From the NCBI RefSeq assembly GCF_900115225.1, contig NZ_FOVR01000006.1, forward strand, positions 1 to 64,000: a stretch of DNA of 64,000 nucleotides, written 5' to 3'. The position numbers were made by a program, and so were the translations under genes. Shown here in pieces: positions 1 to 64,000 of this stretch. How positions within the stretch are numbered: position 1 is the stretch's first letter; each line of letters starts with the position of its first letter. The DNA is from Cohaesibacter marisflavi. Its GTDB lineage: Bacteria; Pseudomonadota; Alphaproteobacteria; Rhizobiales; Cohaesibacteraceae. The notes under the pieces are model-generated. The model did no database searches and was not told the origin of the DNA. It saw only the letters and a list, made by a program, of their open reading frames with translations.

Positions 1-826
1 CATTTGGCACGATCACCGTGCCCGCATCCTTCTCCGCCATCGGCAGGCAAAGATCAGGCTTGCCTTCGCGCTGTTCAATGACAAGGAAGTGGAACAGTTC
101 GCCGGTTACCATCAGAGGATCAAGATAGCCCAGTTCCTTCTCGATATCGGCGGCTTCATCACGCGGATAGCCCGGCACGATGCGGTCAACCAGCGTGTTG
201 AAGAAGGCATTCTTGCTTTCCAACCAGCTCATGAAATCTGCACCCAGATCCCAGTCCTTGGCATGCTGATGCACGCATTTTTCCAGCTCATCGGCATTGT
301 GGTCGATCAACTCGCACGGCAGGAAGTGGAAGCCCGGAGCATCGACGCCGCCGCATGTGTTGAAGCGTTCCAGCAGCAGACGGGTCACCTTGGCCGGATA
401 GGAAGCCGGTGGCGTGTCCGTTGCCTTGCAATCGGCATTGTAAACGATGCCGGCTTCGGTGGTGTTGGAGACCACGGCCACAAAGTCGGTGTTACGAGCC
501 AGCGCCAGAACCTCGTCCCACTGTTTGACAGCATTCAGTTCACGACGAACGGCTGAGATGAGGCGGGCATCAGACACAGCCTCTCCATCCGGGCCAACGC
601 CACGGGAGAGAACCGTGTAAACACCATCGCTGTCATTGAGCGAAATCGGCACACCGCCATCAATCGGGCGGACAATGACGACGCCATAGTCGCTGCCGCA
701 ATCTTCATTCATGCGATCGATTTTCCAATCCATGAAGGCTCTCAGGAAGTTGCCCTCACCAAACTGGATGATCCGTTCTGTCGGACGAGCCCGGCCTGCA
801 AGATTGCTCTCATTCACGCGTTGCAT
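1..826 (-). CDS. uxaB: Tagaturonate reductase (altronate oxidoreductase), C-terminus cut by window edge
   Basis: NADH-dependent reduction of D-tagaturonate to D-altronate in hexuronate catabolism; cytoplasmic, mannitol-dehydrogenase superfamily. About 275 N-terminal residues are present. The translation reads RIIQFGEGNFLRAFMDWKID near the start, then EAVSDARLI, SNTTEAGI, SYPAKVTRLLLERF, PCELIDHN and TLVDRIVPGYPRDE, all blocks that I recall from E. coli UxaB (about 480 residues). The gene therefore continues to the left of base 1. I chose the ATG at 826, which has an AGAAGGAT Shine-Dalgarno; an in-frame ATG at 813 is the alternative. It lies 72 bp downstream of uxaA on the same strand and is probably its operon partner. 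Confidence 0.9.
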   Translation of the reverse strand, partial: MQRVNESNLAGRARPTERIIQFGEGNFLRAFMDWKIDRMNEDCGSDYGVVIVRPIDGGVPISLNDSDGVYTVLSRGVGPDGEAVSDARLISAVRRELNAVKQWDEVLALARNTDFVAVVSNTTEAGIVYNADCKATDTPPASYPAKVTRLLLERFNTCGGVDAPGFHFLPCELIDHNADELEKCVHQHAKDWDLGADFMSWLESKNAFFNTLVDRIVPGYPRDEAADIEKELGYLDPLMVTGELFHFLVIEQREGKPDLCLPMAEKDAGTVIVPN

Positions 827-898
827 ATTCAGTATCCTTCTGAATTCTTCTACTTGATAGGCTTTCGGCGCCCCTCTGGGGCACCGAAGAGGCGGTTC

Positions 899-2437
899 TT
901 ACATCACCGCGCCGATATGCCAGGGAATAAACTCGTTATCGCCAAGGCCGAGGGCTTCCGATTTGGTCGGCGCACCTGAGGCAACCTTGAGGATCTCTTC
1001 CACGATCTCGGCACCCTTCTGCTCCAATGTCACGCCTTCAGAGAGGATGTCACCGCAGTTGATGTCCATGTCATCCGGCATGGAAGCGAACAGATGATCG
1101 TTGGAAGCCACCTTGATGGTCGGGGCTGGCTTGGAGCCATAGGCAGAGCCGCGCCCGGTGGTGAAGATGATCATATGCGCGCCGCCTGCAATCTGGCCGG
1201 TACCGCAAACCGGGTCATAGCCCGGGGTATCCATGAAGACGAAGCCATGCTCGGTCACACGTTCGGCATAATCATAGACAGCCGTCAGCGGAGCAGAGCC
1301 AGACTTGGCCGTTGCACCAAGAGATTTTTCCAGAATGGTGGTCAGGCCGCCAGCCTTGTTACCCGGGCTCGGGTTGTTGTCGAGGCTACCCTTATGCATC
1401 TCAACATAGTCTTCCCACCAGTGGATCTGGGAGACCAGCTTGTCACCCACTTCCTTGCTCACGGCACGACGCAGAAGAAGCTGCTCAGCGCCATAAATCT
1501 CAGAAGTTTCGGACAGGATCGAAGTTGCCCCAAGACCAACAAGCATATCGGAGGCCACGCCAAGAGCCGGGTTGGCGGTGATGCCAGAGAATCCATCGGA
1601 TGCACCACACTGCAGAGCGATCTTCAGTTCCGAGGCCGGGCACTCTTCACGCTTGGCCTTGTTCAGCTCAGGCAGCAGTTCGCGCACCTTGGCCTTTACG
1701 GCATCGATGGTTTTGCGCGTGCCGCCCTCTTCCTGAATGGTCATTGAGATGAAGCGATCCATCAAGCTCTGGTTCGGATCGTCGAAATTCTCGCGCATCT
1801 TGGAAATCTGCATGACTTCACAGCCTAGGCCGATGAACAGGGCCATACCCACATTCGGATGGGTCGCATGCCCCCAGAGAACCTTGTCGAGAATCTCGAA
1901 GCCAAGACCCTTGTTGTTCATGCCGCAGCCGGATTCATGGGTGAAGATCGCAACACCGTCAACATTCTCATAGGCGTCGAACGCGCCTTCAATTTGCAGC
2001 TCCTGAGCGGCGCGATGCACAACTGTAGAAGAGCAGTTCACCGTGGAGCACAAGGCGACATAGTTACGCGTGCCGATTGTGCCGTTGGCACGTTTATAGC
2101 CCATGAAGGTACGGGCTTCCAGATTGGGGACAGCAGCTTTAGCCGCTTCATAATCGCAACCGATCTCGTAATTCTGACCATGGTCAGAGAAGGCACAGTT
2201 GTGAGAATGCACATGCTCGCCAGCTCCAATCGGCTGGGTAGCGCGGCCGATGATCTGGCCGAACTTGATGATCGCTTCGCCCTGTTCATGTGCCTTGCGA
2301 GCAATCTTGTGCCCCGGCATGATGTTGCTCTCAAGCGGCGCACCAAGCTCAAGGGGATCTTCACCCTTTTTCGCTCCATGAGGCAATACCGCTATCGTGT
2401 CCATTGGGTTCAAAACAATCGGTGGTCTCTTGCTCAT
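899..2437 (-). CDS. uxaA: Altronate dehydratase
   Basis: Dehydrates D-altronate to 2-keto-3-deoxy-D-gluconate (KDG), the step after UxaB. About 512 residues: a small N-terminal SAF-like domain (GHKIARKAHEQGEAIIKFGQ, VHSHN) followed by the large UxaA catalytic domain, with GTRNYVAL, GCGMNNKGLGFEIL, QCGASDGFSGITANPALG and TTGRGSAYGSKPAPTIKV as recognisable family blocks. The length matches full-length UxaA. The reading frame is open to 2464, but the ATG at 2437 (MSKRPPIVLNP) is the family-typical start and follows AAAGG and GGGAGA. First gene of a uxaA-uxaB pair; the leader lies in the AT-rich stretch to its right. Confidence 0.93.
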   Translation of the reverse strand: MSKRPPIVLNPMDTIAVLPHGAKKGEDPLELGAPLESNIMPGHKIARKAHEQGEAIIKFGQIIGRATQPIGAGEHVHSHNCAFSDHGQNYEIGCDYEAAKAAVPNLEARTFMGYKRANGTIGTRNYVALCSTVNCSSTVVHRAAQELQIEGAFDAYENVDGVAIFTHESGCGMNNKGLGFEILDKVLWGHATHPNVGMALFIGLGCEVMQISKMRENFDDPNQSLMDRFISMTIQEEGGTRKTIDAVKAKVRELLPELNKAKREECPASELKIALQCGASDGFSGITANPALGVASDMLVGLGATSILSETSEIYGAEQLLLRRAVSKEVGDKLVSQIHWWEDYVEMHKGSLDNNPSPGNKAGGLTTILEKSLGATAKSGSAPLTAVYDYAERVTEHGFVFMDTPGYDPVCGTGQIAGGAHMIIFTTGRGSAYGSKPAPTIKVASNDHLFASMPDDMDINCGDILSEGVTLEQKGAEIVEEILKVASGAPTKSEALGLGDNEFIPWHIGAVM

Positions 2438-3104
2438 TCTCCCGCAGCCCTTTCGTAAATTCATTGCCCGCGTCTCGCGTTTTGGCCGGCTTTTAGTCGA
2501 TTTAGACTGGTCCTACACCGCCAACGCATCGCATATCGAGCCGATTTTCGTCACGAAGAAGCAATTTCAGGCGTAAAACCGACCATCAGACGCATCCTTA
2601 ATTCATCCTATGAATATCGGTTTTCTTATGATTTTGTCAAGAATATTTGCCTTGAAATCCCTGAAAATTACGAAAACATCCAATGTATAGCAGGTCTATT
2701 TTTAGGTGATTTTGATGGCTTCTAGACGCGCGTGCGTCTTTCCGCTCACTGACAACCGATGCCTCATAGCAAGCAAAAGACAATACGACCAAATAAAACC
2801 GGAATGACTGACAAGCCGTTTCATAGTATCTCACGAACGAGAAGACAATGCCTGCCCCAAATGATATACACAATAACACTTAGACCACAAATGAAAGACA
2901 AGTAATTAATATCAATGGCATTTTATTATTTCATAAAAATTGCAAATAGTGCAATCTGATCATTTACATTTTAGATATATTCCAATTTTCGAAGCTGGAT
3001 GTTAATTTCATTACCAACAATAATTCAAAAGCAACTTTTAAAACAATACAACACGCTAGGCAGCATTTTTGCCTTCAAGCAGCAACGATACCGAAGGATT
3101 TTTC
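2438..3104. other. AT-rich intergenic region between uxaA and the RTX gene
   Basis: About 670 bp without a convincing gene. It must hold divergent promoters for uxaA (minus) and the RTX gene (plus). Composition becomes markedly AT-rich from about 2590 onward, unlike the flanking genes. An 80-codon minus-strand frame at 2637-2879 has no family resemblance or credible ribosome site and was not called. I see no tRNA, repeat array or clear operator. Confidence 0.6.
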
Positions 3105-5348
3105 ATGGCTCAGGGCACCATCTTTGCATCCAACACAGGCATTAGGCAGTGGCTTCAGGTTTTCGACGAGAACGGAGACGCACCCGTCAACACGCCCACA
3201 CGCGTTTCCATCGAAAACTTTGACGGATCTTTGACCACTTTGAACGGCACTGGTTTTACGTTCGACGCTCAGGACTACCTGACCGGAGGGACGCTGACTT
3301 CTGTTCAATACACCAATGCCAATGGCAGCACCGTCTATGCAACGATCAGCGGATTTTCTCTCCCCTTCTCGCAATGGGGCAGTGTGTCCGAGCTTGACGC
3401 TCTGTTTGAAATCATCTTGAGCGGCTCAGATACCTTGAACATTGAGGCTGTAGGCACTGATGCCGAACCATTTGAACTGGATGGTTATAACGGCAATGAC
3501 ACACTCAATGGTGGCTCCGGCGCAGACAAGATGTGGGGCGATTCTGGTGCAGATATCCTCAATGGCAACGGCGGTGACGATATACTCATCGGCGGTCAGG
3601 GCAATGACACCCTGAATGGGGGTGCCGGTTTCGATCAGGTCTATTATAACAATCACTATCAATATGGCGGCACCAATGCCATCACCGTCAGCATTCAGAA
3701 CGGAACCATCAACGACGCCTATAACAATGTCGATACCTTCACGGGCATCGAATCCTTCCGCGGAACAAGGTATGACGACACCTTCATTGGCGCCAACCAG
3801 GACTATGCCCGTTATCAGGGACTGGCCGGCAACGACACCTTCCAGGGTGGTTCCGGTTATGATGCCCTAGATTATCGCAAGGATGCTTTCAATGAGGACG
3901 AGAACGGCCTCACAGGAACCTCCGGCGTTACCGTCAACCTCATAACCGGCAAGGCAATCGATGGCTTTGGAGACACAGACACGCTCTCCAGCATTGAAGA
4001 AGTCCGCGGCACCGATTATGCCGACACTCTCATTGGTGCCGCCGCCGGCGAACGCCTGCGCGGCGAAGATGGCGACGACACCCTTCGGGGCAATGGTGGA
4101 GATGACGTCCTAGAAGGTGGCAATGGCGCAGACAGGCTGATTGGCGGCGCCGGCATTGACATTATGACCGGCAACAATGGCGACGACATCTATTATGTCA
4201 ATGCTTATGGCGACACGGTAAATGAAGTGGCATTTCAGGGCATAGATCTGGTTATCAGTTCTTCCAACTACAATCTGAAAGCCAACAGCCAGTATATCGA
4301 GAATATAACCCTGACGGGCAATGCTAATCTCAATAGCACCGGCAACATGCAAGCCAACACCATGACCGGCAACTCGGGCAACAACACCCTGAGAGGCCTC
4401 GTAGGTAACGACACCCTTATCGGTAAGGGCGGTGCTGATGTGCTCATTGGCAATCAGGGCAATGATACGCTGATCGGCAATCTCGGCAATGATACGCTTA
4501 ACGGTGGCCTCGGCCTTGATACCATGTCGGGCAATCTTGGCAATGACACCTACTATGTCGATGCGTACGGAGACAAGATCAATGAAGCCGCCAATCAAGG
4601 CGTCGATCAGGTCTTCAGTTCGTCAAACTACAATCTCAAGGCCAACAGCCAGCATATCGAGAATATTACGCTGATCGGCAAAGGCAACATCAACAGCACC
4701 GGCAACATGCAAGACAATAAGATGGTCGGAAACATGGGCAATAACACGCTCAACGGTCTTGCTGGCAACGACACCCTCATAGGCAAGGGCGGAGCAGATA
4801 CCCTCAACGGCCACATTGGCAATGATACACTCAGCGGCAATCTGGGCAACGATAAGCTCTTTGGTGGCAACGGGGCTGATAAACTCTACGGCCATCAAGG
4901 TGCAGACATCCTGAACGGGGGCAACGGCAATGATATCCTCAACGGGGGCGTAGGAAACGACACTCTCTATGCGGCATCCGGCGCAGACAGATTGATCGGC
5001 AGCCTCGGCGCAGACTCCATGTATGCTGGCGTGGATAATGGCGTTGACACATTTATTTTCAACTCCATCAACGACAGTAAAGTTGGCGATGCCCTGCATG
5101 ACACGATCTACGGCTTCGATAACGGGGAAGATAAGATTGATCTCTCCGGCATCGACGCCGACAGCGCCACGGGAGCCAATGATGCTTTTGCTTTCACCGG
5201 CACCACAGCAACGGCAAATTCTGTCTGGTATGAAAACGACGGTTCCGACATCATGCTCTATGCGGATGTGAATGGAGACACCACGGCAGACTTTGAAGTG
5301 CGCCTGGTCGACACCAGTGCCCTTACAGCTGCAGATATCACCCTTTAA
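3105..5348 (+). CDS. Secreted RTX calcium-binding protein (haemolysin-type repeats)
   Basis: 747 residues. Residues 1 to about 125 form a beta-rich non-repetitive head (GTGFTFDAQDYLTGGTLTSV) with no enzyme motif that I recognise. The rest is blocks of GGxGxDxL nonapeptides (GGSGADKMWGDSGADILNGN, GGNGADKLYGHQGADIL) that bind calcium as a parallel beta-roll, interrupted by two related 120-residue modules. The acidic C-terminus ending DTSALTAADITL resembles an uncleaved type I secretion signal, so export through an ABC/MFP/TolC system is expected; no such system is adjacent. Start chosen at the ATG with GAAGGA upstream, 36 bases inside the longest frame. It may be an adhesin or surface protein; no lyase or protease motif (for example HExxH) was seen. 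Confidence 0.85.
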   Translation: MAQGTIFASNTGIRQWLQVFDENGDAPVNTPTRVSIENFDGSLTTLNGTGFTFDAQDYLTGGTLTSVQYTNANGSTVYATISGFSLPFSQWGSVSELDALFEIILSGSDTLNIEAVGTDAEPFELDGYNGNDTLNGGSGADKMWGDSGADILNGNGGDDILIGGQGNDTLNGGAGFDQVYYNNHYQYGGTNAITVSIQNGTINDAYNNVDTFTGIESFRGTRYDDTFIGANQDYARYQGLAGNDTFQGGSGYDALDYRKDAFNEDENGLTGTSGVTVNLITGKAIDGFGDTDTLSSIEEVRGTDYADTLIGAAAGERLRGEDGDDTLRGNGGDDVLEGGNGADRLIGGAGIDIMTGNNGDDIYYVNAYGDTVNEVAFQGIDLVISSSNYNLKANSQYIENITLTGNANLNSTGNMQANTMTGNSGNNTLRGLVGNDTLIGKGGADVLIGNQGNDTLIGNLGNDTLNGGLGLDTMSGNLGNDTYYVDAYGDKINEAANQGVDQVFSSSNYNLKANSQHIENITLIGKGNINSTGNMQDNKMVGNMGNNTLNGLAGNDTLIGKGGADTLNGHIGNDTLSGNLGNDKLFGGNGADKLYGHQGADILNGGNGNDILNGGVGNDTLYAASGADRLIGSLGADSMYAGVDNGVDTFIFNSINDSKVGDALHDTIYGFDNGEDKIDLSGIDADSATGANDAFAFTGTTATANSVWYENDGSDIMLYADVNGDTTADFEVRLVDTSALTAADITL
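4142..4861 (+). repeat. Tandem duplication of a 360-bp (120-residue) RTX module
   Basis: Two consecutive in-frame copies about 360 bp apart. Each carries a YYVxAYGDxxNE segment, then SSSNYNLKANSQ-IENITL, then NSTGNMQ, and closes with GNDTLIGKGGAD. The same phrases recur at 4190 and 4550, at 4264 and 4624, and at 4406 and 4766. Copies are close but have diverged at synonymous and some coding positions. Confidence 0.85.
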
Positions 5349-5365
5349 TGAAGGGCCCAGCCTTA

Positions 5366-5396
5366 CAGCCCGGCGCGCATTCTGCCTGCCGGGCTG
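5366..5396 (+). terminator. Stem-loop after the RTX gene
   Basis: CAGCCCGGC and GCCGGGCTG form a perfect 9-bp stem with a 13-nt loop, 18 bp past the RTX stop codon. There is no U-run, so it may be a weak terminator or an mRNA-stabilising hairpin. Confidence 0.55.
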
Positions 5397-5635
5397 CAAT
5401 CAACACACAATCTGACGGCTCACCGACTTATTCAAGCAAGCCCGCAAGAACCTCCCTATCAGCTTTGCGCAGGCTCCAACTGCATACCGAGCTGGGCATA
5501 GCCTTTGCCGCGCACAAGCCACCCCCATTCATTGCGATTAGCCAGCGGTTCTGATTGCGCCTCTCTCAGTTGCCGGTATATCCTTGCGGCATCGCTGTCT
5601 TGCGAAAATGAAGGCGGCAAACAACAGGAGGTGAT

Positions 5636-6613
5636 ATGTCAGTGCAAGATCAAAAACTGGTTCGTTGGGGCATTCTTGGCTGCGGTGATGTCACCGAGAA
5701 AAAGAGCGGCCCAGCGCTGCAAAAGACCGAGAGATCAGAGCTTTGCTGCGTCATGCGACGCGATCCTGATAAGGCCGCCGACTATGCCAAGCGGCACGGG
5801 GTGGCTAACTGGACGGCGGATGCGGACGCACTCATTCAAAACCCTGATCTGACAGCCATCTATATCGCGACACCGCCTCACACGCACGCCGATTATGCCA
5901 TTCGCGCCATGCGAGCGGGCAAGGATGTTCTGGTCGAAAAGCCCATGGCGCTCACGCCGCAAGAATGCCGAACCATGGAGGCGATTGCCAAGGAAACCGG
6001 GCGCAAACTCTGCGTTGCCTACTATCGGCGCGCGCTGCCACGGTTTGAAAAACTGCGTCAGATCGCCAAAGACGGCACAATCGGTGCCCTGCGCATGATT
6101 GAAGTACGCCAATTGATGCGTGCCGAGGATGGCCCCGGGCATCATTGGAAAACCGATCCGGCCATCAATGGCGGCGGTCTGTTCGTCGACATGCAATCGC
6201 ACACGCTCGACTGGCTAACCTATTTGTTTGGTACGCCAGCCTCTGTCGCTGGCCTTACCAAAACACAAGGGCAAAACACCAAGGCCGAAGATCTGGTGAC
6301 CTTCATGCTGGATTATGGAGCCTTTCCAGCGATCGGCCTCTGCGCTTACGCGTCAGGAGAAAATGAGGAACGGGTTACGCTTCATGGCGAAAAGGGTGTG
6401 GCCAGCATGCGATTCTTTGCCCCCTCTCCCATCTCACTCACCATCGAGGGCACGGAGCAACTGATCGAGCTTGAAGACCCTCAGCATGTGCACCAGCCCT
6501 TCATTGAGCGCGTCGTAGCGCATTTTCTTGATAGCGCCCCCAATCCCTGCTCCCCAGCCGAGGGCATTAGAGTCTCCGAGTTGACCGAGGCGATTTTGAA
6601 GGGAACGCACTAA
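5636..6613 (+). CDS. Gfo/Idh/MocA family NAD(P)-dependent oxidoreductase
   Basis: 325 residues, normal family length. N-terminal Rossmann fold with WGILGCGDV (residues 11-19), then the YIATPPHTHADYA segment and the family's EKP motif at 101-103 (VEKPMALT) with its catalytic Lys. The C-terminal alpha/beta domain includes GGGLFVDMQSHTLDWLTYLFG, typical of sugar or inositol dehydrogenases. The exact substrate cannot be read from sequence; the surrounding uronate genes suggest a sugar or sugar acid. Start is the ATG just after a near-perfect AGGAGGTGAT ribosome site. It is the only plus-strand metabolic gene in this block and is followed by strong hairpins, so it is probably monocistronic. Confidence 0.85.
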   Translation: MSVQDQKLVRWGILGCGDVTEKKSGPALQKTERSELCCVMRRDPDKAADYAKRHGVANWTADADALIQNPDLTAIYIATPPHTHADYAIRAMRAGKDVLVEKPMALTPQECRTMEAIAKETGRKLCVAYYRRALPRFEKLRQIAKDGTIGALRMIEVRQLMRAEDGPGHHWKTDPAINGGGLFVDMQSHTLDWLTYLFGTPASVAGLTKTQGQNTKAEDLVTFMLDYGAFPAIGLCAYASGENEERVTLHGEKGVASMRFFAPSPISLTIEGTEQLIELEDPQHVHQPFIERVVAHFLDSAPNPCSPAEGIRVSELTEAILKGTH

Positions 6614-6656
6614 GCCTCCCGTCCTCTTGATAGACAAAACCCGCCCCAACAAACAA

Positions 6657-6691
6657 AACCCGCAAAGGCGCCAGCAGCGCCCTTGCGGGTT
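6657..6691 (+). terminator. Rho-independent-like hairpin
   Basis: AACCCGCAAAGGCGC pairs with GCGCCCTTGCGGGTT (one G-U wobble) around a 5-nt loop, 44 bp after the Gfo/Idh gene stop. It lies between convergent genes and can act in both directions. Confidence 0.7.
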
Positions 6692-6702
6692 GAAAGATGA
6701 GA

Positions 6703-6732
6703 ACGGGCCGCCTTTTAGCAAAGGCAGCCCGT
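6703..6732. terminator. Second hairpin between convergent genes
   Basis: ACGGGCCGCCTTT and AAAGGCAGCCCGT form a stem (one wobble), followed on the plus strand by CTAATTTT. It lies 13 bp beyond the kduI stop, so it probably terminates kduI on the minus strand as well as read-through from the plus strand. Confidence 0.7.
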
Positions 6733-6744
6733 CTAATTTTCAGA

Positions 6745-7587
6745 TCAGCGCAGTTCGTTGATCGGAATGACGTCCATGTCATCAAAGGTCTGGTTCTCAC
6801 CACCCATTGCCCAGATGAAGGTATAGGCGCAGGTGCCGCAACCAGCATGAATGCTCCAGGACGGGCTGATCACAGCGTCACCGTTATGCATCATGAGATG
6901 GCGGGTCTGATCGCCCTCACCCATCATATGGAACACGGCCTGATCTTCAGGCAGGTTGAAATAGGTGTAGATCTCCATGCGACGCTCATGGGTGTGCGCT
7001 GGCATGGTGTTCCAGACATTGCCCGGCTCCAACTGGGTCAGGCCCATGGACAGCTGGCAGGTTTCCAGAACGTCCGGATGGATGAACTGGTTGATGACGC
7101 GCTTGTTGCAGTTTTCCTGATCGCCCAGCGGAACCTTCTTGGCATCGGCGATTTTGAGGAAGGTGGTCTTGCAGGATTTATGCGCCGGAGCGCTGACCAT
7201 GTAGAATTTCGCCGGGTTAGACCCGTCAGCGCTCTGGAAGGTCACTTCCTTGGTGCCGCGCGTGATATAGAGGCAATCCTGGAAATCGAGCGTATAGCTG
7301 ACTCCATCAGCAACAATGGTGCCGGTATTACCGAGATTGAAAATACCGATTTCACGCCGTTCCAGAATATAGTCGGTGCCGAATGTCTTCATGCATTCGA
7401 TGCCTTTGTCCAGAGGAACGGTTTCGCTAACAGGCATGCAGCCGAAGGTGACCATGCGGTCGACATGGCTGTAGACGGCCTGAATGGTATCGGCAACATA
7501 AAGATTAGTGATCTTGAATTCTTCGGCGACCTCTTCCGTGGTCATCCGTTTGAAGTGTTTCTGATTAACGGAATAGCGGATATCCAT
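6745..7587 (-). CDS. kduI: 5-keto-4-deoxyuronate isomerase (4-deoxy-L-threo-5-hexosulose-uronate ketol-isomerase)
   Basis: Converts 4-deoxy-5-ketouronate (DKI), released from unsaturated galacturonides, to 2,5-diketo-3-deoxygluconate (DKII). 280 residues against about 278 in E. coli. The zinc-cupin ligands fall at His198, His200, Glu205 and His247 (MPAHTHERRMEI; WSIHAG), each two residues later than the E. coli ligands as I remember them. It works with kduD at 9525-10283. It is the last gene in the minus-strand block, set apart by about 370 bp from the next one, so it may have its own promoter. Start ATG follows GCAAAGGAG. Confidence 0.95.
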   Translation of the reverse strand: MDIRYSVNQKHFKRMTTEEVAEEFKITNLYVADTIQAVYSHVDRMVTFGCMPVSETVPLDKGIECMKTFGTDYILERREIGIFNLGNTGTIVADGVSYTLDFQDCLYITRGTKEVTFQSADGSNPAKFYMVSAPAHKSCKTTFLKIADAKKVPLGDQENCNKRVINQFIHPDVLETCQLSMGLTQLEPGNVWNTMPAHTHERRMEIYTYFNLPEDQAVFHMMGEGDQTRHLMMHNGDAVISPSWSIHAGCGTCAYTFIWAMGGENQTFDDMDVIPINELR

Positions 7588-7961
7588 TAGGCATCTCCTT
7601 TGCGTGTTCGCTCAAATCGGTATGGTCATCTACCAGTTGGTAACAACGAAAATGAATCCATACATCCATTCATACTCTTCATATTTCCTGCGCCAAGAGA
7701 AAAGTCGCATTTAATTGTCCTGTTTTCGACAATCAACAACTCTCAAGGAGTGAAACCGTCATCAAACCGGCAGCAATCCTGCTGCATTTGCGACACCCAC
7801 ACGGGCCGTTTTCTCTCTTGCCAGCACTTCCACCCGAACTCTTCTCTTGTTGCAGGGACACTCAAGGCCTCATGCCATCAAGCCTGATCCACCGGTCATG
7901 ATGGCTGGTTTGACGAACAGAGGCTTCGGGCGCCAAGAGCGTTCAGCACAATGGGCCAACC
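7588..7961. other. Intergenic region upstream of kduI
   Basis: About 370 bp without a credible gene. It holds the kduI leader and the end of the transcript carrying the YhcH gene. The only structured element I could find is the TGGT/ACCA inverted repeat at 7623-7635 described separately. Confidence 0.5.
7623..7635. promoter_or_regulatory. Possible GntR/FCD operator upstream of kduI
   Basis: TGGTCATCTACCA, an inverted TGGT-N5-ACCA, lies 36 bp upstream of the kduI start. FCD-type GntR regulators of hexuronate genes recognise TGGT...ACCA palindromes; the link to the GntR gene at 14460-15227 is inference. The short half-sites make chance occurrence possible. Confidence 0.35.
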
Positions 7962-8450
<489 letters not shown>

Positions 8451-8461
8451 CTAACTGTTTG

Positions 8462-8489
8462 ACGGTCCGGCCACTTGGGGCCGGACCGT
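8462..8489 (-). terminator. Perfect 11-bp intercistronic stem-loop
   Basis: ACGGTCCGGCC and GGCCGGACCGT pair exactly around a 6-nt loop between the 2-hydroxyacid dehydrogenase and YhcH genes. There is no U-run on either strand, so it may be an attenuator or processing site rather than a full terminator. Confidence 0.5.
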
Positions 8490-8537
8490 GCGGGGTGATT
8501 GACACTCTACCGGTCAGAGGGAGGATAAATCAGGCTC

Positions 8538-9491
8538 TTAGAGCTGATTGACCGGGTAATGAACAGGTTCACCCTTAGCAAACCGCACAGCTTCCTCAGC
8601 AACCTTGCGCTTGAGTTCAGCAGAGGACTCTTCTGAATAATAAGCCATGTGCGGGGTAATAAAGACATTGTCCATATCCAGAAGGCGCGATGTCTTGTCG
8701 ATTGGCTCGGCAGAAATGCAATCCAGCCCGGCGCCACCAAGGGCTCCGGCTTCCAGCTGGACAGCCAACGCTTCTTCATCAATGATGCCGCCACGGGCGG
8801 TATTGATAAGGATGGCACCCTGCTTCATGCTTTTGAGCTTGTCGGCATCGATCAGATTCCGCGTCTCATCGGATAGAGGGCAATGAACAGAGACAACGTC
8901 GCTCTTGCTCAGCAACTCTTCCAGGCTAACCTGCTTGACGCCGGGGATCTTGGTTTCAAGATCTGTTCTATTCAGATCATGAACCAGAACTTCCTTGCAG
9001 AGCGGCAGAGCCTTCTTGGCGAACAGTCCGCCAATGCGGCCAACACCCAAAACGCCAACGGTCATTTCGGAAATCCGACGGATCGGGGCCATCTTGCGGA
9101 AGTCCCACTCGCGATTGCGGGTGTGGCTGACAGTGGCCGGGATCTTCCGGATCAGCGCCATCATCAGAGCAAGAGCATGGTCGGACACTTCATGCATGCC
9201 ATAATCAGGCACGTTGCAAACCTGCACGCCATGACGGGTTGCCGCTTCAAGATCGACATTGTCGACACCAACGCCATACCGCACGATCTGCTTGACTTCC
9301 GGCAGAGCCGTGAAGACGCGGTCATCAAACTTGCCATACTGGTTGAGAATGATGTTACCGCCCTTGCATTGTGCGATCACCTCATCCTCGGTACGAGCGG
9401 CCATATGGGTAAAATCCAGACCGGCCTCAGCGAGCACATCTTTTTCGATCTGCATCGACTCGTGGTCACAATCAGATACGATGACTTTCAT
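8538..9491 (-). CDS. D-2-hydroxyacid dehydrogenase (CtBP-like)
   Basis: 317 residues of the NAD-dependent D-isomer 2-hydroxyacid dehydrogenase superfamily. NAD-binding GVGRIG at 149-154; the catalytic triad falls at Arg233 (NTARGG), Glu262 (SAEP) and His281 (TPHMAYYSEES). RYGVGVDNVD near residue 71 and the SEESS ending resemble the C-terminal-binding-protein subgroup. The substrate is unknown; in a uronate operon a 2-keto sugar acid is a reasonable guess. The frame is open upstream to a TTG at 9512, but ATG at 9491 gives the canonical MKVIVSD start. It lies 33 bp after kduD in the same operon. Confidence 0.85.
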   Translation of the reverse strand: MKVIVSDCDHESMQIEKDVLAEAGLDFTHMAARTEDEVIAQCKGGNIILNQYGKFDDRVFTALPEVKQIVRYGVGVDNVDLEAATRHGVQVCNVPDYGMHEVSDHALALMMALIRKIPATVSHTRNREWDFRKMAPIRRISEMTVGVLGVGRIGGLFAKKALPLCKEVLVHDLNRTDLETKIPGVKQVSLEELLSKSDVVSVHCPLSDETRNLIDADKLKSMKQGAILINTARGGIIDEEALAVQLEAGALGGAGLDCISAEPIDKTSRLLDMDNVFITPHMAYYSEESSAELKRKVAEEAVRFAKGEPVHYPVNQL

Positions 9492-9524
9492 AAGCTTATC
9501 TTTCACTTTCAAAATGCGGCGCGA

Positions 9525-10283
9525 TTAGCGGCCCAGATATCCGCCGTCGACGGGGATGATGGTGCCATTCACATAGTCGGAAGCCCCAGAGGCAAGGAAC
9601 AGCAGCGGCCCCTTCATGTCATCCGGCGTGCCCCAACGATGGGTCGGGATGCGCGCAGAAATCTCGGCATTCCGGCCTTCATCAGCCAGCAGAGCCGTAT
9701 TCATGTCGGTTGCCATGTAACCCGGAGCCAGTGCGTTGATGCAGATGCCTTGGCTGGCCCATTCATTCGAAAGCGCCTTGGTCAACTGGGCAATGCCGCC
9801 CTTGCTGGCCGCATAGGCCGGAACGGTATAGCCACCAAAGAAGCTCAGCAGCGACGCGATGTTGACGATCTTACCACGCCCTTTTGGCAGCATCACGCGG
9901 GCAGCCCGCTGGCAGAGATCGAAGACAGCAGTCAAGTTGACTTCCAGAACGGCATTCCAGTCATCAAGCGGAAATTCCTCGCTCTTGTGACGCTTCTGCA
10001 CGCCCGCTGCGGTGACCAGAATATCCAGATCGCCGCCCAATGCTTCGAGCGCCTTGTTAAAGCCCTCTTCGCGGGCCTTGGCGTCTGCCAGATCCACGGT
10101 CAGACCATGGCAGGTAAATCCGCGATCACAAAATTCTTTGGCCACATCATGCACGCTGGCACCCGAGCCAAAGATGACCACTTCAACACCGGCTTCAAGA
10201 AGCACTTCGGCCATACCTTTGCCAAGCCCGCGCGTACCGCCCGTTACAATGGCTTTCTGACCTTTTACGTCATATGGGTTCAT
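9525..10283 (-). CDS. kduD: 2-keto-3-deoxy-sugar-acid 3/5-dehydrogenase, SDR family (KduD-like)
   Basis: Expected to reduce DKII to KDG with NAD(P)H after KduI. 252 residues, classical short-chain dehydrogenase: cofactor motif TGGTRGLG at 14-21, TAAG at 91-94, catalytic Ser144, Tyr157 and Lys161 (YAASK). The C-terminal RIPTHRWGTPDDMKGPLLFL block is typical of KduD and gluconate 5-dehydrogenases. Distinguishing KduD from gluconate dehydrogenase rests mainly on the neighbouring kduI. Start ATG at 10283. Operon order on the minus strand is TRAP genes, MDR dehydrogenase, kduD, hydroxyacid dehydrogenase, YhcH gene. Confidence 0.8.
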   Translation of the reverse strand: MNPYDVKGQKAIVTGGTRGLGKGMAEVLLEAGVEVVIFGSGASVHDVAKEFCDRGFTCHGLTVDLADAKAREEGFNKALEALGGDLDILVTAAGVQKRHKSEEFPLDDWNAVLEVNLTAVFDLCQRAARVMLPKGRGKIVNIASLLSFFGGYTVPAYAASKGGIAQLTKALSNEWASQGICINALAPGYMATDMNTALLADEGRNAEISARIPTHRWGTPDDMKGPLLFLASGASDYVNGTIIPVDGGYLGR

Positions 10284-10304
10284 AATTTAGTCTTTCTGAA
10301 TTTC

Positions 10305-11327
10305 TTATGCCTGACAATCGACGAGAACCTTGACCGTGTTGACGGCCGGATCTGCGATCATGTCGAAGATGCCTTCGGATTCGGAGAGCGGAACAATCTG
10401 GGTCACCACTTTTTCAAGGTCTTCGGCAATGGTCTGCGCATAGGCAACAGACATTTCGAATTCCTGCTTGGTGTAGACGCGTGAGCCGATCAGGAGCTGT
10501 TCCTTGAAGTTCATGTCGCGCAAATCAACCGGACGTTCTTCCTTGTGAATGCCAGTCATGCAGATGGTGCCACCGATACGGCAAAGCTTGGTCATTTCAG
10601 CTGCCGAGCTTGGAGCGCCGGAACATTCGAACACGATGTCCACGCCTTCTTCGTTGGTGGTCTCGTTGATATAGTCAACAAGATTGGTGTCTCTCACATT
10701 GACAGTTTCCAGACCAAGATCCTTGCAGACGTCAAGGCGGGCCTGATCAACATCGGAAATAACAATGCGGGATGCACCGGAATGCTTGAGAACGATGGCC
10801 GTCAAAACGCCAATCGGACCGGCGCCAGTGACAACCGTAGAATTCAGCACATCAAAACGGGCCTGATGCAGAGAGCGCACAACGACGGCCAGAGGCTCGA
10901 CCAGAGCGGCAATCTTGTCGGTCATCGTGTCAGGAACCTTGAACAGTACATCTTCATCGACCCATGCACAGTCAGCCATGCCACCGTCCTTGTCGATACC
11001 GATGAGCTTCAGGCTCTTGCAGACATGCGGATGGCCGGTGCGGCATGCAAGGCATTCACCACAGGACAAAAGCGGATAGGCAACTACGCGGTCTCCCGGA
11101 GCAAAGCGCCCGGACCCATCCTGAATTTCCTCGATGGTACCAACAAATTCGTGCCCAAGCACCAGTGGCGCCGTTGCGCGCGGATGTTTGCCTGCAAAAA
11201 TGCCGATATCGGTGCCGCAAACACCACAATAGTGCATCTTGATTTTGGCAGCTCCGCTGCGTCCTTCGGGCACAGGAACGTCTTGAACTTCCACCTTATG
11301 CGGGGCCGTATATACTAGAGCTTTCAT
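10305..11327 (-). CDS. Zinc-dependent alcohol dehydrogenase, MDR family (polyol / sugar-acid type)
   Basis: 340 residues. Catalytic zinc ligands Cys37, His59 and Glu60 (GVCGTD; GHEF) and structural zinc cysteines 89, 92, 95 and 103. A Rossmann GAGPIG motif lies in the middle. The family includes L-idonate 5-dehydrogenase, sorbitol dehydrogenase and galactonate-type oxidoreductases; the substrate here is not decidable from sequence. It lies 21 bp upstream of kduD and is probably co-transcribed with it. Start ATG preceded by AAGGAGAAACAAA. A second MDR enzyme with identical zinc spacing lies at 34991-36010. Confidence 0.85.
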   Translation of the reverse strand: MKALVYTAPHKVEVQDVPVPEGRSGAAKIKMHYCGVCGTDIGIFAGKHPRATAPLVLGHEFVGTIEEIQDGSGRFAPGDRVVAYPLLSCGECLACRTGHPHVCKSLKLIGIDKDGGMADCAWVDEDVLFKVPDTMTDKIAALVEPLAVVVRSLHQARFDVLNSTVVTGAGPIGVLTAIVLKHSGASRIVISDVDQARLDVCKDLGLETVNVRDTNLVDYINETTNEEGVDIVFECSGAPSSAAEMTKLCRIGGTICMTGIHKEERPVDLRDMNFKEQLLIGSRVYTKQEFEMSVAYAQTIAEDLEKVVTQIVPLSESEGIFDMIADPAVNTVKVLVDCQA

Positions 11328-11341
11328 TTTGTTTCTCCTTC

Positions 11342-11457
11342 ATGAGGCGACCTCATTGGAGCGTTGCCGCCCGGTGAGCTGTCGCCTGCCTGACCTTTGC
11401 GCCAGCGAGGGCGGAAAGGTCAAAACTCTCCTGTTGCCGAGCAAAGATGCTCGGCAA
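11342..11457 (-). other. Three consecutive hairpins between TRAP operon and alcohol dehydrogenase
   Basis: Stems: ATGAGG/CCTCAT (11342-11356); TGACCTTT-g-CGCC with GGCG-g-AAAGGTCA (11391-11422); TTGCCGAGCA/TGCTCGGCAA, a perfect 10-bp stem with a 4-nt loop (11434-11457). They occupy most of the 159-bp gap between dctM and the downstream enzyme genes. None has a U-run; they may limit read-through or protect the transporter mRNA. Confidence 0.55.
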
Positions 11458-11486
11458 TTCCATTTTCTACACCTTGCTTGCGATGA

Positions 11487-12794
11487 TCAATTCATCAGGC
11501 CTGCCAGACGAGGCAGAGCGAGTGAAATTTCCGGTACGAATGTGACAACCATCAACAAACAGCACAGGATCAGGAAGTAAGGCAACATCGGTTTGACAAC
11601 CTGCTCGATCTTCAAATCCGCTATTCGACAGCCGACAAAAAGAATGGGTCCAACCGGCGGCGTAATCGTACCGATGCAGAGGTTGAAGACCATCAACACA
11701 CCGAAATGCACCACATCAAAACCAAGAGACATGGCAATCGGCAGGAAGATCGGAGCGAAAATCAGGATCGCAGGGGTCGGATCCATCACGCAGCCCAGCA
11801 GCAGCATCACGAAGTTCATGATGATCATGATCAGGATCGGGCTGTCGGTAATGCTCAGAAGCGAGTCCGCAATGATGTTCGGGATTTTGGCAAAAGCCAT
11901 GATCCAGCCCATGATGGCAGAAACACCGATCATGAAGATGATCATGGATGTTGTCTTGACGGTCGCCAACAGGAAGCGCGGGATCATGTTGACCGTGATG
12001 GTGCGATATAGGAACGACAGGATCGTTACATACACAACAGCAATACAGCTGGCTTCCGTCGGCGTGAAGATACCAGAGATGATACCACCAACCACAACGA
12101 AGATCAGGAACAGGGATGGAACCGCATCAACAGTGATCTTCACATTGTCTTTGAAGCTGCCCAGCTTTTCGGATTTATATCCGGCTTTGCGCGCAAAGAA
12201 CATGGCAGGGATCATGCAACCCAATCCCCACAGAATGCCCGGACCGTAACCGGCAACGAACAGAGCGGCAACAGATGCGCCACCACTGGCGAGCGAGTAG
12301 ATGATGAAAGTGTTGCTGGGTGGGATAAGCATGCCCGCAGGCGCAGAAGCAATATTGGCGGCCGCCGCGACATTGGGATCATAGCCCTCGTTCTTCTGCT
12401 GCGGACCAATCGCGCCACCAATAGCAGCAGCAGCGGCAACCCCTGAGCCACTGATCGCGCCAAACAGCATGTTGGCCACGATGTTGGTCTGGATGAGAGC
12501 CCCGGGGATAAACCAGATGACCGCCTTGGCGAAGTTGATCAACCTTTGGGCGATACCTCCGTTGGTCATGATAATCCCGGCCAGAACGAAGAAGGGAATG
12601 GCCAGCAGGGAGAATGAATTGATTCCGGCAAAAACACGCTGGGCTGCGGTAATTGCCATCCGATCGAAACCGAAGATGGTGGTCATGGCCGCCACGGAAC
12701 CAATCCCCATGGCGATACTGATCGGCACACCAATTGCGAGAAGAATTGGTATGGAAATGAGCATAATTAGGCCGATATCGGCTGCGTTTGCCAC
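11487..12794 (-). CDS. TRAP transporter large permease, DctM family (uronate locus)
   Basis: 435 residues, strongly hydrophobic with about 12 predicted membrane segments; sodium-coupled large subunit of a tripartite ATP-independent transporter. Family blocks: ISIPILLAIGVPISIAMGIG at the N-terminus, FAGINSFSLLAIPFFVLAGI, LFGAISGSGVAAAAAIGG, IPPSNTFIIYSLASG and GTITPPVGPILFVGC. The preceding dctQ ends 4 bp before it. With the P and Q subunits upstream it completes a dctP-dctQ-dctM operon on the minus strand. Substrate is inferred from the neighbouring kdu and uxa genes to be a uronate or unsaturated uronide. Confidence 0.92.
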   Translation of the reverse strand: MANAADIGLIMLISIPILLAIGVPISIAMGIGSVAAMTTIFGFDRMAITAAQRVFAGINSFSLLAIPFFVLAGIIMTNGGIAQRLINFAKAVIWFIPGALIQTNIVANMLFGAISGSGVAAAAAIGGAIGPQQKNEGYDPNVAAAANIASAPAGMLIPPSNTFIIYSLASGGASVAALFVAGYGPGILWGLGCMIPAMFFARKAGYKSEKLGSFKDNVKITVDAVPSLFLIFVVVGGIISGIFTPTEASCIAVVYVTILSFLYRTITVNMIPRFLLATVKTTSMIIFMIGVSAIMGWIMAFAKIPNIIADSLLSITDSPILIMIIMNFVMLLLGCVMDPTPAILIFAPIFLPIAMSLGFDVVHFGVLMVFNLCIGTITPPVGPILFVGCRIADLKIEQVVKPMLPYFLILCCLLMVVTFVPEISLALPRLAGLMN

Positions 12795-12798
12795 TGGG

Positions 12799-13308
12799 TC
12801 AGCCCTCCATCTTGCTGGATTGGTCCTTGCCCAATGCGGTCAAGGATTTGAAATCGTTCCAGATATTGTAGAAACAATAGAAAACAGAGAAGGCGCCACT
12901 CAATGGAAGAGCCAGATAGATCTGCCCTGTTCTGATGACCGGAATTGCCGCATTTGTCTGACGCATCGTCCGGTTGACAGCATCAACACCCCCGATAAGC
13001 AGAATGGAGGTGACAAACCCGAGGATCAAAAGACTGATGATGATCTGGAAAATCAGTTGTTTTCTGGCAGACATCATGTCGAGGCCGATCTCGATGGCCA
13101 TATGCCCTTTTTCACCGAACAGCAAAGCTGCTCCCAAAAGAACGAACCAGACAAACATGATTTTGGAGAGCTCTTCGGAGAATGCCCCGGAGCTATTGAA
13201 GAAAAAGCGCCCCACAACCTGCCAGGTTACAGCAACCACCAGAAGACCGCACAGGATTATGCAGCTCGTAGCCAGAATGCGATCAGCCCAGCGCTTAATA
13301 GCATGCAT
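12799..13308 (-). CDS. TRAP transporter small permease, DctQ family (uronate locus)
   Basis: 169 residues with four hydrophobic segments, the usual DctQ layout, and the family block SEELSKIMFVWFVLLGAALLF. The frame is open upstream, but the ATG at 13308 sits behind AAGGAGGAAGTTTCA, an excellent ribosome site, so the shorter start is used. It partners the DctM protein encoded 4 bp downstream and the periplasmic protein encoded upstream. Confidence 0.9.
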   Translation of the reverse strand: MHAIKRWADRILATSCIILCGLLVVAVTWQVVGRFFFNSSGAFSEELSKIMFVWFVLLGAALLFGEKGHMAIEIGLDMMSARKQLIFQIIISLLILGFVTSILLIGGVDAVNRTMRQTNAAIPVIRTGQIYLALPLSGAFSVFYCFYNIWNDFKSLTALGKDQSSKMEG

Positions 13309-13334
13309 TGAAACTTCCTCCTTCGCCCTTGAAT

Positions 13335-13361
13335 GAGGACCGGATGCAAGCACCCGGCCTC
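13335..13361 (-). other. Stem-loop between dctP and dctQ
   Basis: GAGG-a-CCGG and CCGG-CCTC form an 8-bp stem with one bulge in the 79-bp gap after the binding-protein gene. Hairpins here commonly raise the level of binding-protein mRNA over permease mRNA; that role is inferred. Confidence 0.45.
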
Positions 13362-13387
13362 TCTTGGCTTTGGAACCTTGCTACAGA

Positions 13388-14380
13388 TTATTCACCGTGG
13401 ATCTGGCTATAGATCTTCTTGGTAACGTCACTGCTCAGTTTCTTTTCAGTAAGAGGCTTCACAGCATCTCTGAAGGACTGCAGATCAACCTGGTTGAACT
13501 TGGCACCGGCTTTCTCAGCGTCGGCTTTTGCAACAGCAACAGCTTCAGCGAAGGACTCATATTCATAGTCGACAGCTTTTGGCAGTTCTTCAGCAAAGAT
13601 CTGTTTCACATCGTCCGGCAGATCATTGTAGATGTCAGCGCTCATGATGAGATAGTCTGGCATCATCAGGTGCTGGGTATAGGAATAGTATGGTGCGATT
13701 TCGCTGTGTTTCAGGGAAGAGTAGACGATTTCGTTGTTTTCGCCACCGTCAAGAACACCGGTCTGAATAGCGGTGTAAACTTCGCCCTGCCCCATTGCGA
13801 TACCGTTACCACCCATCAGGTTCATCATTTCGATGTTGGTATCGGACTGCATAACGCGGATTTTATCGCCGCCCATATCAGCAGGTTTCTCAACCGGACC
13901 GGACTTGCGGTAAACGTTGCGAACGCCGCCATGGAAGGCAGCCAGAACAACGATACCCTGATCTTCAACAGAATGATAAAGATCACCCACGATTGCAGGA
14001 TCGTTCACAACCTGACGCTGCTGTTCAACACTGTCGAACATGTAAGGCAGGTTGAAGATAACGAAATCAGGGTTCCAGCTTTCCAGAAGACTTGCAGCAG
14101 CCAGCGACATGGCGATGGTGCCGGTCTGGGTCATCTCGATGGCTTCTTTCTGAGCGCCGAGCAATTCGTTGGGATAAACCTCAACTTTATACTCGCCGTT
14201 TGTACGCTCAGCCAGAGCCTCGCCGAATTTCTGCATGGCCTTGAACTGCGGATGGGATTCCGGCTGGTTGAAGGCAACCTGAAATACGGTTTCAGCCATA
14301 ACAGGGGTTGCGCCATAAACAGCCGAAAGAGCGAGCGCCCCCACACCTGCGACCGCAGCAATAGCACTATAATGTTTCAT
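13388..14380 (-). CDS. TRAP transporter substrate-binding protein, DctP family (uronate locus)
   Basis: 330 residues; signal peptide to about residue 29 (MKHYSAIAAVAGVGALALSA ... VMAE), so periplasmic. Family features: FNQPESHPQFKAMQKFGEAL, the ligand-domain YPNELLGAQKEAIEMTQ, and GNGIAMGQGEVYTAIQTGVLDGGENN. The carboxylate-binding Arg typical of the family is probably in DKIRVMQSD. The frame is open to 14446, but the ATG at 14380 has GGAGGAAGTT in front and starts the signal peptide. First gene of the dctP-dctQ-dctM set; two copies of TGTAGATC (14394 and 14409) lie just upstream. Confidence 0.92.
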   Translation of the reverse strand: MKHYSAIAAVAGVGALALSAVYGATPVMAETVFQVAFNQPESHPQFKAMQKFGEALAERTNGEYKVEVYPNELLGAQKEAIEMTQTGTIAMSLAAASLLESWNPDFVIFNLPYMFDSVEQQRQVVNDPAIVGDLYHSVEDQGIVVLAAFHGGVRNVYRKSGPVEKPADMGGDKIRVMQSDTNIEMMNLMGGNGIAMGQGEVYTAIQTGVLDGGENNEIVYSSLKHSEIAPYYSYTQHLMMPDYLIMSADIYNDLPDDVKQIFAEELPKAVDYEYESFAEAVAVAKADAEKAGAKFNQVDLQSFRDAVKPLTEKKLSSDVTKKIYSQIHGE

Positions 14381-14459
14381 AACTTCCTCCATTTGTAGAT
14401 CAAACACATGTAGATCCAACGCGGCGGCAACCCCTCTTAAATCCATAAGGAAGCTGCCC

Positions 14460-15227
14460 CTAATTCAGCGAAGTGGTTTCTCTCCGCCATCTATCGAGGA
14501 CTTGTTCCAAGTCCCCTGTAAAGTAGCTCGGGTTGCGATCTCGGATCTCGCTCAGATCCTCGGCACTCAGGCCGGCAAGATGCAACCGCATGGCCTCCGC
14601 AGCGCGGTCTTCATCATGAGCAGCAATCGCCTCGACAATATCGGCGTGCTCCTGCAACACCCGCTCCATACGCAAAGGCTGCTGAATGGTCAGAAGCCGG
14701 TAGCGGTCAACATGAAGCTTGATCCGATCGATGATCGTCCAGATTCCCGGGTATCCTCCCGCCAAAGCGATCGCGTGATGAAGATCTTCATCCGTTGCGT
14801 AGAATTTCTCGTAGTCTTCCGCTTCCTTATGCTCCTGCTGGGCAATGATAAGCGCGCGCATTCTTGCAATGTCGCTGCCCTTGGCCAGCTGAACGGCGGC
14901 TTTCGTCGTCACCTGCTCCAGAGCAGCTCTTGCCACTTGAGATTCCAAAACATCAGCAATGGGGATTTTCGCAACCGAAGTGCCCGATTTCGGCACGATG
15001 TCGACCAACCGTTCCTCCGCAAGGCGCAGCAGCGCTTCGCGAATGGGGGTGCGGCTGACCCCGTGTTCCAAAGCGATCTCTTTCTCACTGATCGCTTCTC
15101 CGGGGAGACGCTGCATTGAAACGATTTCGGTGCGTAGCCGGCGATGCACAATCTGCGTTGTCGTCAACGCGCGATGATTGCCACCTGCCGCCATAGTTCC
15201 TCCACCAACAGCCAGACTGCTGATCAT
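14460..15227 (-). CDS. GntR-family transcriptional regulator, FadR/FCD subfamily
   Basis: 255 residues. N-terminal winged helix (residues about 18-85): QIVHRRLRTEIVSM, GVSRTPIREALLRLAEERLV and VPKSGTSVAKI. C-terminal all-helical FCD ligand domain containing DEDLHHAIALAGG and a late HADIVEAIAAHD with metal-site-type Asp and His residues. It probably represses the adjacent TRAP and kdu operon and is released by a uronate-derived effector. Start ATG at 15227 behind AGAGGAGATAAC; a longer frame exists but lacks a site. The palindrome at 15259-15270, 31 bp upstream, is a likely autoregulatory operator. Confidence 0.88.
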   Translation of the reverse strand: MISSLAVGGGTMAAGGNHRALTTTQIVHRRLRTEIVSMQRLPGEAISEKEIALEHGVSRTPIREALLRLAEERLVDIVPKSGTSVAKIPIADVLESQVARAALEQVTTKAAVQLAKGSDIARMRALIIAQQEHKEAEDYEKFYATDEDLHHAIALAGGYPGIWTIIDRIKLHVDRYRLLTIQQPLRMERVLQEHADIVEAIAAHDEDRAAEAMRLHLAGLSAEDLSEIRDRNPSYFTGDLEQVLDRWRRETTSLN

Positions 15228-15791
15228 TGTTATCTCCTCTTCGGTATATCTCATATATCTTGTATACAAGTTTGTAAAGGCCGATTCTCCTTCGGCTCAT
15301 TGAACGCAAAATGTCCGCGAAACTTGCACCCAAGCATGTCAGTAAGAACCACAAGGGTAGCAAAAAGACCCCCAGCCCAAAGACACACGCTATTCGCGCA
15401 CAGCCTAGTGGCAACAAAATCGCCACATCAAACACTTACCACTATTTATCAGCAAATTTAACTATTCTAGTACATCTGGCATACATGCCCCTTATTCAGC
15501 GCTGCTCCTGCACAAACCAAGTGTAACCACTTACAAAATCACTCAATAAACAAGTTGGGGAAATGTCTTCGCCTTCACAGAGCATTTTCCTCTCCCGCCT
15601 CCCGCGGCCCTCAGAGAAAGGAGAATTGAAAAACAAACGATTGAATTAATTGGTCTAATTTTATCCATTTCCATATAGAAAAAATCCGATCAAAGACCGC
15701 AGTGTCTCCCCAGTTCAGCTATCCAGACCATCAAATTCCCTCCGTCTGAAAAACAGGCCCTGCTTGTCATCAAGATTCTGTTTGACGCCAC
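15228..15791. other. Divergent regulatory region between the uronate GntR gene and nanR
   Basis: About 560 bp with no credible gene. The left end holds the GntR leader and the CTTGTATACAAG palindrome; the right end abuts the nanR operator. The centre (about 15400-15700) is AT-rich and without visible repeats. Short plus-strand frames here lack ribosome sites. Confidence 0.6.
15259..15270. promoter_or_regulatory. Palindromic GntR/FCD operator
   Basis: CTTGTATACAAG is a perfect 12-bp palindrome 31 bp upstream of the GntR start. TTGTATACAA-like palindromes are a known recognition class for FCD-type GntR repressors of sugar-acid and TRAP operons. Assignment to the adjacent regulator is inferred from position. 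Confidence 0.6.
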
Positions 15792-15818
15792 TGGTATAAC
15801 AGGTTAACAGTTATACCA
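15792..15818. promoter_or_regulatory. NanR-type operator overlapping the nanR start
   Basis: TGGTATAAC and GTTATACCA are perfect 9-bp inverted repeats separated by AGGTTAACA. The left arm includes the GGTATA hexamer recognised by E. coli NanR, and TGGTATAACAGGT matches the start of the E. coli nan operator as I recall it. The last base is the A of the nanR ATG, so bound repressor would block initiation directly; TATAAC within the left arm could also be the -10 element. Confidence 0.7.
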
Positions 15819-16513
15819 TGAAACTATCCTTGCGCAGAAAATTGTCGGACGAGGTCCGCATCAAACTGGAAGAGCTCATCAGGGACGAGATTTATCCTGA
15901 GGGCAGCTCCTTGCCTTCTGAACGCGAGTTGATGGAGATGTTCGATGTCGGACGCCCATCCATTCGCGAAGCCCTTTTCGGGCTGGAGAGAATGGGCCTC
16001 ATCAAGATCAAGATGGGAGAGAAGGCGCGTGTCACGCGCCCGACCCCGCAGGCCTTGCTGTCATCTCTGTCAGGAGTCGCCAACATCCTGCTGGATTCCT
16101 CCGAAGGTGTTCAGAATTTCGAGCAGGCTCGTATTTTCCTTGAAGGGGCCGTCGCCCGCTATGCGGCAGAAAACGCAACCGGAGCCCAGATAGAAGCACT
16201 GGAAGAGGCGTTGAGGCAGAATGAACAGACCATCATGAAGCCGCGCGCCTTTGCCATCACCGACGTCGCCTTCCATCGCTTGCTGACCAGCATTCCGGAC
16301 AATCCCATTTTCATGGCGATGCATGATGCGCTCGTCGACTGGATGATCAACCAGCGCCCGCTGCCCAAGGATGAAGGCATTTCCAACACCAAGAGTTTCG
16401 AAGGCCATGTGGCAATTTTCAACGCGATCAGGGACCGCAAGCCCATCGACGCCATGATGGCCATGGAAGAACATCTCAAGGATGTTCAGAAGCGATATCA
16501 GGAATTCGGTTAG
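15818..16513 (+). CDS. nanR: NanR-like GntR/FCD transcriptional regulator
   Basis: 231 residues. Winged helix at about 8-75 with LRRKLSDEVRIKLEELIRDE, LPSERELMEMFDVGRPSIRE and ALFGLERMGLIKIKMGEKAR, then an FCD effector domain containing AITDVAFHRLLTSIPDNPIF and a late HVAIFNAIRD. This layout matches NanR, the sialic-acid repressor, and the GGTATA-bearing operator at its own start supports that. There is almost no leader and no clear Shine-Dalgarno, so it may be poorly translated or leaderless. It probably represses itself and the siaPQM-nanA-SDR genes downstream; symbol given by context and operator, not by alignment. Confidence 0.75.
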   Translation: MKLSLRRKLSDEVRIKLEELIRDEIYPEGSSLPSERELMEMFDVGRPSIREALFGLERMGLIKIKMGEKARVTRPTPQALLSSLSGVANILLDSSEGVQNFEQARIFLEGAVARYAAENATGAQIEALEEALRQNEQTIMKPRAFAITDVAFHRLLTSIPDNPIFMAMHDALVDWMINQRPLPKDEGISNTKSFEGHVAIFNAIRDRKPIDAMMAMEEHLKDVQKRYQEFG

Positions 16514-16702
16514 GAGGACCATTTCCCTCGCCAGAGCGCTTGGAACGCAAGGCGGGAGGATATCGAACGAAGGACCACGCGAGGCCGGATGACTTTCGGC
16601 CTGCTTGAAAATCAGGAGAAATGCAAAAAGCGATCTGGATGCCCCATCCGGTTCGCGCCCCGAAAGGGAAAAAATACTCAGACATGATTAAGGGAGGAAC
16701 CT

Positions 16703-17677
16703 ATGAAACATGTACTGACTTGCCTGGCGGTTGCCGGCATGCTCGTCGCTGGCCCTGCGCTGGCTCAGGATACGCGCACGCTCTCATTTGGCATGCAAGG
16801 GACGCCGGGCGACCCACAATATCAAGGCGTCATGGAGGCCGCCAAGGTATTGGAGGAAGAATCCAACGGCCGCCTCAAACTTGAGGTGTTCCCCAATTCG
16901 CAGCTCGGCACCTTTACCGAAATGATGGAACAGGTCACGCTGGGTGATCTCGATTTCACACTGAACCCGTTTGGCGGTATGGACCCATGGGTCTCGCGCG
17001 CCGTGATCGCCAGTACCGCCTATGTGGTCAAGGATTTCGATCATCTGCAGAAAATTCTGGCATCGGATTGGGGACAGGGCGTTCTGGAAGAAATGCGCAC
17101 GGAGAACGGTTGGAGGACCGTTGATTCCTGGTATTTCGGCACCCGCGAAACCACATCCAACAAGCCCATCACGAAACTGGAAGACTTTAAGGGCATGAAG
17201 CTGCGCGTGCCAAATTCCGCGCCTCAGCTTCAATGGGCAAAAGCCATGGGTGCCAGCCCGACCCCTGTTGCCTTTGCAGAGGTCTATCTGGCCCTGCAAA
17301 CCAATCAGGTTGACGGACAGGAAAACCCGCTCCCGATCATCGACGCCATGAAATTCATGGAAGTGCAGAGCAACATCACCCTGACCAACCATCTGGTTCA
17401 GGATCAGCTCGTGCTGATGTCAGAGGAAACATGGAAAGATCTGTCTGAAGAAGACCAGAAGATCGTCATGGATGCCTTCAAGGCCGGCGGTTTGGTCAAC
17501 AATAAGGTGGTCAAGGATAACGAAGCCGCCCTGCTGAGCAAGTTCGAAGACAATGGCGCCAAGGTCAATCGCCCAGAACTGGCTCCTTTCCGAGCAGCCA
17601 TGGAACCATCCTACAAGGAACTCGACAGCAAGTTCGGCGAGGGAATTGTCGAAAAACTCTCCAGTCTGGCTGACTGA
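16703..17677 (+). CDS. siaP: TRAP substrate-binding protein, SiaP-like
   Basis: 324 residues; signal peptide ending near residue 22 (AGPALAQD), periplasmic. It carries the SiaP-like run TRETTSNKPI, DFKGMKLRVPNSAP, MGASPTPVAFAEVYLALQTN and QVDGQENPL, where the Arg of KLRVPN is the carboxylate-binding residue of the family and the Asn/Gln positions shape the sugar site. H. influenzae SiaP has very similar segments as I recall it, but related DctP proteins for other acids share many of them. Start ATG follows AAGGGAGGAACCT. First structural gene after nanR. Confidence 0.8.
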   Translation: MKHVLTCLAVAGMLVAGPALAQDTRTLSFGMQGTPGDPQYQGVMEAAKVLEEESNGRLKLEVFPNSQLGTFTEMMEQVTLGDLDFTLNPFGGMDPWVSRAVIASTAYVVKDFDHLQKILASDWGQGVLEEMRTENGWRTVDSWYFGTRETTSNKPITKLEDFKGMKLRVPNSAPQLQWAKAMGASPTPVAFAEVYLALQTNQVDGQENPLPIIDAMKFMEVQSNITLTNHLVQDQLVLMSEETWKDLSEEDQKIVMDAFKAGGLVNNKVVKDNEAALLSKFEDNGAKVNRPELAPFRAAMEPSYKELDSKFGEGIVEKLSSLAD

Positions 17678-17741
17678 CCCCTCCTCCACTCATGCGCCTC
17701 GCAATTCCTCTTTGCGGGGTGCGCTTTGGAAGGCTTTGTCC

Positions 17742-18281
17742 ATGAAATCGTCATTTCTATATCAGCGTCTTCTCAGATTTGAGGAGACCATCGGGATCGT
17801 GCTGTCCATTTTTGTCTTCGGCGCCATCGCGCTCCAGGTGATTACCCGATTTGTCTTTCACGCCCCGCTCTTCTGGACAGAAGAAGCCGCCCGCTATCTG
17901 TTTGTCTGGATGGTGGCCATGGGGGCCGCAGAATGCGTCCGCAGCCGCTCGCACATCTCAATGGATGTGTTCGTGCTCATGCTGCCAGACCGCCTGCGCA
18001 TCCTCTTGCGCACGCTTTTGAATATGGTGGTGGTCGCCGCTCTGCTGATGCTGGTCTGGTATGGCTATTTCGGCATGCTGCGCGCCAATCGCGTGGTGTC
18101 CGTCACCTTGGGTGTTTCCGAAGCTTTCCTCTATGGCGCCTTGCCCGTCGGTGCGGCCCTGATGGCCTTTCGCATGGTCATCGTCATTATCGAGAATATA
18201 CGCTTTTTGATCACCGGTCAGTCATCCCCTGACAACAAGGACACGATCCTTGTGCAGGATTCCCGAGAAAGGTCGCTATAA
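17742..18281 (+). CDS. TRAP small permease, SiaQ-like
   Basis: 179 residues, four hydrophobic segments with the DctQ block FWTEEAARYLFVWMVAMGAAE and conserved RSRSHISMDVF after it. The frame runs back into siaP, but the ATG at 17742 is the sensible start, 64 bp after the siaP stop. Its stop overlaps the start of the large permease (TAATG), indicating translational coupling. Confidence 0.88.
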   Translation: MKSSFLYQRLLRFEETIGIVLSIFVFGAIALQVITRFVFHAPLFWTEEAARYLFVWMVAMGAAECVRSRSHISMDVFVLMLPDRLRILLRTLLNMVVVAALLMLVWYGYFGMLRANRVVSVTLGVSEAFLYGALPVGAALMAFRMVIVIIENIRFLITGQSSPDNKDTILVQDSRERSL

Positions 18282-19552
18282 TGTTCTATGTTTTTGGTGG
18301 CTGGTTCGGACTGCTCTTTGCGGGAATGCCGGTCGGCTTTACCCTGATTGTCGCCTCACTGGCCTATATGCTCCTGGAAGGGCGCGGCATCAATTTCGCA
18401 GCCCAGCGGATGGTGGCCGGTCTCAACAGTTTTCCGTTGCTGGCCATTCCCTTCTTCATCCTCACCGCTCAGTTGATGAACACGGCAGGTGTCACAGAAC
18501 GAATCTTCCGTTTTGCCAAGGCCCTCGTCGGTCATGTGTCCGGTGGACTTGGCCATGTCAACATTCTCGCCTCCCTGCTCTTCTCTGGCATGTCAGGCTC
18601 GGCAGTTGCCGATGCGGCGGGATTGGGCCAGCTTGAAATCAAGGCCATGCGCGATGCCGGTTATGATGCCAAATTTGCCGGTTCGGTAACAGCGGCTTCC
18701 GCCATCATCGGCCCATTGGTCCCCCCATCCGTGCCGCTTGTTGTTTATGGCGTGATATCCAACACCTCCATTGGTGGCCTATTCCTTGGCGGAATAGTCC
18801 CCGGCGTGCTCTGCGCACTGGTGCTGATGATCATGGTCTATACCATTGCCAAGATCCGCCACTACCCGAAGGATGAAAAGGCTTCCTGCCGCGAGGTCGC
18901 TATCAGCTTCAGCCGCGCGGTTGTGCCGCTTCTTACGCCTCTGATCATCGTGGGCGGCATCTTTGCCGGAATTTTCTCTCCCACCGAAGCAGCCGTGGTC
19001 GCTGCCAGCTATGCCCTTCTTCTGGGAACCGTCGTCTATCGCGAGCTGACATGGGCCAAACTGTTCGAGGTATTGCGCGATACGCTCAACCACACGGCTT
19101 CAGTCGGCCTTTTGATGATGGGCGTCAATCTGTTCGGCTATGTGCTCGCCAAGGAACAGATCCCGCAACATGTGGCCCAGTTCTTCCTTGATTTCTCCAG
19201 CAACCCGCTAACCTTCCTGCTGATCGTCAACCTGCTGCTACTGTTTCTGGGTACCTTCATCGAAGTTTTGGCCATTCTGCTGCTGATTGTTCCGGTGCTG
19301 GTAACCGCCGCCATGAGCTATGGCATCGACCCGATCCATTTCGGCGTTCTGGTTATTCTCAACCTGATGATCGGCATCCTGACCCCACCCATGGGCGTGG
19401 CGTTGTTTGTGGTGTCCAAGGTGGGCAACATCCCCTTCGGCAAACTGGCAATCGGCATCCTGCCATTCCTCATCCCTCTTTTCGGACTTCTGGCCCTGCT
19501 GACCCTAGTTCCCTCTCTGGTCACCTTCATTCCCCATCTGCTGATGGGCTAA
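18281..19552 (+). CDS. TRAP large permease, SiaM-like (DctM family)
   Basis: 423 residues, about 12 hydrophobic segments. Family blocks: GLNSFPLLAIPFFILTAQLM, SLLFSGMSGSAVADAAGLG, IGPLVPPSVPLVVYGVISN, GIFAGIFSPTEAAVVAA and LMIGILTPPMGVALFVVSK. It forms the sodium-driven channel part of the sialic-acid-type TRAP system with the P and Q subunits directly upstream. Confidence 0.9.
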   Translation: MFYVFGGWFGLLFAGMPVGFTLIVASLAYMLLEGRGINFAAQRMVAGLNSFPLLAIPFFILTAQLMNTAGVTERIFRFAKALVGHVSGGLGHVNILASLLFSGMSGSAVADAAGLGQLEIKAMRDAGYDAKFAGSVTAASAIIGPLVPPSVPLVVYGVISNTSIGGLFLGGIVPGVLCALVLMIMVYTIAKIRHYPKDEKASCREVAISFSRAVVPLLTPLIIVGGIFAGIFSPTEAAVVAASYALLLGTVVYRELTWAKLFEVLRDTLNHTASVGLLMMGVNLFGYVLAKEQIPQHVAQFFLDFSSNPLTFLLIVNLLLLFLGTFIEVLAILLLIVPVLVTAAMSYGIDPIHFGVLVILNLMIGILTPPMGVALFVVSKVGNIPFGKLAIGILPFLIPLFGLLALLTLVPSLVTFIPHLLMG

Positions 19553-19644
19553 GGGCTGGCGGCCAACGCTTCACATAGTTCCCGGGCAGGCCCTGTCCCG
19601 CCCGGCTCCCCGAACAACAAACGAGACAATGAATCGATACGATC

Positions 19645-20541
19645 ATGGACACATTCAAAGGAATCTTTGCCGCTCTGCTGACCCCGTTCAACGAGGATGA
19701 GAGCGTGAATTATGAAGCCCTCGAACAGCTTGTCAGCTTTGTGCGCAAGCAGGGCCTGCAGGGCATCTATGTCGGAGGCAGTTCTGGCGAAGCGATGCTT
19801 CAGCCCCATGATGAGCGCGTCGCATGCCTTGAAAAGGCAGCCGAGGCTGCTGAAGGCAAGCTAACCCTGATTGCCCATGTGGGCACCATCGCAACGAAAG
19901 AAGCCATCGCGCTGGCTGATGCCGCTGCCAAAGCAGGCTATCAGGCCATTTCGGCCATCACCCCCTATTATTACGGCTTCTCGCGCGAAGAGGTTCTGGC
20001 CCACTATCTGGCCCTGGCCGACGCGTCAAGCCTACCACTCATCATCTATAATTTCCCTGCCCGTACTGCCAGCTTCTCCACCAAAGAACTGACGGAACTG
20101 TTGGCGCATCCCAACATCATTGGCATCAAGCATACCTCGTCAGACATGTATCAGCTTGAACGGCTCAAAACCTTCTGCCCGGATGCCCTGCTCTTTAATG
20201 GCTATGATGAAATGTGCCTTGCAGGCCTTGCCAGCGGAGCGGACGGCGCCATTGGCACCACCTACAACTTCATGGGCGATCTCTTCGTCGCGCTCAGAGA
20301 GTTCACCCTCAGTGGCAACATCGCAGAAGCCCGCAAGCTGCAGGCCATTGCCAACCGCGCAATCGATGCTCTCATCGAAGTGGGCGTCATGCCCGGCTCT
20401 AAGGAAGCCCTTGAGATCATGGGTATCCCCGCCGGTGTATCCCGTCGCCCCTTCCGCCCGCTGACAAAGGATGATCGCGCCCTCATGAAAGAAGCCATTC
20501 TGCCTATCATCGAATGGAGAGAGGCGCAAAAGAATGCCTAG
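19645..20541 (+). CDS. nanA: N-acetylneuraminate lyase-like aldolase (DapA/NanA superfamily)
   Basis: 298 residues, (beta/alpha)8 class I aldolase. Carboxylate-binding GGSSGE at 44-49; general-base Tyr135 in YNFPAR; Schiff-base Lys162 in GIKHTSSD. FNGYDEM places Asp188-Glu189 where E. coli NanA has the Asp-Glu pair that contacts sialic acid, and ADGAIGTTYNFMG follows, also NanA-like rather than dihydrodipicolinate synthase-like. Predicted to cleave sialic acid or a related 2-keto-3-deoxy sugar acid to pyruvate and an aldose. The next gene overlaps its stop by 8 bp. No nanE or nanK is in the window. Confidence 0.78.
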   Translation: MDTFKGIFAALLTPFNEDESVNYEALEQLVSFVRKQGLQGIYVGGSSGEAMLQPHDERVACLEKAAEAAEGKLTLIAHVGTIATKEAIALADAAAKAGYQAISAITPYYYGFSREEVLAHYLALADASSLPLIIYNFPARTASFSTKELTELLAHPNIIGIKHTSSDMYQLERLKTFCPDALLFNGYDEMCLAGLASGADGAIGTTYNFMGDLFVALREFTLSGNIAEARKLQAIANRAIDALIEVGVMPGSKEALEIMGIPAGVSRRPFRPLTKDDRALMKEAILPIIEWREAQKNA

Positions 20542-21340
20542 CCGCATTGAAAGCCTGTTTGACTTGCGGGGTAAAAGCGCCCTTGTCACAGGCGGCGCAG
20601 CAAATATCGGCTTCGCAGCGGCGAACATTCTCGCCGCTGCAGGGGCCTCTGTTGCTATTTCCTCGCGCAGCATAAGTCGCGCCGAAGAAGCTTGCGACAA
20701 GCTCCGTGCCGAACATGGCAACAACTGCCTGGCTTTGGAGCTGGATCATACGGAACCTGAATCCATCGACGCGGCAGCCAGCGCCTTCTTCAACTGGTGC
20801 CCGGCTTGTGACATCCTCATCAACAATGCAGGTGGCGGGGTCGGTGCGTCGATTGCCAAATTGTTCGAACGTACGCCTTCCGATATCCGTGCCATGATTG
20901 ATAGCAACCTGACGGGGCCTCTGCTCTGCTGCCGTGCCTTTGGCAAAAGCATGGCCGATCAGGGTCACGGCAAGATCATCAATTTCGGCTCCATTGCCGC
21001 CATTGTCGGGCGGGACAGGCGCATCTATGAGCCGGCGGGTATGCTCGGTCAGCCAGTTGACTATGCCGCAGCCAAGGGAGGCATTCTCGCCATGACCCGC
21101 GATCTGGCTGGCTATCTCGGCCCGATGGGGGTGAATGTCAATGCCATCTCCCCCGGTGGCATTGAGCGCAACCATCACCCCGCGTTTATCTCGGGCTATA
21201 GCGATCTCACACCACTAGGGCGTATGGGGAAGGAACCGGACGATCTGGAAGGGGCTATTCTCTTCCTCGCCTCCTCCGCCTCGGACTATGTCCACGGACA
21301 TAATCTGGTGGTGGACGGTGGCTTCTCTGTCTGGAAGTGA
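20534..21340 (+). CDS. SDR-family oxidoreductase coupled to the nan operon
   Basis: 268 residues; TGGAANIG cofactor motif near residue 19, NNAGGG, a catalytic Tyr-x3-Lys in VDYAAAKGG, and NAISPGGIERNHHP after it. Resembles gluconate-dehydrogenase-like and 3-ketoacyl-reductase-like SDRs with an insertion (RDRRIYEPAGMLGQP) before the catalytic Tyr. It starts inside the nanA stop region, so translation is probably coupled. The substrate is unknown; it may reduce or oxidise the sugar product of the aldolase instead of the usual ManNAc kinase/epimerase route. Confidence 0.82.
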   Translation: MPSRIESLFDLRGKSALVTGGAANIGFAAANILAAAGASVAISSRSISRAEEACDKLRAEHGNNCLALELDHTEPESIDAAASAFFNWCPACDILINNAGGGVGASIAKLFERTPSDIRAMIDSNLTGPLLCCRAFGKSMADQGHGKIINFGSIAAIVGRDRRIYEPAGMLGQPVDYAAAKGGILAMTRDLAGYLGPMGVNVNAISPGGIERNHHPAFISGYSDLTPLGRMGKEPDDLEGAILFLASSASDYVHGHNLVVDGGFSVWK

Positions 21341-21362
21341 CAGGCCACTTCACCGCGCAATC

Positions 21363-21398
21363 AAAAAGGGAGGATAGCACCTGTGCTACCCTCCTTTT
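21363..21398. terminator. Bidirectional terminator between convergent operons
   Basis: AAAAGGGAGGATAGCAC pairs with GTGCTACCCTCCTTTT around a 2-nt loop with A-run and T-run flanks, 22 bp past the SDR stop and 33 bp before the aspartase stop on the other strand. It can end both transcripts. Confidence 0.8.
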
Positions 21399-21430
21399 CA
21401 TTCCATTCAGAATATGAATGCTGTGACCAA

Positions 21431-23302
21431 TCAGGCATCGCCAGCGGAACGTGGGTCCGTCATGGTTTCCGGCTTCAAGATCTCGTCCAGTTCGTCCTGC
21501 GAGAGAAGCTTCTTCTGCAGAACCAGATCATACACCGTCTCGTTGGTCTTGAGTGCCTGCTTGGCGATTGCGGCAGACTGCTCATAGCCGATATGAGGCA
21601 CCAGTGCCGTCACCAGCCCGATGCTCGACTGCACATAGCCAAGGCAGACATCCCGGTTCGCCTCAATGCCCTCGACACAGCGCGATGCCAGTGTCACACA
21701 GCCATTTTTGAGGATCATCATGCCATGCAGAAGATCATAGGCAATCAGAGGCTCACCCATGCAAAGCTCCAGCTCGCTCGCCTCGGCGGCCATGGACACC
21801 ACGCTGTCATAGCCCATAACCTGATAACAGATCTGGTTCACAAGCTCCGGAATAACCGGGTTTACCTTACCCGGCATAATGGAAGACCCTGGCTGCATTG
21901 GGGGTAGATTGATTTCATTGAGGCCACAGCGCGGCCCCGAAGACAGCCACCGCAAATCATTGCAAATCTTGGAAATCTGCACCGCTGCGAGCTTGAGCAT
22001 CGCCGACATCTGCACGAATTTGCCCGCATTCTGCGTTGCTTCAACCAGATTGGGGGCAAGACGCAGAGTAAAGCCGCTGACCTCTGATAGCTTTTCAACG
22101 ACAAGCGGCGCATAGCCGGACGGACTGTTGATCCCCGTGCCGATCGCCGTCGCGCCCATATTGACGGCCTGCATGGCAAGTGCAGCCTCTTCAAGCGAAG
22201 CAATGGCGCCCTCGATCATGACCGCATAGGCACTGAATTCCTGCCCCAATGTCATGGGCACGGCATCCTGGTTTTCCGTGCGGCCCATTTTCAGGACATC
22301 CTGAAATTCCTCGGCCTTGCGTGCCAGTGCCCCGCGCAATGCGTTCATTGCCCGCACAAGATTGCGATTGGAAAGCAGCACCGCCAGCTTGATGGCTGTC
22401 GGGTAGGAATCATTTGTCGACTGGGAGCAGTTCACATGGTCGTTGGGATGCAGATGCCGATAATCGCCCTTGTCATAGCCCATCAATTCAAGACCGCGAT
22501 TGGCGATGACTTCATTCGCATTCATGTTGGTTGAGGTGCCCGCCCCGCCCTGAAACATATCAACCTTGAAATGCTCATGCAGTTTGCCATCCAGAATTTC
22601 TTCACAAGCACCGCAAATGGCCTTCATACGCGCTTCATCAAGTCTGCCGAGCTGATAGTTGGCCAAGGCAGCCGCCTTTTTGACCATGGCCAGCGCCTCG
22701 ATCATGTGATCGAAATTGTTAAGCCGCACGCCCGAGATCGGGAAATTCTCCAGCGCCCGCTGGGTCTGCACGCCGTAATAGACGGAATCTGAGATTTCCC
22801 GCGTGCCCAACGAGTCGCTCTCCTGCCGGAAGCCGCTCATCTCTACATCGAGGGTCTTGCTGGTCTGATAAAGCTTGTTGGACAAAACACGCAAGCGCCG
22901 ATTGATGCCAACGGCTATCTGCGAAACAATTTTGTAGAACAGTTCAGGCTGATTGGCCTTGATGTCCTCAATCCGTTCGCGGGAGATCTGCCAGATTTTC
23001 ACGCCATTGCGCGTAACGGCACCATTGGAATGGGCATCTCCCTCAAGAAAGGCTCCCTCCGCAATAAGGGCGCCGGCGATCATGGTTCCAATCTTGCGAG
23101 AGGCCCCATGCAGACCACGAACAAGCTCAAGATCTCCTTCAAGGATCACTCCGGCCCAGAGGCGCGGCGTGGATTCCTGAAAGATCCATTCATTGGCCTG
23201 ATAGGTGACCACCTTCCCTTCGGAAAAGAAGACGGCCAGTTCCTCGGCTCCGATACCCGCGTTGAGCGCGGCCTGTCGGAGAATACTATTTTCGATTTTC
23301 AT
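21431..23302 (-). CDS. aspA: Aspartate ammonia-lyase with N-terminal cyclic-nucleotide-binding-like domain
   Basis: 623 residues, about 150 longer than ordinary aspartase. Residues about 10-150 look like a Crp-type cNMP domain (QANEWIFQESTPRLWAGVIL, GALIAEGAFLEGDAHSNGAV); the phosphate-binding cassette has no Arg where cAMP binders have R-S/T-A, so nucleotide binding is doubtful. Residues about 160-610 are a full aspartase: SDSVYYGVQTQRALENFPIS, GGAGTSTNMNANEVIANR, SQSTNDSYPTA, GTGINSPSGYAPLVVEKLSE and the fumarase-superfamily signature GSSIMPGKVNP. It deaminates aspartate to fumarate. The domain fusion could give effector control or be a dead sensor. Downstream of the M20 peptidase on the same strand but separated by about 300 bp. 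Confidence 0.9.
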   Translation of the reverse strand: MKIENSILRQAALNAGIGAEELAVFFSEGKVVTYQANEWIFQESTPRLWAGVILEGDLELVRGLHGASRKIGTMIAGALIAEGAFLEGDAHSNGAVTRNGVKIWQISRERIEDIKANQPELFYKIVSQIAVGINRRLRVLSNKLYQTSKTLDVEMSGFRQESDSLGTREISDSVYYGVQTQRALENFPISGVRLNNFDHMIEALAMVKKAAALANYQLGRLDEARMKAICGACEEILDGKLHEHFKVDMFQGGAGTSTNMNANEVIANRGLELMGYDKGDYRHLHPNDHVNCSQSTNDSYPTAIKLAVLLSNRNLVRAMNALRGALARKAEEFQDVLKMGRTENQDAVPMTLGQEFSAYAVMIEGAIASLEEAALAMQAVNMGATAIGTGINSPSGYAPLVVEKLSEVSGFTLRLAPNLVEATQNAGKFVQMSAMLKLAAVQISKICNDLRWLSSGPRCGLNEINLPPMQPGSSIMPGKVNPVIPELVNQICYQVMGYDSVVSMAAEASELELCMGEPLIAYDLLHGMMILKNGCVTLASRCVEGIEANRDVCLGYVQSSIGLVTALVPHIGYEQSAAIAKQALKTNETVYDLVLQKKLLSQDELDEILKPETMTDPRSAGDA

Positions 23303-23520
23303 TTGTCTGCTCGTATAGGAAATTGGGGCAATGAGAGGTGGCCCTTACGGGCGCACGCCCAGAGAATGCCAAGGGACTCATGCAGAGACACAGGGCACGA
23401 TGCCTCTTGCAGGCCAGATCTGACTTGCAAGGCAAAACAGGCTTCGAGCGGCCCTATGGGGTCGGGGGAAGGAGAGCGACTGCACTGACTCCCATAAGAA
23501 AGAGAAAAGTGCAGAAAAGC

Positions 23521-23554
23521 GTCCTGTCTGCATAATCAGGAATGCAAACAGGAC
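23521..23554 (-). terminator. Hairpin between M20 peptidase and aspartase fusion
   Basis: GTCCTGT-c-TGCAT pairs with ATGCA-a-ACAGGAC. On the minus strand it is followed by GCTTTTC, so it could terminate or attenuate the M20/DcuC transcript. The rest of 23303-23599 has no gene. Confidence 0.55.
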
Positions 23555-23599
23555 TGCAGCACGATCCGGACGCGCGGAAGTGGGGTCTAGGGGACCGGA

Positions 23600-24736
23600 T
23601 CAGCTGTTCTTGAAATCACGCACGATTTCAACAAGCAGGGCAAAGCGCTCGGCGATACTATCTACTTCGAGATACTCTTCACGGCTATGCGCCCGACCGC
23701 CAATCGGCCCCATGCCGTCGATGGTGGGCAGGCCAAGAGAGGCCGTAAAATTACCATCCGACCCGCCGCCGGTTTTCTGCCAGCCAAACTGAATATCAAG
23801 CGGCTTGGCAATGGCGTCGATACGGCTGCATAGTGCTTTGGTTTCTTCGGTTGCATTCATCGGCGGGCGGGTCATGCCTCCGCTTACGTCAACGCGCACA
23901 CCATCGGTGAAAGGCGCTTTCTGCATTGCGTCGATGCGATCTTGCACCCGCTGTGCCTGTTCAAGGGTGACGAGCCGAACGTCAACCTCAGCCTCGGCCC
24001 GTTCCGCGATGGCATTAACGGAAGTGCCGCCGGAAACCAGACCGGCATTGAGATTAAGCCCCTCGTCAAAATCGGTCAGCTTGTGCAGCTCGATCACCCA
24101 ATGGGCAAGCTCGTTGACAGCACTGGCCCCATTTTGCGGGTCAACACCGGAATGGGCTGCCTTGCCATGAAAGGCCAGGTGATAACGGCTGCATCCCTTG
24201 CGCTCATAGACAAGATCACCATTGGCGCGGGCGGGCTCAAGAATGAAGGCCCGCTTACTTTTCGCAGCCAGAGCCTCAATCCATGGGCGAGCCTTGCGAG
24301 ACCCGATTTCCTCATGGCTGTTGAACGCAACGCAGATCGAGGGCATATCTTCGCCACTTTCATGCAAGGCGCGCGCAAGATAGAGCGCAAACAGATCCCC
24401 TGCCTTCATATCCATGACGCCGGGCCCATAAGCCCGACCATCCTCGATGCGGAAAGGTCTCTCTGCAGCGGTTCCTTTCGGGAAGACCGTGTCCACATGA
24501 CCCAGAATGAGGATGTCGAATGTGTCTTCGGCATTTGGGCTGCGCATTTCCAGACAAGGTGCCAGAGCGTCATCAACCTCATGGCTGGACACCTGCCATC
24601 CAAGCTTTGAGAATTCCTCGGTAAAAAACTCCGAAACCTTGAGAACGCCGGCCCTGTCGTGGCTGCCACTGTCGATATTGACCAGAGTTTCAAGGTCTTT
24701 GAGATAACTCTCGATATCAAGTGGTGTCCTGTTCAT
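23600..24736 (-). CDS. M20 metallopeptidase, glutamate carboxypeptidase (CPG2)-like
   Basis: 378 residues. Dinuclear-zinc M20 motifs: GHVDTVFPKGT (His and Asp), GPGVMDMKAGD (bridging Asp), FNSHEEIGSRKAR (catalytic Glu and ligand Glu), and GRAHSREEYLEVDS (last His). A dimerisation/lid domain lies between (KAAHSGVDPQNGASAVNELA). CPG2-type enzymes release C-terminal or N-acyl Glu/Asp from conjugates; no signal peptide is visible, so it is probably cytoplasmic. The frame is open to 24832, but ATG at 24736 (MNRTPLDIE) has GAAAGAGACGA ahead. With DcuC upstream and aspartase downstream it suggests uptake and breakdown of an aspartyl or glutamyl conjugate. Confidence 0.85.
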   Translation of the reverse strand: MNRTPLDIESYLKDLETLVNIDSGSHDRAGVLKVSEFFTEEFSKLGWQVSSHEVDDALAPCLEMRSPNAEDTFDILILGHVDTVFPKGTAAERPFRIEDGRAYGPGVMDMKAGDLFALYLARALHESGEDMPSICVAFNSHEEIGSRKARPWIEALAAKSKRAFILEPARANGDLVYERKGCSRYHLAFHGKAAHSGVDPQNGASAVNELAHWVIELHKLTDFDEGLNLNAGLVSGGTSVNAIAERAEAEVDVRLVTLEQAQRVQDRIDAMQKAPFTDGVRVDVSGGMTRPPMNATEETKALCSRIDAIAKPLDIQFGWQKTGGGSDGNFTASLGLPTIDGMGPIGGRAHSREEYLEVDSIAERFALLVEIVRDFKNS

Positions 24737-24847
24737 ATTCGTCTCTTTCAGACCAGTCCCCAAAGGGGTGCCGGTCGATTTCACACGTTGGGAATGGGAG
24801 TTGAAAGGGAAGTGAGAGCCCCACTTCCCCATTTTTGAGCATGATCC

Positions 24848-26221
24848 TTAGGCAAAGATCACGGAGATGAGGACCACGGTTACGATCCCGCCAACAACCG
24901 GCAGTGCAGTGCGCTTGACGATATCGATCGGGGTACAATTGCCCGCATCACTCACTGCGATGATGACACCGGCGACCGGGGACATGGAGCGCGCCAGACC
25001 AGCGACCAGCTGCATCGGCAGCAGCATGGAAACAGCCGTTGCACCAAAGCTGGAAGCAATATTGGGAGCCAGATGCCCAAAGGAGAAGAAGGCCGCATTG
25101 CCAGAGCCGGTAATAACGGCAATCACAGTCACCATCAGGCACATGACGATGGTCATGGCGGTGATGCCAAAACCGGCATTCTGCGCCGCATCGATGAGGA
25201 AGTTGACCATGCCGATGGTCTTCAGACCGGCAGCAAAGACTTCCGCACAAACGATCAGGCTGACGATGCGGGCAAACATCTTGCCCATGCCATCAAAAAA
25301 GGCCATGAAGCCCTTGGCAGCATCCTTGCCATTGCGGTGCCGGATCAGCTCGCAAACGAAGGCAAACAGGGCGCCGATGATCATGGCAGTCACCACATTG
25401 AGCTTCACAGAGCTGACCAGCAGCTTGGAGAAGATCAGGATCAGGGACAACGGAATGATCGGCAGCAACGCATAGAAGGTTGGAGCCCGCTTGATGCTCT
25501 CATTTTCTGAAACCTCGCTTGCTTCTTCAGCCGTAGCCACATGACCGGCCTTGCCATCGAAATAGCGACCGGACACATAGGTCAGCAGCGAAATGACGAT
25601 GATTGCCGCAATACCGACCGGAATCTGATGCTGGGCAAAATAGACAGCCACATCAAGTTCGGAAGTTTTGGCAGCCAGGTTGGAAGCGCCCGATGCCGGA
25701 CCAAGGTCAAGCACGGCAGTGGTGCCGATCATGGCAGCGGCTGCGGCAGCGCTCACTCCGAGACGCACCAGCGTTGGGTAGAAGGTCACCAGCAAGAGCA
25801 TGGCAAGACCAGCCGCACTTGGAATGAAAATGTTGAGTACCTGCCCAACAGCATAGCCCAGAGCCAGAACGACATAAGGCGCATTCAGCAGCTTGAGCGG
25901 GCGAATAGCCACATCAACCATAGCATCGGTTGCGCCGATATGGTCCATATATTTGGCAAAGCCGCCAGCAGACATAATGATCAGACCGAGGCCCGCTGCA
26001 CGATAGGCAAGAGAACCGCGGACATAGTCGAAAATGTCAAACAGGGACAGTCCCGTGCTTTTGGCATTTTTGAACAGAATGGATGTTTCTGGCTGAACCA
26101 GCAGCGTGAGGCTGAGCAGCAGCAAGCCTGCGATCAGCAGCACTGTGTGGGCCTGATACTTCTTGATGATGAGCCAAGCCACCACCACGGTAATCACTAG
26201 GCCGATTAAAAATCCGGTCAT
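24848..26221 (-). CDS. C4-dicarboxylate transporter, DcuC family
   Basis: 457 residues, about 12 hydrophobic segments. Family blocks: YRAAGLGLIIMSAGGFAKYM, LNIFIPSAAGLAMLLLVTF, GTTAVLDLGPASGASNLAA, ITGSGNAAFFSFGHLAP and ARSMSPVAGVIIAVSDAG. DcuC proteins exchange or take up C4-dicarboxylates; relatives carry other acidic compounds. Start ATG at 26221 follows AAAAAGGAGGAAATCC, a strong ribosome site. It is 111 bp upstream of the M20 gene on the same strand, so import and intracellular hydrolysis are probably linked. Confidence 0.85.
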   Translation of the reverse strand: MTGFLIGLVITVVVAWLIIKKYQAHTVLLIAGLLLLSLTLLVQPETSILFKNAKSTGLSLFDIFDYVRGSLAYRAAGLGLIIMSAGGFAKYMDHIGATDAMVDVAIRPLKLLNAPYVVLALGYAVGQVLNIFIPSAAGLAMLLLVTFYPTLVRLGVSAAAAAAMIGTTAVLDLGPASGASNLAAKTSELDVAVYFAQHQIPVGIAAIIVISLLTYVSGRYFDGKAGHVATAEEASEVSENESIKRAPTFYALLPIIPLSLILIFSKLLVSSVKLNVVTAMIIGALFAFVCELIRHRNGKDAAKGFMAFFDGMGKMFARIVSLIVCAEVFAAGLKTIGMVNFLIDAAQNAGFGITAMTIVMCLMVTVIAVITGSGNAAFFSFGHLAPNIASSFGATAVSMLLPMQLVAGLARSMSPVAGVIIAVSDAGNCTPIDIVKRTALPVVGGIVTVVLISVIFA

Positions 26222-26381
26222 GGATTTCCTCCTTTTTTGTCGCGGCCATTGCCATGGTCAGTCGGCATGTACGCGATTTCGCTATTTTTGTTATTTGGTG
26301 CCGCTGTTTAAGAAGAAGTTTTTTAACAAGCTTCGATCCGACACGGCTGAAAGTTGGACAAAAGAGCCGCCCTCTTGCGGA

Positions 26382-27248
26382 CTAGCGCGCTTTTGTCAAG
26401 TCCGTTTCTTCGATGAGAAACGCGGTTATGGCCCTTTCGTAACTATCAGCATCCTCCAGATAGGGGGCATGTCCGACATTGGGCAAAGTTTCATGAAGCG
26501 CAAAAGGTGTAAGCTCTTTCAGCTCAGCGCTAAGAGCGGGCTGAACAACAGGATCGCGTTCCGCAAACAGCACCTTGGTAGGCACTTCGATATGCTGGTA
26601 ATGCGGGCGCAGATCGGCAAATTGCAGCATGCGGGTCGCCGTAAACAGGCCGTCCGGCCGCGTGCCAGCGGCCACATGAGCAGCCACCTCCAGCAAGAAA
26701 GGATCGATGGGATGGGCAACCATGGCGCCAGCCCTTTCGCGCCCATAGGCAACTGCCCCCTCTTCCTTGAGCGCTACCATGCGATCCTGAAGCTTCTGCG
26801 TTGGCGGCGTATCGCGAGGCGCACCATAACCGGGATGGGTACAGGAGAGCACGAGCCGGGAGACCGGCTGGCGGGGGGCTGCCGCCAGCCGGGCTGCCAA
26901 CACGCCGCCCATGGAATGGCCGACCAGAACTGGCGCAACAAGACCAAGCGCTGAAATGAAGCCCTGCAATTGTTTGACGAACAGCTCGATATCGGGGTCT
27001 TCGACCCCATCGGACTGACCATAGCCGGGCGCATCCCAGGAGATCACCCGATAACGGTTCGACAGGCCCAGCAGCTGAAGCACCCAGCTATCAGCGCTCC
27101 CCAAAAGGCCGTGCAGGAAAAGAATAGGTGTCCCCTCCCCCATGGCGCGATAGGAAACCGAAAGGCCATTGACATCAATGCTCTGACGGTCGGGAAGACG
27201 CGCTATTAGGGCGTCGACGCTTGATGGGCGGGGAGAAAGAACTGACAT
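26382..27248 (-). CDS. Alpha/beta hydrolase
   Basis: 288 residues. Oxyanion-hole block LFLHGLLGSADSW, nucleophile elbow VGHSMGGV, and a late catalytic His in LPNVGHAPYLED; the acid is probably the Asp in LFAERDPVV. Resembles esterases or C-C hydrolases of catabolic operons, but no substrate can be assigned. It is the first gene of the minus-strand set that continues with DcuC, M20 peptidase and aspartase, and is divergent from the LysR gene. Confidence 0.82.
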   Translation of the reverse strand: MSVLSPRPSSVDALIARLPDRQSIDVNGLSVSYRAMGEGTPILFLHGLLGSADSWVLQLLGLSNRYRVISWDAPGYGQSDGVEDPDIELFVKQLQGFISALGLVAPVLVGHSMGGVLAARLAAAPRQPVSRLVLSCTHPGYGAPRDTPPTQKLQDRMVALKEEGAVAYGRERAGAMVAHPIDPFLLEVAAHVAAGTRPDGLFTATRMLQFADLRPHYQHIEVPTKVLFAERDPVVQPALSAELKELTPFALHETLPNVGHAPYLEDADSYERAITAFLIEETDLTKAR

Positions 27249-27387
27249 TGGCGAACTCGACTTGATAGGCGGAAAAAAATGCGGGGGAACAAATGACTTC
27301 CGACCAATATAGTTCTTATTGAGTTATAGCGCTTATGCATATACTATATGAGAATATAAAATTAACTGATATTAGACTGGTTATATA

Positions 27388-28317
27388 ATGAACATTAAGG
27401 CCTTGATGGCGTTTCAGGCGGTGATTACCGAGGGGTCTGTGAGCGGGGCAGCCCGCGCCATGCATTTAAGCCAACCGGCCGTCAGCCGCCTTATTGCCAT
27501 TCTGGAAGCCGAGTTGCGGCTGACCTTGTTCAAGCGCGAGAAAAAGCGCCTCCGCCTGACAGAGGAAGGCGCCGCCTTTAACCGTGAAGCGCATCGTATA
27601 TTGGCGGGCCTCAGGGAGATCCCGGCCATTGCCGATGAAATCCGCGCCCATCGCCCCAAGCGGCTGAGAATGGTGACCATGCCCCGCACGGCACTTTCGG
27701 TTGTGGCACCAAGCGTGGCGCGATTTTCAAAGGAATACCCCGAGGTCAAACTGTCGCTGGATGTGCGATCGCACCGCGATATCGAAAGCTGGATCAATGG
27801 ACGGGAATATGATCTCAGCTTTGGCAATGTACCCATCAGCTTCCGTTCGGCCAGAAGCACACCGCTGGTCAGGGCCGTATTTGAAGTGTTGATGCCAGCC
27901 GACCACCCCTTCACCAAGAAAACACATGTGACGCTAGAAGATCTGGCAGGCGAAACTCTGGTGCAGAATTTTCCGGGCATGCTGCTCCGACGCCAGACCG
28001 ACATGATGTTCGATGCGCAAAGCATCCGGATCGAGAAGGAAATTCTTGCGGGAACATCCCAGATAACCGAGCATCTGGTAGCGCATGGTGCCGGGCTAAC
28101 CATCATCGACAGGCTCAGCACGCTGGCTATGGACCGCAGCCTTGTCACCACAAGGCCTCTGCTTCCTGAACGATGGGTCTCATTCGGGGTTATTCGTCAC
28201 TGCGAGGACGATCCCGACCCGATGGTCAACACGCTCGTCGACATGCTGCGCGACAAGATCGAGGACTATGCGGTTCCCGGCTCGATCATTCCGGTGCCTC
28301 CCGAAGAGCAGCCCTAA
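27388..28317 (+). CDS. LysR-family transcriptional regulator
   Basis: 309 residues. N-terminal winged helix-turn-helix (GSVSGAARAMHLSQPAVSRL, then IAILEAELRLTLFKREKKRL) followed by a LysR-substrate domain from about residue 90. It is divergent from the hydrolase-DcuC-M20 operon across a 139-bp AT-rich gap, the classic arrangement for a LysR activator and its target; T-N11-A boxes could be drawn in that gap but none stands out. Convergent with the DeoR gene, whose stop is 17 bp away. Confidence 0.88.
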   Translation: MNIKALMAFQAVITEGSVSGAARAMHLSQPAVSRLIAILEAELRLTLFKREKKRLRLTEEGAAFNREAHRILAGLREIPAIADEIRAHRPKRLRMVTMPRTALSVVAPSVARFSKEYPEVKLSLDVRSHRDIESWINGREYDLSFGNVPISFRSARSTPLVRAVFEVLMPADHPFTKKTHVTLEDLAGETLVQNFPGMLLRRQTDMMFDAQSIRIEKEILAGTSQITEHLVAHGAGLTIIDRLSTLAMDRSLVTTRPLLPERWVSFGVIRHCEDDPDPMVNTLVDMLRDKIEDYAVPGSIIPVPPEEQP

Positions 28318-28334
28318 AAGCAGACCATCATGCT

Positions 28335-29150
28335 CTAGGCCGACGCCCCTTCATCAAGATCTTCGTCATCAATGACAGGATCAACAAGCTTGAGATTGAC
28401 CCCGGTTCGCACAAGATGCTCCTGTATGTCAGGAGACAGGGCACTATCGGTGATCACGGCATCCAGCTCTTGCAGCTTGATGACATTGAAAAAGCCCACT
28501 TTGCCGAATTTCGAGGTGTCCGTCACCAGAACCGTGCGCTCGGACGCTTTGATCGCCGCGATCTTGACGGCAATTTTGGCTTCATTGGGCGTAGACATCC
28601 ATGTTTCATTCCACGATGAGGAGGAAAGAAAGGCAAGGTCGATATTCAGACCACTGATAACGCGTGAAGTCAGCTCGCCGATGCAGGATTTATTTTCGCG
28701 CAGCACTTCACCACCCGTATGATAAAGGCGACAGCCCGAGTTCAGCATAAACTGATTGATGACCGTGAAGTCATTGGTCACCGCGATAATGGAATCACGC
28801 AGCTCGGGCCGTTTGACGATTTCCTCGGCAATCGCAAGACAGGTCGTGCCGGCATCGAAATAGATGGCACTGCCCGGTCGCACCATTTTCACAGCTTCCC
28901 GTGCAATGGCCGTTTTCTCGGCATGCTGAAGGGTGCGCTTTTCACTCATCGGCAATTCAGTAAAGAAGCGCCCCACACGCTCCGCACCGCCAGAAACCAG
29001 CGTCAAATGCCCCTGGCGCTCCAGCAACTGCATGTCGCGTCGAACCGTCATCTGGGAAACATCGAGTATCTCAGCCATTTCGGCAAAACTGATCATGCCT
29101 TTGGTTTCAATCGCCTGACGAATACGACGTTGTCTTTCAGCAGGTATCAT
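28335..29150 (-). CDS. DeoR-family transcriptional regulator
   Basis: 271 residues. N-terminal DeoR helix-turn-helix (RQRRIRQAIETKGMISFAEM, then MAEILDVSQMTVRRDMQLLE) and a DeoRC sugar-phosphate sensor domain with IYFDAGTTCLAIAEE and TSRVISGLNIDLAFLSSSS. It probably represses the otnC/otnK/TRAP cluster and senses a phosphorylated intermediate. The frame is open to 29246; ATG at 29150 fits the family N-terminus and follows AGAGG. It is the last gene of the minus-strand tetronate block, 225 bp after otnC. Confidence 0.88.
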   Translation of the reverse strand: MIPAERQRRIRQAIETKGMISFAEMAEILDVSQMTVRRDMQLLERQGHLTLVSGGAERVGRFFTELPMSEKRTLQHAEKTAIAREAVKMVRPGSAIYFDAGTTCLAIAEEIVKRPELRDSIIAVTNDFTVINQFMLNSGCRLYHTGGEVLRENKSCIGELTSRVISGLNIDLAFLSSSSWNETWMSTPNEAKIAVKIAAIKASERTVLVTDTSKFGKVGFFNVIKLQELDAVITDSALSPDIQEHLVRTGVNLKLVDPVIDDEDLDEGASA

Positions 29151-29375
29151 CGGTATACCTCTTTTTGCGGGAACAAAGCCCGGCCCAGTCTTGCAGTCAC
29201 ACCCAAGGTTTTCAGCAGTGATTAGACAAATGCACGCCAAGCGCAAGTGTCATTCTTAACAATGCAACCTTCAGTTTACAAGTTCATGCAATGCGTTCGC
29301 CTTGCGCCATAAAAAGGCGGACGCAAAGCTTCCCATTGCCCTTGTTTTCTTTGCCCCGGATTGCTCCCCGGACTA

Positions 29376-30005
29376 CTACTGCCTAAGTTCGGCCACTTCA
29401 GCTTCATTCAAATAATGAAGCGGTTTTCCATCAAGCAGGAAGAACAGCTTGGCTGTTTCTTCCAGTTCCTCAGCATTGCCAACGGCTTCTTCTATGGTTT
29501 TTCCCAAAACCACCACGCCATGGGACGCAAGCAGAAAGGCATTGACCGGATGCTTCCTGGCCAGACTTTCAAGATCCCGCGCAATCTCAGACGCACCGGG
29601 GCGATAATATGGCACGACAGGCAAATACCCAACCCGCATAACATAGTAGGGCGTAAAAGCCCGTAAGGCATTGTCTCTATCCAGATTCTCAAGGCATGAC
29701 AATGCCGTAAGATAGGTGGAATGCAAATGCACGACAGCCCCGATATCCGGCCGCACTTCATAGAGCCCCTTATGGAAGGCGAATTCCTTTGATGGCCGAT
29801 AGTCGCTGATCAGAGTTCCATTCTTATCGAATTCAGCCAGCTTGTCAGGATCAAGACGCCCCAGACTGCTGCCTGTTGGCGTAACGATAAAGCCTCCGCT
29901 CTCCGTTCGAACCGAAACATTGCCGGCACCGCCCACGGCATAGCCGCGATCATACAGGCTTGCGCACAGACTGCACATCTGGGTGATTGTGTCTTGGTTG
30001 GTCAT
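29376..30005 (-). CDS. otnC: 3-oxo-tetronate 4-phosphate decarboxylase (class II aldolase family)
   Basis: 209 residues. Class II aldolase/adducin fold: GGAGNVSVR, ITPTGSSLG-like VTPTGSSLG, zinc ligands in VVHLHSTYL and LASHGVVVLG, and the conserved SKEFAFHKG Glu. OtnC converts 3-oxo-tetronate 4-phosphate to dihydroxyacetone phosphate and CO2. Assignment over fuculose-type aldolases rests on the otnK gene 19 bp upstream. Start ATG at 30005 has AGAGG at good spacing; the GTG at 30014 is less likely. Confidence 0.85.
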   Translation of the reverse strand: MTNQDTITQMCSLCASLYDRGYAVGGAGNVSVRTESGGFIVTPTGSSLGRLDPDKLAEFDKNGTLISDYRPSKEFAFHKGLYEVRPDIGAVVHLHSTYLTALSCLENLDRDNALRAFTPYYVMRVGYLPVVPYYRPGASEIARDLESLARKHPVNAFLLASHGVVVLGKTIEEAVGNAEELEETAKLFFLLDGKPLHYLNEAEVAELRQ

Positions 30006-30024
30006 GATGCTCACCTCTTTATTG

Positions 30025-31323
30025 TTATTTGTCAGCCAAGTTCAATCCGGCCAGCGCTTCCGGCATCTGACAATCGAAGAAGAAGGTCTCCGCGCCAAAA
30101 TTGCCTGATTTGAGAGCCAGCGAATAGGGTTTATCGATGGCTCGTACCCATGGCACACCCGGAGCGATCTGAGGGCCAATTGCAAACCCGGAAAGCGCCA
30201 ACGCCTTGACGGCAGCCCCTGATGTTTCCCCTCCGGCAACGACAAAGCGCGTGGTGCCCTGCTCTGCCAGAATGCCCGAGACAACGGCAAAGGTCTGCTC
30301 AATGGCGTTGGATGCCTTCGCGCCATATTTCTTCTGAATGGTCTGCAACGTTTCAGGGTCAGCTGTAGCATGCAGCATGGGGGAAAGACTGTCCGGCCCG
30401 GATGGCTGATCCAGCACCCATGCGGCCAGTTCCTTGCCATACCCTTCAGCATTGGCCATGCAGCGCTCCGGTTCGACAGCGCGTGACGGGGCTTTGGCTT
30501 TATAAAGAGCGACCTGCCGGTTGGTCATCGTGGAGCAGGACCCGGCAAGAACAACCCCCCGTCCCGGTTGGGCGGCCCCCGCTTTTGCCGCATCTTCCGC
30601 GTCCGCCAGATCGGGCTGTTTCAGGGCTCTGGCTATACCTGCCCCCAAGCCTGACCCGCCGGTTACGAGCGGCATGTCCATGACGGCTTCACCAACAATA
30701 TCCAGATGGGTATCCGTAATGCTGTCCAGCACCATATAGCGTTTGCCCTCTGCGCGTGCAGCTTCCAGCGCCGCTTTGACTGCCTTGACACCCTCATCGA
30801 TGATTTCTGCGGGAACAACCCCACAGCGCCCCGCAGACTGGGCTTCCATCAGGCGCATCAGACTGCTGTCTGTCATGGGGGTGATGGGGTGGTTACGCAT
30901 GCCAGATTCTTCCAGCAGCACGCCATTGACGAACAGATAGCCATTATAAATCGTACGACCATTGATCGGCAAAGCGGGGCAAACCACCGTCAGGCTGTCA
31001 TCAAGGGCATCCAGCAGAGCATCAGCCACGGGGCCGATATTGCCTTCTTTGCTGGAATCGAAGGTGGAGCAGTATTTCTGGAAAATCCGCTTGCACCCTT
31101 TCGCGCGCAACCATTCAAGGGCTTGCAGACTTTCTGCAATCGCTTCGTCGGCGGGACAGGATCGCGACTTCAACGAAATCACGATGGCTTCTGCATCCAC
31201 CTCGATGTCGTCTGCGGGGACCCCGATCAACTGTGTCGTAGCCATCCCATTGGCAACCAGAAATCCGGCGATATCGGTCGCACCGGTGAAATCGTCAGCA
31301 ATCACGCCCAATAACAAGCTCAT
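30025..31323 (-). CDS. otnK: 3-oxo-tetronate kinase (four-carbon acid sugar kinase, DUF1537 family)
   Basis: 432 residues. N-terminal GVIADDFTGATDIAGFLV is the four-carbon acid sugar kinase signature; the C-terminal nucleotide domain shows FVVAGGETSGAAVKAL and GPQIAPGVPW. OtnK phosphorylates 3-oxo-tetronate at O4 using ATP, feeding OtnC. The frame is open to 31377, but ATG at 31323 (MSLLLGVIADD) follows AAGGAATGG and is the family start. Downstream of the histidine phosphatase and upstream of otnC in one operon. Confidence 0.9.
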   Translation of the reverse strand: MSLLLGVIADDFTGATDIAGFLVANGMATTQLIGVPADDIEVDAEAIVISLKSRSCPADEAIAESLQALEWLRAKGCKRIFQKYCSTFDSSKEGNIGPVADALLDALDDSLTVVCPALPINGRTIYNGYLFVNGVLLEESGMRNHPITPMTDSSLMRLMEAQSAGRCGVVPAEIIDEGVKAVKAALEAARAEGKRYMVLDSITDTHLDIVGEAVMDMPLVTGGSGLGAGIARALKQPDLADAEDAAKAGAAQPGRGVVLAGSCSTMTNRQVALYKAKAPSRAVEPERCMANAEGYGKELAAWVLDQPSGPDSLSPMLHATADPETLQTIQKKYGAKASNAIEQTFAVVSGILAEQGTTRFVVAGGETSGAAVKALALSGFAIGPQIAPGVPWVRAIDKPYSLALKSGNFGAETFFFDCQMPEALAGLNLADK

Positions 31324-31398
31324 CTTTCCATTCCTTTGTCTTACGCTTGAAGCTTCGCTCTGGCGGCATCTTGGCACGCAGGGCGAAGTTCACGTCCA

Positions 31399-31989
31399 TC
31401 ACGACAGGCCTTCCACGGCCAATTCGGTCAAATGTCCTTCATGAAAGCACCAGATGGCATCCTGCGGCACATTTGAGATCATCGCTTCTTCGGGCGTCAT
31501 GCTCGTCAGAAGCCCTCGGAAAACCCGCCCGATCATGCCATGAGCGATCACCAGGATTGCGCTTTCGGTGCGCTCGCCGAGCCATTCCCTGACGCGACTC
31601 GCAGCAAGCTCGAACCCTTCGCCATCCGGGCTGTAAAAGCCCCAGGCAGAGCGCGGGATGTCAGCGAGTGCCTCCCCGTGAAAACGGGCAATCTCCTCGC
31701 CGGTCCACCCCTCCCAGGAGCCAAGCCCCACTTCTTTGACGCGCGGTTCCAGCATGACCGGTCCCAGAGCCACCTCCTCTGCAATCAATGCAGAGGTGGC
31801 CACTGCTCGCCCAAGCGGGCTAACCCAGGTGGGCAGATTATCAGCCCCCACTCTGGCAAGGGCACGTCCTGTCTGCTTGGCCTGCGCCCGGCCCTTGGCG
31901 GTCAGCAGTGAATCTTGCTGGCCCTGCATCCGGTCATCACGGTTCCACTCGGTCTCGCCATGTCGCACCAGATAAATCTTGGCTGTCAT
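31399..31989 (-). CDS. Histidine phosphatase family protein (phosphoglycerate-mutase-like)
   Basis: 196 residues. Catalytic RHGETEWN at about residues 9-16 (phospho-His), GRAVATSALIAEEV with the conserved Arg region, a central Glu, and the second catalytic His in VIAHGMIGRV. Probably a small-molecule phosphatase. Its place between the TRAP genes and otnK suggests it removes phosphate from an overflow intermediate of tetronate breakdown, but this is inference. ATG at 31989 (AGAGAGG 10 nt upstream) is preferred to the one at 31998. Confidence 0.82.
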   Translation of the reverse strand: MTAKIYLVRHGETEWNRDDRMQGQQDSLLTAKGRAQAKQTGRALARVGADNLPTWVSPLGRAVATSALIAEEVALGPVMLEPRVKEVGLGSWEGWTGEEIARFHGEALADIPRSAWGFYSPDGEGFELAASRVREWLGERTESAILVIAHGMIGRVFRGLLTSMTPEEAMISNVPQDAIWCFHEGHLTELAVEGLS

Positions 31990-32050
31990 GTCGATCATGC
32001 CTCTCTGTTTTCTCTTGCAAGGATCCAGCAATCTGCTTTGCCCCAAGGCA

Positions 32051-33313
32051 TCAGGATGCCCATGTGGTAAAGGCGGGAACGAAGGTCACAAGCATCAGGA
32101 CCGCAATCATGATCATCCAAAAGGGAACAAAACTCTTGGTCAGCTTGAGCGCCGGAACCCCGGAAATGTTCGCCGCGACATACATGGCAGTCCCAACCGG
32201 TGGCGTCAGCAGGCCAATCGTGAGGTTGATAACCATGACAAGGCCGAACTGAACCGGATCGATGCCAAGGCTTGATGCAACAGGCCCGAGGATGGGCGTC
32301 AGCAACAGAATGGCCGGTCCGCTGTCGATAAACATGCCAACGATGAGCAGCATGACGTTGATGAGAAGCAACAGAACATATTTATTGTCCGTCAACGACA
32401 GGATCTTGCCTGCTAGATATTGCGGGATCTGCTCACTGGTCAGCAGCCAGCCGAAAAGGGACGTCGAAGCGATGATGGCCGAGATGACAGCCGTTGCAAT
32501 AGCTGCCTCCATGCAGATCCGCGGTATCTTGGCAAGGGTGATTTCCTTATAGACAAACATGCCAACAAACAGCGCGTAGACAGACACCACTGCGCCACCT
32601 TCAGTCGGGGTAAAGATGCCCATCCGGATACCGCCGATTATGATGATCGGCATCATCAGAGCCCAGCTAGCATCCTTGAAGCGGCGGCACTTTTCCTGAT
32701 GGCTCACCTTGCCTTCTTTGGGATAGCCCTTTTTGCGCGCGAAATAATAGGAGTAGGCCAGAAAGCCCAGACCGATAAGCACACCTGGCGCAATGGCGGC
32801 CATAAACAAGTCGCCGATCGATGACTGCGTTGCAACACCATAGATGATGATGGCGATGGATGGAGGAACAATCAGCCCGATACTGCCCGAGCAAGCCACA
32901 AGCGCCGCAGAGAAGCCAGCATCATATTTGCGATCTTTCATTTCGGGGATCATAACAGAGCCCAGAGCAGCCACATCAGCCACGCCCGAGCCGGAGATGC
33001 CCCCCATGATAACACCACTCAGCGAAACAACATGGCCTAGACTGCCCCGCACATTGCCAACGAAGGACAGGGTAAAATTGATAATCCGGCGCGTAATGCC
33101 CCCATGCCCCATCAGGGAACCGGCCAACATGAACAGCGGAATGGCCATCAAGGGAAAGGAATCCACGGCGGTAAACATGCGCTGTCCGAAAAGGGCAATT
33201 GGAAAGCCCTTGTAGAAAATCGCAGCGACAGAAGCCAGCGCCAGTCCGAAACCGACAGGCAGGCCGAGAACGAGGAAGAAGGCAAATCCGCCAAACAAGA
33301 TCAAGCCAAGCAC
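32051..33313 (-). CDS. TRAP large permease, DctM family (tetronate locus)
   Basis: 420 residues, about 12 hydrophobic segments. Family blocks: MFTAVDSFPLMAIPLFMLAG, VIMGGISGSGVADVAALGS, LIVPPSIAIIIYGVATQ, GIFTPTEGGAVVSVYAL and LTIGLLTPPVGTAMYVAAN. Third TRAP system in the window. Starts 3 bp after dctQ ends. Confidence 0.92.
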   Translation of the reverse strand: MLGLILFGGFAFFLVLGLPVGFGLALASVAAIFYKGFPIALFGQRMFTAVDSFPLMAIPLFMLAGSLMGHGGITRRIINFTLSFVGNVRGSLGHVVSLSGVIMGGISGSGVADVAALGSVMIPEMKDRKYDAGFSAALVACSGSIGLIVPPSIAIIIYGVATQSSIGDLFMAAIAPGVLIGLGFLAYSYYFARKKGYPKEGKVSHQEKCRRFKDASWALMMPIIIIGGIRMGIFTPTEGGAVVSVYALFVGMFVYKEITLAKIPRICMEAAIATAVISAIIASTSLFGWLLTSEQIPQYLAGKILSLTDNKYVLLLLINVMLLIVGMFIDSGPAILLLTPILGPVASSLGIDPVQFGLVMVINLTIGLLTPPVGTAMYVAANISGVPALKLTKSFVPFWMIMIAVLMLVTFVPAFTTWAS

Positions 33314-33316
33314 TGT

Positions 33317-33790
33317 TCAGTCCTCCAATTTGGCGGTCAGGTGGCCCCAAACCGCGCGCAATGCGAAATAGCCAAGGGCAATCCCGCTGAAGGGGATGAC
33401 CAGATAAACGAGATACATGGGCAAATCCAACGCCGGACTGCGTTGGTTCATGCCGAATTTCATCAGGGCAATGCCGCCAAAGAACAAGGAAATCGCCAGA
33501 ATGAAGATGAAGGATGTATTGATGACTGCAAGCACCCGGCGCGGGGCGGGAGACAGAATATCGGAGAGAATATCGAGCGCGACATGCGCACCCGAGCGAA
33601 AGGCCGCCGCCAGACCGAGAAAGGAAATCCAGACGAAGACATACCGTCCGACTTCTTCAGACCAGCTCAGAGAATGATGCATCAGATAGCGTGCAACGAC
33701 CTGCGTGAAGGTAAGGCCCATCATGACGAACATGAGGCTTGCTATGGTCCAGAGCAGCGTTCGGTGAATAAATGTGTCTAGCTTTTCCAT
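33317..33790 (-). CDS. TRAP small permease, DctQ family (tetronate locus)
   Basis: 157 residues, four hydrophobic segments, DctQ block SWSEEVGRYVFVWISFLGLA. The ATG at 33790 sits behind GGCGGAGGAGCC; the longer frame to 33838 has no ribosome site. It lies between the DctP and DctM genes in the usual P-Q-M order. Confidence 0.9.
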   Translation of the reverse strand: MEKLDTFIHRTLLWTIASLMFVMMGLTFTQVVARYLMHHSLSWSEEVGRYVFVWISFLGLAAAFRSGAHVALDILSDILSPAPRRVLAVINTSFIFILAISLFFGGIALMKFGMNQRSPALDLPMYLVYLVIPFSGIALGYFALRAVWGHLTAKLED

Positions 33791-33917
33791 GATGGCTCCT
33801 CCGCCGTCTTTCAAATCGTGGAAAATGGGCCACCGCACTGGTTCTTCAGGCCGCAGAGGAGCAAATGCTCGATCAGCAAAAAGGATGCAGCGCGATGGCG
33901 AGGATCAGATCCGACTA

Positions 33918-34922
33918 TTACCGGCCCAGGGTTTTCTGGATGCGATTATAGAGGTCGAGATTGACGTCCTTGGCAAAAGCTTCATGGGCTTTTGTCGCCG
34001 CAGCCGCAATCGGACCGTTATCAGGATGGGTAACCTGCAGACCACCATCGACCATTTCCTGCAGGAGTTTTTCAGCCTGCTCGCTAACAGCCTTGTTTTC
34101 TGCTTCGGTTGCAGCGGCGGCAGCTTCGGTGACGATTTTCTGCTGTTCTTCTGTCAGCTGCTGCCAGCGGACATTGCTCATCGCGATAGTGACATACTCA
34201 TATTTGTGATCGGTGAAGGCGATATATTTCTGCACTTCGTTGATGCGACCACCATAGATGAACGGGATCGGGTTTTCCTGAGCTTCAATCACATTCTGCT
34301 CGAGACCGGTATAAACCTCACTCCAGGCCATTGGCGTCGGGTTGGCGCCAATTTCACGCCAGGTCGTGACCATGGCAGGAATTTCAGGCACACGGATCTT
34401 CAGCCCTTGCAGATCTTCCAGGCCGTTGATCGGCTTGTTGGAGGTCACTTCACGCGGGCCGCGATCCCACCAATTCAGGATGCGGATATTGGCTTGATCC
34501 AGCACATTCTGAGCGATCTCACCACCGATTTCACCATGAATAACGGTATTGAACTCATCTTGTGAGTGAAACAGATAGGGCAATTCGAGCAACTGGATTG
34601 AGCGTTCGAAGTTGCCAAGCACACCAGCAATCAGGCCAAAATCAACCGTGCCCATCTGCATGCCTTCAACCAGATCACGGTCACCACCCAACGTGGAGTT
34701 GGGATAGATAGCCAATGTGATCTTACCATCGGAACGGGCTTCAAGCTCTTCCTTGAATTTCTCGGCGCCAAAGTGCCACAGGTCTTTCTCAGACTGGATA
34801 TGGCCCAGCTTCAGTGTGAGCACGTCATCAGCGCGGCTTTGCCCGGGAACACCCAGAGTTACCAGTGCTGCGAGGGCACAAAAGGCCAGTGGCTTTGAAG
34901 CCAGAGACAATAGACTCTTCAT
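33918..34922 (-). CDS. TRAP substrate-binding protein, DctP family (tetronate locus)
   Basis: 334 residues; signal peptide to about residue 32 (LASKPLAFCALAALVTLG ... SRADD), periplasmic. Family blocks LAIYPNSTLGGDRDLVEGMQ, PREVTSNKPI, LQGLKIRVPEIPA (carboxylate-binding Arg), PTPMAWSEVYTGLEQNVIEA and QENPIPFI. The ATG at 34922 is preceded by GGGAGGAAGTTTGA and begins the signal peptide. By context it binds a four-carbon sugar acid such as threonate or erythronate; the ligand is not proven by sequence. Confidence 0.92.
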   Translation of the reverse strand: MKSLLSLASKPLAFCALAALVTLGVPGQSRADDVLTLKLGHIQSEKDLWHFGAEKFKEELEARSDGKITLAIYPNSTLGGDRDLVEGMQMGTVDFGLIAGVLGNFERSIQLLELPYLFHSQDEFNTVIHGEIGGEIAQNVLDQANIRILNWWDRGPREVTSNKPINGLEDLQGLKIRVPEIPAMVTTWREIGANPTPMAWSEVYTGLEQNVIEAQENPIPFIYGGRINEVQKYIAFTDHKYEYVTIAMSNVRWQQLTEEQQKIVTEAAAAATEAENKAVSEQAEKLLQEMVDGGLQVTHPDNGPIAAAATKAHEAFAKDVNLDLYNRIQKTLGR

Positions 34923-34990
34923 TTTCAAACTTCCTCCCGAAGTCAGATTGTCATTTACAGGGTTAAATCTTCTCTCGATCAACGTCCGCC

Positions 34991-36010
34991 TCAAAAGGTC
35001 ACAACAACCTTGATGACGTCCTCTTTTTTCTGATTGAGGATGTCCAGCGCCTCCTGCGTTTGATCAAGCGGAAGCCTTTGCGTGACAAAGGCAGACAGAT
35101 CGACACCGCCATTGACCATTTCGGCCGCCTTCACAAAGTCACATGTTTCATAAGTCATGGCACCGTAAACGGTTTGTTCGTTGAAAACGGTGCTGTAGCA
35201 ATAGAAGGGGATCGGTTTGGTGATCATAGCCACCAGTCCGATTTCACCACGACGGCGCGTGCATGCAGAAGCCTGATCCAGAATATTCGGGGCTCCGGCG
35301 CAGACAAGCGTCAGATCAGCGCCGCGGCCATCAGTCAATTTCTTGACATTCCCCTCCACATCATCCTTCAAGGGATCATAGGAAACGATAGCACCCTGCC
35401 TGAGTGACATTTCGCGGTTGAACGGAGCCGTATCAGTCGTGATAATCTTCTTGAAGCCCATTTCACGTGCAGCAACCACGCACAGCATGCCGATGGTTCC
35501 TGTGCCCAGAATGACCACGCAATCTCGGCTTTTCATACTAGCGCGGGCCAGCGCATGCACAGCTACGGCGAGCGGTTCGGTCAACGACCCGATTTCATAG
35601 GTAACCGAATCCTCAAGCTTGAAAACGGTCTCCTCGGGCGCATTGAAATATTCAACGAATGTGCCGATCCAGTTTGGCGTGCCAGGGACTTTCTTGTTCA
35701 GGCACAGATTAACCAGATCCTGCTTGCAGAACTCACATTCTCCGCAGCCAACCTGAGGCAAAACCGTTACGCGATCGCCCTCTTTGAATTTGGTAACCTT
35801 GGAGCCAACCTTGACGACATCGCCAGCCACTTCATGGCCGAGCACTGCCGGCGGCTTGCGAAAGGCGTGTGTCCCTTTGAACAGATGTAGGTCGGAGCCG
35901 CATACTCCGGCAACCTTCACCTTGATCAGGACATCATCATCCTTGAGTTCAGGCTCCGGCACGTCCTGGATTTCGACTGTCTCGGTATCGACGACCAATG
36001 CTGCTTTCAT
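34991..36010 (-). CDS. Zinc-dependent MDR dehydrogenase heading the tetronate operon
   Basis: 339 residues. Catalytic zinc ligands Cys37, His59, Glu60 (GVCGSD; GHEV); structural zinc cysteines 89, 92, 95 and 103; Rossmann GTGTIG. Same zinc spacing as the enzyme at 10305-11327 but clearly diverged. It is first in the operon. The known threonate route uses a different dehydrogenase family plus an isomerase (OtnI), neither of which is here; this enzyme may oxidise the sugar acid directly to the 3-oxo form. Start ATG at 36010 with AAGGAGAATTTTC ahead. Confidence 0.85.
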   Translation of the reverse strand: MKAALVVDTETVEIQDVPEPELKDDDVLIKVKVAGVCGSDLHLFKGTHAFRKPPAVLGHEVAGDVVKVGSKVTKFKEGDRVTVLPQVGCGECEFCKQDLVNLCLNKKVPGTPNWIGTFVEYFNAPEETVFKLEDSVTYEIGSLTEPLAVAVHALARASMKSRDCVVILGTGTIGMLCVVAAREMGFKKIITTDTAPFNREMSLRQGAIVSYDPLKDDVEGNVKKLTDGRGADLTLVCAGAPNILDQASACTRRRGEIGLVAMITKPIPFYCYSTVFNEQTVYGAMTYETCDFVKAAEMVNGGVDLSAFVTQRLPLDQTQEALDILNQKKEDVIKVVVTF

Positions 36011-36485
36011 GAAAATTCTCCTTAACGACAAGATTGTGCAAGCCGGGTGCAGAGATCGAAATGCGCTGCTGAGATCTCTGCACCCTTAGGAGGGAAGGAC
36101 TATTTTGACACGAGGGGAGCTGTCACATGACCGAGCGGTCACATGTTGGTTCCTCCCTGTATCTATATGCATAAGGCCATTGGACACAGCGCTGCCTTCA
36201 GGCAAATGAGCACTGTCGAGCATGTACCATTCGTGGAAACACTTTAGCCATCAGAGACTTAAGATCATGACCCTGCAAACCGACTGGGTTTGGGAAGCAG
36301 AGCCAATTCCTCCTGATCCGTTCATCTCGCAACAGCGTTTTGCATATCTTCACACATACTATCAATTTTTCACAGCTTGACAATCAGTATATTCTCATAA
36401 TTTTACATTTGTTTTCACTTTTTAACACACCCAATGTAATTGCTCGCATAAATCCGTCTTTTGCCGCCAACGCAACGGCAACAAA
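36011..36485. other. Intergenic region upstream of the tetronate operon
   Basis: About 475 bp without a credible gene, containing the tetronate operon promoter on the minus strand. Besides the repeats at 36122-36145 I see only AT-rich sequence, around 36330-36440. Confidence 0.5.
36122..36145. promoter_or_regulatory. Candidate operator with direct and inverted repeats
   Basis: GTCACATG occurs twice, 16 bp apart (36122-36129 and 36138-36145), and TGACC-gagc-GGTCA forms an inverted repeat between them. It lies 112 bp upstream of the tetronate operon's first gene; the DeoR protein encoded at the operon's end is the likeliest binder. Confidence 0.35.
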
Positions 36486-36514
36486 AAAGGCTGGAGGACT
36501 TGCCTCCAGCCTTT
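36486..36514 (-). terminator. Rho-independent terminator of the binding-protein operon
   Basis: AAAGGCTGGAGG and CCTCCAGCCTTT form a perfect 12-bp stem with a 5-nt loop, 24 bp past the stop of the Liv-type binding-protein gene; on the minus strand the stem is followed by TTTTTTGTTGC. A textbook terminator for the minus-strand arm of the divergent ABC locus. Confidence 0.88.
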
Positions 36515-36538
36515 CAGTCTCAAGCATCTATTCAAAAA

Positions 36539-37801
36539 TTACTGGTTTGCTTTGGCCTTGATCTCGGCCACTTCATCAGCCTGCATCATGCCGGTGGTTT
36601 CAATGGTCCCGTCAGCAATCTTCCAGAGACGGAACGGCCCGGTGATATCGCCATACTGGTCAAATCCGACCGGTCCAATCACACCTTCATAGCGAATTTT
36701 CTCGCCCTTCTTGATCAGGTCCAGAGCTTTCTTGAATTCTTCCGGACCAGCATAGATCGGCGTACCTTCAGTGCCAGTGACGTCAAAGATAGCATCTCGA
36801 ATCTTGTCTGCCTTTGCTTCGCCAGCCTTGGCAATGGCAAGACCGACAATCGCTCCCGCATCATAGGAGCGGTCTGCAGCAGGTGCATCTGGAGCAATGC
36901 CGCCGGAGAAGTCTGCAAAATTATCGTAGAAATATTTGGTCGAAGCAGTCTCATCCGTACCAGAGGAGGTGCCATAGGCTTCATTGAGATATTGAGCGCC
37001 GACAGCCTTGATGAAGTCGGATGAGTTCATGCCATCGTTGAGCAGGAATTTCTGCGGGCCACCATTGGAAATCCAAGCGCGAGCAATCGTGGCACCATCA
37101 ACCGGATAGCTGACTAGATAGAGTGCTTCGGGCTCACCGGAAAGCGCCGCGGTGGCTTCGGAAGAATAGTTGGCCTGCTTTTCGTTATACGGGGTTACCG
37201 AGGTGATTTCACCACCAAGTGCTTTGAAGGTGGCGGAGAATTCGCGCATCATGTTGACGCCGAAGTCATTGTTGACGTGAATGATGGCGAGCTTTTTAAG
37301 GCCCTGATCAATGGCATATTGCGCGGCTGCCGTGCCCTGTAGCGCATCAGAGGTGATCGTGCGGAAGAAATAGCCACCTGTCTTTCCTTCCTTGCCCAGC
37401 TGGGTGAGCGTCGGAGAAGATGAGGCCGGAGAGACCTGAACCACCTTCGCAGGGGCTGTTACGGAAGTAAGGATCGGCAGGGAAACCGAGGAGATGATGC
37501 CACCGATAACCACCGGCACATGCTTGATATTGACCAGCTGCGTTGCCTGATCCACGGCCACGTTGCCCTGGCTCTGGCTATCGCGCGTATCAGCTGTCAG
37601 GGTGCAGCCCAAAACGCCGCCCGCTTCGTTGATGTCCTTGAAGGCCATCTCAACGGCCTTTGCGCCAGCCTGCCCATAGACACCGGCCGGGCCTGTCAAT
37701 TCCATGACCATACCGACTTCAACATCGCACGCCACGGCAGGTGCCATGCATGCTCCAAGCCCCGCCAGAACGGCCAACGGTGCTAAATATGATTTCTTCA
37801 T
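36539..37801 (-). CDS. ABC transporter substrate-binding protein, branched-chain amino acid (LivJ) type
   Basis: 420 residues; signal peptide to about residue 24 (LAVLAGLGACMAPAVACD), periplasmic. Type I periplasmic-binding fold: VGMVMELTGPAGVYGQAGAK, RDSQSQGNVAVDQATQLVN, QVSPASSSPTL and YDAGAIVGLAIAKAGE. This family binds amino acids, amides, urea and aromatic acids, so the ligand is not evident. Its membrane and ATPase subunits are the livGFHM genes at 40209-43670 on the opposite strand. ATG at 37801 follows CAGGAGTG. Last gene of the GntR-TIGR04076-AKR-SBP arm. Confidence 0.9.
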   Translation of the reverse strand: MKKSYLAPLAVLAGLGACMAPAVACDVEVGMVMELTGPAGVYGQAGAKAVEMAFKDINEAGGVLGCTLTADTRDSQSQGNVAVDQATQLVNIKHVPVVIGGIISSVSLPILTSVTAPAKVVQVSPASSSPTLTQLGKEGKTGGYFFRTITSDALQGTAAAQYAIDQGLKKLAIIHVNNDFGVNMMREFSATFKALGGEITSVTPYNEKQANYSSEATAALSGEPEALYLVSYPVDGATIARAWISNGGPQKFLLNDGMNSSDFIKAVGAQYLNEAYGTSSGTDETASTKYFYDNFADFSGGIAPDAPAADRSYDAGAIVGLAIAKAGEAKADKIRDAIFDVTGTEGTPIYAGPEEFKKALDLIKKGEKIRYEGVIGPVGFDQYGDITGPFRLWKIADGTIETTGMMQADEVAEIKAKANQ

Positions 37802-37856
37802 TTTACACTCCTGTAGGAAGGGGCCCATCTCGGGCCTGTTTGGCGAAGGCTTAAGC

Positions 37857-38909
37857 CTATTCTTTATTGAGATTATATTTCATGATGGATCCGTGCCGAC
37901 CAAACCGATCGCGCTCGAGGCTATAGACATCTCCCTCAAGCGGTGTCGACTGAGATAGGATGGTGTCAATGGCGGCCATATCATCGGGCGTTAGCGTCAC
38001 CGCACCGATGCCCAGATTGGCAGCTAGATGGCTGCGATTGCGCGCGCCAACAATCACGCCAGCAACGGCGGGCCTTGCCAGAATAGCGGCAGAGGCGATG
38101 GTCGAGATGTCCGTGTCATGCCGGTCAGCAATGGTCCGCAGGGACTGCAACAGCGATTGGAAAAGATCCCAGCCACCGAAGTCCTCGATGATCAGTTTGT
38201 ATTTGATCAGGGACCGGTTCTCCAAATCACCTTCTGGTTCAGCCACGCCAAGCCAACGGTCCGAAAGGAATCCGCCTGCAACCGTGCCATAGCAGAGAAA
38301 ATGAAAATCATGCTCGGTCGCAAGCGCGGCCATGCGTTTTTCGGGCCGATGATCGAGCAGGGAATATTGTAGCTGTATCGTGGTCAGCGGCAATCCATCA
38401 GCCTTCATGCTTGCAACATGGTCACTATCGAAATTGGTGCAGCTGAGGAACCGCAAGCGGCCCTCCTGCTGAAATTCGTGGAGCCAATGCATCGTCTGCA
38501 GCCAATCGCCCTGCTCATAATCCCACCAGTGAAACTGCACTAGGTCAAGACGCTCCACACCCAGACGGGCACGCGAACGGTCAATGGTTTCCTGCAGCAG
38601 CGGGCGGGTAAGACGGGAGAGCTTGTCCAGATCCGGCACGCATTTGGTATGGACATGAATGGCATCCAACGCCTCGGAACCGTGCTTGTCTGCATAGGCT
38701 TTGCGGAAGGCGCCGATGATTTCCTCGACACCGGTATAGATATCGGCGCAGTCGAAGGTGGTGATTCCCGCTTCAGCGGTTGCAATCAGGTCTTCAACAG
38801 CCGCTTTCTTGTCGATCGCCCCATGCCCGCCGGCCAATTGCCATCCGCCGCGGATCACGCGCGAAATGGCATAGTCAGGGGCCAGACTGAATTTTGGAAG
38901 GGTCGTCAT
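37857..38909 (-). CDS. Aldo/keto reductase (stand-alone paralogue)
   Basis: 350 residues, NADPH-type AKR barrel. Active-site blocks: FDCADIYTGVEEIIG (Asp, Tyr), HTKCVPD (Lys) and VQFHWWDYEQGDW (His), then FLSCTNFDSDHV and VAGVIVGARN at the cofactor site. It shares QFHWW, CTNF/VTNF, GGWDxFQSLL and KYK segments with the AKR half of the fusion protein at 43663-45126, so the two are paralogues at opposite ends of this locus. The longest frame starts at 39047, inside the TIGR04076 gene; ATG at 38909 is the family start, 1 bp after that gene's stop. Confidence 0.88.
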   Translation of the reverse strand: MTTLPKFSLAPDYAISRVIRGGWQLAGGHGAIDKKAAVEDLIATAEAGITTFDCADIYTGVEEIIGAFRKAYADKHGSEALDAIHVHTKCVPDLDKLSRLTRPLLQETIDRSRARLGVERLDLVQFHWWDYEQGDWLQTMHWLHEFQQEGRLRFLSCTNFDSDHVASMKADGLPLTTIQLQYSLLDHRPEKRMAALATEHDFHFLCYGTVAGGFLSDRWLGVAEPEGDLENRSLIKYKLIIEDFGGWDLFQSLLQSLRTIADRHDTDISTIASAAILARPAVAGVIVGARNRSHLAANLGIGAVTLTPDDMAAIDTILSQSTPLEGDVYSLERDRFGRHGSIMKYNLNKE

Positions 38910-38910
38910 T

Positions 38911-39270
38911 TCAGGTCTCACTTTCTGGTGCCGTATCCGCTGCAAGCGGAACAGCCGTTGTTTCGGCATGACTGAATGTGCGCTTGCGGATGCGCGTGAT
39001 GCGAAAGCGCGTGCTGCAATTGGGATCAGGACAGGCGACTTCGGCATCGGTGCTCATCCAGTCATTGGGGTGCGTGTCCCGCTGCTTGGCAGGCAAAAGC
39101 GGCAGAAGGGCCGCCAGCGAATAGATAGAAAAGCCCTGCCCCGGAGGCATATGGATCATCTCACCGCGCAGCTCGAAATAGTCGCCAACCTTGGCACCGC
39201 AATAAATCGGCCCGCCTTCCGGCGCTATAACCTCCACCCTGAGATCCCATAATTCGAAGCTGTCACTCAT
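38911..39270 (-). CDS. TIGR04076 family protein
   Basis: 119 residues. DLRVEVIAPEG, KVGDYFELRGEMIHMP and FSIYSLAALLPLLPAKQR fit the TIGR04076 family of small cytoplasmic proteins of unknown function, often encoded beside reductases and catabolic genes. Four Cys (YCGAK; VACPDPNCS) include a CPDPNC pair that could bind metal. It overlaps the end of the GntR gene by 8 bp and precedes the aldo/keto reductase by 1 bp, indicating tight operon coupling. No function is assigned. Confidence 0.8.
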   Translation of the reverse strand: MSDSFELWDLRVEVIAPEGGPIYCGAKVGDYFELRGEMIHMPPGQGFSIYSLAALLPLLPAKQRDTHPNDWMSTDAEVACPDPNCSTRFRITRIRKRTFSHAETTAVPLAADTAPESET

Positions 39271-40000
39271 CAGTTGTTCCCTCGACGATATCCTGACGCA
39301 GCAGATTGAAGGATTGGGTTATATCGGAATGCAACGCCTTCACCGCAGCTCCGGCATCTCCTTCGGCCAGCGCATCAATCAAAGCCCAATGATGATGCAC
39401 CGCAGTCATCGAAGGCTTGCGACCATAGACAAGCGCCGAGGCCCGAACAAATGGGCCCGATTGCATCCAGAGGCTGCGCACGATGGGCAACAGCACGTCC
39501 GACCCTGCCATGCCATAGATGGTGAAATGAAACTGATAATTTAGCCCGGAAGTGACGCTGACCTGTTCATCATCAAGCGGCTTTTCAAAGGCAGCCTCGC
39601 AAGCTGCTGTCATGTCGCGCAGGCTCTTGATCGTGGCTTTATCGGTCTTGGGTGTGGCCAGTCGCACCAACTCGCCTTCGATCAGGCAGCGAACACGGGC
39701 GAGATCCTCAAGCCGCTCTGCAGTGATCAGCGGCACACGGGTCGAGCGGTTCGGCATCATTTCCAACGCTTGGTCGGAGACCAAACGCGCCAGCGCTTCT
39801 CGCACGGGCATAATGGACACCTGCAAGGTGTCAGCCAGCGCCTGCATGCGCAACACCTGACCGGCGGCGAAGACCCCATGCATCAGCGATTTGGCCAGCT
39901 CTTGATATACCCGCTCCTGTAAGGACTCCCGCGCAACGGACCCCAGCCCAGGGATGGCCTTTGCATCGACAGTCTGATCTGCCTTCAGCATGTTCTTCAT
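39263..40000 (-). CDS. GntR-family transcriptional regulator (FCD type)
   Basis: 245 residues from ATG 40000. Winged helix at about 30-95: LQERVYQELAKSLMHGVFAA, QALADTLQVSIMPVREALAR and NRSTRVPLITAERL. FCD domain after it (VRCLIEGELVRLATPK, NYQFHFTIYGMAGSD, HHHWALIDALAEGD). The frame is open to 40222, but that would overlap the divergent livG gene and lacks a ribosome site. It is the first gene of its arm and faces livG across a 208-bp gap carrying a 16-bp perfect palindrome, so it probably controls both arms. Confidence 0.87.
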   Translation of the reverse strand: MKNMLKADQTVDAKAIPGLGSVARESLQERVYQELAKSLMHGVFAAGQVLRMQALADTLQVSIMPVREALARLVSDQALEMMPNRSTRVPLITAERLEDLARVRCLIEGELVRLATPKTDKATIKSLRDMTAACEAAFEKPLDDEQVSVTSGLNYQFHFTIYGMAGSDVLLPIVRSLWMQSGPFVRASALVYGRKPSMTAVHHHWALIDALAEGDAGAAVKALHSDITQSFNLLRQDIVEGTTDE

Positions 40001-40104
40001 CGTTCGCTCGTCACTCCCGCCATCAGCAACCCGTTTACCACCAGCCTTGATGGATTTTCTGTTTCTCTCTCTTTTTTTGCTTGCAAATGCAACTTGTGTC
40101 AATA

Positions 40105-40120
40105 ATCTTTGATCAAAGAT
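40105..40120. promoter_or_regulatory. 16-bp perfect palindrome in the divergent promoter region
   Basis: ATCTTTGATCAAAGAT is an exact inverted repeat 105 bp upstream of the GntR start and 89 bp upstream of livG. Position and symmetry suggest an operator for the adjacent GntR regulator controlling both transcripts. The flanks are AT-rich, consistent with promoters. Confidence 0.6.
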
Positions 40121-40208
40121 ATAAGATATAAATCTGTCTGAAGCGCACCGAGCAATGACCCAACGGGCAGTATAGAAAGAAGCAGATCCGCAAGAATCTG
40201 GGGATTGA

Positions 40209-41027
40209 ATGACGCAGACCATGGAAGGCCCGCAAGGTCCGATCGAAACCGACCCGGCAAAAACGGAGGCGATTCTGTCTGCCCGGTCGCTAACGCGTAG
40301 TTTTCAGGGCTTCAAGGCAGTGGATGATTTATCCCTAGATCTCCATCAGGGAGAGATTCTGGGGCTCATCGGCCCCAATGGCGCGGGCAAGACCACCATG
40401 TTCAACATGCTGGCCGGGTCCCTACTCCCAAGTTCCGGCTCCATTCTGCTTGATGGTAAGGACATCAGCCGCGAAGGAGCCGAAAAACGATTAAGGCGCG
40501 GACTTGGTAGGACCTTTCAGATCCCCCGCCCTTTCCCCGAGATGACCGTCCTTGAAAATGTGCTCTGCGGCGCGCAAGGCCAATCTGGCGAACGTGCCAT
40601 CAGCGCCTTTTTCCGCCCGGGCAAAAGTCGCCAAGATGAAGCCCGCGCTCTTGAAAAGGCGCGTCACCTTACCGATTTCCTGATGCTCTCCCATCTGGAG
40701 AATGAAAAGGCCCGAGTGCTTTCCGGCGGGCAGCGCAAACTGCTCGAGCTGGCACGCATCCTGATGGCCGATCCAAAGGTCATCTTGCTTGATGAACCGG
40801 CAGCGGGGGTCAATCCGACCCTACTGCAAGAAATCATGGCCCGCATCGTCACTCTTAACGAGCAGGGCGTATCGATCCTGCTGATCGAGCATAATATGGA
40901 TATGGTGGCGCGGCTTTGTTCTCGCGTGATGGTAATGGCGCTGGGCCAGAAGCTGGCAGAAGGCGCCCCCAACGCGGTCATTCGCGATCCCGAGGTCGTG
41001 CGCGCTTATCTGGGGGATGCGGCATGA
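40209..41027 (+). CDS. livG: ABC transporter ATP-binding protein, LivG type
   Basis: 272 residues. Walker A GPNGAGKTT, a LivG-type GLGRTFQIPRPFPEMTVLEN Q-loop region, signature LSGGQRKLLELARILM and Walker B VILLDEPAAG, with the switch His in LLIEHNMDM. One of two ATPases of a branched-chain-type importer. Its stop overlaps the livF start (ATGA). An extended N-terminus (about 25 residues before the ABC core) is present. The symbol denotes family, not a proven substrate. Confidence 0.9.
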   Translation: MTQTMEGPQGPIETDPAKTEAILSARSLTRSFQGFKAVDDLSLDLHQGEILGLIGPNGAGKTTMFNMLAGSLLPSSGSILLDGKDISREGAEKRLRRGLGRTFQIPRPFPEMTVLENVLCGAQGQSGERAISAFFRPGKSRQDEARALEKARHLTDFLMLSHLENEKARVLSGGQRKLLELARILMADPKVILLDEPAAGVNPTLLQEIMARIVTLNEQGVSILLIEHNMDMVARLCSRVMVMALGQKLAEGAPNAVIRDPEVVRAYLGDAA

Positions 41028-41764
41028 CGAAAGACATCCTGACGTTACACAATCTGCATGCGGGCTATCAACCCGATCTGCCCATTATCAACGGCATCGA
41101 CCTGACGGTGCAGCAGGGCGAATTCGTGGTTCTGCTTGGCCCCAATGGCGCAGGCAAGTCGACCCTTGTAAAGGCGGTTGCTGGCTTGGTGCCCATCCAT
41201 TCGGGAATGGTACTACTCAAAGAAGAGAATATCACTCACCTGCCTGCGCATCTGAAGCTGCATAGCGGTATGACCTTCGTGCCGCAAACCGAGAATATCT
41301 TCACTCAGATGAGCATCCGCGAAAATCTTCAGATCTCGGCGCAAATCCTGCCCAAGCAGCTCCGCGCCGAGCGTATTGAAGCCATGTTCGCCATGTTCCC
41401 CGATCTGGCCAAACGTCCTTCAACGCGCGCAGGGGCTCTGTCCGGCGGACAACGTCAGATGCTGGCCGTGGCCCGCGCCCTCATCACAGATCCGGCCCTG
41501 CTCATCCTTGATGAACCATCCGCAGGTCTGTCGCCCCTCTTGGTCGACGAGGTCTTTGCCCGCATCAAGATGATCAACGAAACCGGCGTTACCATTCTTC
41601 TAGTCGAGCAAAATGTCCGCGTCGGATTGCAAGTGGCTTCCCGCGGCGTCATCCTCGTGGAAGGAAAGGTGGCCCATGATGCTCCTTCCGCCGATCTGTC
41701 TGGCGATCCGGTGGTCACAGAGCTTTATCTTGGTGGCGGCGGTGTCGAGGAGACAGCCCAATGA
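41024..41764 (+). CDS. livF: ABC transporter ATP-binding protein, LivF type
   Basis: 246 residues. Walker A GPNGAGKST, LivF-type FVPQTENIFTQMSIRENLQ, signature LSGGQRQMLAVARALI and Walker B LLILDEPSAGLSP; switch His replaced by the LivF-typical Gln in LLVEQNVR. Start ATG overlaps the livG stop; its own stop overlaps the livH start (ATGA), so livG-F-H-M are translationally coupled. Confidence 0.9.
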   Translation: MTKDILTLHNLHAGYQPDLPIINGIDLTVQQGEFVVLLGPNGAGKSTLVKAVAGLVPIHSGMVLLKEENITHLPAHLKLHSGMTFVPQTENIFTQMSIRENLQISAQILPKQLRAERIEAMFAMFPDLAKRPSTRAGALSGGQRQMLAVARALITDPALLILDEPSAGLSPLLVDEVFARIKMINETGVTILLVEQNVRVGLQVASRGVILVEGKVAHDAPSADLSGDPVVTELYLGGGGVEETAQ

Positions 41765-42675
41765 CCTTGCAACCCATCATGGATGGCCTCGTGAATGGCT
41801 CGATCATCGGTCTTGGAGCCATTGGCGTCACCCTAACCTATTCCATTCTGCGCTTTGCCAACTTCGCGCATGGCGAAATGCTGTCATGGGGCGCCTATCT
41901 GGCCCTTACCGTAAGCGCGGCCCTGGGCGCACTGCTGCCCGGCCTTGGCACCCCGATTGGCCCCTTTTCCTTCGGCTGGTCGGTGCCCATAGCCATGATC
42001 ACCTCCATGGTTCTGACTGGTCTCGTTGCCCTCACGGTAGACTGGCTGCTCTTTGGCCGCCTGCGCAAGGCAGGGTCAGCCCAGATCATTCTGGTGATGT
42101 CGTCCTTCGGGGCCGCGCTGGCGCTACGCAATCTGCTGGAATTCATCTATACCTCCAGTCCGGCCTATTTCACCAATGCGCTGCAGATCTCGCGCCCCAT
42201 CCTGCCCGGCCTCAGAGCAACACCTGACCAGCTGCTGGTCCTGGTGCTCGCCGTTATCATGGTGGTTGCGGTGCATCTGCTCCTCACGAAATCGGCGGCA
42301 GGGCGTTCCATGCGGGCCGTTTCGGAAAACCCGGATCTCGCCAGCCTTGCAGGCATCGACACCCGTGCCGTCATTCGCATGGTCTGGATGCTGGGGGCTG
42401 CGCTCGCTGCCGTTGGCGGCATCATGTCCGGCGTTGTGGTGCAGATACGCCCCACCATGGGCCTTGACCTGCTGCTTCCCCTCTTTGCCGCCTCCATTCT
42501 GGGCGGCATAGGCTCGGTGCCCGGTGCCATGATCGCCGGACTGATGGTCGGGCTTGCCGAAGCTTTCACGGTGCAGATCATTGGTGCGGAATGGAGGGCT
42601 GCGGTGTCCTTTGTCATCCTCGTCGCCATGCTTTTATTGCGCCCTCAGGGCATTTTCGGAAAGGCTGCGGCATGA
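41761..42675 (+). CDS. livH: ABC transporter permease, LivH type
   Basis: 304 residues, about eight hydrophobic segments. LivH hallmarks: NGSIIGLGAIGVTLTYSILR and FANFAHGEMLSWGAY near the N-terminus, MRAVSENPDLASLAGID (coupling loop) and LPLFAASILGGIGSVPGAMI. Forms the channel with LivM; the stop overlaps the livM start. Confidence 0.9.
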   Translation: MTLQPIMDGLVNGSIIGLGAIGVTLTYSILRFANFAHGEMLSWGAYLALTVSAALGALLPGLGTPIGPFSFGWSVPIAMITSMVLTGLVALTVDWLLFGRLRKAGSAQIILVMSSFGAALALRNLLEFIYTSSPAYFTNALQISRPILPGLRATPDQLLVLVLAVIMVVAVHLLLTKSAAGRSMRAVSENPDLASLAGIDTRAVIRMVWMLGAALAAVGGIMSGVVVQIRPTMGLDLLLPLFAASILGGIGSVPGAMIAGLMVGLAEAFTVQIIGAEWRAAVSFVILVAMLLLRPQGIFGKAAA

Positions 42676-43670
42676 TCGACCTTCTTTCCTACGGCGCCTT
42701 CTTCCTCACCATGGCCTTGACCTATGCAGTCATCTGCCTTGGCCTCAATCTGCAATGGGGTCAGACCGGCCTCTTCAATGTTGGCGTCGCGGGCTTTGTG
42801 GCTGTCGGGGCCTATGTATCCTCCATCCTGACGACCCCAGCCATCGACGGACGACTGGGCGGCTTCGATCTGCCAATCGTCATCGGTTGGCTTGGTGGCG
42901 GGTTGGGGGCTGGCATCCTTTGCTTTTTGCTGGGAGCTCTCACTTTGCGTCTGCGGGCGGATTATCTCGCCATCGCCACCTTCGGTGCTGCGGTGGTGAT
43001 CCAGCTGACACTACTCAATCTGGAAGGCATCACCGGTGGGCCGTTCGGCATCGGCTTCATTCCTCGCCCTTTCGGGGGACTGGCAGAGAATCCCAGCCTG
43101 TTTGCCATCGCCAATCTGGGCGTACTGATCCTTCTGGTTCTGGTCAGCTATTTCGCTCTGCAACGCCTGACGCGCTCCCCTTGGGGCCGGGTACTGCGTG
43201 CCTTGCGCGAAGATGAAGAGGCAGCCAAGGCTCTGGGTAAAGATCCGGTCACCTATCGTTTGCAGGCCTTTGCCATCGGCGGCTTTATCATGGGGCTTGG
43301 CGGCGCGGCACAGGCCCATTTCATCGGCTTCATCGCACCGGACAACTACATGCCCACCTTGACCTTTCAGGTTTGGACCATGCTGATTGTCGGCGGCTCG
43401 GGCAACATGCGCGGGGCCATTCTTGGTGCTGTGCTGGTCTGGGCCATCTGGGCCCTATCCGGAAGCCTCGTTGCCAGCGTCTTCCCGCCAGATCAGCAGG
43501 CCCGCGCGGCATCCCTGCAAATCGTCCTCATCGGCGTTGCCCTCTGCCTCGTGCTGCTGCTACGCCCCTATGGCATTCTGGGCGAGGCTGGCACCGTGCG
43601 CGCACCCTTGCGGCGCGCCCTTCGCCGCGATTTAAATTCTCACTCTGAAGGACAAAAGACAGATGTCTGA
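42672..43670 (+). CDS. livM: ABC transporter permease, LivM type
   Basis: 332 residues, about nine hydrophobic segments. LivM hallmarks: YAVICLGLNLQWGQTGLFNV, RLRADYLAIATFGAAVVIQ, ITGGPFGIGFIPRPF, RVLRALREDEEAAKALGKDP (coupling helix) and MLIVGGSGNMRGAILGAV. Longest frame starts inside livH; ATG at 42672 overlaps the livH stop. The next gene (AKR-Rid fusion) begins 8 bp before its stop, making the enzyme part of the transporter operon. Confidence 0.9.
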   Translation: MIDLLSYGAFFLTMALTYAVICLGLNLQWGQTGLFNVGVAGFVAVGAYVSSILTTPAIDGRLGGFDLPIVIGWLGGGLGAGILCFLLGALTLRLRADYLAIATFGAAVVIQLTLLNLEGITGGPFGIGFIPRPFGGLAENPSLFAIANLGVLILLVLVSYFALQRLTRSPWGRVLRALREDEEAAKALGKDPVTYRLQAFAIGGFIMGLGGAAQAHFIGFIAPDNYMPTLTFQVWTMLIVGGSGNMRGAILGAVLVWAIWALSGSLVASVFPPDQQARAASLQIVLIGVALCLVLLLRPYGILGEAGTVRAPLRRALRRDLNSHSEGQKTDV

Positions 43671-45126
43671 CACACCTGATCGTATCGATCTCGCCCCCGG
43701 GCTCAATATTTCCCGCCTTGTTTGTGGTTTGTGGCAGGTTGCCGATCTGGAAAAGGACGGAGACCTGCTGGACCCGCAAGAAACGGCTCCGCGCCTTACT
43801 GCCTATGCCGAAGCCGGATTTGACAGCTTCGACATGGCCGACCATTACGGCTCGGCCGAGCTGATCACCGGAACCTTACTGGCAAACAGCCCCAAGGACA
43901 CGCCGATCCGCGCCTTTACCAAATGGTGCCCGGAACCTGGCCCCATGACACCGGAAATCGTTCGCGCCGGTGTACAGGAACGCCTTGACCGCCTCGGTGT
44001 CGATGCGGTTGATCTGTTGCAGTTCCACTGGTGGAGCTTTGAAGATCCGCGCTGGCTAGACGCCATGCACGAGATGGAGAAACTGCGCGATGAAGGCCTC
44101 ATCAAAGCCATCGGCGTCACCAATTTCGATGCGGCCCATTTGGCACTGGCGCTTGAGGAAGGCATCAAAATCGTCTCCAATCAGGTCAGCTTCTCGCTGG
44201 TTGACCGTCGTGCTGCCGGTCCCCTCTCAGCCCTTTGCGCCAAATATGGCATCAAGCTGCTGGCCTATGGCACCCTTTGCGGCGGCTTCATCTCCGAGAA
44301 TTGGCTGGGCAAACCCGAGCCGCAGGAGATCGCCGACTGGAGCCGCATGAAATACAAGCGCTTCATTGATACCGCCGGCGGTTGGGATGCGTTCCAGTCG
44401 CTGCTATCTACCGCCCACACCATCGCTGAAAAGCACGGCGTTTCGCTTTCCAACGTCGCTAGCCGCTGGGTGCTGGAACATCCGGCAGTCGGAGCGACCA
44501 TCATCGGCGCGCGCATCACCGAAGCCGAGCATCGTGCCAGCAACCTCAATGTCTTTAAATTTGCCCTAGATGATGAAGATCACGCAGCGCTGGACGCCGC
44601 CTTTGCCCAGATGTCTGCTGTTCCCGGTGACTGCGGCGACGAATATCGCAAGCCCCCCTTCCTGACCGCATCGGGCGATCTTTCCCACCATCTCTCTTCG
44701 ATTGCACCGGTCAATCCGGCCGTGGCAGACCCCAGCCTTGCCGATCGCTCCCGTGTCTTCTCCGGCTCCAAGTGGGAACCGCTGGCTGGCTATTGTCGCG
44801 CCGTCCGCGTTGGTAACCGCATTCTCGTTTCAGGCACCACGGCAACCCATGGCTCCGACCATGCCGTTGCGCCAAATGATGCCGGGGCACAGGCAACCTA
44901 TATTCTCGACAAGATCATCGGAGCCATTCGTGCCCATGGCGCTGGTCCGGAACATGTCGTGCGCACGCGCATCTATCTGGTCGATGTGGAAGATTGTGAA
45001 GCGGTATCTATTGCTCATGGTCGCTTCTTTTCCGACACTTGCCCGGCCAACACCCTGTTGCAGGTGGCAAAACTCGTCGGCCCCTATCGCGTAGAAATCG
45101 AAGCTGAAGCCGTGCTGCCGTCATAA
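43663..45126 (+). CDS. Aldo/keto reductase fused to a Rid (YjgF/YER057c) domain
   Basis: 487 residues, far longer than a single AKR. Residues 1 to about 335 are an AKR barrel with the tetrad Asp57, Tyr62, Lys87 and the His of LLQFHWWSF. Residues about 365-487 are a Rid trimer-type domain (YCRAVRVGNRILVSGTTATH, HVVRTRIYLVDVEDCEAV, YRVEIEAEAVLPS). Where RidA has its imine-deaminase Arg (FPARS), this protein has CPANT (Asn463), so classical deamination is doubtful. It may channel an oxidised or reduced imine or carbonyl between two active sites. Overlaps livM by 8 bp, so its substrate is probably what the Liv-type system imports. Confidence 0.9.
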   Translation: MSDTPDRIDLAPGLNISRLVCGLWQVADLEKDGDLLDPQETAPRLTAYAEAGFDSFDMADHYGSAELITGTLLANSPKDTPIRAFTKWCPEPGPMTPEIVRAGVQERLDRLGVDAVDLLQFHWWSFEDPRWLDAMHEMEKLRDEGLIKAIGVTNFDAAHLALALEEGIKIVSNQVSFSLVDRRAAGPLSALCAKYGIKLLAYGTLCGGFISENWLGKPEPQEIADWSRMKYKRFIDTAGGWDAFQSLLSTAHTIAEKHGVSLSNVASRWVLEHPAVGATIIGARITEAEHRASNLNVFKFALDDEDHAALDAAFAQMSAVPGDCGDEYRKPPFLTASGDLSHHLSSIAPVNPAVADPSLADRSRVFSGSKWEPLAGYCRAVRVGNRILVSGTTATHGSDHAVAPNDAGAQATYILDKIIGAIRAHGAGPEHVVRTRIYLVDVEDCEAVSIAHGRFFSDTCPANTLLQVAKLVGPYRVEIEAEAVLPS

Positions 45127-45149
45127 CAAGAGCCTTGTGCTTTTACGAT

Positions 45150-45180
45150 AAAGGCCTCGGGCAAAGCGCCTGAGGTCTTT
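45150..45180 (+). terminator. Terminator of the liv-AKR-Rid operon
   Basis: AAAGGCCTCGGGC pairs with GCGCCTGAGGTCTTT (two G-U wobbles), followed by GCTGTTTTT, 23 bp after the AKR-Rid stop. The remaining 45181-45476 has no gene that I can support; it carries the leader of the BrkB gene. Confidence 0.75.
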
Positions 45181-45476
45181 GCTGTTTTTGGGGACATTTG
45201 GCAGAACAGCGGATCAAGAAACGAAAAACGAGGCTTCCAGCAGCAGCCCTCTTCGTTCTAGCAACCATCATTGAACTGCGGTCTCCCTAGCCATCATACA
45301 GTTTACGCACGGATATGCGCTTCCGATAAAATTGGGAACCAAATGCAATATTCGCCATTGAATATAAGTAGCCCATAATCCAACATGGAAGCCAGCCTTT
45401 CGGGCCTATCTTTGACAGAGTGTCTGGCCGTTCACGTCCTGCCACAAGCATAATGATGTTGAGGAAATAGCAAGAA

Positions 45477-46427
45477 ATGCCAAGAGGTCGACAAGCAAAA
45501 AGCCCGGTTCAAATTCCCTTTTCAGGATGGATAGACATACTGTTCAGGGTTAAGAATAAGCTGATCGAAGACCGCATAAGCCTCGTCTCAGCTGGCGTTG
45601 CCTTCTACACATTGCTTGCAGTCTTTCCTGCGATAACAGCCCTCATGGCAATCGCGGGCCTCGTGGTCGAGCCCGTAGAAGTCGCCCGCAAGCTCCAATT
45701 GATCACAAATTTCGTTCCCCAAGACGCAGCCGCCATTATCCTCAATCAGGCGAAATCTGTAGCAGGCTCACAAGAGCGAGGCTTGGGTGTGGCGCTGGTT
45801 CTGGGATTGAGTTTGTCGCTCTACTCCGCTTCGCGCAGCATGGCCAGTCTGGTTCAGGGATTGAACGTTGTTTATGACGAGAAGGAAAAACGCGGATTTT
45901 TCAAACTGCTCCTGATCACGCTGGCCTTGACCCTCATTATGGTTGTTGGATTTGTTTTCGCTGTGGCAGCAGCTATTGCGTTGCCGACCATCTTTAACAT
46001 TCTCGCGATCCCGGGCTGGATACAAGGGATCTTTTCTACCGCGAGTTGGTTCCTGATGGCCCTGCTGGTCGTCACCGGTTTATCGATTGTCTACAGGTTT
46101 GGCCCATCGCGCAAAGAGGCCAAATGGCAATGGCTGACAACGGGAGCAATGACCGCTTGCGCGCTTTGGCTGATCGGGTCAATCGGCTTCTCGATCTATG
46201 TTTCCAACTTCGCCAGCTACAATGAAACATTCGGCAGTATGGCTGGAGCAATCATCCTGCTGATGTGGTTATGGATGTCGAGCTTCATCATCTTGATGGG
46301 AGCGGAGTTGAACGCCGAGATCGAGGCGCAAACCAAAATAGACTCCACCATCGGCCCCGCAAAACCAATGGGCTCACGCGGGGCGACCAAGGCTGACATT
46401 CTGGGAGAATCCATCAAAGATGGCTAA
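45477..46427 (+). CDS. YihY/virulence factor BrkB family membrane protein
   Basis: 316 residues, six hydrophobic segments. Family blocks: VKNKLIEDRISLVSAGVAFY, LLAVFPAITALMAI, SRSMASLVQGLNVVYDEKEK and MAGAIILLMWLWMSSFIILM followed by GAELNAEIE. An inner-membrane protein of unsettled function (UPF0761); not a nuclease despite older RNase BN labels. Start ATG follows GAGGAAATAGCAAGAA. First gene of a stress/envelope cluster. Confidence 0.87.
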   Translation: MPRGRQAKSPVQIPFSGWIDILFRVKNKLIEDRISLVSAGVAFYTLLAVFPAITALMAIAGLVVEPVEVARKLQLITNFVPQDAAAIILNQAKSVAGSQERGLGVALVLGLSLSLYSASRSMASLVQGLNVVYDEKEKRGFFKLLLITLALTLIMVVGFVFAVAAAIALPTIFNILAIPGWIQGIFSTASWFLMALLVVTGLSIVYRFGPSRKEAKWQWLTTGAMTACALWLIGSIGFSIYVSNFASYNETFGSMAGAIILLMWLWMSSFIILMGAELNAEIEAQTKIDSTIGPAKPMGSRGATKADILGESIKDG

Positions 46428-46712
46428 ACTACCAATAAAGCTCCCTCCTGTTTGGCTATGCAGATAATTAAGGCGGCATAGGCCAGACTGTGTCTTAGGT
46501 CTTCTCGACTTGTCCCCTCGCGCGGGCACCCCGATTTTTCAGTTGGTTACAGTCCCGGACGGACGCTCCGCAAGGGGACAGAAAGCCCAAATGCCTTGTC
46601 GCTACACCCTGCGCAATGGCTTGAATTTCCTCCGTCAGACTATGTTCTACTTCATTGAAAGCGCCATATTTGAAAGCGCGGATGCGCATTGGGAAAGAAT
46701 GATCTTTATATA
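46428..46712. other. Unassigned, partly structured intergenic stretch
   Basis: About 285 bp between the BrkB gene and a terminator. TGTCCCCT (46511-46518) pairs with AGGGGACA (46573-46580) around 54 nt that contain further short complementary runs, so a structured RNA or an eroded element is possible. Short frames on both strands have no ribosome sites or family resemblance. Confidence 0.4.
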
Positions 46713-46748
46713 AAAATACCTCTCGCCGGATTTGACGAGAGGCATTTT
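46713..46748. terminator. Bidirectional terminator
   Basis: AAAATACCTCTCG pairs with CGAGAGGCATTTT around a 10-nt loop, with A-run and T-run flanks. It lies 49 bp after the PRC-barrel gene stop (minus strand) and can also stop plus-strand read-through. Confidence 0.8.
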
Positions 46749-46796
46749 TAAAATTCAGAAATGGCCAGCCTGTCAGGCTCTCTTGGTCCGCAAACC

Positions 46797-47735
46797 TTAA
46801 GAGCCACTATATTCAGGCTGATTTTCCAATTCTTCCTGCGTTGCGTCGATGTAAACACGCACGTCAGCGCCAGAATCGGTTCGGAGGATTTCCAATTCAT
46901 CCATGGGCACGGCGATACGGCGTTCGCCAATCCCCAGGAAACCACCGATGTCAAGAACGGCCTTCTCGATCTCACCGGTTTCGTTGACCAGAAGCTTGTC
47001 AATTTCGCCGATATCTTCATCCTTTACACTATAAAGACGGGCTCCGGTCAGATCATCGGCAGTGAGTTCCGAAATCTCAACGACATTCCAGCCATCACGC
47101 TCAATGTTTGGAGCCCCAAACGTCTCGCGCTGGATCTCGTTCATCGTCTTGACCATGCTATCTTTTGCTTCGCTCGTTGTCTGAGCCATGTTGTCTTTGG
47201 CATCTTTCATGGTCTTTGAGACATCTTCAACGGTATCATCAGCATAGCTTTTGATCTTGGCGCCAGCAGCATCCATCCTGTCTTCTGCATTTTCCATCAT
47301 GCGCTCAAAATTCGGAGCGTCGGTCAAAACCTGTTTATTTGCATCGACAACCAGGAAGAAGTCGCCCTCATCGCCTGTTTCATTGACCATCTTGATGCTG
47401 CCCATATCAACAGACACGTCTTTCTCGCCAACACCCAAGAAGCCACCAACTCCGAGAATAACGGCTTTCACGCTGCCATCACGATTGAGAATGATATCAT
47501 TGACTTCACCGATATCATCCCATTCTGTTTCAGCACCAGCATCGACGGTCGCATTCTCATCAAACGTGTCATAGTCCTTCTGGGCGGAGTAAACGCGCAT
47601 TCCGATGAAGTCAGAAGCGTAAATGTCCATGACGCCAGGCTCATCATAGGTCTTGAACGAAGACATGTGATCGTCAGCCATAGCAGCCGTGGAAAGAAGA
47701 AGTGTCATGGCAGTGGTTGCAAGAATGCGTTTCAT
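46797..47735 (-). CDS. Secreted protein with two PRC-barrel domains
   Basis: 312 residues; signal peptide to about residue 21 (RILATTAMTLLLSTAAMADD), so exported. First PRC-barrel about residues 40-135 (FIGMRVYSAQKDYD, IGEVNDIILNRDGSVKAVIL, GVGGFLGVGEKDVSV); a charged Ala/Lys/Asp helix at about 145-200 rich in KDAKDNMAQ-like turns; second PRC-barrel about 220-305 (LTGARLYSVKDEDIGEIDKL, DIGGFLGIGERRIAVPMDEL). Domains of this sort are common in general-stress proteins of alphaproteobacteria. An EcfG-type promoter lies upstream at 47813-47837; start ATG has AGGAGCTTGCC ahead. Function unknown. Confidence 0.85.
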   Translation of the reverse strand: MKRILATTAMTLLLSTAAMADDHMSSFKTYDEPGVMDIYASDFIGMRVYSAQKDYDTFDENATVDAGAETEWDDIGEVNDIILNRDGSVKAVILGVGGFLGVGEKDVSVDMGSIKMVNETGDEGDFFLVVDANKQVLTDAPNFERMMENAEDRMDAAGAKIKSYADDTVEDVSKTMKDAKDNMAQTTSEAKDSMVKTMNEIQRETFGAPNIERDGWNVVEISELTADDLTGARLYSVKDEDIGEIDKLLVNETGEIEKAVLDIGGFLGIGERRIAVPMDELEILRTDSGADVRVYIDATQEELENQPEYSGS

Positions 47736-48294
47736 TTGGCAAGCTCCTAATGTTGCAAGATTAGATTGCGAACTGCACGCGACCTTCGAACCTCACGTGC
47801 CGTTGTCTAGTCAACGTAGCCAAGGTGAATGGGTTCCAGAATTCTTGTGGGAAAGATGGGATCCATTCGCCCACACTTTGCGAATAATCAATGTTTTCAA
47901 TGCGATAAAGCCTACCGAAAGACAACAGTTCGCACGTAGAATTTCTCACCGACTAGAAATATTCCAATCCCCTTCATACCGATACCAGCACGCAACCGAG
48001 ACCACAGAACCGCTTGATCCTAGTGATATCGACAGACATAGCTTCCCTGCCTAGATCCGCTCCCAACCTGCTGATCACAAGCTTTTGAAGGCAGTCGATT
48101 TTGCAACCACAATGAAGGCGGGTCTCTGTTCTTCCAAGAAGACTTGGCAAATATGCTTGAGCGTCCTTGCAACAAGCACGGAAAACACCGACTTGAGTTT
48201 CCAAAGAGACAATAAGCCCTTCAAAAAGGGGGAACATCACAAGACATGGAGCATTGGATATAGAGACGCACCACTTAAATGACGGAGCAAGCAG
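47736..48294. other. Intergenic region between PRC-barrel and ExoD genes
   Basis: About 560 bp. The left part holds the PRC-barrel leader and its EcfG-type promoter. An imperfect inverted repeat (GAATGGGTTCC at 47827, GGATCCATTC at 47860) overlaps the -35 side. The right part up to ExoD has no supported gene or promoter match. Confidence 0.5.
47813..47837 (-). promoter_or_regulatory. EcfG-type general stress promoter of the PRC-barrel gene
   Basis: On the minus strand GGAAC (47837-47833), a 16-nt spacer and CGTT (47816-47813) match the alphaproteobacterial EcfG consensus exactly, placing transcription start about 70 nt before the ATG at 47735. Confidence 0.75.
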
Positions 48295-48870
48295 GTGAGT
48301 GAGAACGCTCTGATATCTGAAATACTCGACACCATAGAGGAAAAGGCTGACGGCAAAGCAAAATTCACCATCGGCGATCTCCTTGATGCCTTCGGTCGAC
48401 GCGCCCACGGCCCTGTCATTTCTGTTGTGGGGTTGGTGTCTGCATCGCCCATTGGTGCCATCCCGGGTGCAAGCATATTTCTGGGCCTTATATGCCTGAT
48501 ATTGGCCGGGCAATATGCGCTTAAAGACTCTCCCCCTTCCCTACCAAACCTCATACAGGTGGGCGGCGTTGACGGCAAACGCCTTGCGTCAGCCATTGAG
48601 AAAGTCAGGCCTTATGCCGGAAAATTGAGCTTTCTTTTTTCAGAACGACTGACTTTCATGACCCGATCACCATGGGCCATTTTGACAGCGATCCTGATCG
48701 CGGCTTTTGCGTTGAGCATGGTCCCTTTGGCACTGGTGCCCGGCGGAGTGTTTGTCCCATCCGTCGCACTTGCGTTCATCGGTTTTGCGGTCACGGCTCG
48801 TGATGGCCTTATGCTGATTATAGCAAGTGCCATCGGCGCTGTTGCGAGCGCAATGCTCTGGGCCGCCTAG
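48295..48870 (+). CDS. ExoD-family exopolysaccharide synthesis protein
   Basis: 191 residues with three to four hydrophobic segments. Family blocks: IGDLLDAFGRRAHGPVISVV, SPIGAIPGASIFLGLICLIL and RPYAGKLSFLFSERLTFM. ExoD proteins of rhizobia affect exopolysaccharide production and alkali tolerance; the biochemical role is unknown. Start is a GTG at 48295 behind CGGAGCAAGCAG, which gives the family N-terminus; no in-frame ATG is near. Confidence 0.85.
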   Translation: MSENALISEILDTIEEKADGKAKFTIGDLLDAFGRRAHGPVISVVGLVSASPIGAIPGASIFLGLICLILAGQYALKDSPPSLPNLIQVGGVDGKRLASAIEKVRPYAGKLSFLFSERLTFMTRSPWAILTAILIAAFALSMVPLALVPGGVFVPSVALAFIGFAVTARDGLMLIIASAIGAVASAMLWAA

Positions 48871-48983
48871 TGAAGAGACCTACGGCACAAATATAGCAGT
48901 TTGCTTTATCTGGATGAAAGAAGCTGCGCGGTGCCAGCGCATGCCCACCCGTAACTTTGCGCGAAAAGGCAAGGAACCTTGTT

Positions 48984-49009
48984 GGAACCAATCACGCTCC
49001 TGTTTCGTT
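48984..49009 (+). promoter_or_regulatory. EcfG-type general stress promoter
   Basis: GGAAC (48984-48988), 17-nt spacer, CGTT (49006-49009). The predicted transcript starts near 49016 and first meets the small frame at 49039, then the PAP2 gene at 49214 and DUF1206 at 50023. Confidence 0.72.
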
Positions 49010-49038
49010 TGATCTAGCGGATACAAAAGGAGATCAAC

Positions 49039-49125
49039 ATGCCGAACAACGATAAAAAGTCAGCAGCAAAGCACAGCACCAGACGAGACTTGGGCAAAGG
49101 CAATATATCCTCAGGCCGACTTTAA
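49039..49125 (+). CDS. Small ORF with strong ribosome site under an EcfG promoter
   Basis: 28 codons (MPNNDKKSAAKHSTRRDLGK...), preceded by AAAGGAGATCAAC, one of the better ribosome sites in this region, and 30 bp after the EcfG -10 element. Basic, hydrophilic product of no family known to me. A +1 frame overlapping its second half reads APDETWAKAIYPQADFKEIL before a stop at 49153, so a longer ancestral gene broken by a frameshift is possible. Expression is inferred from signals only. Confidence 0.4.
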   Translation: MPNNDKKSAAKHSTRRDLGKGNISSGRL

Positions 49126-49213
49126 AGAAATCTTGCCGACATAACTCCAACTCCAAGCCTCCAAAGGCCGGGGCAGTCAATTTCATTCCCGAAAAAATTG
49201 ATGGTTCAACTAT

Positions 49214-49954
49214 ATGCAAAATCCTGACCCAGCTTCTGAAATGCCTTCGCGTCCCCTCTCTGGTTCACGGACAGAGGGCGACGTTGAGAATGACACTTTC
49301 AAGATGACCGACACTTTTGTCTGGAGTGTGATGATCATCGGGTTACTCGGATTTGCTGCAATTGCCTATCTTGTATCAACGGACGCAACAACGGCGTTTG
49401 ATCTCTCGGTGATGTCCCATTTCATCGAACGAGGGGAAACAGTCAGTCCGTTAGGCCCCCCATGGGTTGAAGAAATATTCCTCGAACTCACGGCATTGGG
49501 CGGTGGCACAGTTTTGACGCTGGTGGCGTTGCTGGTACTGACCGGCCTCTTCATCACGCGCCAAAGGGGCGCTGGGTTGACCCTTATGGCGACACTTGTC
49601 AGTGGAACAATTATCCCCTACGGCCTCAAATTCCTGTTTGATCGCCCCCGACCGGATTTAGTAGCCCATCTGGATCGCACATTTACCGCCAGCTTTCCCA
49701 GCGCACATGCGACGGTATCGATGATTTACTGGATCAGCATCGCGACAATCATTGCCCGTTTCATTGATCACGCCATCCTTCGTCGTTTTATCTATTACAG
49801 CACTTTTTCCCTTGTAATTTTGATTGGCCTTAGTCGCATATATCTCGGTGTCCATTGGCCATCGGATGTGGTCGCAGGGTGGCTCCTTGGTCTTGCGTGG
49901 GCAGCATTCTGCTGGCTGTTGGCCAATCGATTTGCAATCGACAAAACCGCTTAG
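49214..49954 (+). CDS. PAP2-family membrane phosphatase
   Basis: 246 residues, about six hydrophobic segments. The three acid-phosphatase motifs are present: KFLFDRPRP (KX6RP), SFPSAHA (PSGH-type) and SRIYLGVHWPSDVVAG (SRX5HX3D). Predicted to dephosphorylate lipid phosphates such as phosphatidic acid or undecaprenyl pyrophosphate at the membrane. Its hydrophilic N-terminal 30 residues are cytoplasmic. Followed 68 bp later by the DUF1206 gene and probably driven by the EcfG promoter at 48984. Confidence 0.87.
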   Translation: MQNPDPASEMPSRPLSGSRTEGDVENDTFKMTDTFVWSVMIIGLLGFAAIAYLVSTDATTAFDLSVMSHFIERGETVSPLGPPWVEEIFLELTALGGGTVLTLVALLVLTGLFITRQRGAGLTLMATLVSGTIIPYGLKFLFDRPRPDLVAHLDRTFTASFPSAHATVSMIYWISIATIIARFIDHAILRRFIYYSTFSLVILIGLSRIYLGVHWPSDVVAGWLLGLAWAAFCWLLANRFAIDKTA

Positions 49955-50022
49955 AGTCATCGCAGCATCTGCTCCATGATGAAGCCGGGAAAAATTCCCC
50001 CGAACAGGAAAATATCAACGCT

Positions 50023-50841
50023 ATGCAAAGCAACTCACAGACCTGGATCATATATCTGGCGCGAGCTGGCTATTTGTCACGCGGCGTCGTCTATCTGATC
50101 GTGGGAGGATTTGCGATTTTTGCCGCGTGGGGAGCGGCTCAAAGCAAAGGCCCCAAAGGTGCGGTTCTCAAGATTCTACAGCAGCCCCTCGGAGAGACAC
50201 TTGTCCTTATCCTGATCGTGGGGCTGGTCGGATATATTATGTGGCGATTGGTGCAATCGCTTCTGGATACCGACAATCATGGCTGGGCAGCCAAAGGCCT
50301 GGCGATACGGCTTGGTTTGCTTTCCAGTGCCTTCACCTATTCAGGGTTGGCCCTTTATGCGGCCTCACTTACAGGAGCATTTGCCTCCGAGAGTGAGAAC
50401 GAAGCCGGTGGGCTGGCACAGCAGATGGGTCAGGTGATCGGCCAGAAATATGTCGCACTCGCCCTTGGCTGTGTTTTCATCGGAATTGCTCTTGCCCATT
50501 GGTGGAAAGCGCTCTCCCGGAAATATGCAGATCATTTTCAGGCCAACACGCAAATAATGGCGATTATTCACCCGGTCTCGATGGTGGGGCTCACCGCGCG
50601 TGGCATCGTATTTGCCGTCATTGCGACCATTATGATCTTACGATTTTTGGGTGTCGAAAGCGGTGATGGCGCGCCTCCAGATGTGAAAGACGCTTTGACA
50701 TATGTTCAATATCTGCCCTTTGGTGTTTGGTTCTTAACTGCCCTTGGCCTCGGCGTCATCCTCTTTGCCGGATATTCTTTCGCGGAAGCAATCTGGAGGA
50801 AAATCAACTTGGAAGATGCCTCTATTTCAGACCAGTTCTGA
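50023..50841 (+). CDS. DUF1206 family membrane protein
   Basis: 272 residues with six hydrophobic segments arranged as three similar pairs, each including an arginine-glycine turn: ARAGYLSRGVVYLIVGGFAI, RLGLLSSAFTYSGLALYAAS, and HPVSMVGLTARGIVFAVIAT. This threefold repeat is the DUF1206 pattern; function unknown. The frame is open back into the PAP2 gene; ATG at 50023 starts just before the first membrane pair. Probably co-transcribed with PAP2. Confidence 0.85.
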   Translation: MQSNSQTWIIYLARAGYLSRGVVYLIVGGFAIFAAWGAAQSKGPKGAVLKILQQPLGETLVLILIVGLVGYIMWRLVQSLLDTDNHGWAAKGLAIRLGLLSSAFTYSGLALYAASLTGAFASESENEAGGLAQQMGQVIGQKYVALALGCVFIGIALAHWWKALSRKYADHFQANTQIMAIIHPVSMVGLTARGIVFAVIATIMILRFLGVESGDGAPPDVKDALTYVQYLPFGVWFLTALGLGVILFAGYSFAEAIWRKINLEDASISDQF

Positions 50842-50857
50842 CTTATTCAGGCGCGCC

Positions 50858-51253
50858 TTATTGCTGGGCGGATGAATCAGGCGGCACCGATGAGGCTCGC
50901 ATCACCATAGTGATCGCTTTGACTAAGTCATGGACTTGATAAGGCTTGCCAAGGACAGGAACTGTCTCAAAGCCTGGAACCCCCATCAAAAACGTGTCAC
51001 AAGAGGTCGTGAAAACGAGTGGGATTTTTGAGACTTGGATCGCACGCAAAAAATCATCGGGCAGGTCCTGCACCGGCCCCGTATCACAAATAATGCACGC
51101 AAATGCTCCCTCGCCTAAAAGAACAGCATCAAGATCATTTGATGAAACTATACGACACCGCCCACCGAAGAACCGCTCAACGTGATACTGCAACTCCAAG
51201 GCAACAACATACCATGATTCAACGATCAGAAAATTTGGTTCTATAGTAGTCAT
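50858..51253 (-). CDS. Stand-alone degenerate receiver-domain protein
   Basis: 131 residues. Overall CheY-like order is visible: FLIVESWYVVALEL at the N-terminus (where active receivers have an acidic pair), CIICDTG with the phosphoacceptor Asp position, PLVFTTS with the conserved Thr, and VLGKPYQVHDLVKAI with the conserved Lys. The acidic pair is reduced to a single Glu, so Mg-dependent phosphorylation may be impaired. The ATG at 51253 is preferred to a longer frame. It is divergent from the Crp/Fnr gene and may be a modulator in the stress network. Confidence 0.65.
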   Translation of the reverse strand: MTTIEPNFLIVESWYVVALELQYHVERFFGGRCRIVSSNDLDAVLLGEGAFACIICDTGPVQDLPDDFLRAIQVSKIPLVFTTSCDTFLMGVPGFETVPVLGKPYQVHDLVKAITMVMRASSVPPDSSAQQ

Positions 51254-51339
51254 GATAAGCGCCTCAATAAATGAATGGCCGAATATGCTCCAAACCAGAA
51301 GGCACAGCATTTAAAAAAGACATGTCAAATCACGCTTTT

Positions 51340-51364
51340 GGAACTATTGTCCTTTTATTTCGTT
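51340..51364 (+). promoter_or_regulatory. EcfG-type general stress promoter of the Crp/Fnr gene
   Basis: GGAAC (51340-51344), 16-nt spacer, CGTT (51361-51364), 31 bp upstream of the ATG. Exact match to the EcfG consensus. Confidence 0.75.
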
Positions 51365-51395
51365 TTTCTTTGACAGATGAACGGCCGGTGATGAC

Positions 51396-52148
51396 ATGAA
51401 GAACCATAAAGCGCGTGCTGAACGTACAGATTGTGAAAAATGCCCTCTAAGGGAAATTAAGAAGTTTCGCGACTTCGGCCCTGACGAGTTGGAGTTTGTT
51501 TCCAACTTCAAGAAGGGGGAATTACACACCGACCCCGGTGCAACGATACTGGTGGAAGGGAGCAACAACCCGCATATATACACCGTACTGACCGGCTGGG
51601 GCTTTCGCTCAAAGCTTTTGGAAGATGGTCGTCGACAAATCCTGAATTATATTATGCCGGGAGATATGATCGGGTTACAAGGATCCATCATGGGAGAGAT
51701 GGAACACTCGGTAGAAGCGCTTTCCGCCATGACCCTTTGTGTGTTCGAACGCGAATACATGATGAAATTGTACGAAAAACACCCTGACCTTGGCTATGAC
51801 ATCACGTGGATTGCCGCAACAGAAGAACGCATTCTCGATGAGCATCTGGTTAGTGTAGGCCGCAGGACGGCGCTAGAACGCGCAGCGTATCTTTTGGCCT
51901 ATCTCCATCAAAAAGCGACCGCAGTTGGACTTGCGCAAGAAGAATGCTCAGATTTATCGATCACACAGCAACATATCGCGGACACATTGGGACTGTCGAT
52001 CGTTCACACAAACAAGACCCTGCGCAAATTGGCGCAAAAAGATCTTATTATATGGAAAGAACGTGGTTGTGAGGTCCTCAACGTTAAAGGTCTGTTGCAA
52101 GTTGCAGGATGGGAAGGGATGCCTGAAAAGTGCCGCCCACTCATATAG
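51396..52148 (+). CDS. Crp/Fnr-family transcriptional regulator
   Basis: 250 residues. N-terminal cysteine pair in DCEKCPLREIKKF, a cNMP-type beta-roll (residues about 45-130; GATILVEGSNNPHIYTVLTG, MPGDMIGLQGSI), a dimer helix, and a C-terminal winged helix with DLSITQQHIADTLGLSIVHT recognition region. There are too few cysteines to build an FNR-type 4Fe-4S cluster. Similar proteins in rhizobia act downstream of general stress or oxygen signals. The EcfG-type promoter 31 bp upstream suggests it extends the stress response. Confidence 0.88.
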   Translation: MKNHKARAERTDCEKCPLREIKKFRDFGPDELEFVSNFKKGELHTDPGATILVEGSNNPHIYTVLTGWGFRSKLLEDGRRQILNYIMPGDMIGLQGSIMGEMEHSVEALSAMTLCVFEREYMMKLYEKHPDLGYDITWIAATEERILDEHLVSVGRRTALERAAYLLAYLHQKATAVGLAQEECSDLSITQQHIADTLGLSIVHTNKTLRKLAQKDLIIWKERGCEVLNVKGLLQVAGWEGMPEKCRPLI

Positions 52149-52480
52149 CGACAGCTCACTGCTTGCAGCGTTAAGTGCCCTGCCCCAACGCATCCCCGCT
52201 TTTGGCGGCAATGAGCAGCAACTTTCATCAACTATACTGTCAGCTAGAGCCAGATTAGCAGAGGCCTCAAAGCACATCCTAAAAAGGGTCCGAACCGGAC
52301 TGCAGCGAAGAACGCCAGGACAGACACGCGCTTAACAAGCGCGACCAAAGGCAACATTTACCACTGAGCATCTGCATCAAGCCAATCGCCTATTCATGCC
52401 ATTCAAGCAACGAAAACTCTGAAGCCAGCAACTTTTGCGAAGAAACTGCTTTATATTCTTGATCTATAGAGAGGAAAGGA
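52149..52480. other. Intergenic region before tRNA-Val
   Basis: About 330 bp with no supported gene, repeat or regulatory motif; it holds the end of the Crp/Fnr transcript and the 3' flank of the tRNA gene. Confidence 0.5.
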
Positions 52481-52555
52481 TGGTGGGCGTAACTGGGATT
52501 GAACCAGTGACCCCTTCGATGTCAACGAAGTGCTCTCCCGCTGAGCTATACGCCC
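52481..52555 (-). tRNA. tRNA-Val (anticodon GAC)
   Basis: 75 nt on the minus strand including encoded CCA. The acceptor stem GGGCGTA pairs with TACGCCC; D arm TAGCTCAGCGGGAGAGCA; anticodon stem CTTCG/CGAAG enclosing TTGACAT (anticodon GAC); T arm has GGTTCAATCC. All cloverleaf stems are intact. Confidence 0.95.
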
Positions 52556-52723
52556 ATCCTTGGTTGGCTGTTGAGTTCAGCCTGTGCGGTGAGAAGGCTT
52601 CTACCGCCCTCAAAGAGGGATTGCAACCCCCTTTTACAATTCTGTCATCAATGGGCAATGAAGCTGTGAAAAACCATAAATATCAACAGCCCCAATTGGC
52701 GTATGATGCCCAGTAGCCCCTGT

Positions 52724-53083
52724 TCAGGCAGCCAGCATCTTGCTGACTTCATTCACCAGATCGCGCAGATGGAAAGGCTTGGAAAGCACCTTGGCGTCTT
52801 TTGGCGTGTTGCTGTCCGGGTTCAGTGCCACAGCGGCGAATCCGGTGATAAACATCACCTTCAGATCAGGATCAAGCTCCGTTGCGCGCCGTGCCAACTC
52901 AATGCCATCCATTTCCGGCATGACAATATCGGTGAGCAACAAGGTGAATGGCTCTTCGCGCAGTCGGTCATATGCGCTTTTCCCGTTATCAAACGAGACC
53001 ACTTCATATCCCGCATTCTGCAGCGCACGCGAAAGGAAGCGGCGCATGTCATTGTCGTCTTCAGCAAGCAAAATCTGCGACAT
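52724..53083 (-). CDS. cpdR: Single-domain response regulator CpdR
   Basis: 119 residues, receiver domain only. Asp9-Asp10 acidic pair (LLAEDDNDM), phosphoacceptor Asp52 (LLTDIVMPEMDG), Thr in MFITGF and Lys in VLSKPFHLRDLV. CpdR is a ClpXP adaptor controlled by the CckA-ChpT phosphorelay that times degradation of cell-cycle proteins at the pole. The family-specific ALNPDSNTPKDAKVLSKPFH region is present. ATG at 53083 has CTGGAGAAAAATAT upstream. It is divergent from the N-formylglutamate amidohydrolase gene, an arrangement I recall from rhizobia and Brucella. Confidence 0.92.
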   Translation of the reverse strand: MSQILLAEDDNDMRRFLSRALQNAGYEVVSFDNGKSAYDRLREEPFTLLLTDIVMPEMDGIELARRATELDPDLKVMFITGFAAVALNPDSNTPKDAKVLSKPFHLRDLVNEVSKMLAA

Positions 53084-53373
53084 GTTATATTTTTCTCCAG
53101 CCCGCAGCCGGGCATATTTTTGCAAATTCGTCTTAACCCGAATTCGGGATTTGGCAAGCTACAATTCAATAGGCTCGGGGTAAAAATCCCGTGAACCAAA
53201 AGAGATTTCAACCCGTTTCTCATTGATTCAGGCGAATTTCATCCCTTTTTCCTTGTAACAGACGCACTTAATCCCGATAATATTGAAATACACTTATCTG
53301 ACAAGAGATAAGATAGCCAAGCTTTAGACTTTTATCCCCTGACCGACTCTCAAAATGGCGCAAACCAGAAAGA

Positions 53374-54336
53374 GTGCGGAAGGTCCATCAAGATCAGTCG
53401 CTCTGCGGCGACAAGAAAAGAACCGAGAGCGCATTGAACCCTGACGATTTTCAGCCAACCGATACGCTGGATGTGCCATTTTGGATAGAGAGGCCCGAAC
53501 AACAATTGGCGCCTTTTCTCTTCAGCTCGCCCCATTCAGGGCGATGCTATACGGCAGAGTTCAAAAAGGCCAGTCGCCTGACCGAGCTAGAATTGCGTAG
53601 CTCTGAAGATTCCTATGTCGATCTGCTCTTTTCGAAAGTGACGTCCTTGGGTGTGCCCTTCATGGCGGCCAATTTTCCCCGTGCCTATCTTGATCTCAAT
53701 CGTGAACCCTACGAGCTGGACCCGATTGTCTTCAAGGATCCCCTGCCCTCCTATGCCAAAACGTCCGGTACAAGGGTTGGCAGCGGCCTGGGCACCATCG
53801 CTCGCATCGTTTCCGAACGCAAGGAAATCTACCGGCATAAGCTGAGCCTTGAGGAAGGGCTGGAGCGGATCGAAACGCTTTACAAGCCCTATCACCAATG
53901 CTTGCGTAGAGAGCTGGCTTTGGCGCATGTGAATTTCGGCTATGCTTGCCTTATCGATTGCCACTCGATGCCGTCGCGGGTGTTTCAAAATGCCAATCCG
54001 AACAACCGCCCCGATATCGTTCTGGGAGATCGCTATGGCGCCAGCTGTCACCCGTCCTTGATAAGTGCGGCCAAAAGCATTCTAGGCCATTTGGGGCTGC
54101 GTGTGGATATCAATCGCCCCTATGCCGGCGGTTTCATCACCCAGCACTACGGGCGTCCGATAAAAGGTCTCCATGCTCTGCAAATCGAAATTGATCGCAG
54201 CCTCTATATGAATGAGGACACTTTCGAGCCTGTTCCTCACTTTCAGGAGCTGGTGGACCTGTTCGGACGCTTCACTGAGCTGCTTATACAATGTGCAAGC
54301 GACGCTCTATACCCAACAGCAGCTGCCGCAGAGTAA
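53374..54336 (+). CDS. N-formylglutamate amidohydrolase
   Basis: About 320 residues from a GTG at 53374. Hydrolyses N-formyl-L-glutamate (or similar N-formyl acids) to formate and glutamate, as in histidine degradation. Family motifs: LFSSPHSGRCY (zinc His region), SEDSYVDLLF, NFPRAYLDLNREP, LIDCHSMPS (Asp-His) and INRPYAGGFITQHYG. No ATG gives the correct frame; the first 40 residues are poorly conserved, so the true start may be further in. Beside cpdR rather than hut genes, it may have a general role in formyl-amino-acid turnover. Confidence 0.85.
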   Translation: MRKVHQDQSLCGDKKRTESALNPDDFQPTDTLDVPFWIERPEQQLAPFLFSSPHSGRCYTAEFKKASRLTELELRSSEDSYVDLLFSKVTSLGVPFMAANFPRAYLDLNREPYELDPIVFKDPLPSYAKTSGTRVGSGLGTIARIVSERKEIYRHKLSLEEGLERIETLYKPYHQCLRRELALAHVNFGYACLIDCHSMPSRVFQNANPNNRPDIVLGDRYGASCHPSLISAAKSILGHLGLRVDINRPYAGGFITQHYGRPIKGLHALQIEIDRSLYMNEDTFEPVPHFQELVDLFGRFTELLIQCASDALYPTAAAAE

Positions 54337-55016
54337 TTTTATTTGCGTCTCCACACCGTACTTTCTCTTCTGATGCGCCTCCCTGATCAAGCGCGTTCAC
54401 AAACGCGAGACACCTGGAGCCAAGCTCTCTTCTGACCAGTTGCCCTTGAAGACACGGCATCTCCTATCGACTTGATCTCAAAACAAAAAAAAGGCCGCTT
54501 AACGCGGCCCGAAAAGTCTAAGGAGGAAACGCCCAGCAAGGGCGGCGGGAAAAATGTTCCGCAAGAATAGGGTCGCATTTACATCCCGAAACTGTCAAGC
54601 AAACCCAGAATGGTTCCAAGCCACACAGCGCACCACAACGCTAAAAACTTGCACAATATTTAATCACAATATACCAAATAACTGAAATTACTTATTTTTA
54701 GATGCCTCAAAAGCGACCTTCCATGGCAAGCAATTAATGTGCATATTTTTTGCGCAACTCGCGCAATCCAACATTTTTGCTCATTTGGGATGCAAATATT
54801 GCCAGTTTACGAAAAAGCCCCAAGCGCAAAACAACCGAGAGTCGCACTTATTGCCACTATAACGCAGCCCTCACAGCATGGTGAAGCAGCGTGCGCGCGG
54901 CCTCACTCCCATTTCATTTCCTATTGAACGGCATTCTGGGCAGCATTGAAGGCGTTCCGGGGCAACAGATACTCGTTAGACCCCACTCACTTACTCATCA
55001 TATTCTGGAGACAACC
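54337..55016. other. Long intergenic region upstream of the bufferin operon
   Basis: About 680 bp. The left third carries a candidate minus-strand small RNA (54485-54580). From 54650 to 54740 it is strongly AT-rich. The right end is the leader of the DUF2282 gene. Short frames here lack ribosome sites and family resemblance. Confidence 0.55.
54485..54580 (-). ncRNA. Candidate trans-acting sRNA, alpha-r8 (MmgR/suhB)-like
   Basis: The minus strand reads GGGCGTTTCCTCCTTAGACT, then a short TTTTC linker and a terminator stem GGCCGC-gttaa-GCGGCC (54509-54493) followed by eight U residues. The exposed CCUCCUU is an anti-Shine-Dalgarno loop, and UCCUCC followed by a GC-rich terminator hairpin is the layout of the alpha-r8/suhB family in rhizobia. 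TTGACA lies upstream at 54598-54593. The 5' end is not fixed by sequence. No protein frame uses this terminator. Family membership is from memory of the pattern. Confidence 0.55.
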
Positions 55017-55316
55017 ATGTCCACCAAAGTTAATACGCTTTCTGCAACATTTTTCGCCGGTGCCATTGCCACCATCGTTTCTGCTGGCGCTCTGACCACA
55101 TTGTCCGTTGACGGCGCTCAGGCTGCTGAAAAGGAAAAATGCTACGGCGTCGCACTGAAAGGCCAGAATGACTGCAAGGCGGGTGCAGGCACCACATGTG
55201 CAGGCACCTCCACCGAAGACTATCAGGGCAATGCATGGAAGCTGGTCCCGAAAGGCACCTGCACGACCATGAAAACCCCGAACGGTATGGGCAGCCTCGA
55301 ACCGATTGAAGGCTGA
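55017..55316 (+). CDS. bufA1: Bufferin precursor, DUF2282 family (BufA1-type)
   Basis: 99 residues: signal-peptide-like N-terminus ([19 protein letters not shown] ... AQAAEKE) then a core with four cysteines, Cys42 (EKCYGVA), Cys53 (NDCKAG), Cys61 (TTCAGT) and Cys82 (KGTCTTM), the DUF2282 pattern. Bufferins are periplasmic RiPPs whose core Cys are modified by a DUF692 enzyme so that they bind copper. ATG at 55017 follows CTGGAGACAACC. It is followed by a strong stem-loop and then bufB, bufC and DoxX genes. Confidence 0.88.
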
Positions 55317-55333
55317 TATAACCACGCGCCAGG

Positions 55334-55367
55334 GCCCTTTTGGCATGGTCATCCGTGCCGGAAGGGC
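55334..55367 (+). other. Stem-loop between bufferin precursor and its maturase gene
   Basis: GCCCTTTTGGCA pairs with TGCCGGAAGGGC (two G-U wobbles) around a 10-nt loop, 18 bp after the precursor stop, with no long U-run. Probably a partial terminator or processing site that keeps precursor mRNA above maturase mRNA. Confidence 0.6.
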
Positions 55368-55480
55368 TCCAGCCCTGAGTTGAACCCGCCCCTCACCTTT
55401 CTCATCAGCACCAACCGCGATCGCTTTTTCCTCGCCAAACTCTAGGGGTGCCCGTCTGATCGCTTGAAGGAAATGATCCG

Positions 55481-56410
55481 ATGCCAATCTCCCAGATCAC
55501 ACCTGCCTCATCTGGCACGACACCCAAAGAAATCCCGCCAAGAGCCGGGGTCGGCCTCAAGGCGGAGCATTACCAGACCATTCTGGAAACCGCGCCGGAC
55601 ATCGGCTGGTTTGAAGTGCACCCTGAAAATTATATGGGCGCCGGAGGGCCACCACACCGCTATCTTAGCGAAATCGCTGCGCGCTATCCCCTTTCCCTGC
55701 ATGGCGTCGGAGCTTCCATCGGCGCAGACAAGTCGCTCGATACAGATCACATCAATCGCCTCAAGGCCCTCAATGAGCGCTACGCGCCCGGCCTCTTTTC
55801 AGAACATCTGGCTTGGTCCAGCCATGACGAGGTCTTCTTCAACGACCTTCTGCCCGTTCCCTACCGTCAGGACAGTCTTGATCGTGTCGTTGATCATGTG
55901 AACCAGCTACAGGACCATTTGAGCCGACGCATTCTCATTGAGAACCCGTCCGTCTATGTGGCCTTTGAAAGCTCCACCATGTCGGAAATCACCTTCCTTG
56001 AGCGACTGGTTGCACGCACGGGCTGCGGCCTGCTACTGGATTGCAACAATGTTTATGTCTCGGCAACCAACCAGAATTATGACCCCGTTGCTTATCTTGA
56101 TGCCTTCCCCGTCGAACATGTGGGAGAAATTCATCTGGCAGGTTTCGCCCGCGATGAAGATGACGAAGGCGAGCCCCTACTGATTGACGCCCATGACAGA
56201 GAAGTCGCAGATGCTGTCTGGGCTCTTTATGACCAAACATTGGCGCGCTCCGGCGCTGTCCCTACGCTGATCGAATGGGACAACAACATCCCCGATTGGG
56301 ACATTCTGTTTGCCGAAGCCATGCGGGCGGAAGACAAGCTGCGGGCACTGCCAACAAGGCTCAAGGAACCTGAGCCAGACCTGATATTGGGGCACCGCCA
56401 TGTCAGCTAG
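55481..56410 (+). CDS. bufB: DUF692 (MNIO) multinuclear iron enzyme, BufB-type
   Basis: 309 residues, TIM-barrel of the DUF692 family. Iron-ligand blocks visible: FEVHPENYM, SLHGVGASIG, FSEHLAWSSHD, LIENPSVYV, LLLDCNNVYV, VGEIHLAGF, LIDAHDREV and TLIEWDNNIP. MNIO enzymes use mixed-valent iron and oxygen to oxidise precursor Cys side chains; in bufferin systems they form thiooxazole groups. Its gene overlaps bufC by 11 bp. Confidence 0.9.
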   Translation: MPISQITPASSGTTPKEIPPRAGVGLKAEHYQTILETAPDIGWFEVHPENYMGAGGPPHRYLSEIAARYPLSLHGVGASIGADKSLDTDHINRLKALNERYAPGLFSEHLAWSSHDEVFFNDLLPVPYRQDSLDRVVDHVNQLQDHLSRRILIENPSVYVAFESSTMSEITFLERLVARTGCGLLLDCNNVYVSATNQNYDPVAYLDAFPVEHVGEIHLAGFARDEDDEGEPLLIDAHDREVADAVWALYDQTLARSGAVPTLIEWDNNIPDWDILFAEAMRAEDKLRALPTRLKEPEPDLILGHRHVS

Positions 56411-57257
56411 CCCATCCCTTCATACCGGGCAGGCGTCTTTTTCCAGCGCACTAATAAAGCCCGATCATCCCACGCCGGAAGACGTGATCGGCCCAAAGCC
56501 GGAGAAGAAGGCGCAAAAGCGCTTCGGTGTCTATCGTAACAATGTGATCGTCAGCCTCACCGAAGCTATGATGGCTTCTTTCCCCACGATCGCAGCGTTG
56601 GTTGGGGAGGATTATTTCCGCGCCATGGCCCGTGTTTACATCACCAACCACCCGCCGCGCACCGCCATTCTCAGCCGCTATGGCGACCAGTTCGCCAGCT
56701 TTCTTGATGGCTTCGAGCCCGTACAAGCCTTTCCCTATATGGGCGATGTGGCCCGCATCGAGTTTGCGTGGCAGGAAGCCTATCATGCCGCAGATCAGTC
56801 CCCGCTAGATCCCACCAGCTTGCAACAGATCCCACCAGACCGTCTGGCAGAGCTGACCTTCACGCTCCATCCGGCTTGTCGCCTGCTGGCGTCCCCTTAT
56901 CCTGCCTACAGCATTTGGGCCGCCCATAAGCAAGATGCACCGCAAGAGACAATGGCATCCTTGCCCCAAGAAGCAGAAGCCAGCCTTATTACGCGCCCGC
57001 AATGGGATGTCATGGCCATCAAACTCCCTGCTGGCGGCTTTGCCTTTCTTAACGCACTCGGAGAAGGCCTAACGCTTGGTCAGGCAGCGGCAGTGGCCCT
57101 TGAAGCAGCACCAGCCTTTGACTTCGCCCGCAATCTGGGAGGCCTTCTGGAAACCGGCGCCTTGGCTGGCCTTCATCTTCCCTCCATCGACGTGAAAGAC
57201 CAGAGAGAGCCAAAGCCGTACCAAGATAACAGCGCCAATCAGCATCACGAAAGTTGA
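56400..57257 (+). CDS. bufC: DUF2063 partner protein, BufC-type
   Basis: 285 residues. N-terminal DUF2063 domain (FGVYRNNVIVSLTEAMMASF, FPTIAALVGEDYFRAMARVY, HPPRTAILSRYGDQFASFL) and a C-terminal helical region. These proteins act as the partner that recognises the precursor for the MNIO enzyme; some annotations call the domain DNA-binding without experimental basis that I know of. ATG at 56400 overlaps bufB, so the two are translationally coupled. Confidence 0.87.
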   Translation: MSASPSLHTGQASFSSALIKPDHPTPEDVIGPKPEKKAQKRFGVYRNNVIVSLTEAMMASFPTIAALVGEDYFRAMARVYITNHPPRTAILSRYGDQFASFLDGFEPVQAFPYMGDVARIEFAWQEAYHAADQSPLDPTSLQQIPPDRLAELTFTLHPACRLLASPYPAYSIWAAHKQDAPQETMASLPQEAEASLITRPQWDVMAIKLPAGGFAFLNALGEGLTLGQAAAVALEAAPAFDFARNLGGLLETGALAGLHLPSIDVKDQREPKPYQDNSANQHHES

Positions 57258-57263
57258 CCCACC

Positions 57264-57839
57264 ATGAGCATCCTTACCACCGCTGCTTCGCTTCATGATC
57301 GCCAGTTTGGCTGGCTAGAGCGCAAACTGGAACCATGGTTCCTCGGTCTTAGTGCCCGGCTGATCTTTTCCAGTGTGCTGTTGTTCTATTTCCTCAATTC
57401 CGCACTGACAAAGCTGGGCGATGGCCCCTTAGGGCTCTTTTCACCCTCGATCGGAGCCTACGCCCAGATTGTCCCGCCCATTGTTGAAGCGGCTGGCTAT
57501 GACAGCAGTCAGATTGCCTTTCTGCCGTGGGGCCTTATTGTGCTGGCGGGGACCCTCGCAGAATTCATCCTGCCGATCCTGATCCTTATCGGACTTGCCA
57601 CCCGCGTTACCGCCATTGCCTTCATCGGTTTCATCGCTGTGATGACCTTTGTCGATATCCAGTTTCATGGAGTGGAAGCGGAGACCATCGGGCACCTGTT
57701 TGACAGCGTCCACAATTCGGCCATTCTCGACCAGCGCCTGCTCTGGTTGATGCCGCTGCTGCTGCTCATCATAAAGGGCCCGGGCACTGTATCTGTGGAC
57801 CATTTTCTGGCCCGCTGGCGGCGTGCGAAAGCTGGCTAG
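57264..57839 (+). CDS. DoxX-family membrane protein of the bufferin operon
   Basis: 191 residues, four hydrophobic segments typical of DoxX (LSARLIFSSVLLFYFLNSAL, GTLAEFILPILILIGLATRV). DoxX proteins often accompany DUF692/DUF2282 genes and may take part in electron supply or membrane redox; role not established. Starts 6 bp after bufC with a short spacer, completing a four-gene operon. Confidence 0.87.
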   Translation: MSILTTAASLHDRQFGWLERKLEPWFLGLSARLIFSSVLLFYFLNSALTKLGDGPLGLFSPSIGAYAQIVPPIVEAAGYDSSQIAFLPWGLIVLAGTLAEFILPILILIGLATRVTAIAFIGFIAVMTFVDIQFHGVEAETIGHLFDSVHNSAILDQRLLWLMPLLLLIIKGPGTVSVDHFLARWRRAKAG

Positions 57840-57925
57840 GATCCCGGCGGCCTTTTCCCCTTGACCTTGAGACGACAAAACTGTCGTATAGGCGGCAAAA
57901 GACGACCCACCTCAAGGATCAAATC

Positions 57926-58978
57926 ATGTATTTTGCCAGCGACAACTGGGCCGGAGCCTCCGAGCCTATTATGAACGCATTGATGCGCCACAAAGATGGC
58001 TACGAGCCCGCCTATGGCGATGGCCCCATCTGCGAGTCCATCGAGCAGCGATTCCAGGAGATTTTCGAAACGGATTGTTCTGTCTTTGTCGTGGGCACGG
58101 GCACCGCAGCCAACGCATTGGCGCTCTCCGCGCTCACTGGACCGGCCGGCACAGTATTCTGCCACAAGGAAGCCCACATCCGCGTCGACGAATGCGGCGC
58201 ACCGGAATTCCTCACCTCAGGTGCCCGCATGTGGGGGCTGGAGGGCAGACATGGCAAACTGAGCCGCGAAGCCCTGCAAACCGGTTTTCAGGAAGTGCCC
58301 CATGGCGTGGTGCATCATGGTCAGCCAAGCGCAGTGTCCCTCACTCAGGCCACCGAGGTTGGTACGCTCTACAGCGTCGAGGAAATCACCCAGCTTTCGG
58401 CACAGGCCAAGGATAACGGCCTTGCCGTGCATATGGATGGTGCCCGCTTTGCCAATGCCCTCGTTACTCTGGGTGTAACCCCTGCAGAGATGACATGGAA
58501 AGCCGGTGTCGACGTGCTCTCCTTTGGCGCCACCAAGAATGGTGCCTGGTGCGCAGAAGCCGTGGTCTTCTTCAATAAGGACTATGCCAAGGATTTCATC
58601 TATCGCCGCAAACGCGCCGGACAGCTCTTCTCGAAAATGCGCTTTGCAGCCGCCCAGTTCGAAGGGTATTTCGAAAATGACCATTGGCTGGACAATGCCC
58701 GCCATTCCAACGCCATGGCAGCAAGGCTGGTCAAAGGACTTGAGGCTATGGATCACACCCGCATTGCCTGGCCAACCGGCTCCAACGAAGTCTTTGCCAT
58801 CGTTCCCAAACAGGCAGCCCAGAAAGCCACTGCTGCGGGTGCTGTTTTCTATGACTGGCCAAGCTTTGGTCTTGCGCCTGAAGAATGCCCGGGCGAGGGC
58901 GAGAGCCTGTTGCGTCTGGTCTGCTCTTTCTCGACCACACAAGCTGAGGTCGACCAGTTCCTTGACTGCCTGAAATAG
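57926..58978 (+). CDS. ltaE: Low-specificity threonine aldolase (beta-eliminating lyase family)
   Basis: 350 residues, PLP fold type I. FASDNWAGASEPIMNAL and YGDGPICESIEQRF at the N-terminus, VVGTGTAANALAL for phosphate contact, HMDGARFANAL with the PLP-ring Asp, and SFGATKNGAW with the Schiff-base Lys. Cleaves L-threonine or L-allo-threonine to glycine and acetaldehyde. Start ATG follows TCAAGGATCAAATC. Transcribed with the same polarity as the bufferin genes 86 bp upstream but probably a separate function. Confidence 0.88.
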   Translation: MYFASDNWAGASEPIMNALMRHKDGYEPAYGDGPICESIEQRFQEIFETDCSVFVVGTGTAANALALSALTGPAGTVFCHKEAHIRVDECGAPEFLTSGARMWGLEGRHGKLSREALQTGFQEVPHGVVHHGQPSAVSLTQATEVGTLYSVEEITQLSAQAKDNGLAVHMDGARFANALVTLGVTPAEMTWKAGVDVLSFGATKNGAWCAEAVVFFNKDYAKDFIYRRKRAGQLFSKMRFAAAQFEGYFENDHWLDNARHSNAMAARLVKGLEAMDHTRIAWPTGSNEVFAIVPKQAAQKATAAGAVFYDWPSFGLAPEECPGEGESLLRLVCSFSTTQAEVDQFLDCLK

Positions 58979-59015
58979 GCACGGCCCAGACTAGCCAGTA
59001 TAAATGCCAAAATCA

Positions 59016-59049
59016 AAAAAGCGCTCGACCGGACGGAAGAGCGCTTTTT
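59016..59049. terminator. Rho-independent terminator after ltaE
   Basis: AAAAAGCGCTC and GAGCGCTTTTT form a perfect 11-bp stem around a 12-nt loop, 38 bp past the ltaE stop. The U-run on both strands makes it bidirectional, also serving the convergent hsp20 gene. Confidence 0.88.
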
Positions 59050-59189
59050 CTGTGAGAGTGATTGCCGGAAGCGGCATGAAAATGAGCTCCTTCCGACAAT
59101 CTGCCTTGAGACGAAGAAGCGTGGGCGGCCCAATTAAGGGCCACCGGTCGCGCCCGACCTTTAGAAGCCGGGTGACATTCTGTCGGAAA

Positions 59190-59663
59190 TTAGTGTTTGG
59201 AACCTTCAATGACGGTTGGGTCATTGTCACGATCAGACGAGCGGATCTCGATCTGGCGCGGTTTCATGGCTTCAGGGATTTCACGTTTTAGATCAATGTG
59301 AAGCAGACCATGCTCCATACTTGCCCCTTCAACCTGCATATAGTCGGCGAGCTGGAACTGTCGTTCAAAGGCACGCGAGGCAATGCCGCGGTGCAAATAG
59401 TCCTTTTCCTTCTCGTCTTCCTCGATGACTTTCTCACCGGTTACCTTGAGCGCGTTCTCTTTCACTTCAATGGAAAGATCCTTCTCGGAGAAACCGGCAA
59501 CAGCCATCGAAATACGATAGGAATTCTCAGCCAGACGTTCGATGTTGTAAGGTGGATAGGATGGAGTGCTACTGTCCGGGCCGGTTACGGTGTCCAGCAT
59601 GGAGAAGAGCTTGTCAAAGCCAACAGTAGAGCGATAAAGCGGAGTAAGATCGTAGTGACGCAT
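59190..59663 (-). CDS. Small heat-shock protein, Hsp20/IbpA family
   Basis: 157 residues; ATP-independent holdase chaperone. The alpha-crystallin domain runs from about residue 40 to 130 (YPPYNIERLAENSYRISMAV, FSEKDLSIEVKENALKVTGE, YLHRGIASRAFERQFQLADY, GLLHIDLKREIPEAMKPRQI). The RGIA-FER block is the IbpA-type signature. Start ATG at 59663 behind AAAGGAGGAC, which is itself buried in a hairpin. It has an RpoH-type promoter and a ROSE-like leader upstream. Confidence 0.92.
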   Translation of the reverse strand: MRHYDLTPLYRSTVGFDKLFSMLDTVTGPDSSTPSYPPYNIERLAENSYRISMAVAGFSEKDLSIEVKENALKVTGEKVIEEDEKEKDYLHRGIASRAFERQFQLADYMQVEGASMEHGLLHIDLKREIPEAMKPRQIEIRSSDRDNDPTVIEGSKH

Positions 59664-59669
59664 AATAAA

Positions 59670-59764
59670 GTCCTCCTTTGAGCGACAAAAATTGCGTTAT
59701 TTCGCTACTCCTTCCCCCTTCTCAAGGCGGGAAGGAAATGAAGCCGGAGCCGTTTTGGCCTCCG
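59670..59764 (-). promoter_or_regulatory. ROSE-like RNA thermometer in the hsp20 leader
   Basis: Three predicted hairpins in the minus-strand 5' UTR: CGGAG/CTCCG (59764-59745); CCTTCCC-g-CCTT with AAGG-GGGAAGG (59735-59710); and the start-proximal GUCGCUC-AAAG-GAGGAC (59686-59670). In the last, UCGCU fits the ROSE UYGCU motif and pairs with the AGGAGGA ribosome site leaving a bulged G, as in known ROSE elements. Heat would melt it and expose the site. Confidence 0.7.
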
Positions 59765-59774
59765 ACACTATTCG

Positions 59775-59803
59775 ATATGGAAATGCCTCAAATGCATTTC
59801 AAG
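59775..59803 (-). promoter_or_regulatory. RpoH (sigma-32)-type heat-shock promoter of hsp20
   Basis: On the minus strand CTTGAAA (59803-59797), 16-nt spacer and CCATAT (59780-59775), close to the heat-shock consensus. Predicted start about 105 nt upstream of the hsp20 ATG, just before the ROSE-like leader. Confidence 0.6.
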
Positions 59804-59987
59804 TCCCCCAATAAATTTTTTGAAAACGGCAGGATTGTGCGGATTAAATCCCCTGCCACAAAGCTGCCATGTTGCTGAATTCGACATGAACAGCCCTTTC
59901 CGAATGGGTTCAGGAAGCCTTTGCTACCTTGTTTTCATAACAACGACGGCACAGACCGAACCGAATAGAAAAAGGAAAGGCAAGACA

Positions 59988-60647
59988 ATGAAACTGACAG
60001 CAATCGCACTTCCCATCATGATCGCATTCACCGTTTACCAACCAGCACAGGCGCGCGACTATTCCCATGACTCAAGCCGCTTCTACCGGATTTATGGGTC
60101 AGGCCAGGTCGTAACGCACCATAATGATCGCCCCCAGGTCCGTAAGGCCCACAAGCCCAAAGTCACGAAAAAGGTCATCCGCAACAAAACCGTCGAGCGG
60201 AAAGTCATCCGCAACGCCAATGGCAAAAAGACCATCGTCAAGAAAACCACCGTCAACCGGAAGGTCATCAAGAAGAAAGTCGTTCATGCACCGAAGATCC
60301 ACAAGACCTATTCGCGCTATGACCTGACGCAGATCGCGCAACGTAATGGCTATCGCGATATCAGTGACTACTCCCTGCGCGGCAATGTCGCTTCGATGAA
60401 GGCCCGTGACAGACTTGGTCGCCCGTATCTGCTGGAAATCAGCGCCCGCACCGGCAATTTCATCAAGCAGGCACGCCTGGCAGCCGAACGGCCACACCAC
60501 AACTGGAGCAACGACCGCCACTATTCCGGCCGCTATTCACACAGCTATGGCAGCACCCATGCGCGCCCAAGCAATGATGTGAATTACTCCTTCATTCTGC
60601 GCCTCAATTCCTTTCTGGATCAGGGGCAAGCCTATTGGGCCTTCTAA
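59988..60647 (+). CDS. Hypothetical basic exported protein
   Basis: 219 residues; signal peptide to about residue 22 (AIALPIMIAFTVYQPAQARD), so exported. Residues about 50-105 are very rich in Lys, Arg and Val with repeats of K-V-I-R-N and K-K-V; the rest is Tyr/His/Arg-rich without a recognised domain. A short segment YDLTQIAQRNGYRDISDYSL and RDRLGRPYLLEISARTG resembles the small beta module seen in PepSY-like rhizobial proteins, but this is weak. ATG at 59988 follows AAAGGAAAGGCAAGAC. A nucleic-acid-, lipid A- or peptidoglycan-binding role would be a guess. Confidence 0.75.
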   Translation: MKLTAIALPIMIAFTVYQPAQARDYSHDSSRFYRIYGSGQVVTHHNDRPQVRKAHKPKVTKKVIRNKTVERKVIRNANGKKTIVKKTTVNRKVIKKKVVHAPKIHKTYSRYDLTQIAQRNGYRDISDYSLRGNVASMKARDRLGRPYLLEISARTGNFIKQARLAAERPHHNWSNDRHYSGRYSHSYGSTHARPSNDVNYSFILRLNSFLDQGQAYWAF

Positions 60648-60842
60648 AACATGCCACCGTCGATATTCGGCTCCACTCCGGTGGGGCCGATTGACGTGTA
60701 CGGCACCATTCCCCCACCTTGATATGTCTCGCACTACGGTTATTCGTGAAAAACCCCAAGAACGGGCATTTTCCCCTCCCATCGAGATCACTTTTCGCTA
60801 AACTGCATGTCAAAAGGGCTATTAAAGGCGTCTGGGGCAGAT

Positions 60843-61829
60843 ATGCAGCTGAATAATCTCGACAAATTTCCCGAGCTGGCAGATGGCGTCTGCCATGAAA
60901 TGGTCTGCTGGGATCAACACAAAGTGCGCGTTGCCCGCTGGCCTTCCTTGGCTCCAGATCCCAAAGGCACGATCTGTCTGTTACATGGCCGGTCCGAATT
61001 CATCGAAAAATATTATGAAGTCATCACCGAGCTACGCCAGCGTGGCTTTGCTGTCGCCACCATGGATTGGCGCGGGCAAGGCTTGTCAGATCGTTTGACC
61101 CGCAATGGCATGAAAGGACATGTTCGGCGCTTTTCCGACTATGGCAAGGATCTCGAACAGTTCATCGAAGAAGTCATCCTACCGGATTGTCCTCCGCCCT
61201 GCTTTGCTCTCAGCCACTCTATGGGCGGGCTCATTTTGCTATCCAATTTGCCCGACCTCAGGATCAAAATTGATCGCGCGGTGCTCTGCGCTCCTCTGAT
61301 TGAACTCTCAACAGGGGGGCATAGCTTTTTGGGGATCAAGCCTCGCCAATCCACCATCCGAAGATCGGCAGGATTTCTGCGCTATTCGGGGTTTGGCGAA
61401 AGCTATGTGCCCGGCGCCAGCCACACTCCTTTTGACCGAGGTGGCTTTTACACCAATCAGCTCACCTCAGACGGCCCCCGCTATGACAGGAACCGCCAAT
61501 TTCTCATCGATTGCCCGGCCCTGGGGATCGGTGGGCCTACCGTTCTGTGGACCCATGAAGTCTGCAAGGCGATGGACCGCCTGCAATCGAGCGATTTCCA
61601 ATCCTCAATCCACATCCCGGTGCTCATCGTCACAGCAGGCAACGATACTGTGGTGAACTCGGCCGCTGCCGAACTATTTGCCAAAACCACACGGGCAGCA
61701 GGCGCCATCTCCATTACCGGCAGCAAGCATGAAATCATGATGGAGCGAGAGATCATTCGTGAGCAGTTCTGGGCTGCCTTTGACAGCTTTATTCCCGGCG
61801 AAAATACGCTCAGGCAGGAAAGCGCCTGA
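60843..61829 (+). CDS. Alpha/beta hydrolase, lysophospholipase / monoacylglycerol-lipase-like
   Basis: 328 residues from ATG 60843. Serine-aminopeptidase S33 / PldB type: LLHGRSEFIEKYYEVITEL, MDWRGQGLSDRL, nucleophile in LSHSMGGLIL, catalytic Asp in VTAGNDTVV and His in GSKHEIMMERE. Predicted to hydrolyse monoacyl lipids. The frame is open to 60807, but ATG at 60843 has GGGGCAG ahead and fits family length. An inverted repeat (CGCTCAGGC/GCCTGAGCG) spans the stop codon. Confidence 0.85.
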   Translation: MQLNNLDKFPELADGVCHEMVCWDQHKVRVARWPSLAPDPKGTICLLHGRSEFIEKYYEVITELRQRGFAVATMDWRGQGLSDRLTRNGMKGHVRRFSDYGKDLEQFIEEVILPDCPPPCFALSHSMGGLILLSNLPDLRIKIDRAVLCAPLIELSTGGHSFLGIKPRQSTIRRSAGFLRYSGFGESYVPGASHTPFDRGGFYTNQLTSDGPRYDRNRQFLIDCPALGIGGPTVLWTHEVCKAMDRLQSSDFQSSIHIPVLIVTAGNDTVVNSAAAELFAKTTRAAGAISITGSKHEIMMEREIIREQFWAAFDSFIPGENTLRQESA

Positions 61830-61879
61830 GCGATATAATGCGCTCGGAAAAGCATCTCTAAAATAGCCAGTCGGCTTTC

Positions 61880-62671
61880 TCAGCCTTTGCTGGCGAGAAG
61901 ATCTAGCACCGACTGATGCAGATCGGGGTCGCCCGTTGCAACCACCTGTCCGCCATCAAAGGCTGAGCCACCCTGCCAGTTGGTGACCACACCGCCAGCT
62001 CCTTCGATCAGCGGAATAAGCGGCGCAATATCAACCGGCTTCAAAGCCGCTTCGATCACCAGATCCACCATGCCTATGGCCAACATGCAATAGGCATAGC
62101 AATCAACGCCATAGCGCGACAGGCGCACTGCATCCTCAACCCGCTGAAAGGCCTTGAGCTCATCGGGGGCAAAAATATCCGGAGCGGTGGTGAACAAAGT
62201 CGCGTCTCCGATCGCCTTGCAAGACCGTGTCTTCACCGGCCGCTTTCCATCCGCCCCCTGATAAAAGGCACTTTTGCCATCGCCGAAAAAGCGCTCTTTG
62301 GTGAAAGGCTGGCTCATCATGCCAAGGCTCTGACCACCAGAATGTCGATAGCCGATCAACGTCCCCCAAGTTGGCAGGCCGGAGATAAACGCGCGCGTAC
62401 CGTCAATCGGATCAAGAACCCACAGGCCATCGGCATCAAGATCCTTGCCCTCAAATTCTTCCCCCAGAATGCCATGGCTTGGAAACTGCTCCTGGATAAG
62501 CCCGCGCAGTTTCAGCTCGGCCTGCTTGTCCGCATCGGTCACCGGATCAAAGCCGCCCTCAAGCTTGTTTTCAATCTCGATTGCCCTGCGGAAAAGCGGC
62601 ATGACCGTTTCTCCGGCCAGATCAGCGAGTTGGTGCAGAAAATCAAAATCCGGTGCGCGCTCAATGCTCAT
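61880..62671 (-). CDS. hisN: Histidinol-phosphatase, inositol-monophosphatase family
   Basis: 263 residues. IMPase-fold metal motifs: GEEFEG (Glu), WVLDPIDGTRAFISG (DPIDGT) and the late Asp in ALKPVDIAPLIPLIEGAGG. FDPVTDADKQAE and TLFTTAPDIF are typical of the rhizobial HisN subfamily that dephosphorylates histidinol phosphate in histidine biosynthesis; other inositol-phosphatase activities cannot be excluded. Start ATG at 62671. Its location close to cpdR and tRNA-Val fits a conserved rhizobial neighbourhood. Confidence 0.85.
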   Translation of the reverse strand: MSIERAPDFDFLHQLADLAGETVMPLFRRAIEIENKLEGGFDPVTDADKQAELKLRGLIQEQFPSHGILGEEFEGKDLDADGLWVLDPIDGTRAFISGLPTWGTLIGYRHSGGQSLGMMSQPFTKERFFGDGKSAFYQGADGKRPVKTRSCKAIGDATLFTTAPDIFAPDELKAFQRVEDAVRLSRYGVDCYAYCMLAIGMVDLVIEAALKPVDIAPLIPLIEGAGGVVTNWQGGSAFDGGQVVATGDPDLHQSVLDLLASKG

Positions 62672-62771
62672 GATGAAAGTCCCAATTTGCTAACGGTCCG
62701 AAGGCTCAAGGCGAAAAGCGCAAGACGAATGCGCTCCGCCCTCTTCTTCAGAGGATCGAAATGAAAACATG

Positions 62772-62794
62772 CAAGGCCACATAGAGAGGCCTTG
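62772..62794 (-). terminator. Terminator-like hairpin downstream of the DUF459 gene
   Basis: CAAGGCC and GGCCTTG form a perfect 7-bp stem with a 9-nt loop; the minus-strand continuation is CATGTTTTC. It lies 101 bp past the DUF459 stop. The rest of 62672-62894 has no gene. Confidence 0.55.
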
Positions 62795-62894
62795 TTTCTG
62801 TATGGGAAAGACTCATACCCAATGAGACGCAGAGGGGCAATCACAGATCAGGCAAAGGGGGACAAAAGCACAGCTCTCAATGCACAGAACAGGC

Positions 62895-64000
62895 TTAGTG
62901 CTTGCCACCCCAGGCAAAATTATCGCTTCGATATTTGGGAGCATTCTCTGCGGCCGCCAGCTGATCTTCGCCGTCTATTCCGGACGAGAAAGACAGGGTA
63001 AAGACACTGGGATTGATTAAGTCTTCCGACTCAAGCGGTGGCTTTCGCAAAGCATAAATATCGCGCCGCGCTCCCAACCCTTCCCGCAAGGCGGTCTCAT
63101 CGGCCTTGGCGAGCGTCTTGGGCAACACATCCTCATCAACTGACTGGGACAGCACACGGATAACCAGCTTCTCAACATAGAATGCGAGCTTGCGTCGACC
63201 TTCCTTATTGAAGCGAATGGCGTTCTTTAAGCGCAACCGGACATCCTGCCCCGACAAATCCGGACCACGGAACGAGAAGTTCCCCTCCTCATCGGAAAAG
63301 GCGTCCCAGATATCAATAAACTCTTCGTCCCGCTCGGTCAGACGGCTGGAAACAAGGTCGTTGAGATAACGCATGTCAGCAGCAAGTTGCTCATTGCCCA
63401 CGGGCGGCAATCCAACCCAGAAGACAGGCTTGTCTTGCTTGGCAAAAGCAAGACGCACCCGATCGATCTCGCGCTGATAGGCACGGGCCCATTCATCGGT
63501 GCGGAATTCATAAGCCGGCGTAATCTCATTGCCCTCGGCATCTTTGCGCGCAGGCATCTCCCGGCGATCATTCAGCCCTACCATCACAACAGCGAAGTTG
63601 AAGGGATGGGCTGCAAAATAATCCTCGGCATCACTCAAGGGGTTATTCTTGGCCCGATAGATCAGTCCGCTATTGGGCTTGGAATGAATCTCTACCCTGA
63701 CGTCAGGCGCTTTTGCAAAAGCATCTTGAAGCCCCCATGCAATATCCTGCGAAAATTCATCACCGAATACCGCGATCACAGATGCATCTGAATCCTTTTC
63801 AACGGTCTTGATCACCGGCACGACCGGCCCACGCTTCACCGGTTTATTGTCAGAGGTGTCGGGCTTCTTTTCCTTTTTGGGCGTGCGGCGTTTGAAGAGA
63901 AATTCAAAGAATCCCAACGCCACATCATAGCGCCCATCATCCGGGGTGGCCCGCTGCTGGGCTGCGGGCTTCCCATTCATGCTAGAGCCAGAAAGAGATG
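62895..64000 (-). CDS. DUF459 SGNH-hydrolase-family protein, N-terminus beyond window
   Basis: At least 361 residues. SGNH/GDSL-like domain: VIAVFGDEFSQDIAWGLQDA (modified nucleophile block; GDE rather than GDS), VVMVGLNDRREMP (GxND block), VFWVGLPPVGNEQLAADMRY, and an Asp in EFIDIWDAFSDEEGNFSF near the C-terminal catalytic region. DUF459 proteins are periplasmic, possibly cell-wall O-acyl hydrolases or related to OpgC-like enzymes. The first in-frame ATG is at 63980, but the frame stays open to the edge and the usual signal peptide is missing, so the true start is probably to the right. The missing nucleophile Ser is noteworthy. Confidence 0.8.
   Translation of the reverse strand, partial: SLSGSSMNGKPAAQQRATPDDGRYDVALGFFEFLFKRRTPKKEKKPDTSDNKPVKRGPVVPVIKTVEKDSDASVIAVFGDEFSQDIAWGLQDAFAKAPDVRVEIHSKPNSGLIYRAKNNPLSDAEDYFAAHPFNFAVVMVGLNDRREMPARKDAEGNEITPAYEFRTDEWARAYQREIDRVRLAFAKQDKPVFWVGLPPVGNEQLAADMRYLNDLVSSRLTERDEEFIDIWDAFSDEEGNFSFRGPDLSGQDVRLRLKNAIRFNKEGRRKLAFYVEKLVIRVLSQSVDEDVLPKTLAKADETALREGLGARRDIYALRKPPLESEDLINPSVFTLSFSSGIDGEDQLAAAENAPKYRSDNFAWGGKH

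Follow-up and report, generated by a model that had tools for sequence, protein, structure and literature searches.

A conserved divergent operon coupling a Liv-type importer to two aldo-keto reductases, a TIGR04076 protein and a Rid domain in alphaproteobacteria

Gene content and arrangement of the locus

The window analyzed here is a 64,000-nucleotide stretch of Cohaesibacter marisflavi DNA (contig NZ_FOVR01000006.1, positions 1 to 64,000). According to its sequence, ORF list and family profiles, it includes nine genes in two divergent arms that lie back to back and flank the palindrome ATCTTTGATCAAAGAT. The minus arm runs in the order GntR, TIGR04076, AKR1 and binding protein, and the plus arm consists of livGFHM followed by AKR::Rid, a fusion of an aldo/keto reductase (AKR) to a Rid domain. 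The features are as follows.

36486..36514, minus strand: likely minus-arm terminator (perfect 12-bp stem, 5-base loop, T-rich tail; read from the sequence)
36539..37801, minus strand: periplasmic binding protein, 420 aa, type I, HAAT class
37857..38909, minus strand: AKR1, aldo/keto reductase (PF00248) with D53/Y58/K89/H127 and the motif HWW
38911..39270, minus strand: TIGR04076-family protein, 119 aa, with invariant C24, C80 and C85 (69.8 bits)
39263..40000, minus strand: GntR-family regulator with FCD domain (PF00392 and PF07729)
40105..40120, no strand: palindrome ATCTTTGATCAAAGAT, perfect over 16 bp, presumed to serve the GntR regulator as operator of both arms
40209..41027, plus strand: LivG-type ATPase (family profile matches)
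41024..41764, plus strand: LivF-type ATPase (family profile matches)
41761..42675, plus strand: LivH-type permease (PF02653)
42672..43670, plus strand: LivM-type permease (PF02653)
43663..45126, plus strand: AKR::Rid fusion, 487 aa (PF00248 and PF01042); AKR part ~1-325, conserved linker PGDCGDEYRKPPFLTASGDLSHHL, Rid part ~360-487, N463 at the position of RidA Arg105
45149..45181, plus strand: terminator-like hairpin 3' of AKR::Rid (hairpin scan)

The mechanical ORFs are too long for the binding protein, AKR1, GntR, LivF and LivM, and the starts adopted (37801, 38909, 40000, 41024 and 42672, respectively) were chosen by fit to relatives. The hairpin scan of the region did not flag the stem-loop at 36486..36514, and shuffling the region does not make terminator-like hairpins any rarer (11 found, mean 8.1).

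A first-pass annotation of this DNA had placed the same nine genes at these positions and in these families, and both assignments agree with the sequence and the family profiles. It described the arms as facing each other across a 16-bp palindrome; the palindrome is there but the arms diverge from it. The overlaps of 4 to 8 bp that it gave for each arm hold at five of the seven within-arm junctions, namely GntR/TIGR04076 and LivM/AKR::Rid (8 bp each) and LivG/F, F/H and H/M (4 bp each), but not at TIGR04076/AKR1 and AKR1/binding protein, which are separated by 1 and 55 bp. Since the minus arm has AKR1 in third place and ends with the binding protein, the two AKRs do not both sit at opposite ends of the locus, as had been supposed.

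Conservation of the operon and its palindrome

Genome records show that 56 of 80 related loci share the gene order of the window, while another 14 have the same enzymes in a second layout or its variants. Among the 66 loci longer than 20 kb, LivG, LivF, LivH and LivM are each found in all 66, the binding protein, AKR1 and TIGR04076 in 64 each, and GntR in 61. Short junctions persist among the pairs surveyed, which were those spaced by -60 to 400 bp: GntR and TIGR04076 lie within 25 bp in 69/69 pairs, LivF and LivH overlap in 102/103, and LivM and AKR2 are within 25 bp in 65/66. Two loci with full flanks (L108 and L116) carry the plus arm only, and in Antarctobacter AKR::Rid is present but the cassette is not. 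The hosts are soil, root and marine alphaproteobacteria of many genera, and in some of them the cassette is plasmid-borne.

The neighborhood check suggested by the first-pass annotation thus reveals a cassette conserved far outside the Cohaesibacter genome, so the lack of conservation that would have counted against a common system was not found. The earlier view that the arms work as a unit is supported, order and short junctions being kept across relatives. The locus is a conserved operon across many alphaproteobacteria. The statement that no characterized pathway has this gene set also stands, as no description of the operon appeared in the titles and abstract beginnings of the open-access literature searched.

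The GntR regulator has HTH and FCD domains, and the palindrome in the divergent gap, 208 bp long in the window, is conserved with it: the core TTGATCAA is present in 55 of 57 GntR/livG gaps, compared with 0.1 in shuffles. A scan of the C. marisflavi genome gave no further palindrome site with 0 or 1 mismatch. Hence the palindrome looks like a putative conserved operator, at which the GntR/FCD regulator would repress both arms through the TTGATCAA element until the imported compound or its product binds.

The AKRs, the TIGR04076 protein and the Rid domain

AKR1 shares 36% identity with the AKR part of AKR::Rid, in keeping with the earlier description of two paralogous AKRs. The catalytic D/Y/K/H tetrad of the AKR superfamily is present in AKR1 of the window's layout, where the His is kept in 49/49 readable rows (window included; 49 rows for 57 loci); over all 102 AKR1 rows, 26 lack this His. 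In AKR::Rid the tetrad is intact in 102/102. PDB matches identify distant solved relatives in IolS (1pyf), DepB (8hwn) and flagellar radial spoke protein 5 (7jtk), which have the catalytic residues in common with the AKRs of the window's subtype; unlike these, AKR1 and the fusion AKR share an HWW motif, one is fused to Rid, and the other adjoins TIGR04076.

The solved relatives, which include IolS and 2,5-diketogluconate reductases, raise the question of a sugar-type substrate, with the AKRs acting as dehydrogenases of aldoses or of sugar conjugates such as glycated or C-glycosyl amino acids. Sugar genes next to single loci point the same way, among them sugar phosphate isomerases in Phyllobacterium and, in Pannonibacter, a mannitol dehydrogenase together with an FGGY kinase. 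However, sugars are not typical cargo of HAAT-class importers, and no sugar-specific cluster was recognized among the multi-genus flank clusters, which were compared by eye from sequence starts and are mostly unannotated. We consider a sugar-type substrate very unlikely.

The TIGR04076 protein scores 69.8 bits against an NCBIfam cut-off of 33, and the columns of C24, C80 and C85 are invariant in alignments of 63 and 56 rows. Its predicted structure (pLDDT 90) gave no Foldseek match at an E value of 0.001 or better. In the portions of the open-access literature searched, the family appears as a table row in work on a Bilophila microcompartment.

The Rid domain of the fusion is assigned by PF01042 (5.7e-20) and shares with RidA and RutC the Pfam domain and a Glu near the C-terminus. 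It differs in its fusion to an AKR, in falling short of the NCBIfam cut-offs for RidA-type proteins (53.5 of 106.25 bits) and for RutC (TIGR03610; 36.2 bits against 169.1), and in having Asn in place of Arg105, the residue at this position (N463, aligned to E. coli 1qu9) being Asn in 102/102 fusions. In the excerpt of PMC4433059 consulted, Arg105 of RidA is needed for imine hydrolysis, and RutC likewise acts within a catabolic operon (excerpt of PMC8113886). Because the required Arg is replaced throughout, the Rid domain cannot serve as evidence for imine hydrolysis as far as these excerpts describe that reaction, and the imine chemistry that the first-pass annotation read from it is weakly founded. 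The same substitution rules against identifying AKR::Rid as a RidA-type imine deaminase. It is more likely that the Rid domain binds or tautomerizes an intermediate passed on by its own AKR. We envisage that, after import, AKR1 (partnered by TIGR04076, a small protein with three cysteines) and AKR::Rid would catalyze successive NAD(P)H-linked carbonyl/alcohol steps.

The importer and its probable ligand

With two ATPases, two permeases and a type I binding protein, the transporter belongs to the Liv/HAAT class, and the model of the binding protein is best matched by the leucine/branched-chain binding proteins 3td9 and 4gnr. Both points would suit an ordinary importer of branched-chain or general amino acids in which the AKRs are aldehyde-detoxifying passengers. 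Such an importer is unlikely, since all five components score far below the cut-offs of the E. coli LivJ/K-HMGF class (LivG 223.3 of 362, LivF 177.5 of 441, LivH 129.5 of 379, LivM 120.5 of 366 and the binding protein 81.2 of 477 bits in the E. coli-type NCBIfam profiles), 64 of 66 long loci have both importer and enzymes, which also co-vary, and a dedicated palindrome is conserved. Unlike their E. coli counterparts, the Liv genes here are coupled to two AKRs, TIGR04076 and a GntR gene with that palindrome.

The co-variation involves the binding protein and AKR1. Wherever binding-protein position 256 is Asp, the AKR1 tetrad has its His (65 of 65 loci), and where this Asp is missing the tetrad position is Y, F or C in 19 of 22 loci; these 87 of 98 binding-protein rows include the window, 11 loci having given no AKR1 row, and the pattern follows clades and therefore represents few independent events. 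A set of 49 binding proteins splits 29/20 at 55% identity to that of the window. By alignment, we take the acidic residue of this co-variation to lie where leucine-binding proteins hold the amine. The pocket residues suggest that the cargo of the binding protein and LivHMGF is amino-acid-like and has a carboxylate, and that in the window's subtype it may also carry a cationic amine.

Of seven genomes of genus g280 that were retrieved, two have AKR::Rid, whereas in the other five its place downstream of livM is taken by a DAO-family flavoprotein, accompanied by a binding protein at 70-74% identity. A nitrogen-containing ligand is favored on account of this replacement and of the acidic residue; the earlier proposal thus survives as to the ligand, but not in its argument from Rid and imines.

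An alternative is a lactam or hydantoin-type ligand, the cassette then being a reduced form of loci with HyuAB (ATP-dependent hydantoinase/caprolactamase-like), a stand-alone Rid and, in two, DAO. Four loci (L079, L082, L088 and L093) do join Liv, binding protein, AKR1, an extra AKR, TIGR04076, Rid and HyuAB, L079 and L082 also have a DAO-family flavoprotein, and the best scores of the L079 HyuA and HyuB, although below cut-off, are with CapA and CapB of caprolactamase. HyuAB of this locus type resembles CapAB of the Pseudomonas jessenii caprolactam pathway, as described in excerpts of PMC8453981 and PMC6061476, but CapAB-like genes are absent from the window cassette. We regard this ligand type as quite unlikely, as neither the window cassette nor the core conserved among AKR::Rid loci includes a hydantoinase, and the binding proteins of the four loci are 37-38% identical to that of the window and have Gln at 256.

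Kynurenine to 2-aminobenzoyl-CoA clusters adjoin the cassette in some relatives: three genera (Aurantimonas, Fulvimarina and Aureimonas) have kynureninase and TDO genes placed between livM and AKR::Rid, and in L121, L132 and L203 TDO/KynU are found next to the cassette. TDO was within the fetched flanks in 5 of 39 TDO-bearing genomes, against ~0.09 expected under uniform placement of TDO, a figure that is flattered because the 51 genomes searched were the window genome and 50 hand-picked, non-random genomes of the 80 loci, taken from 69 with all five positives retained, and the five represent about three lineages. A Liv importer near TDO genes is moreover common, as 8 of 20 TDO loci away from the cassette have LivG- and LivF-like matches, and 3 have all four Liv. 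The window genome (assembly 98.5% complete) gave no match to TDO or kynureninase, and a salicylyl/aminobenzoyl-CoA-type enzyme was matched only partially, in its flavin-oxidoreductase half, so an aromatic reading cannot rest on the TDO/kynureninase pathway here. With low confidence, we take aromatic amino compounds of the tryptophan/kynurenine/2-aminobenzoyl type to be the likeliest class of ligand.

The gene set, order, coupling, palindrome conservation and residue patterns are directly established. Judged from sequence, we tentatively propose, at slightly short of even confidence, that they make up a regulated, self-contained uptake-and-redox (conversion) operon for an amino-acid-like, possibly aromatic compound. 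A bolder and more doubtful proposal is a new alphaproteobacterial catabolic route for an imported aromatic or heterocyclic amino compound, via AKR1-TIGR04076 and a bifunctional AKR::Rid with an Asn-type, non-deaminase Rid, a chemistry undescribed for either family, in which case TIGR04076 proteins might generally be metal-binding partners of HWW-type AKRs. No compound linked to the operon was found in the open-access literature searched. That the operon is kept across many genera points to a common environmental compound, and three questions meet here: what TIGR04076 does, how a Rid domain functions when its catalytic arginine is gone, and which ligand a widespread HAAT-type binding protein takes.

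Gene order and its conservation

The nine genes in two divergent arms are present as the first-pass annotation had claimed, each label being backed by Pfam or NCBIfam:

36539-37801, minus arm, binding protein
37857-38909, minus arm, stand-alone aldo/keto reductase (AKR1)
38911-39270, minus arm, TIGR04076 protein
39263-40000, minus arm, GntR regulator
40209-45126, plus arm, livG, livF, livH, livM and the AKR::Rid fusion (its AKR part termed AKR2)

From GntR onward, the minus-arm junctions measure -8, 1 and 55 bp; those of the plus arm, from livG onward, measure -4, -4, -4 and -8 bp. A hairpin scan found a terminator-like hairpin 3' of AKR::Rid, and beyond the binding protein a stem of 12 bp ending in a T-rich tail was read from the sequence and not flagged by the scan. 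A putative separate uptake operon lies on the minus strand at 33317-36031; judging by its translations, it would comprise a small permease and a binding protein of TRAP type, with a zinc-type alcohol dehydrogenase next to them.

The window's genome carries one copy of AKR::Rid, and the runner-up match in it is AKR1 (39%). Across a set of 289 genomes from the class that includes the window's own, AKR::Rid is matched in 17 at E 1e-30 or better, and along its full length in eight. Matches also occur in 26 plasmid records, 17 of them at ≥80% coverage. The window's order is found in nine of 12 annotated regions, two of the nine having an added DUF4440 gene and that of Phyllobacterium lacking livM in its gene table; the Pannonibacter region has a second layout, that of Microvirga a rearranged cassette, and that of Antarctobacter AKR::Rid only, with the rest missing.

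Scanning a single genome from each species gave at least 592 pattern matches, at least 555 of them confirmed, and the best 80 of these were analysed by tblastn. The window's order is present in 56, some with extra genes, and the second layout or its variants in 14. In the second layout binding protein-livMHFG-AKR1-TIGR04076, with or without GntR, points away from AKR::Rid; the variants are L162 (no binding protein, at a contig end), L166 (an extra AKR piece) and L171 (AKR::Rid on the other side). Ten of the 80 loci are partial, mostly cut by contig ends; L108 and L116 have full flanks yet carry the plus arm only. Among the 66 loci longer than 20 kb, LivG, F, H and M are found in 66, the binding protein, AKR1 and TIGR04076 in 64, and GntR in 61. 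Since the gene order is kept in related loci, the possibility that the set is confined to this genome is not upheld, and its expected conservation elsewhere is borne out.

A small protein is seen between AKR1 and the binding protein in L045, L047, L142, L198-L202 and others; it has tblastn matches in 22 loci, is annotated as DUF4440 in two plasmid records, matches Pfam S6PP_C in its L047 copy, and was not seen in the window. L141 (NZ_VCCH02000005.1), titled Mycobacterium sp. KBS0706, holds an alphaproteobacterial cassette resembling those of Inquilinus, and the genome is perhaps mislabelled.

The palindrome between the arms

A perfect 16-bp palindrome at 40105-40120 lies inside the 208-bp gap between the arms, and from its place and symmetry we infer that it is a candidate operator of the GntR regulator. 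The core TTGATCAA occurs once each in 55 of 57 GntR/livG gaps (56 loci plus the window), against a mean of 0.1 and a maximum of 2 in 200 mononucleotide shuffles. A 16-bp palindrome, perfect or with a single mismatch, is present in 44 of the 57 gaps, versus a mean of 4.8 and a maximum of 10 in 100 shuffles, a few of the 44 having a different, G+C-rich one; frequent forms are AAGTTTGATCAAACAT, ATCTTTGATCAAAGAT and ATAGTTGATCAACTTT. The core is absent from 14 TIGR04076/AKR::Rid gaps (12 of the second layout plus partial L151 and L174) and from the DAO-bearing L198-L202, and the window's genome has no further site with fewer than two mismatches.

Reductases, Rid domain and TIGR04076

AKR1 and AKR2 each form one group in a tree of 76 rows (92/93 and 100/99, with some long branches), so the AKR::Rid fusion looks like a single event. 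Within this tree the window's AKR2 groups with Pseudooceanicola and Alloyangia (100/99) and that of Hoeflea with Pseudorhodobacter (100/97). Taken with the occurrences on plasmids, these groupings suggest horizontal transfer. The D/Y/K/H tetrad is complete in 102/102 AKR::Rid rows; the D, Y and K of AKR1 are present in 102/102 rows and its His in 76/102. Wherever the AKR1 row of a locus with the window's layout is readable, His is there (49/49).

The Rid domain had been taken to indicate imine chemistry, a conclusion that it does not support: Asn occupies the position of the catalytic Arg105 of E. coli RidA in the window and in 102/102 fusions, and for Rid4-7 proteins, in which the arginine is likewise missing, no deaminase activity is reported (PMC4433059, PMC8113886). 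The C-terminal Glu of the domain is conserved in AKR::Rid rows.

TIGR04076 has invariant C24, C80 and C85 (alignments of 63 and 56 rows), which suggests a metal site; its predicted structure has a pLDDT of 90, and the fold search found no confident structural match. It is matched in 23 of 385 genomes of the class (21 above cut-off), and an AKR1-like gene adjoins it at 21 of 23 over-cut-off places, the window's genome included, G285 and G015 having none next door. A phylum sample gave matches in 16 of 398 genomes (14 above cut-off); ten of 13 stretches fetched from it (L196-L205) combine TIGR04076, Liv genes and AKR1, a grouping absent from L206-L208, though the L206 match is above cut-off. The importer beside the TIGR04076-AKR pair is of Liv type at 13 of 23 class places, an apparent dipeptide-type ABC in L090 and L091, TRAP DctM in L083 and MFS in L086; at some other class places no transporter was recognised beside it. 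With its transporter so varied, the pair looks like a stable chemical core whose importer is exchanged.

The candidate ligand

The binding protein is modelled as a standard type I binding protein, in which Ser104/105 and Asp256 align by sequence to the carboxylate and amine sites of leucine-binding proteins. Asp256 is present in 29/29 rows of the window's kind, and 20 distant rows have N (15), Q (4) or L (1). Over 87 loci with both proteins readable, the AKR1 tetrad His accompanies Asp256 in 65/65, and without Asp256 its position holds Y, F or C in 19/22 (exceptions L074-L076). This co-variation, which follows clades and hence represents few events, links AKR1 to the imported ligand.

That the ligand contains nitrogen is suggested by other loci, not by the Rid domain of the fusion. 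Among seven genomes of one genus (g280), AKR::Rid is present in two (L196, L197), L196 having an additional DAO match ~5 kb outside the cassette. In the remaining five (L198-L202) its place after livM is taken by a DAO-family flavoprotein; regulator, TIGR04076, AKR1 and importer are there of the window's kinds, and the binding protein shows 70-74% identity. L084 has a DAO gene at the end of its cassette. Both a stand-alone Rid and HyuAB, the latter most similar to caprolactamase but under its cut-off, occur in L079, L082, L088 and L093. The DAO genes and the Rid/HyuAB loci point to a ligand with nitrogen, although some members of the DAO family act on non-amines. Further AKRs with the HWW motif of AKR1 and AKR2 lie beside TIGR04076 and a Liv importer in the same four Rid/HyuAB loci, another orphan catabolic cluster.

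An aromatic lead comes from tryptophan/kynurenine genes. In Aurantimonas, Fulvimarina and Aureimonas (L160, L172, L173; at 7843-9932), genes for kynureninase (KynU) and TDO separate livM from AKR::Rid; in L121, L132 and L203 they adjoin the cassette (KynU of L203 being cut by the stretch end), and KynU is also present in L080, L088 and L093. IorAB-like genes, so named from their sequences and their Pfam domains (POR and TPP), stand downstream of AKR::Rid in L125, L156, L161 and L163, with IorA-like matches in L088 and L093. Among 51 genomes searched, TDO is found in 39 and kynureninase in 35, and neither in the window's genome. TDO falls inside the fetched cassette flank in 5 of the 39 TDO-bearing genomes, against ~0.09 by random placement, a figure that serves as a guide only because the 50 locus genomes were hand-picked with all five positives kept and the five represent about three lineages. 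It may be only the importer that is linked, since Liv importers are common near TDO genes: eight of 20 TDO loci outside the cassette have both LivG- and LivF-like matches, three have matches to all four Liv proteins, and none has an AKR1, AKR2 or TIGR04076 match.

A prior description of the cassette was not found in the open-access literature searched, a negative limited to such papers. The cassette would work like other ABC-linked catabolic operons but with an unusual enzyme set. We propose that it is a regulated, widely conserved import-and-redox unit for an amino-acid-like compound, for which an aromatic one, while unproven, would be the best class.
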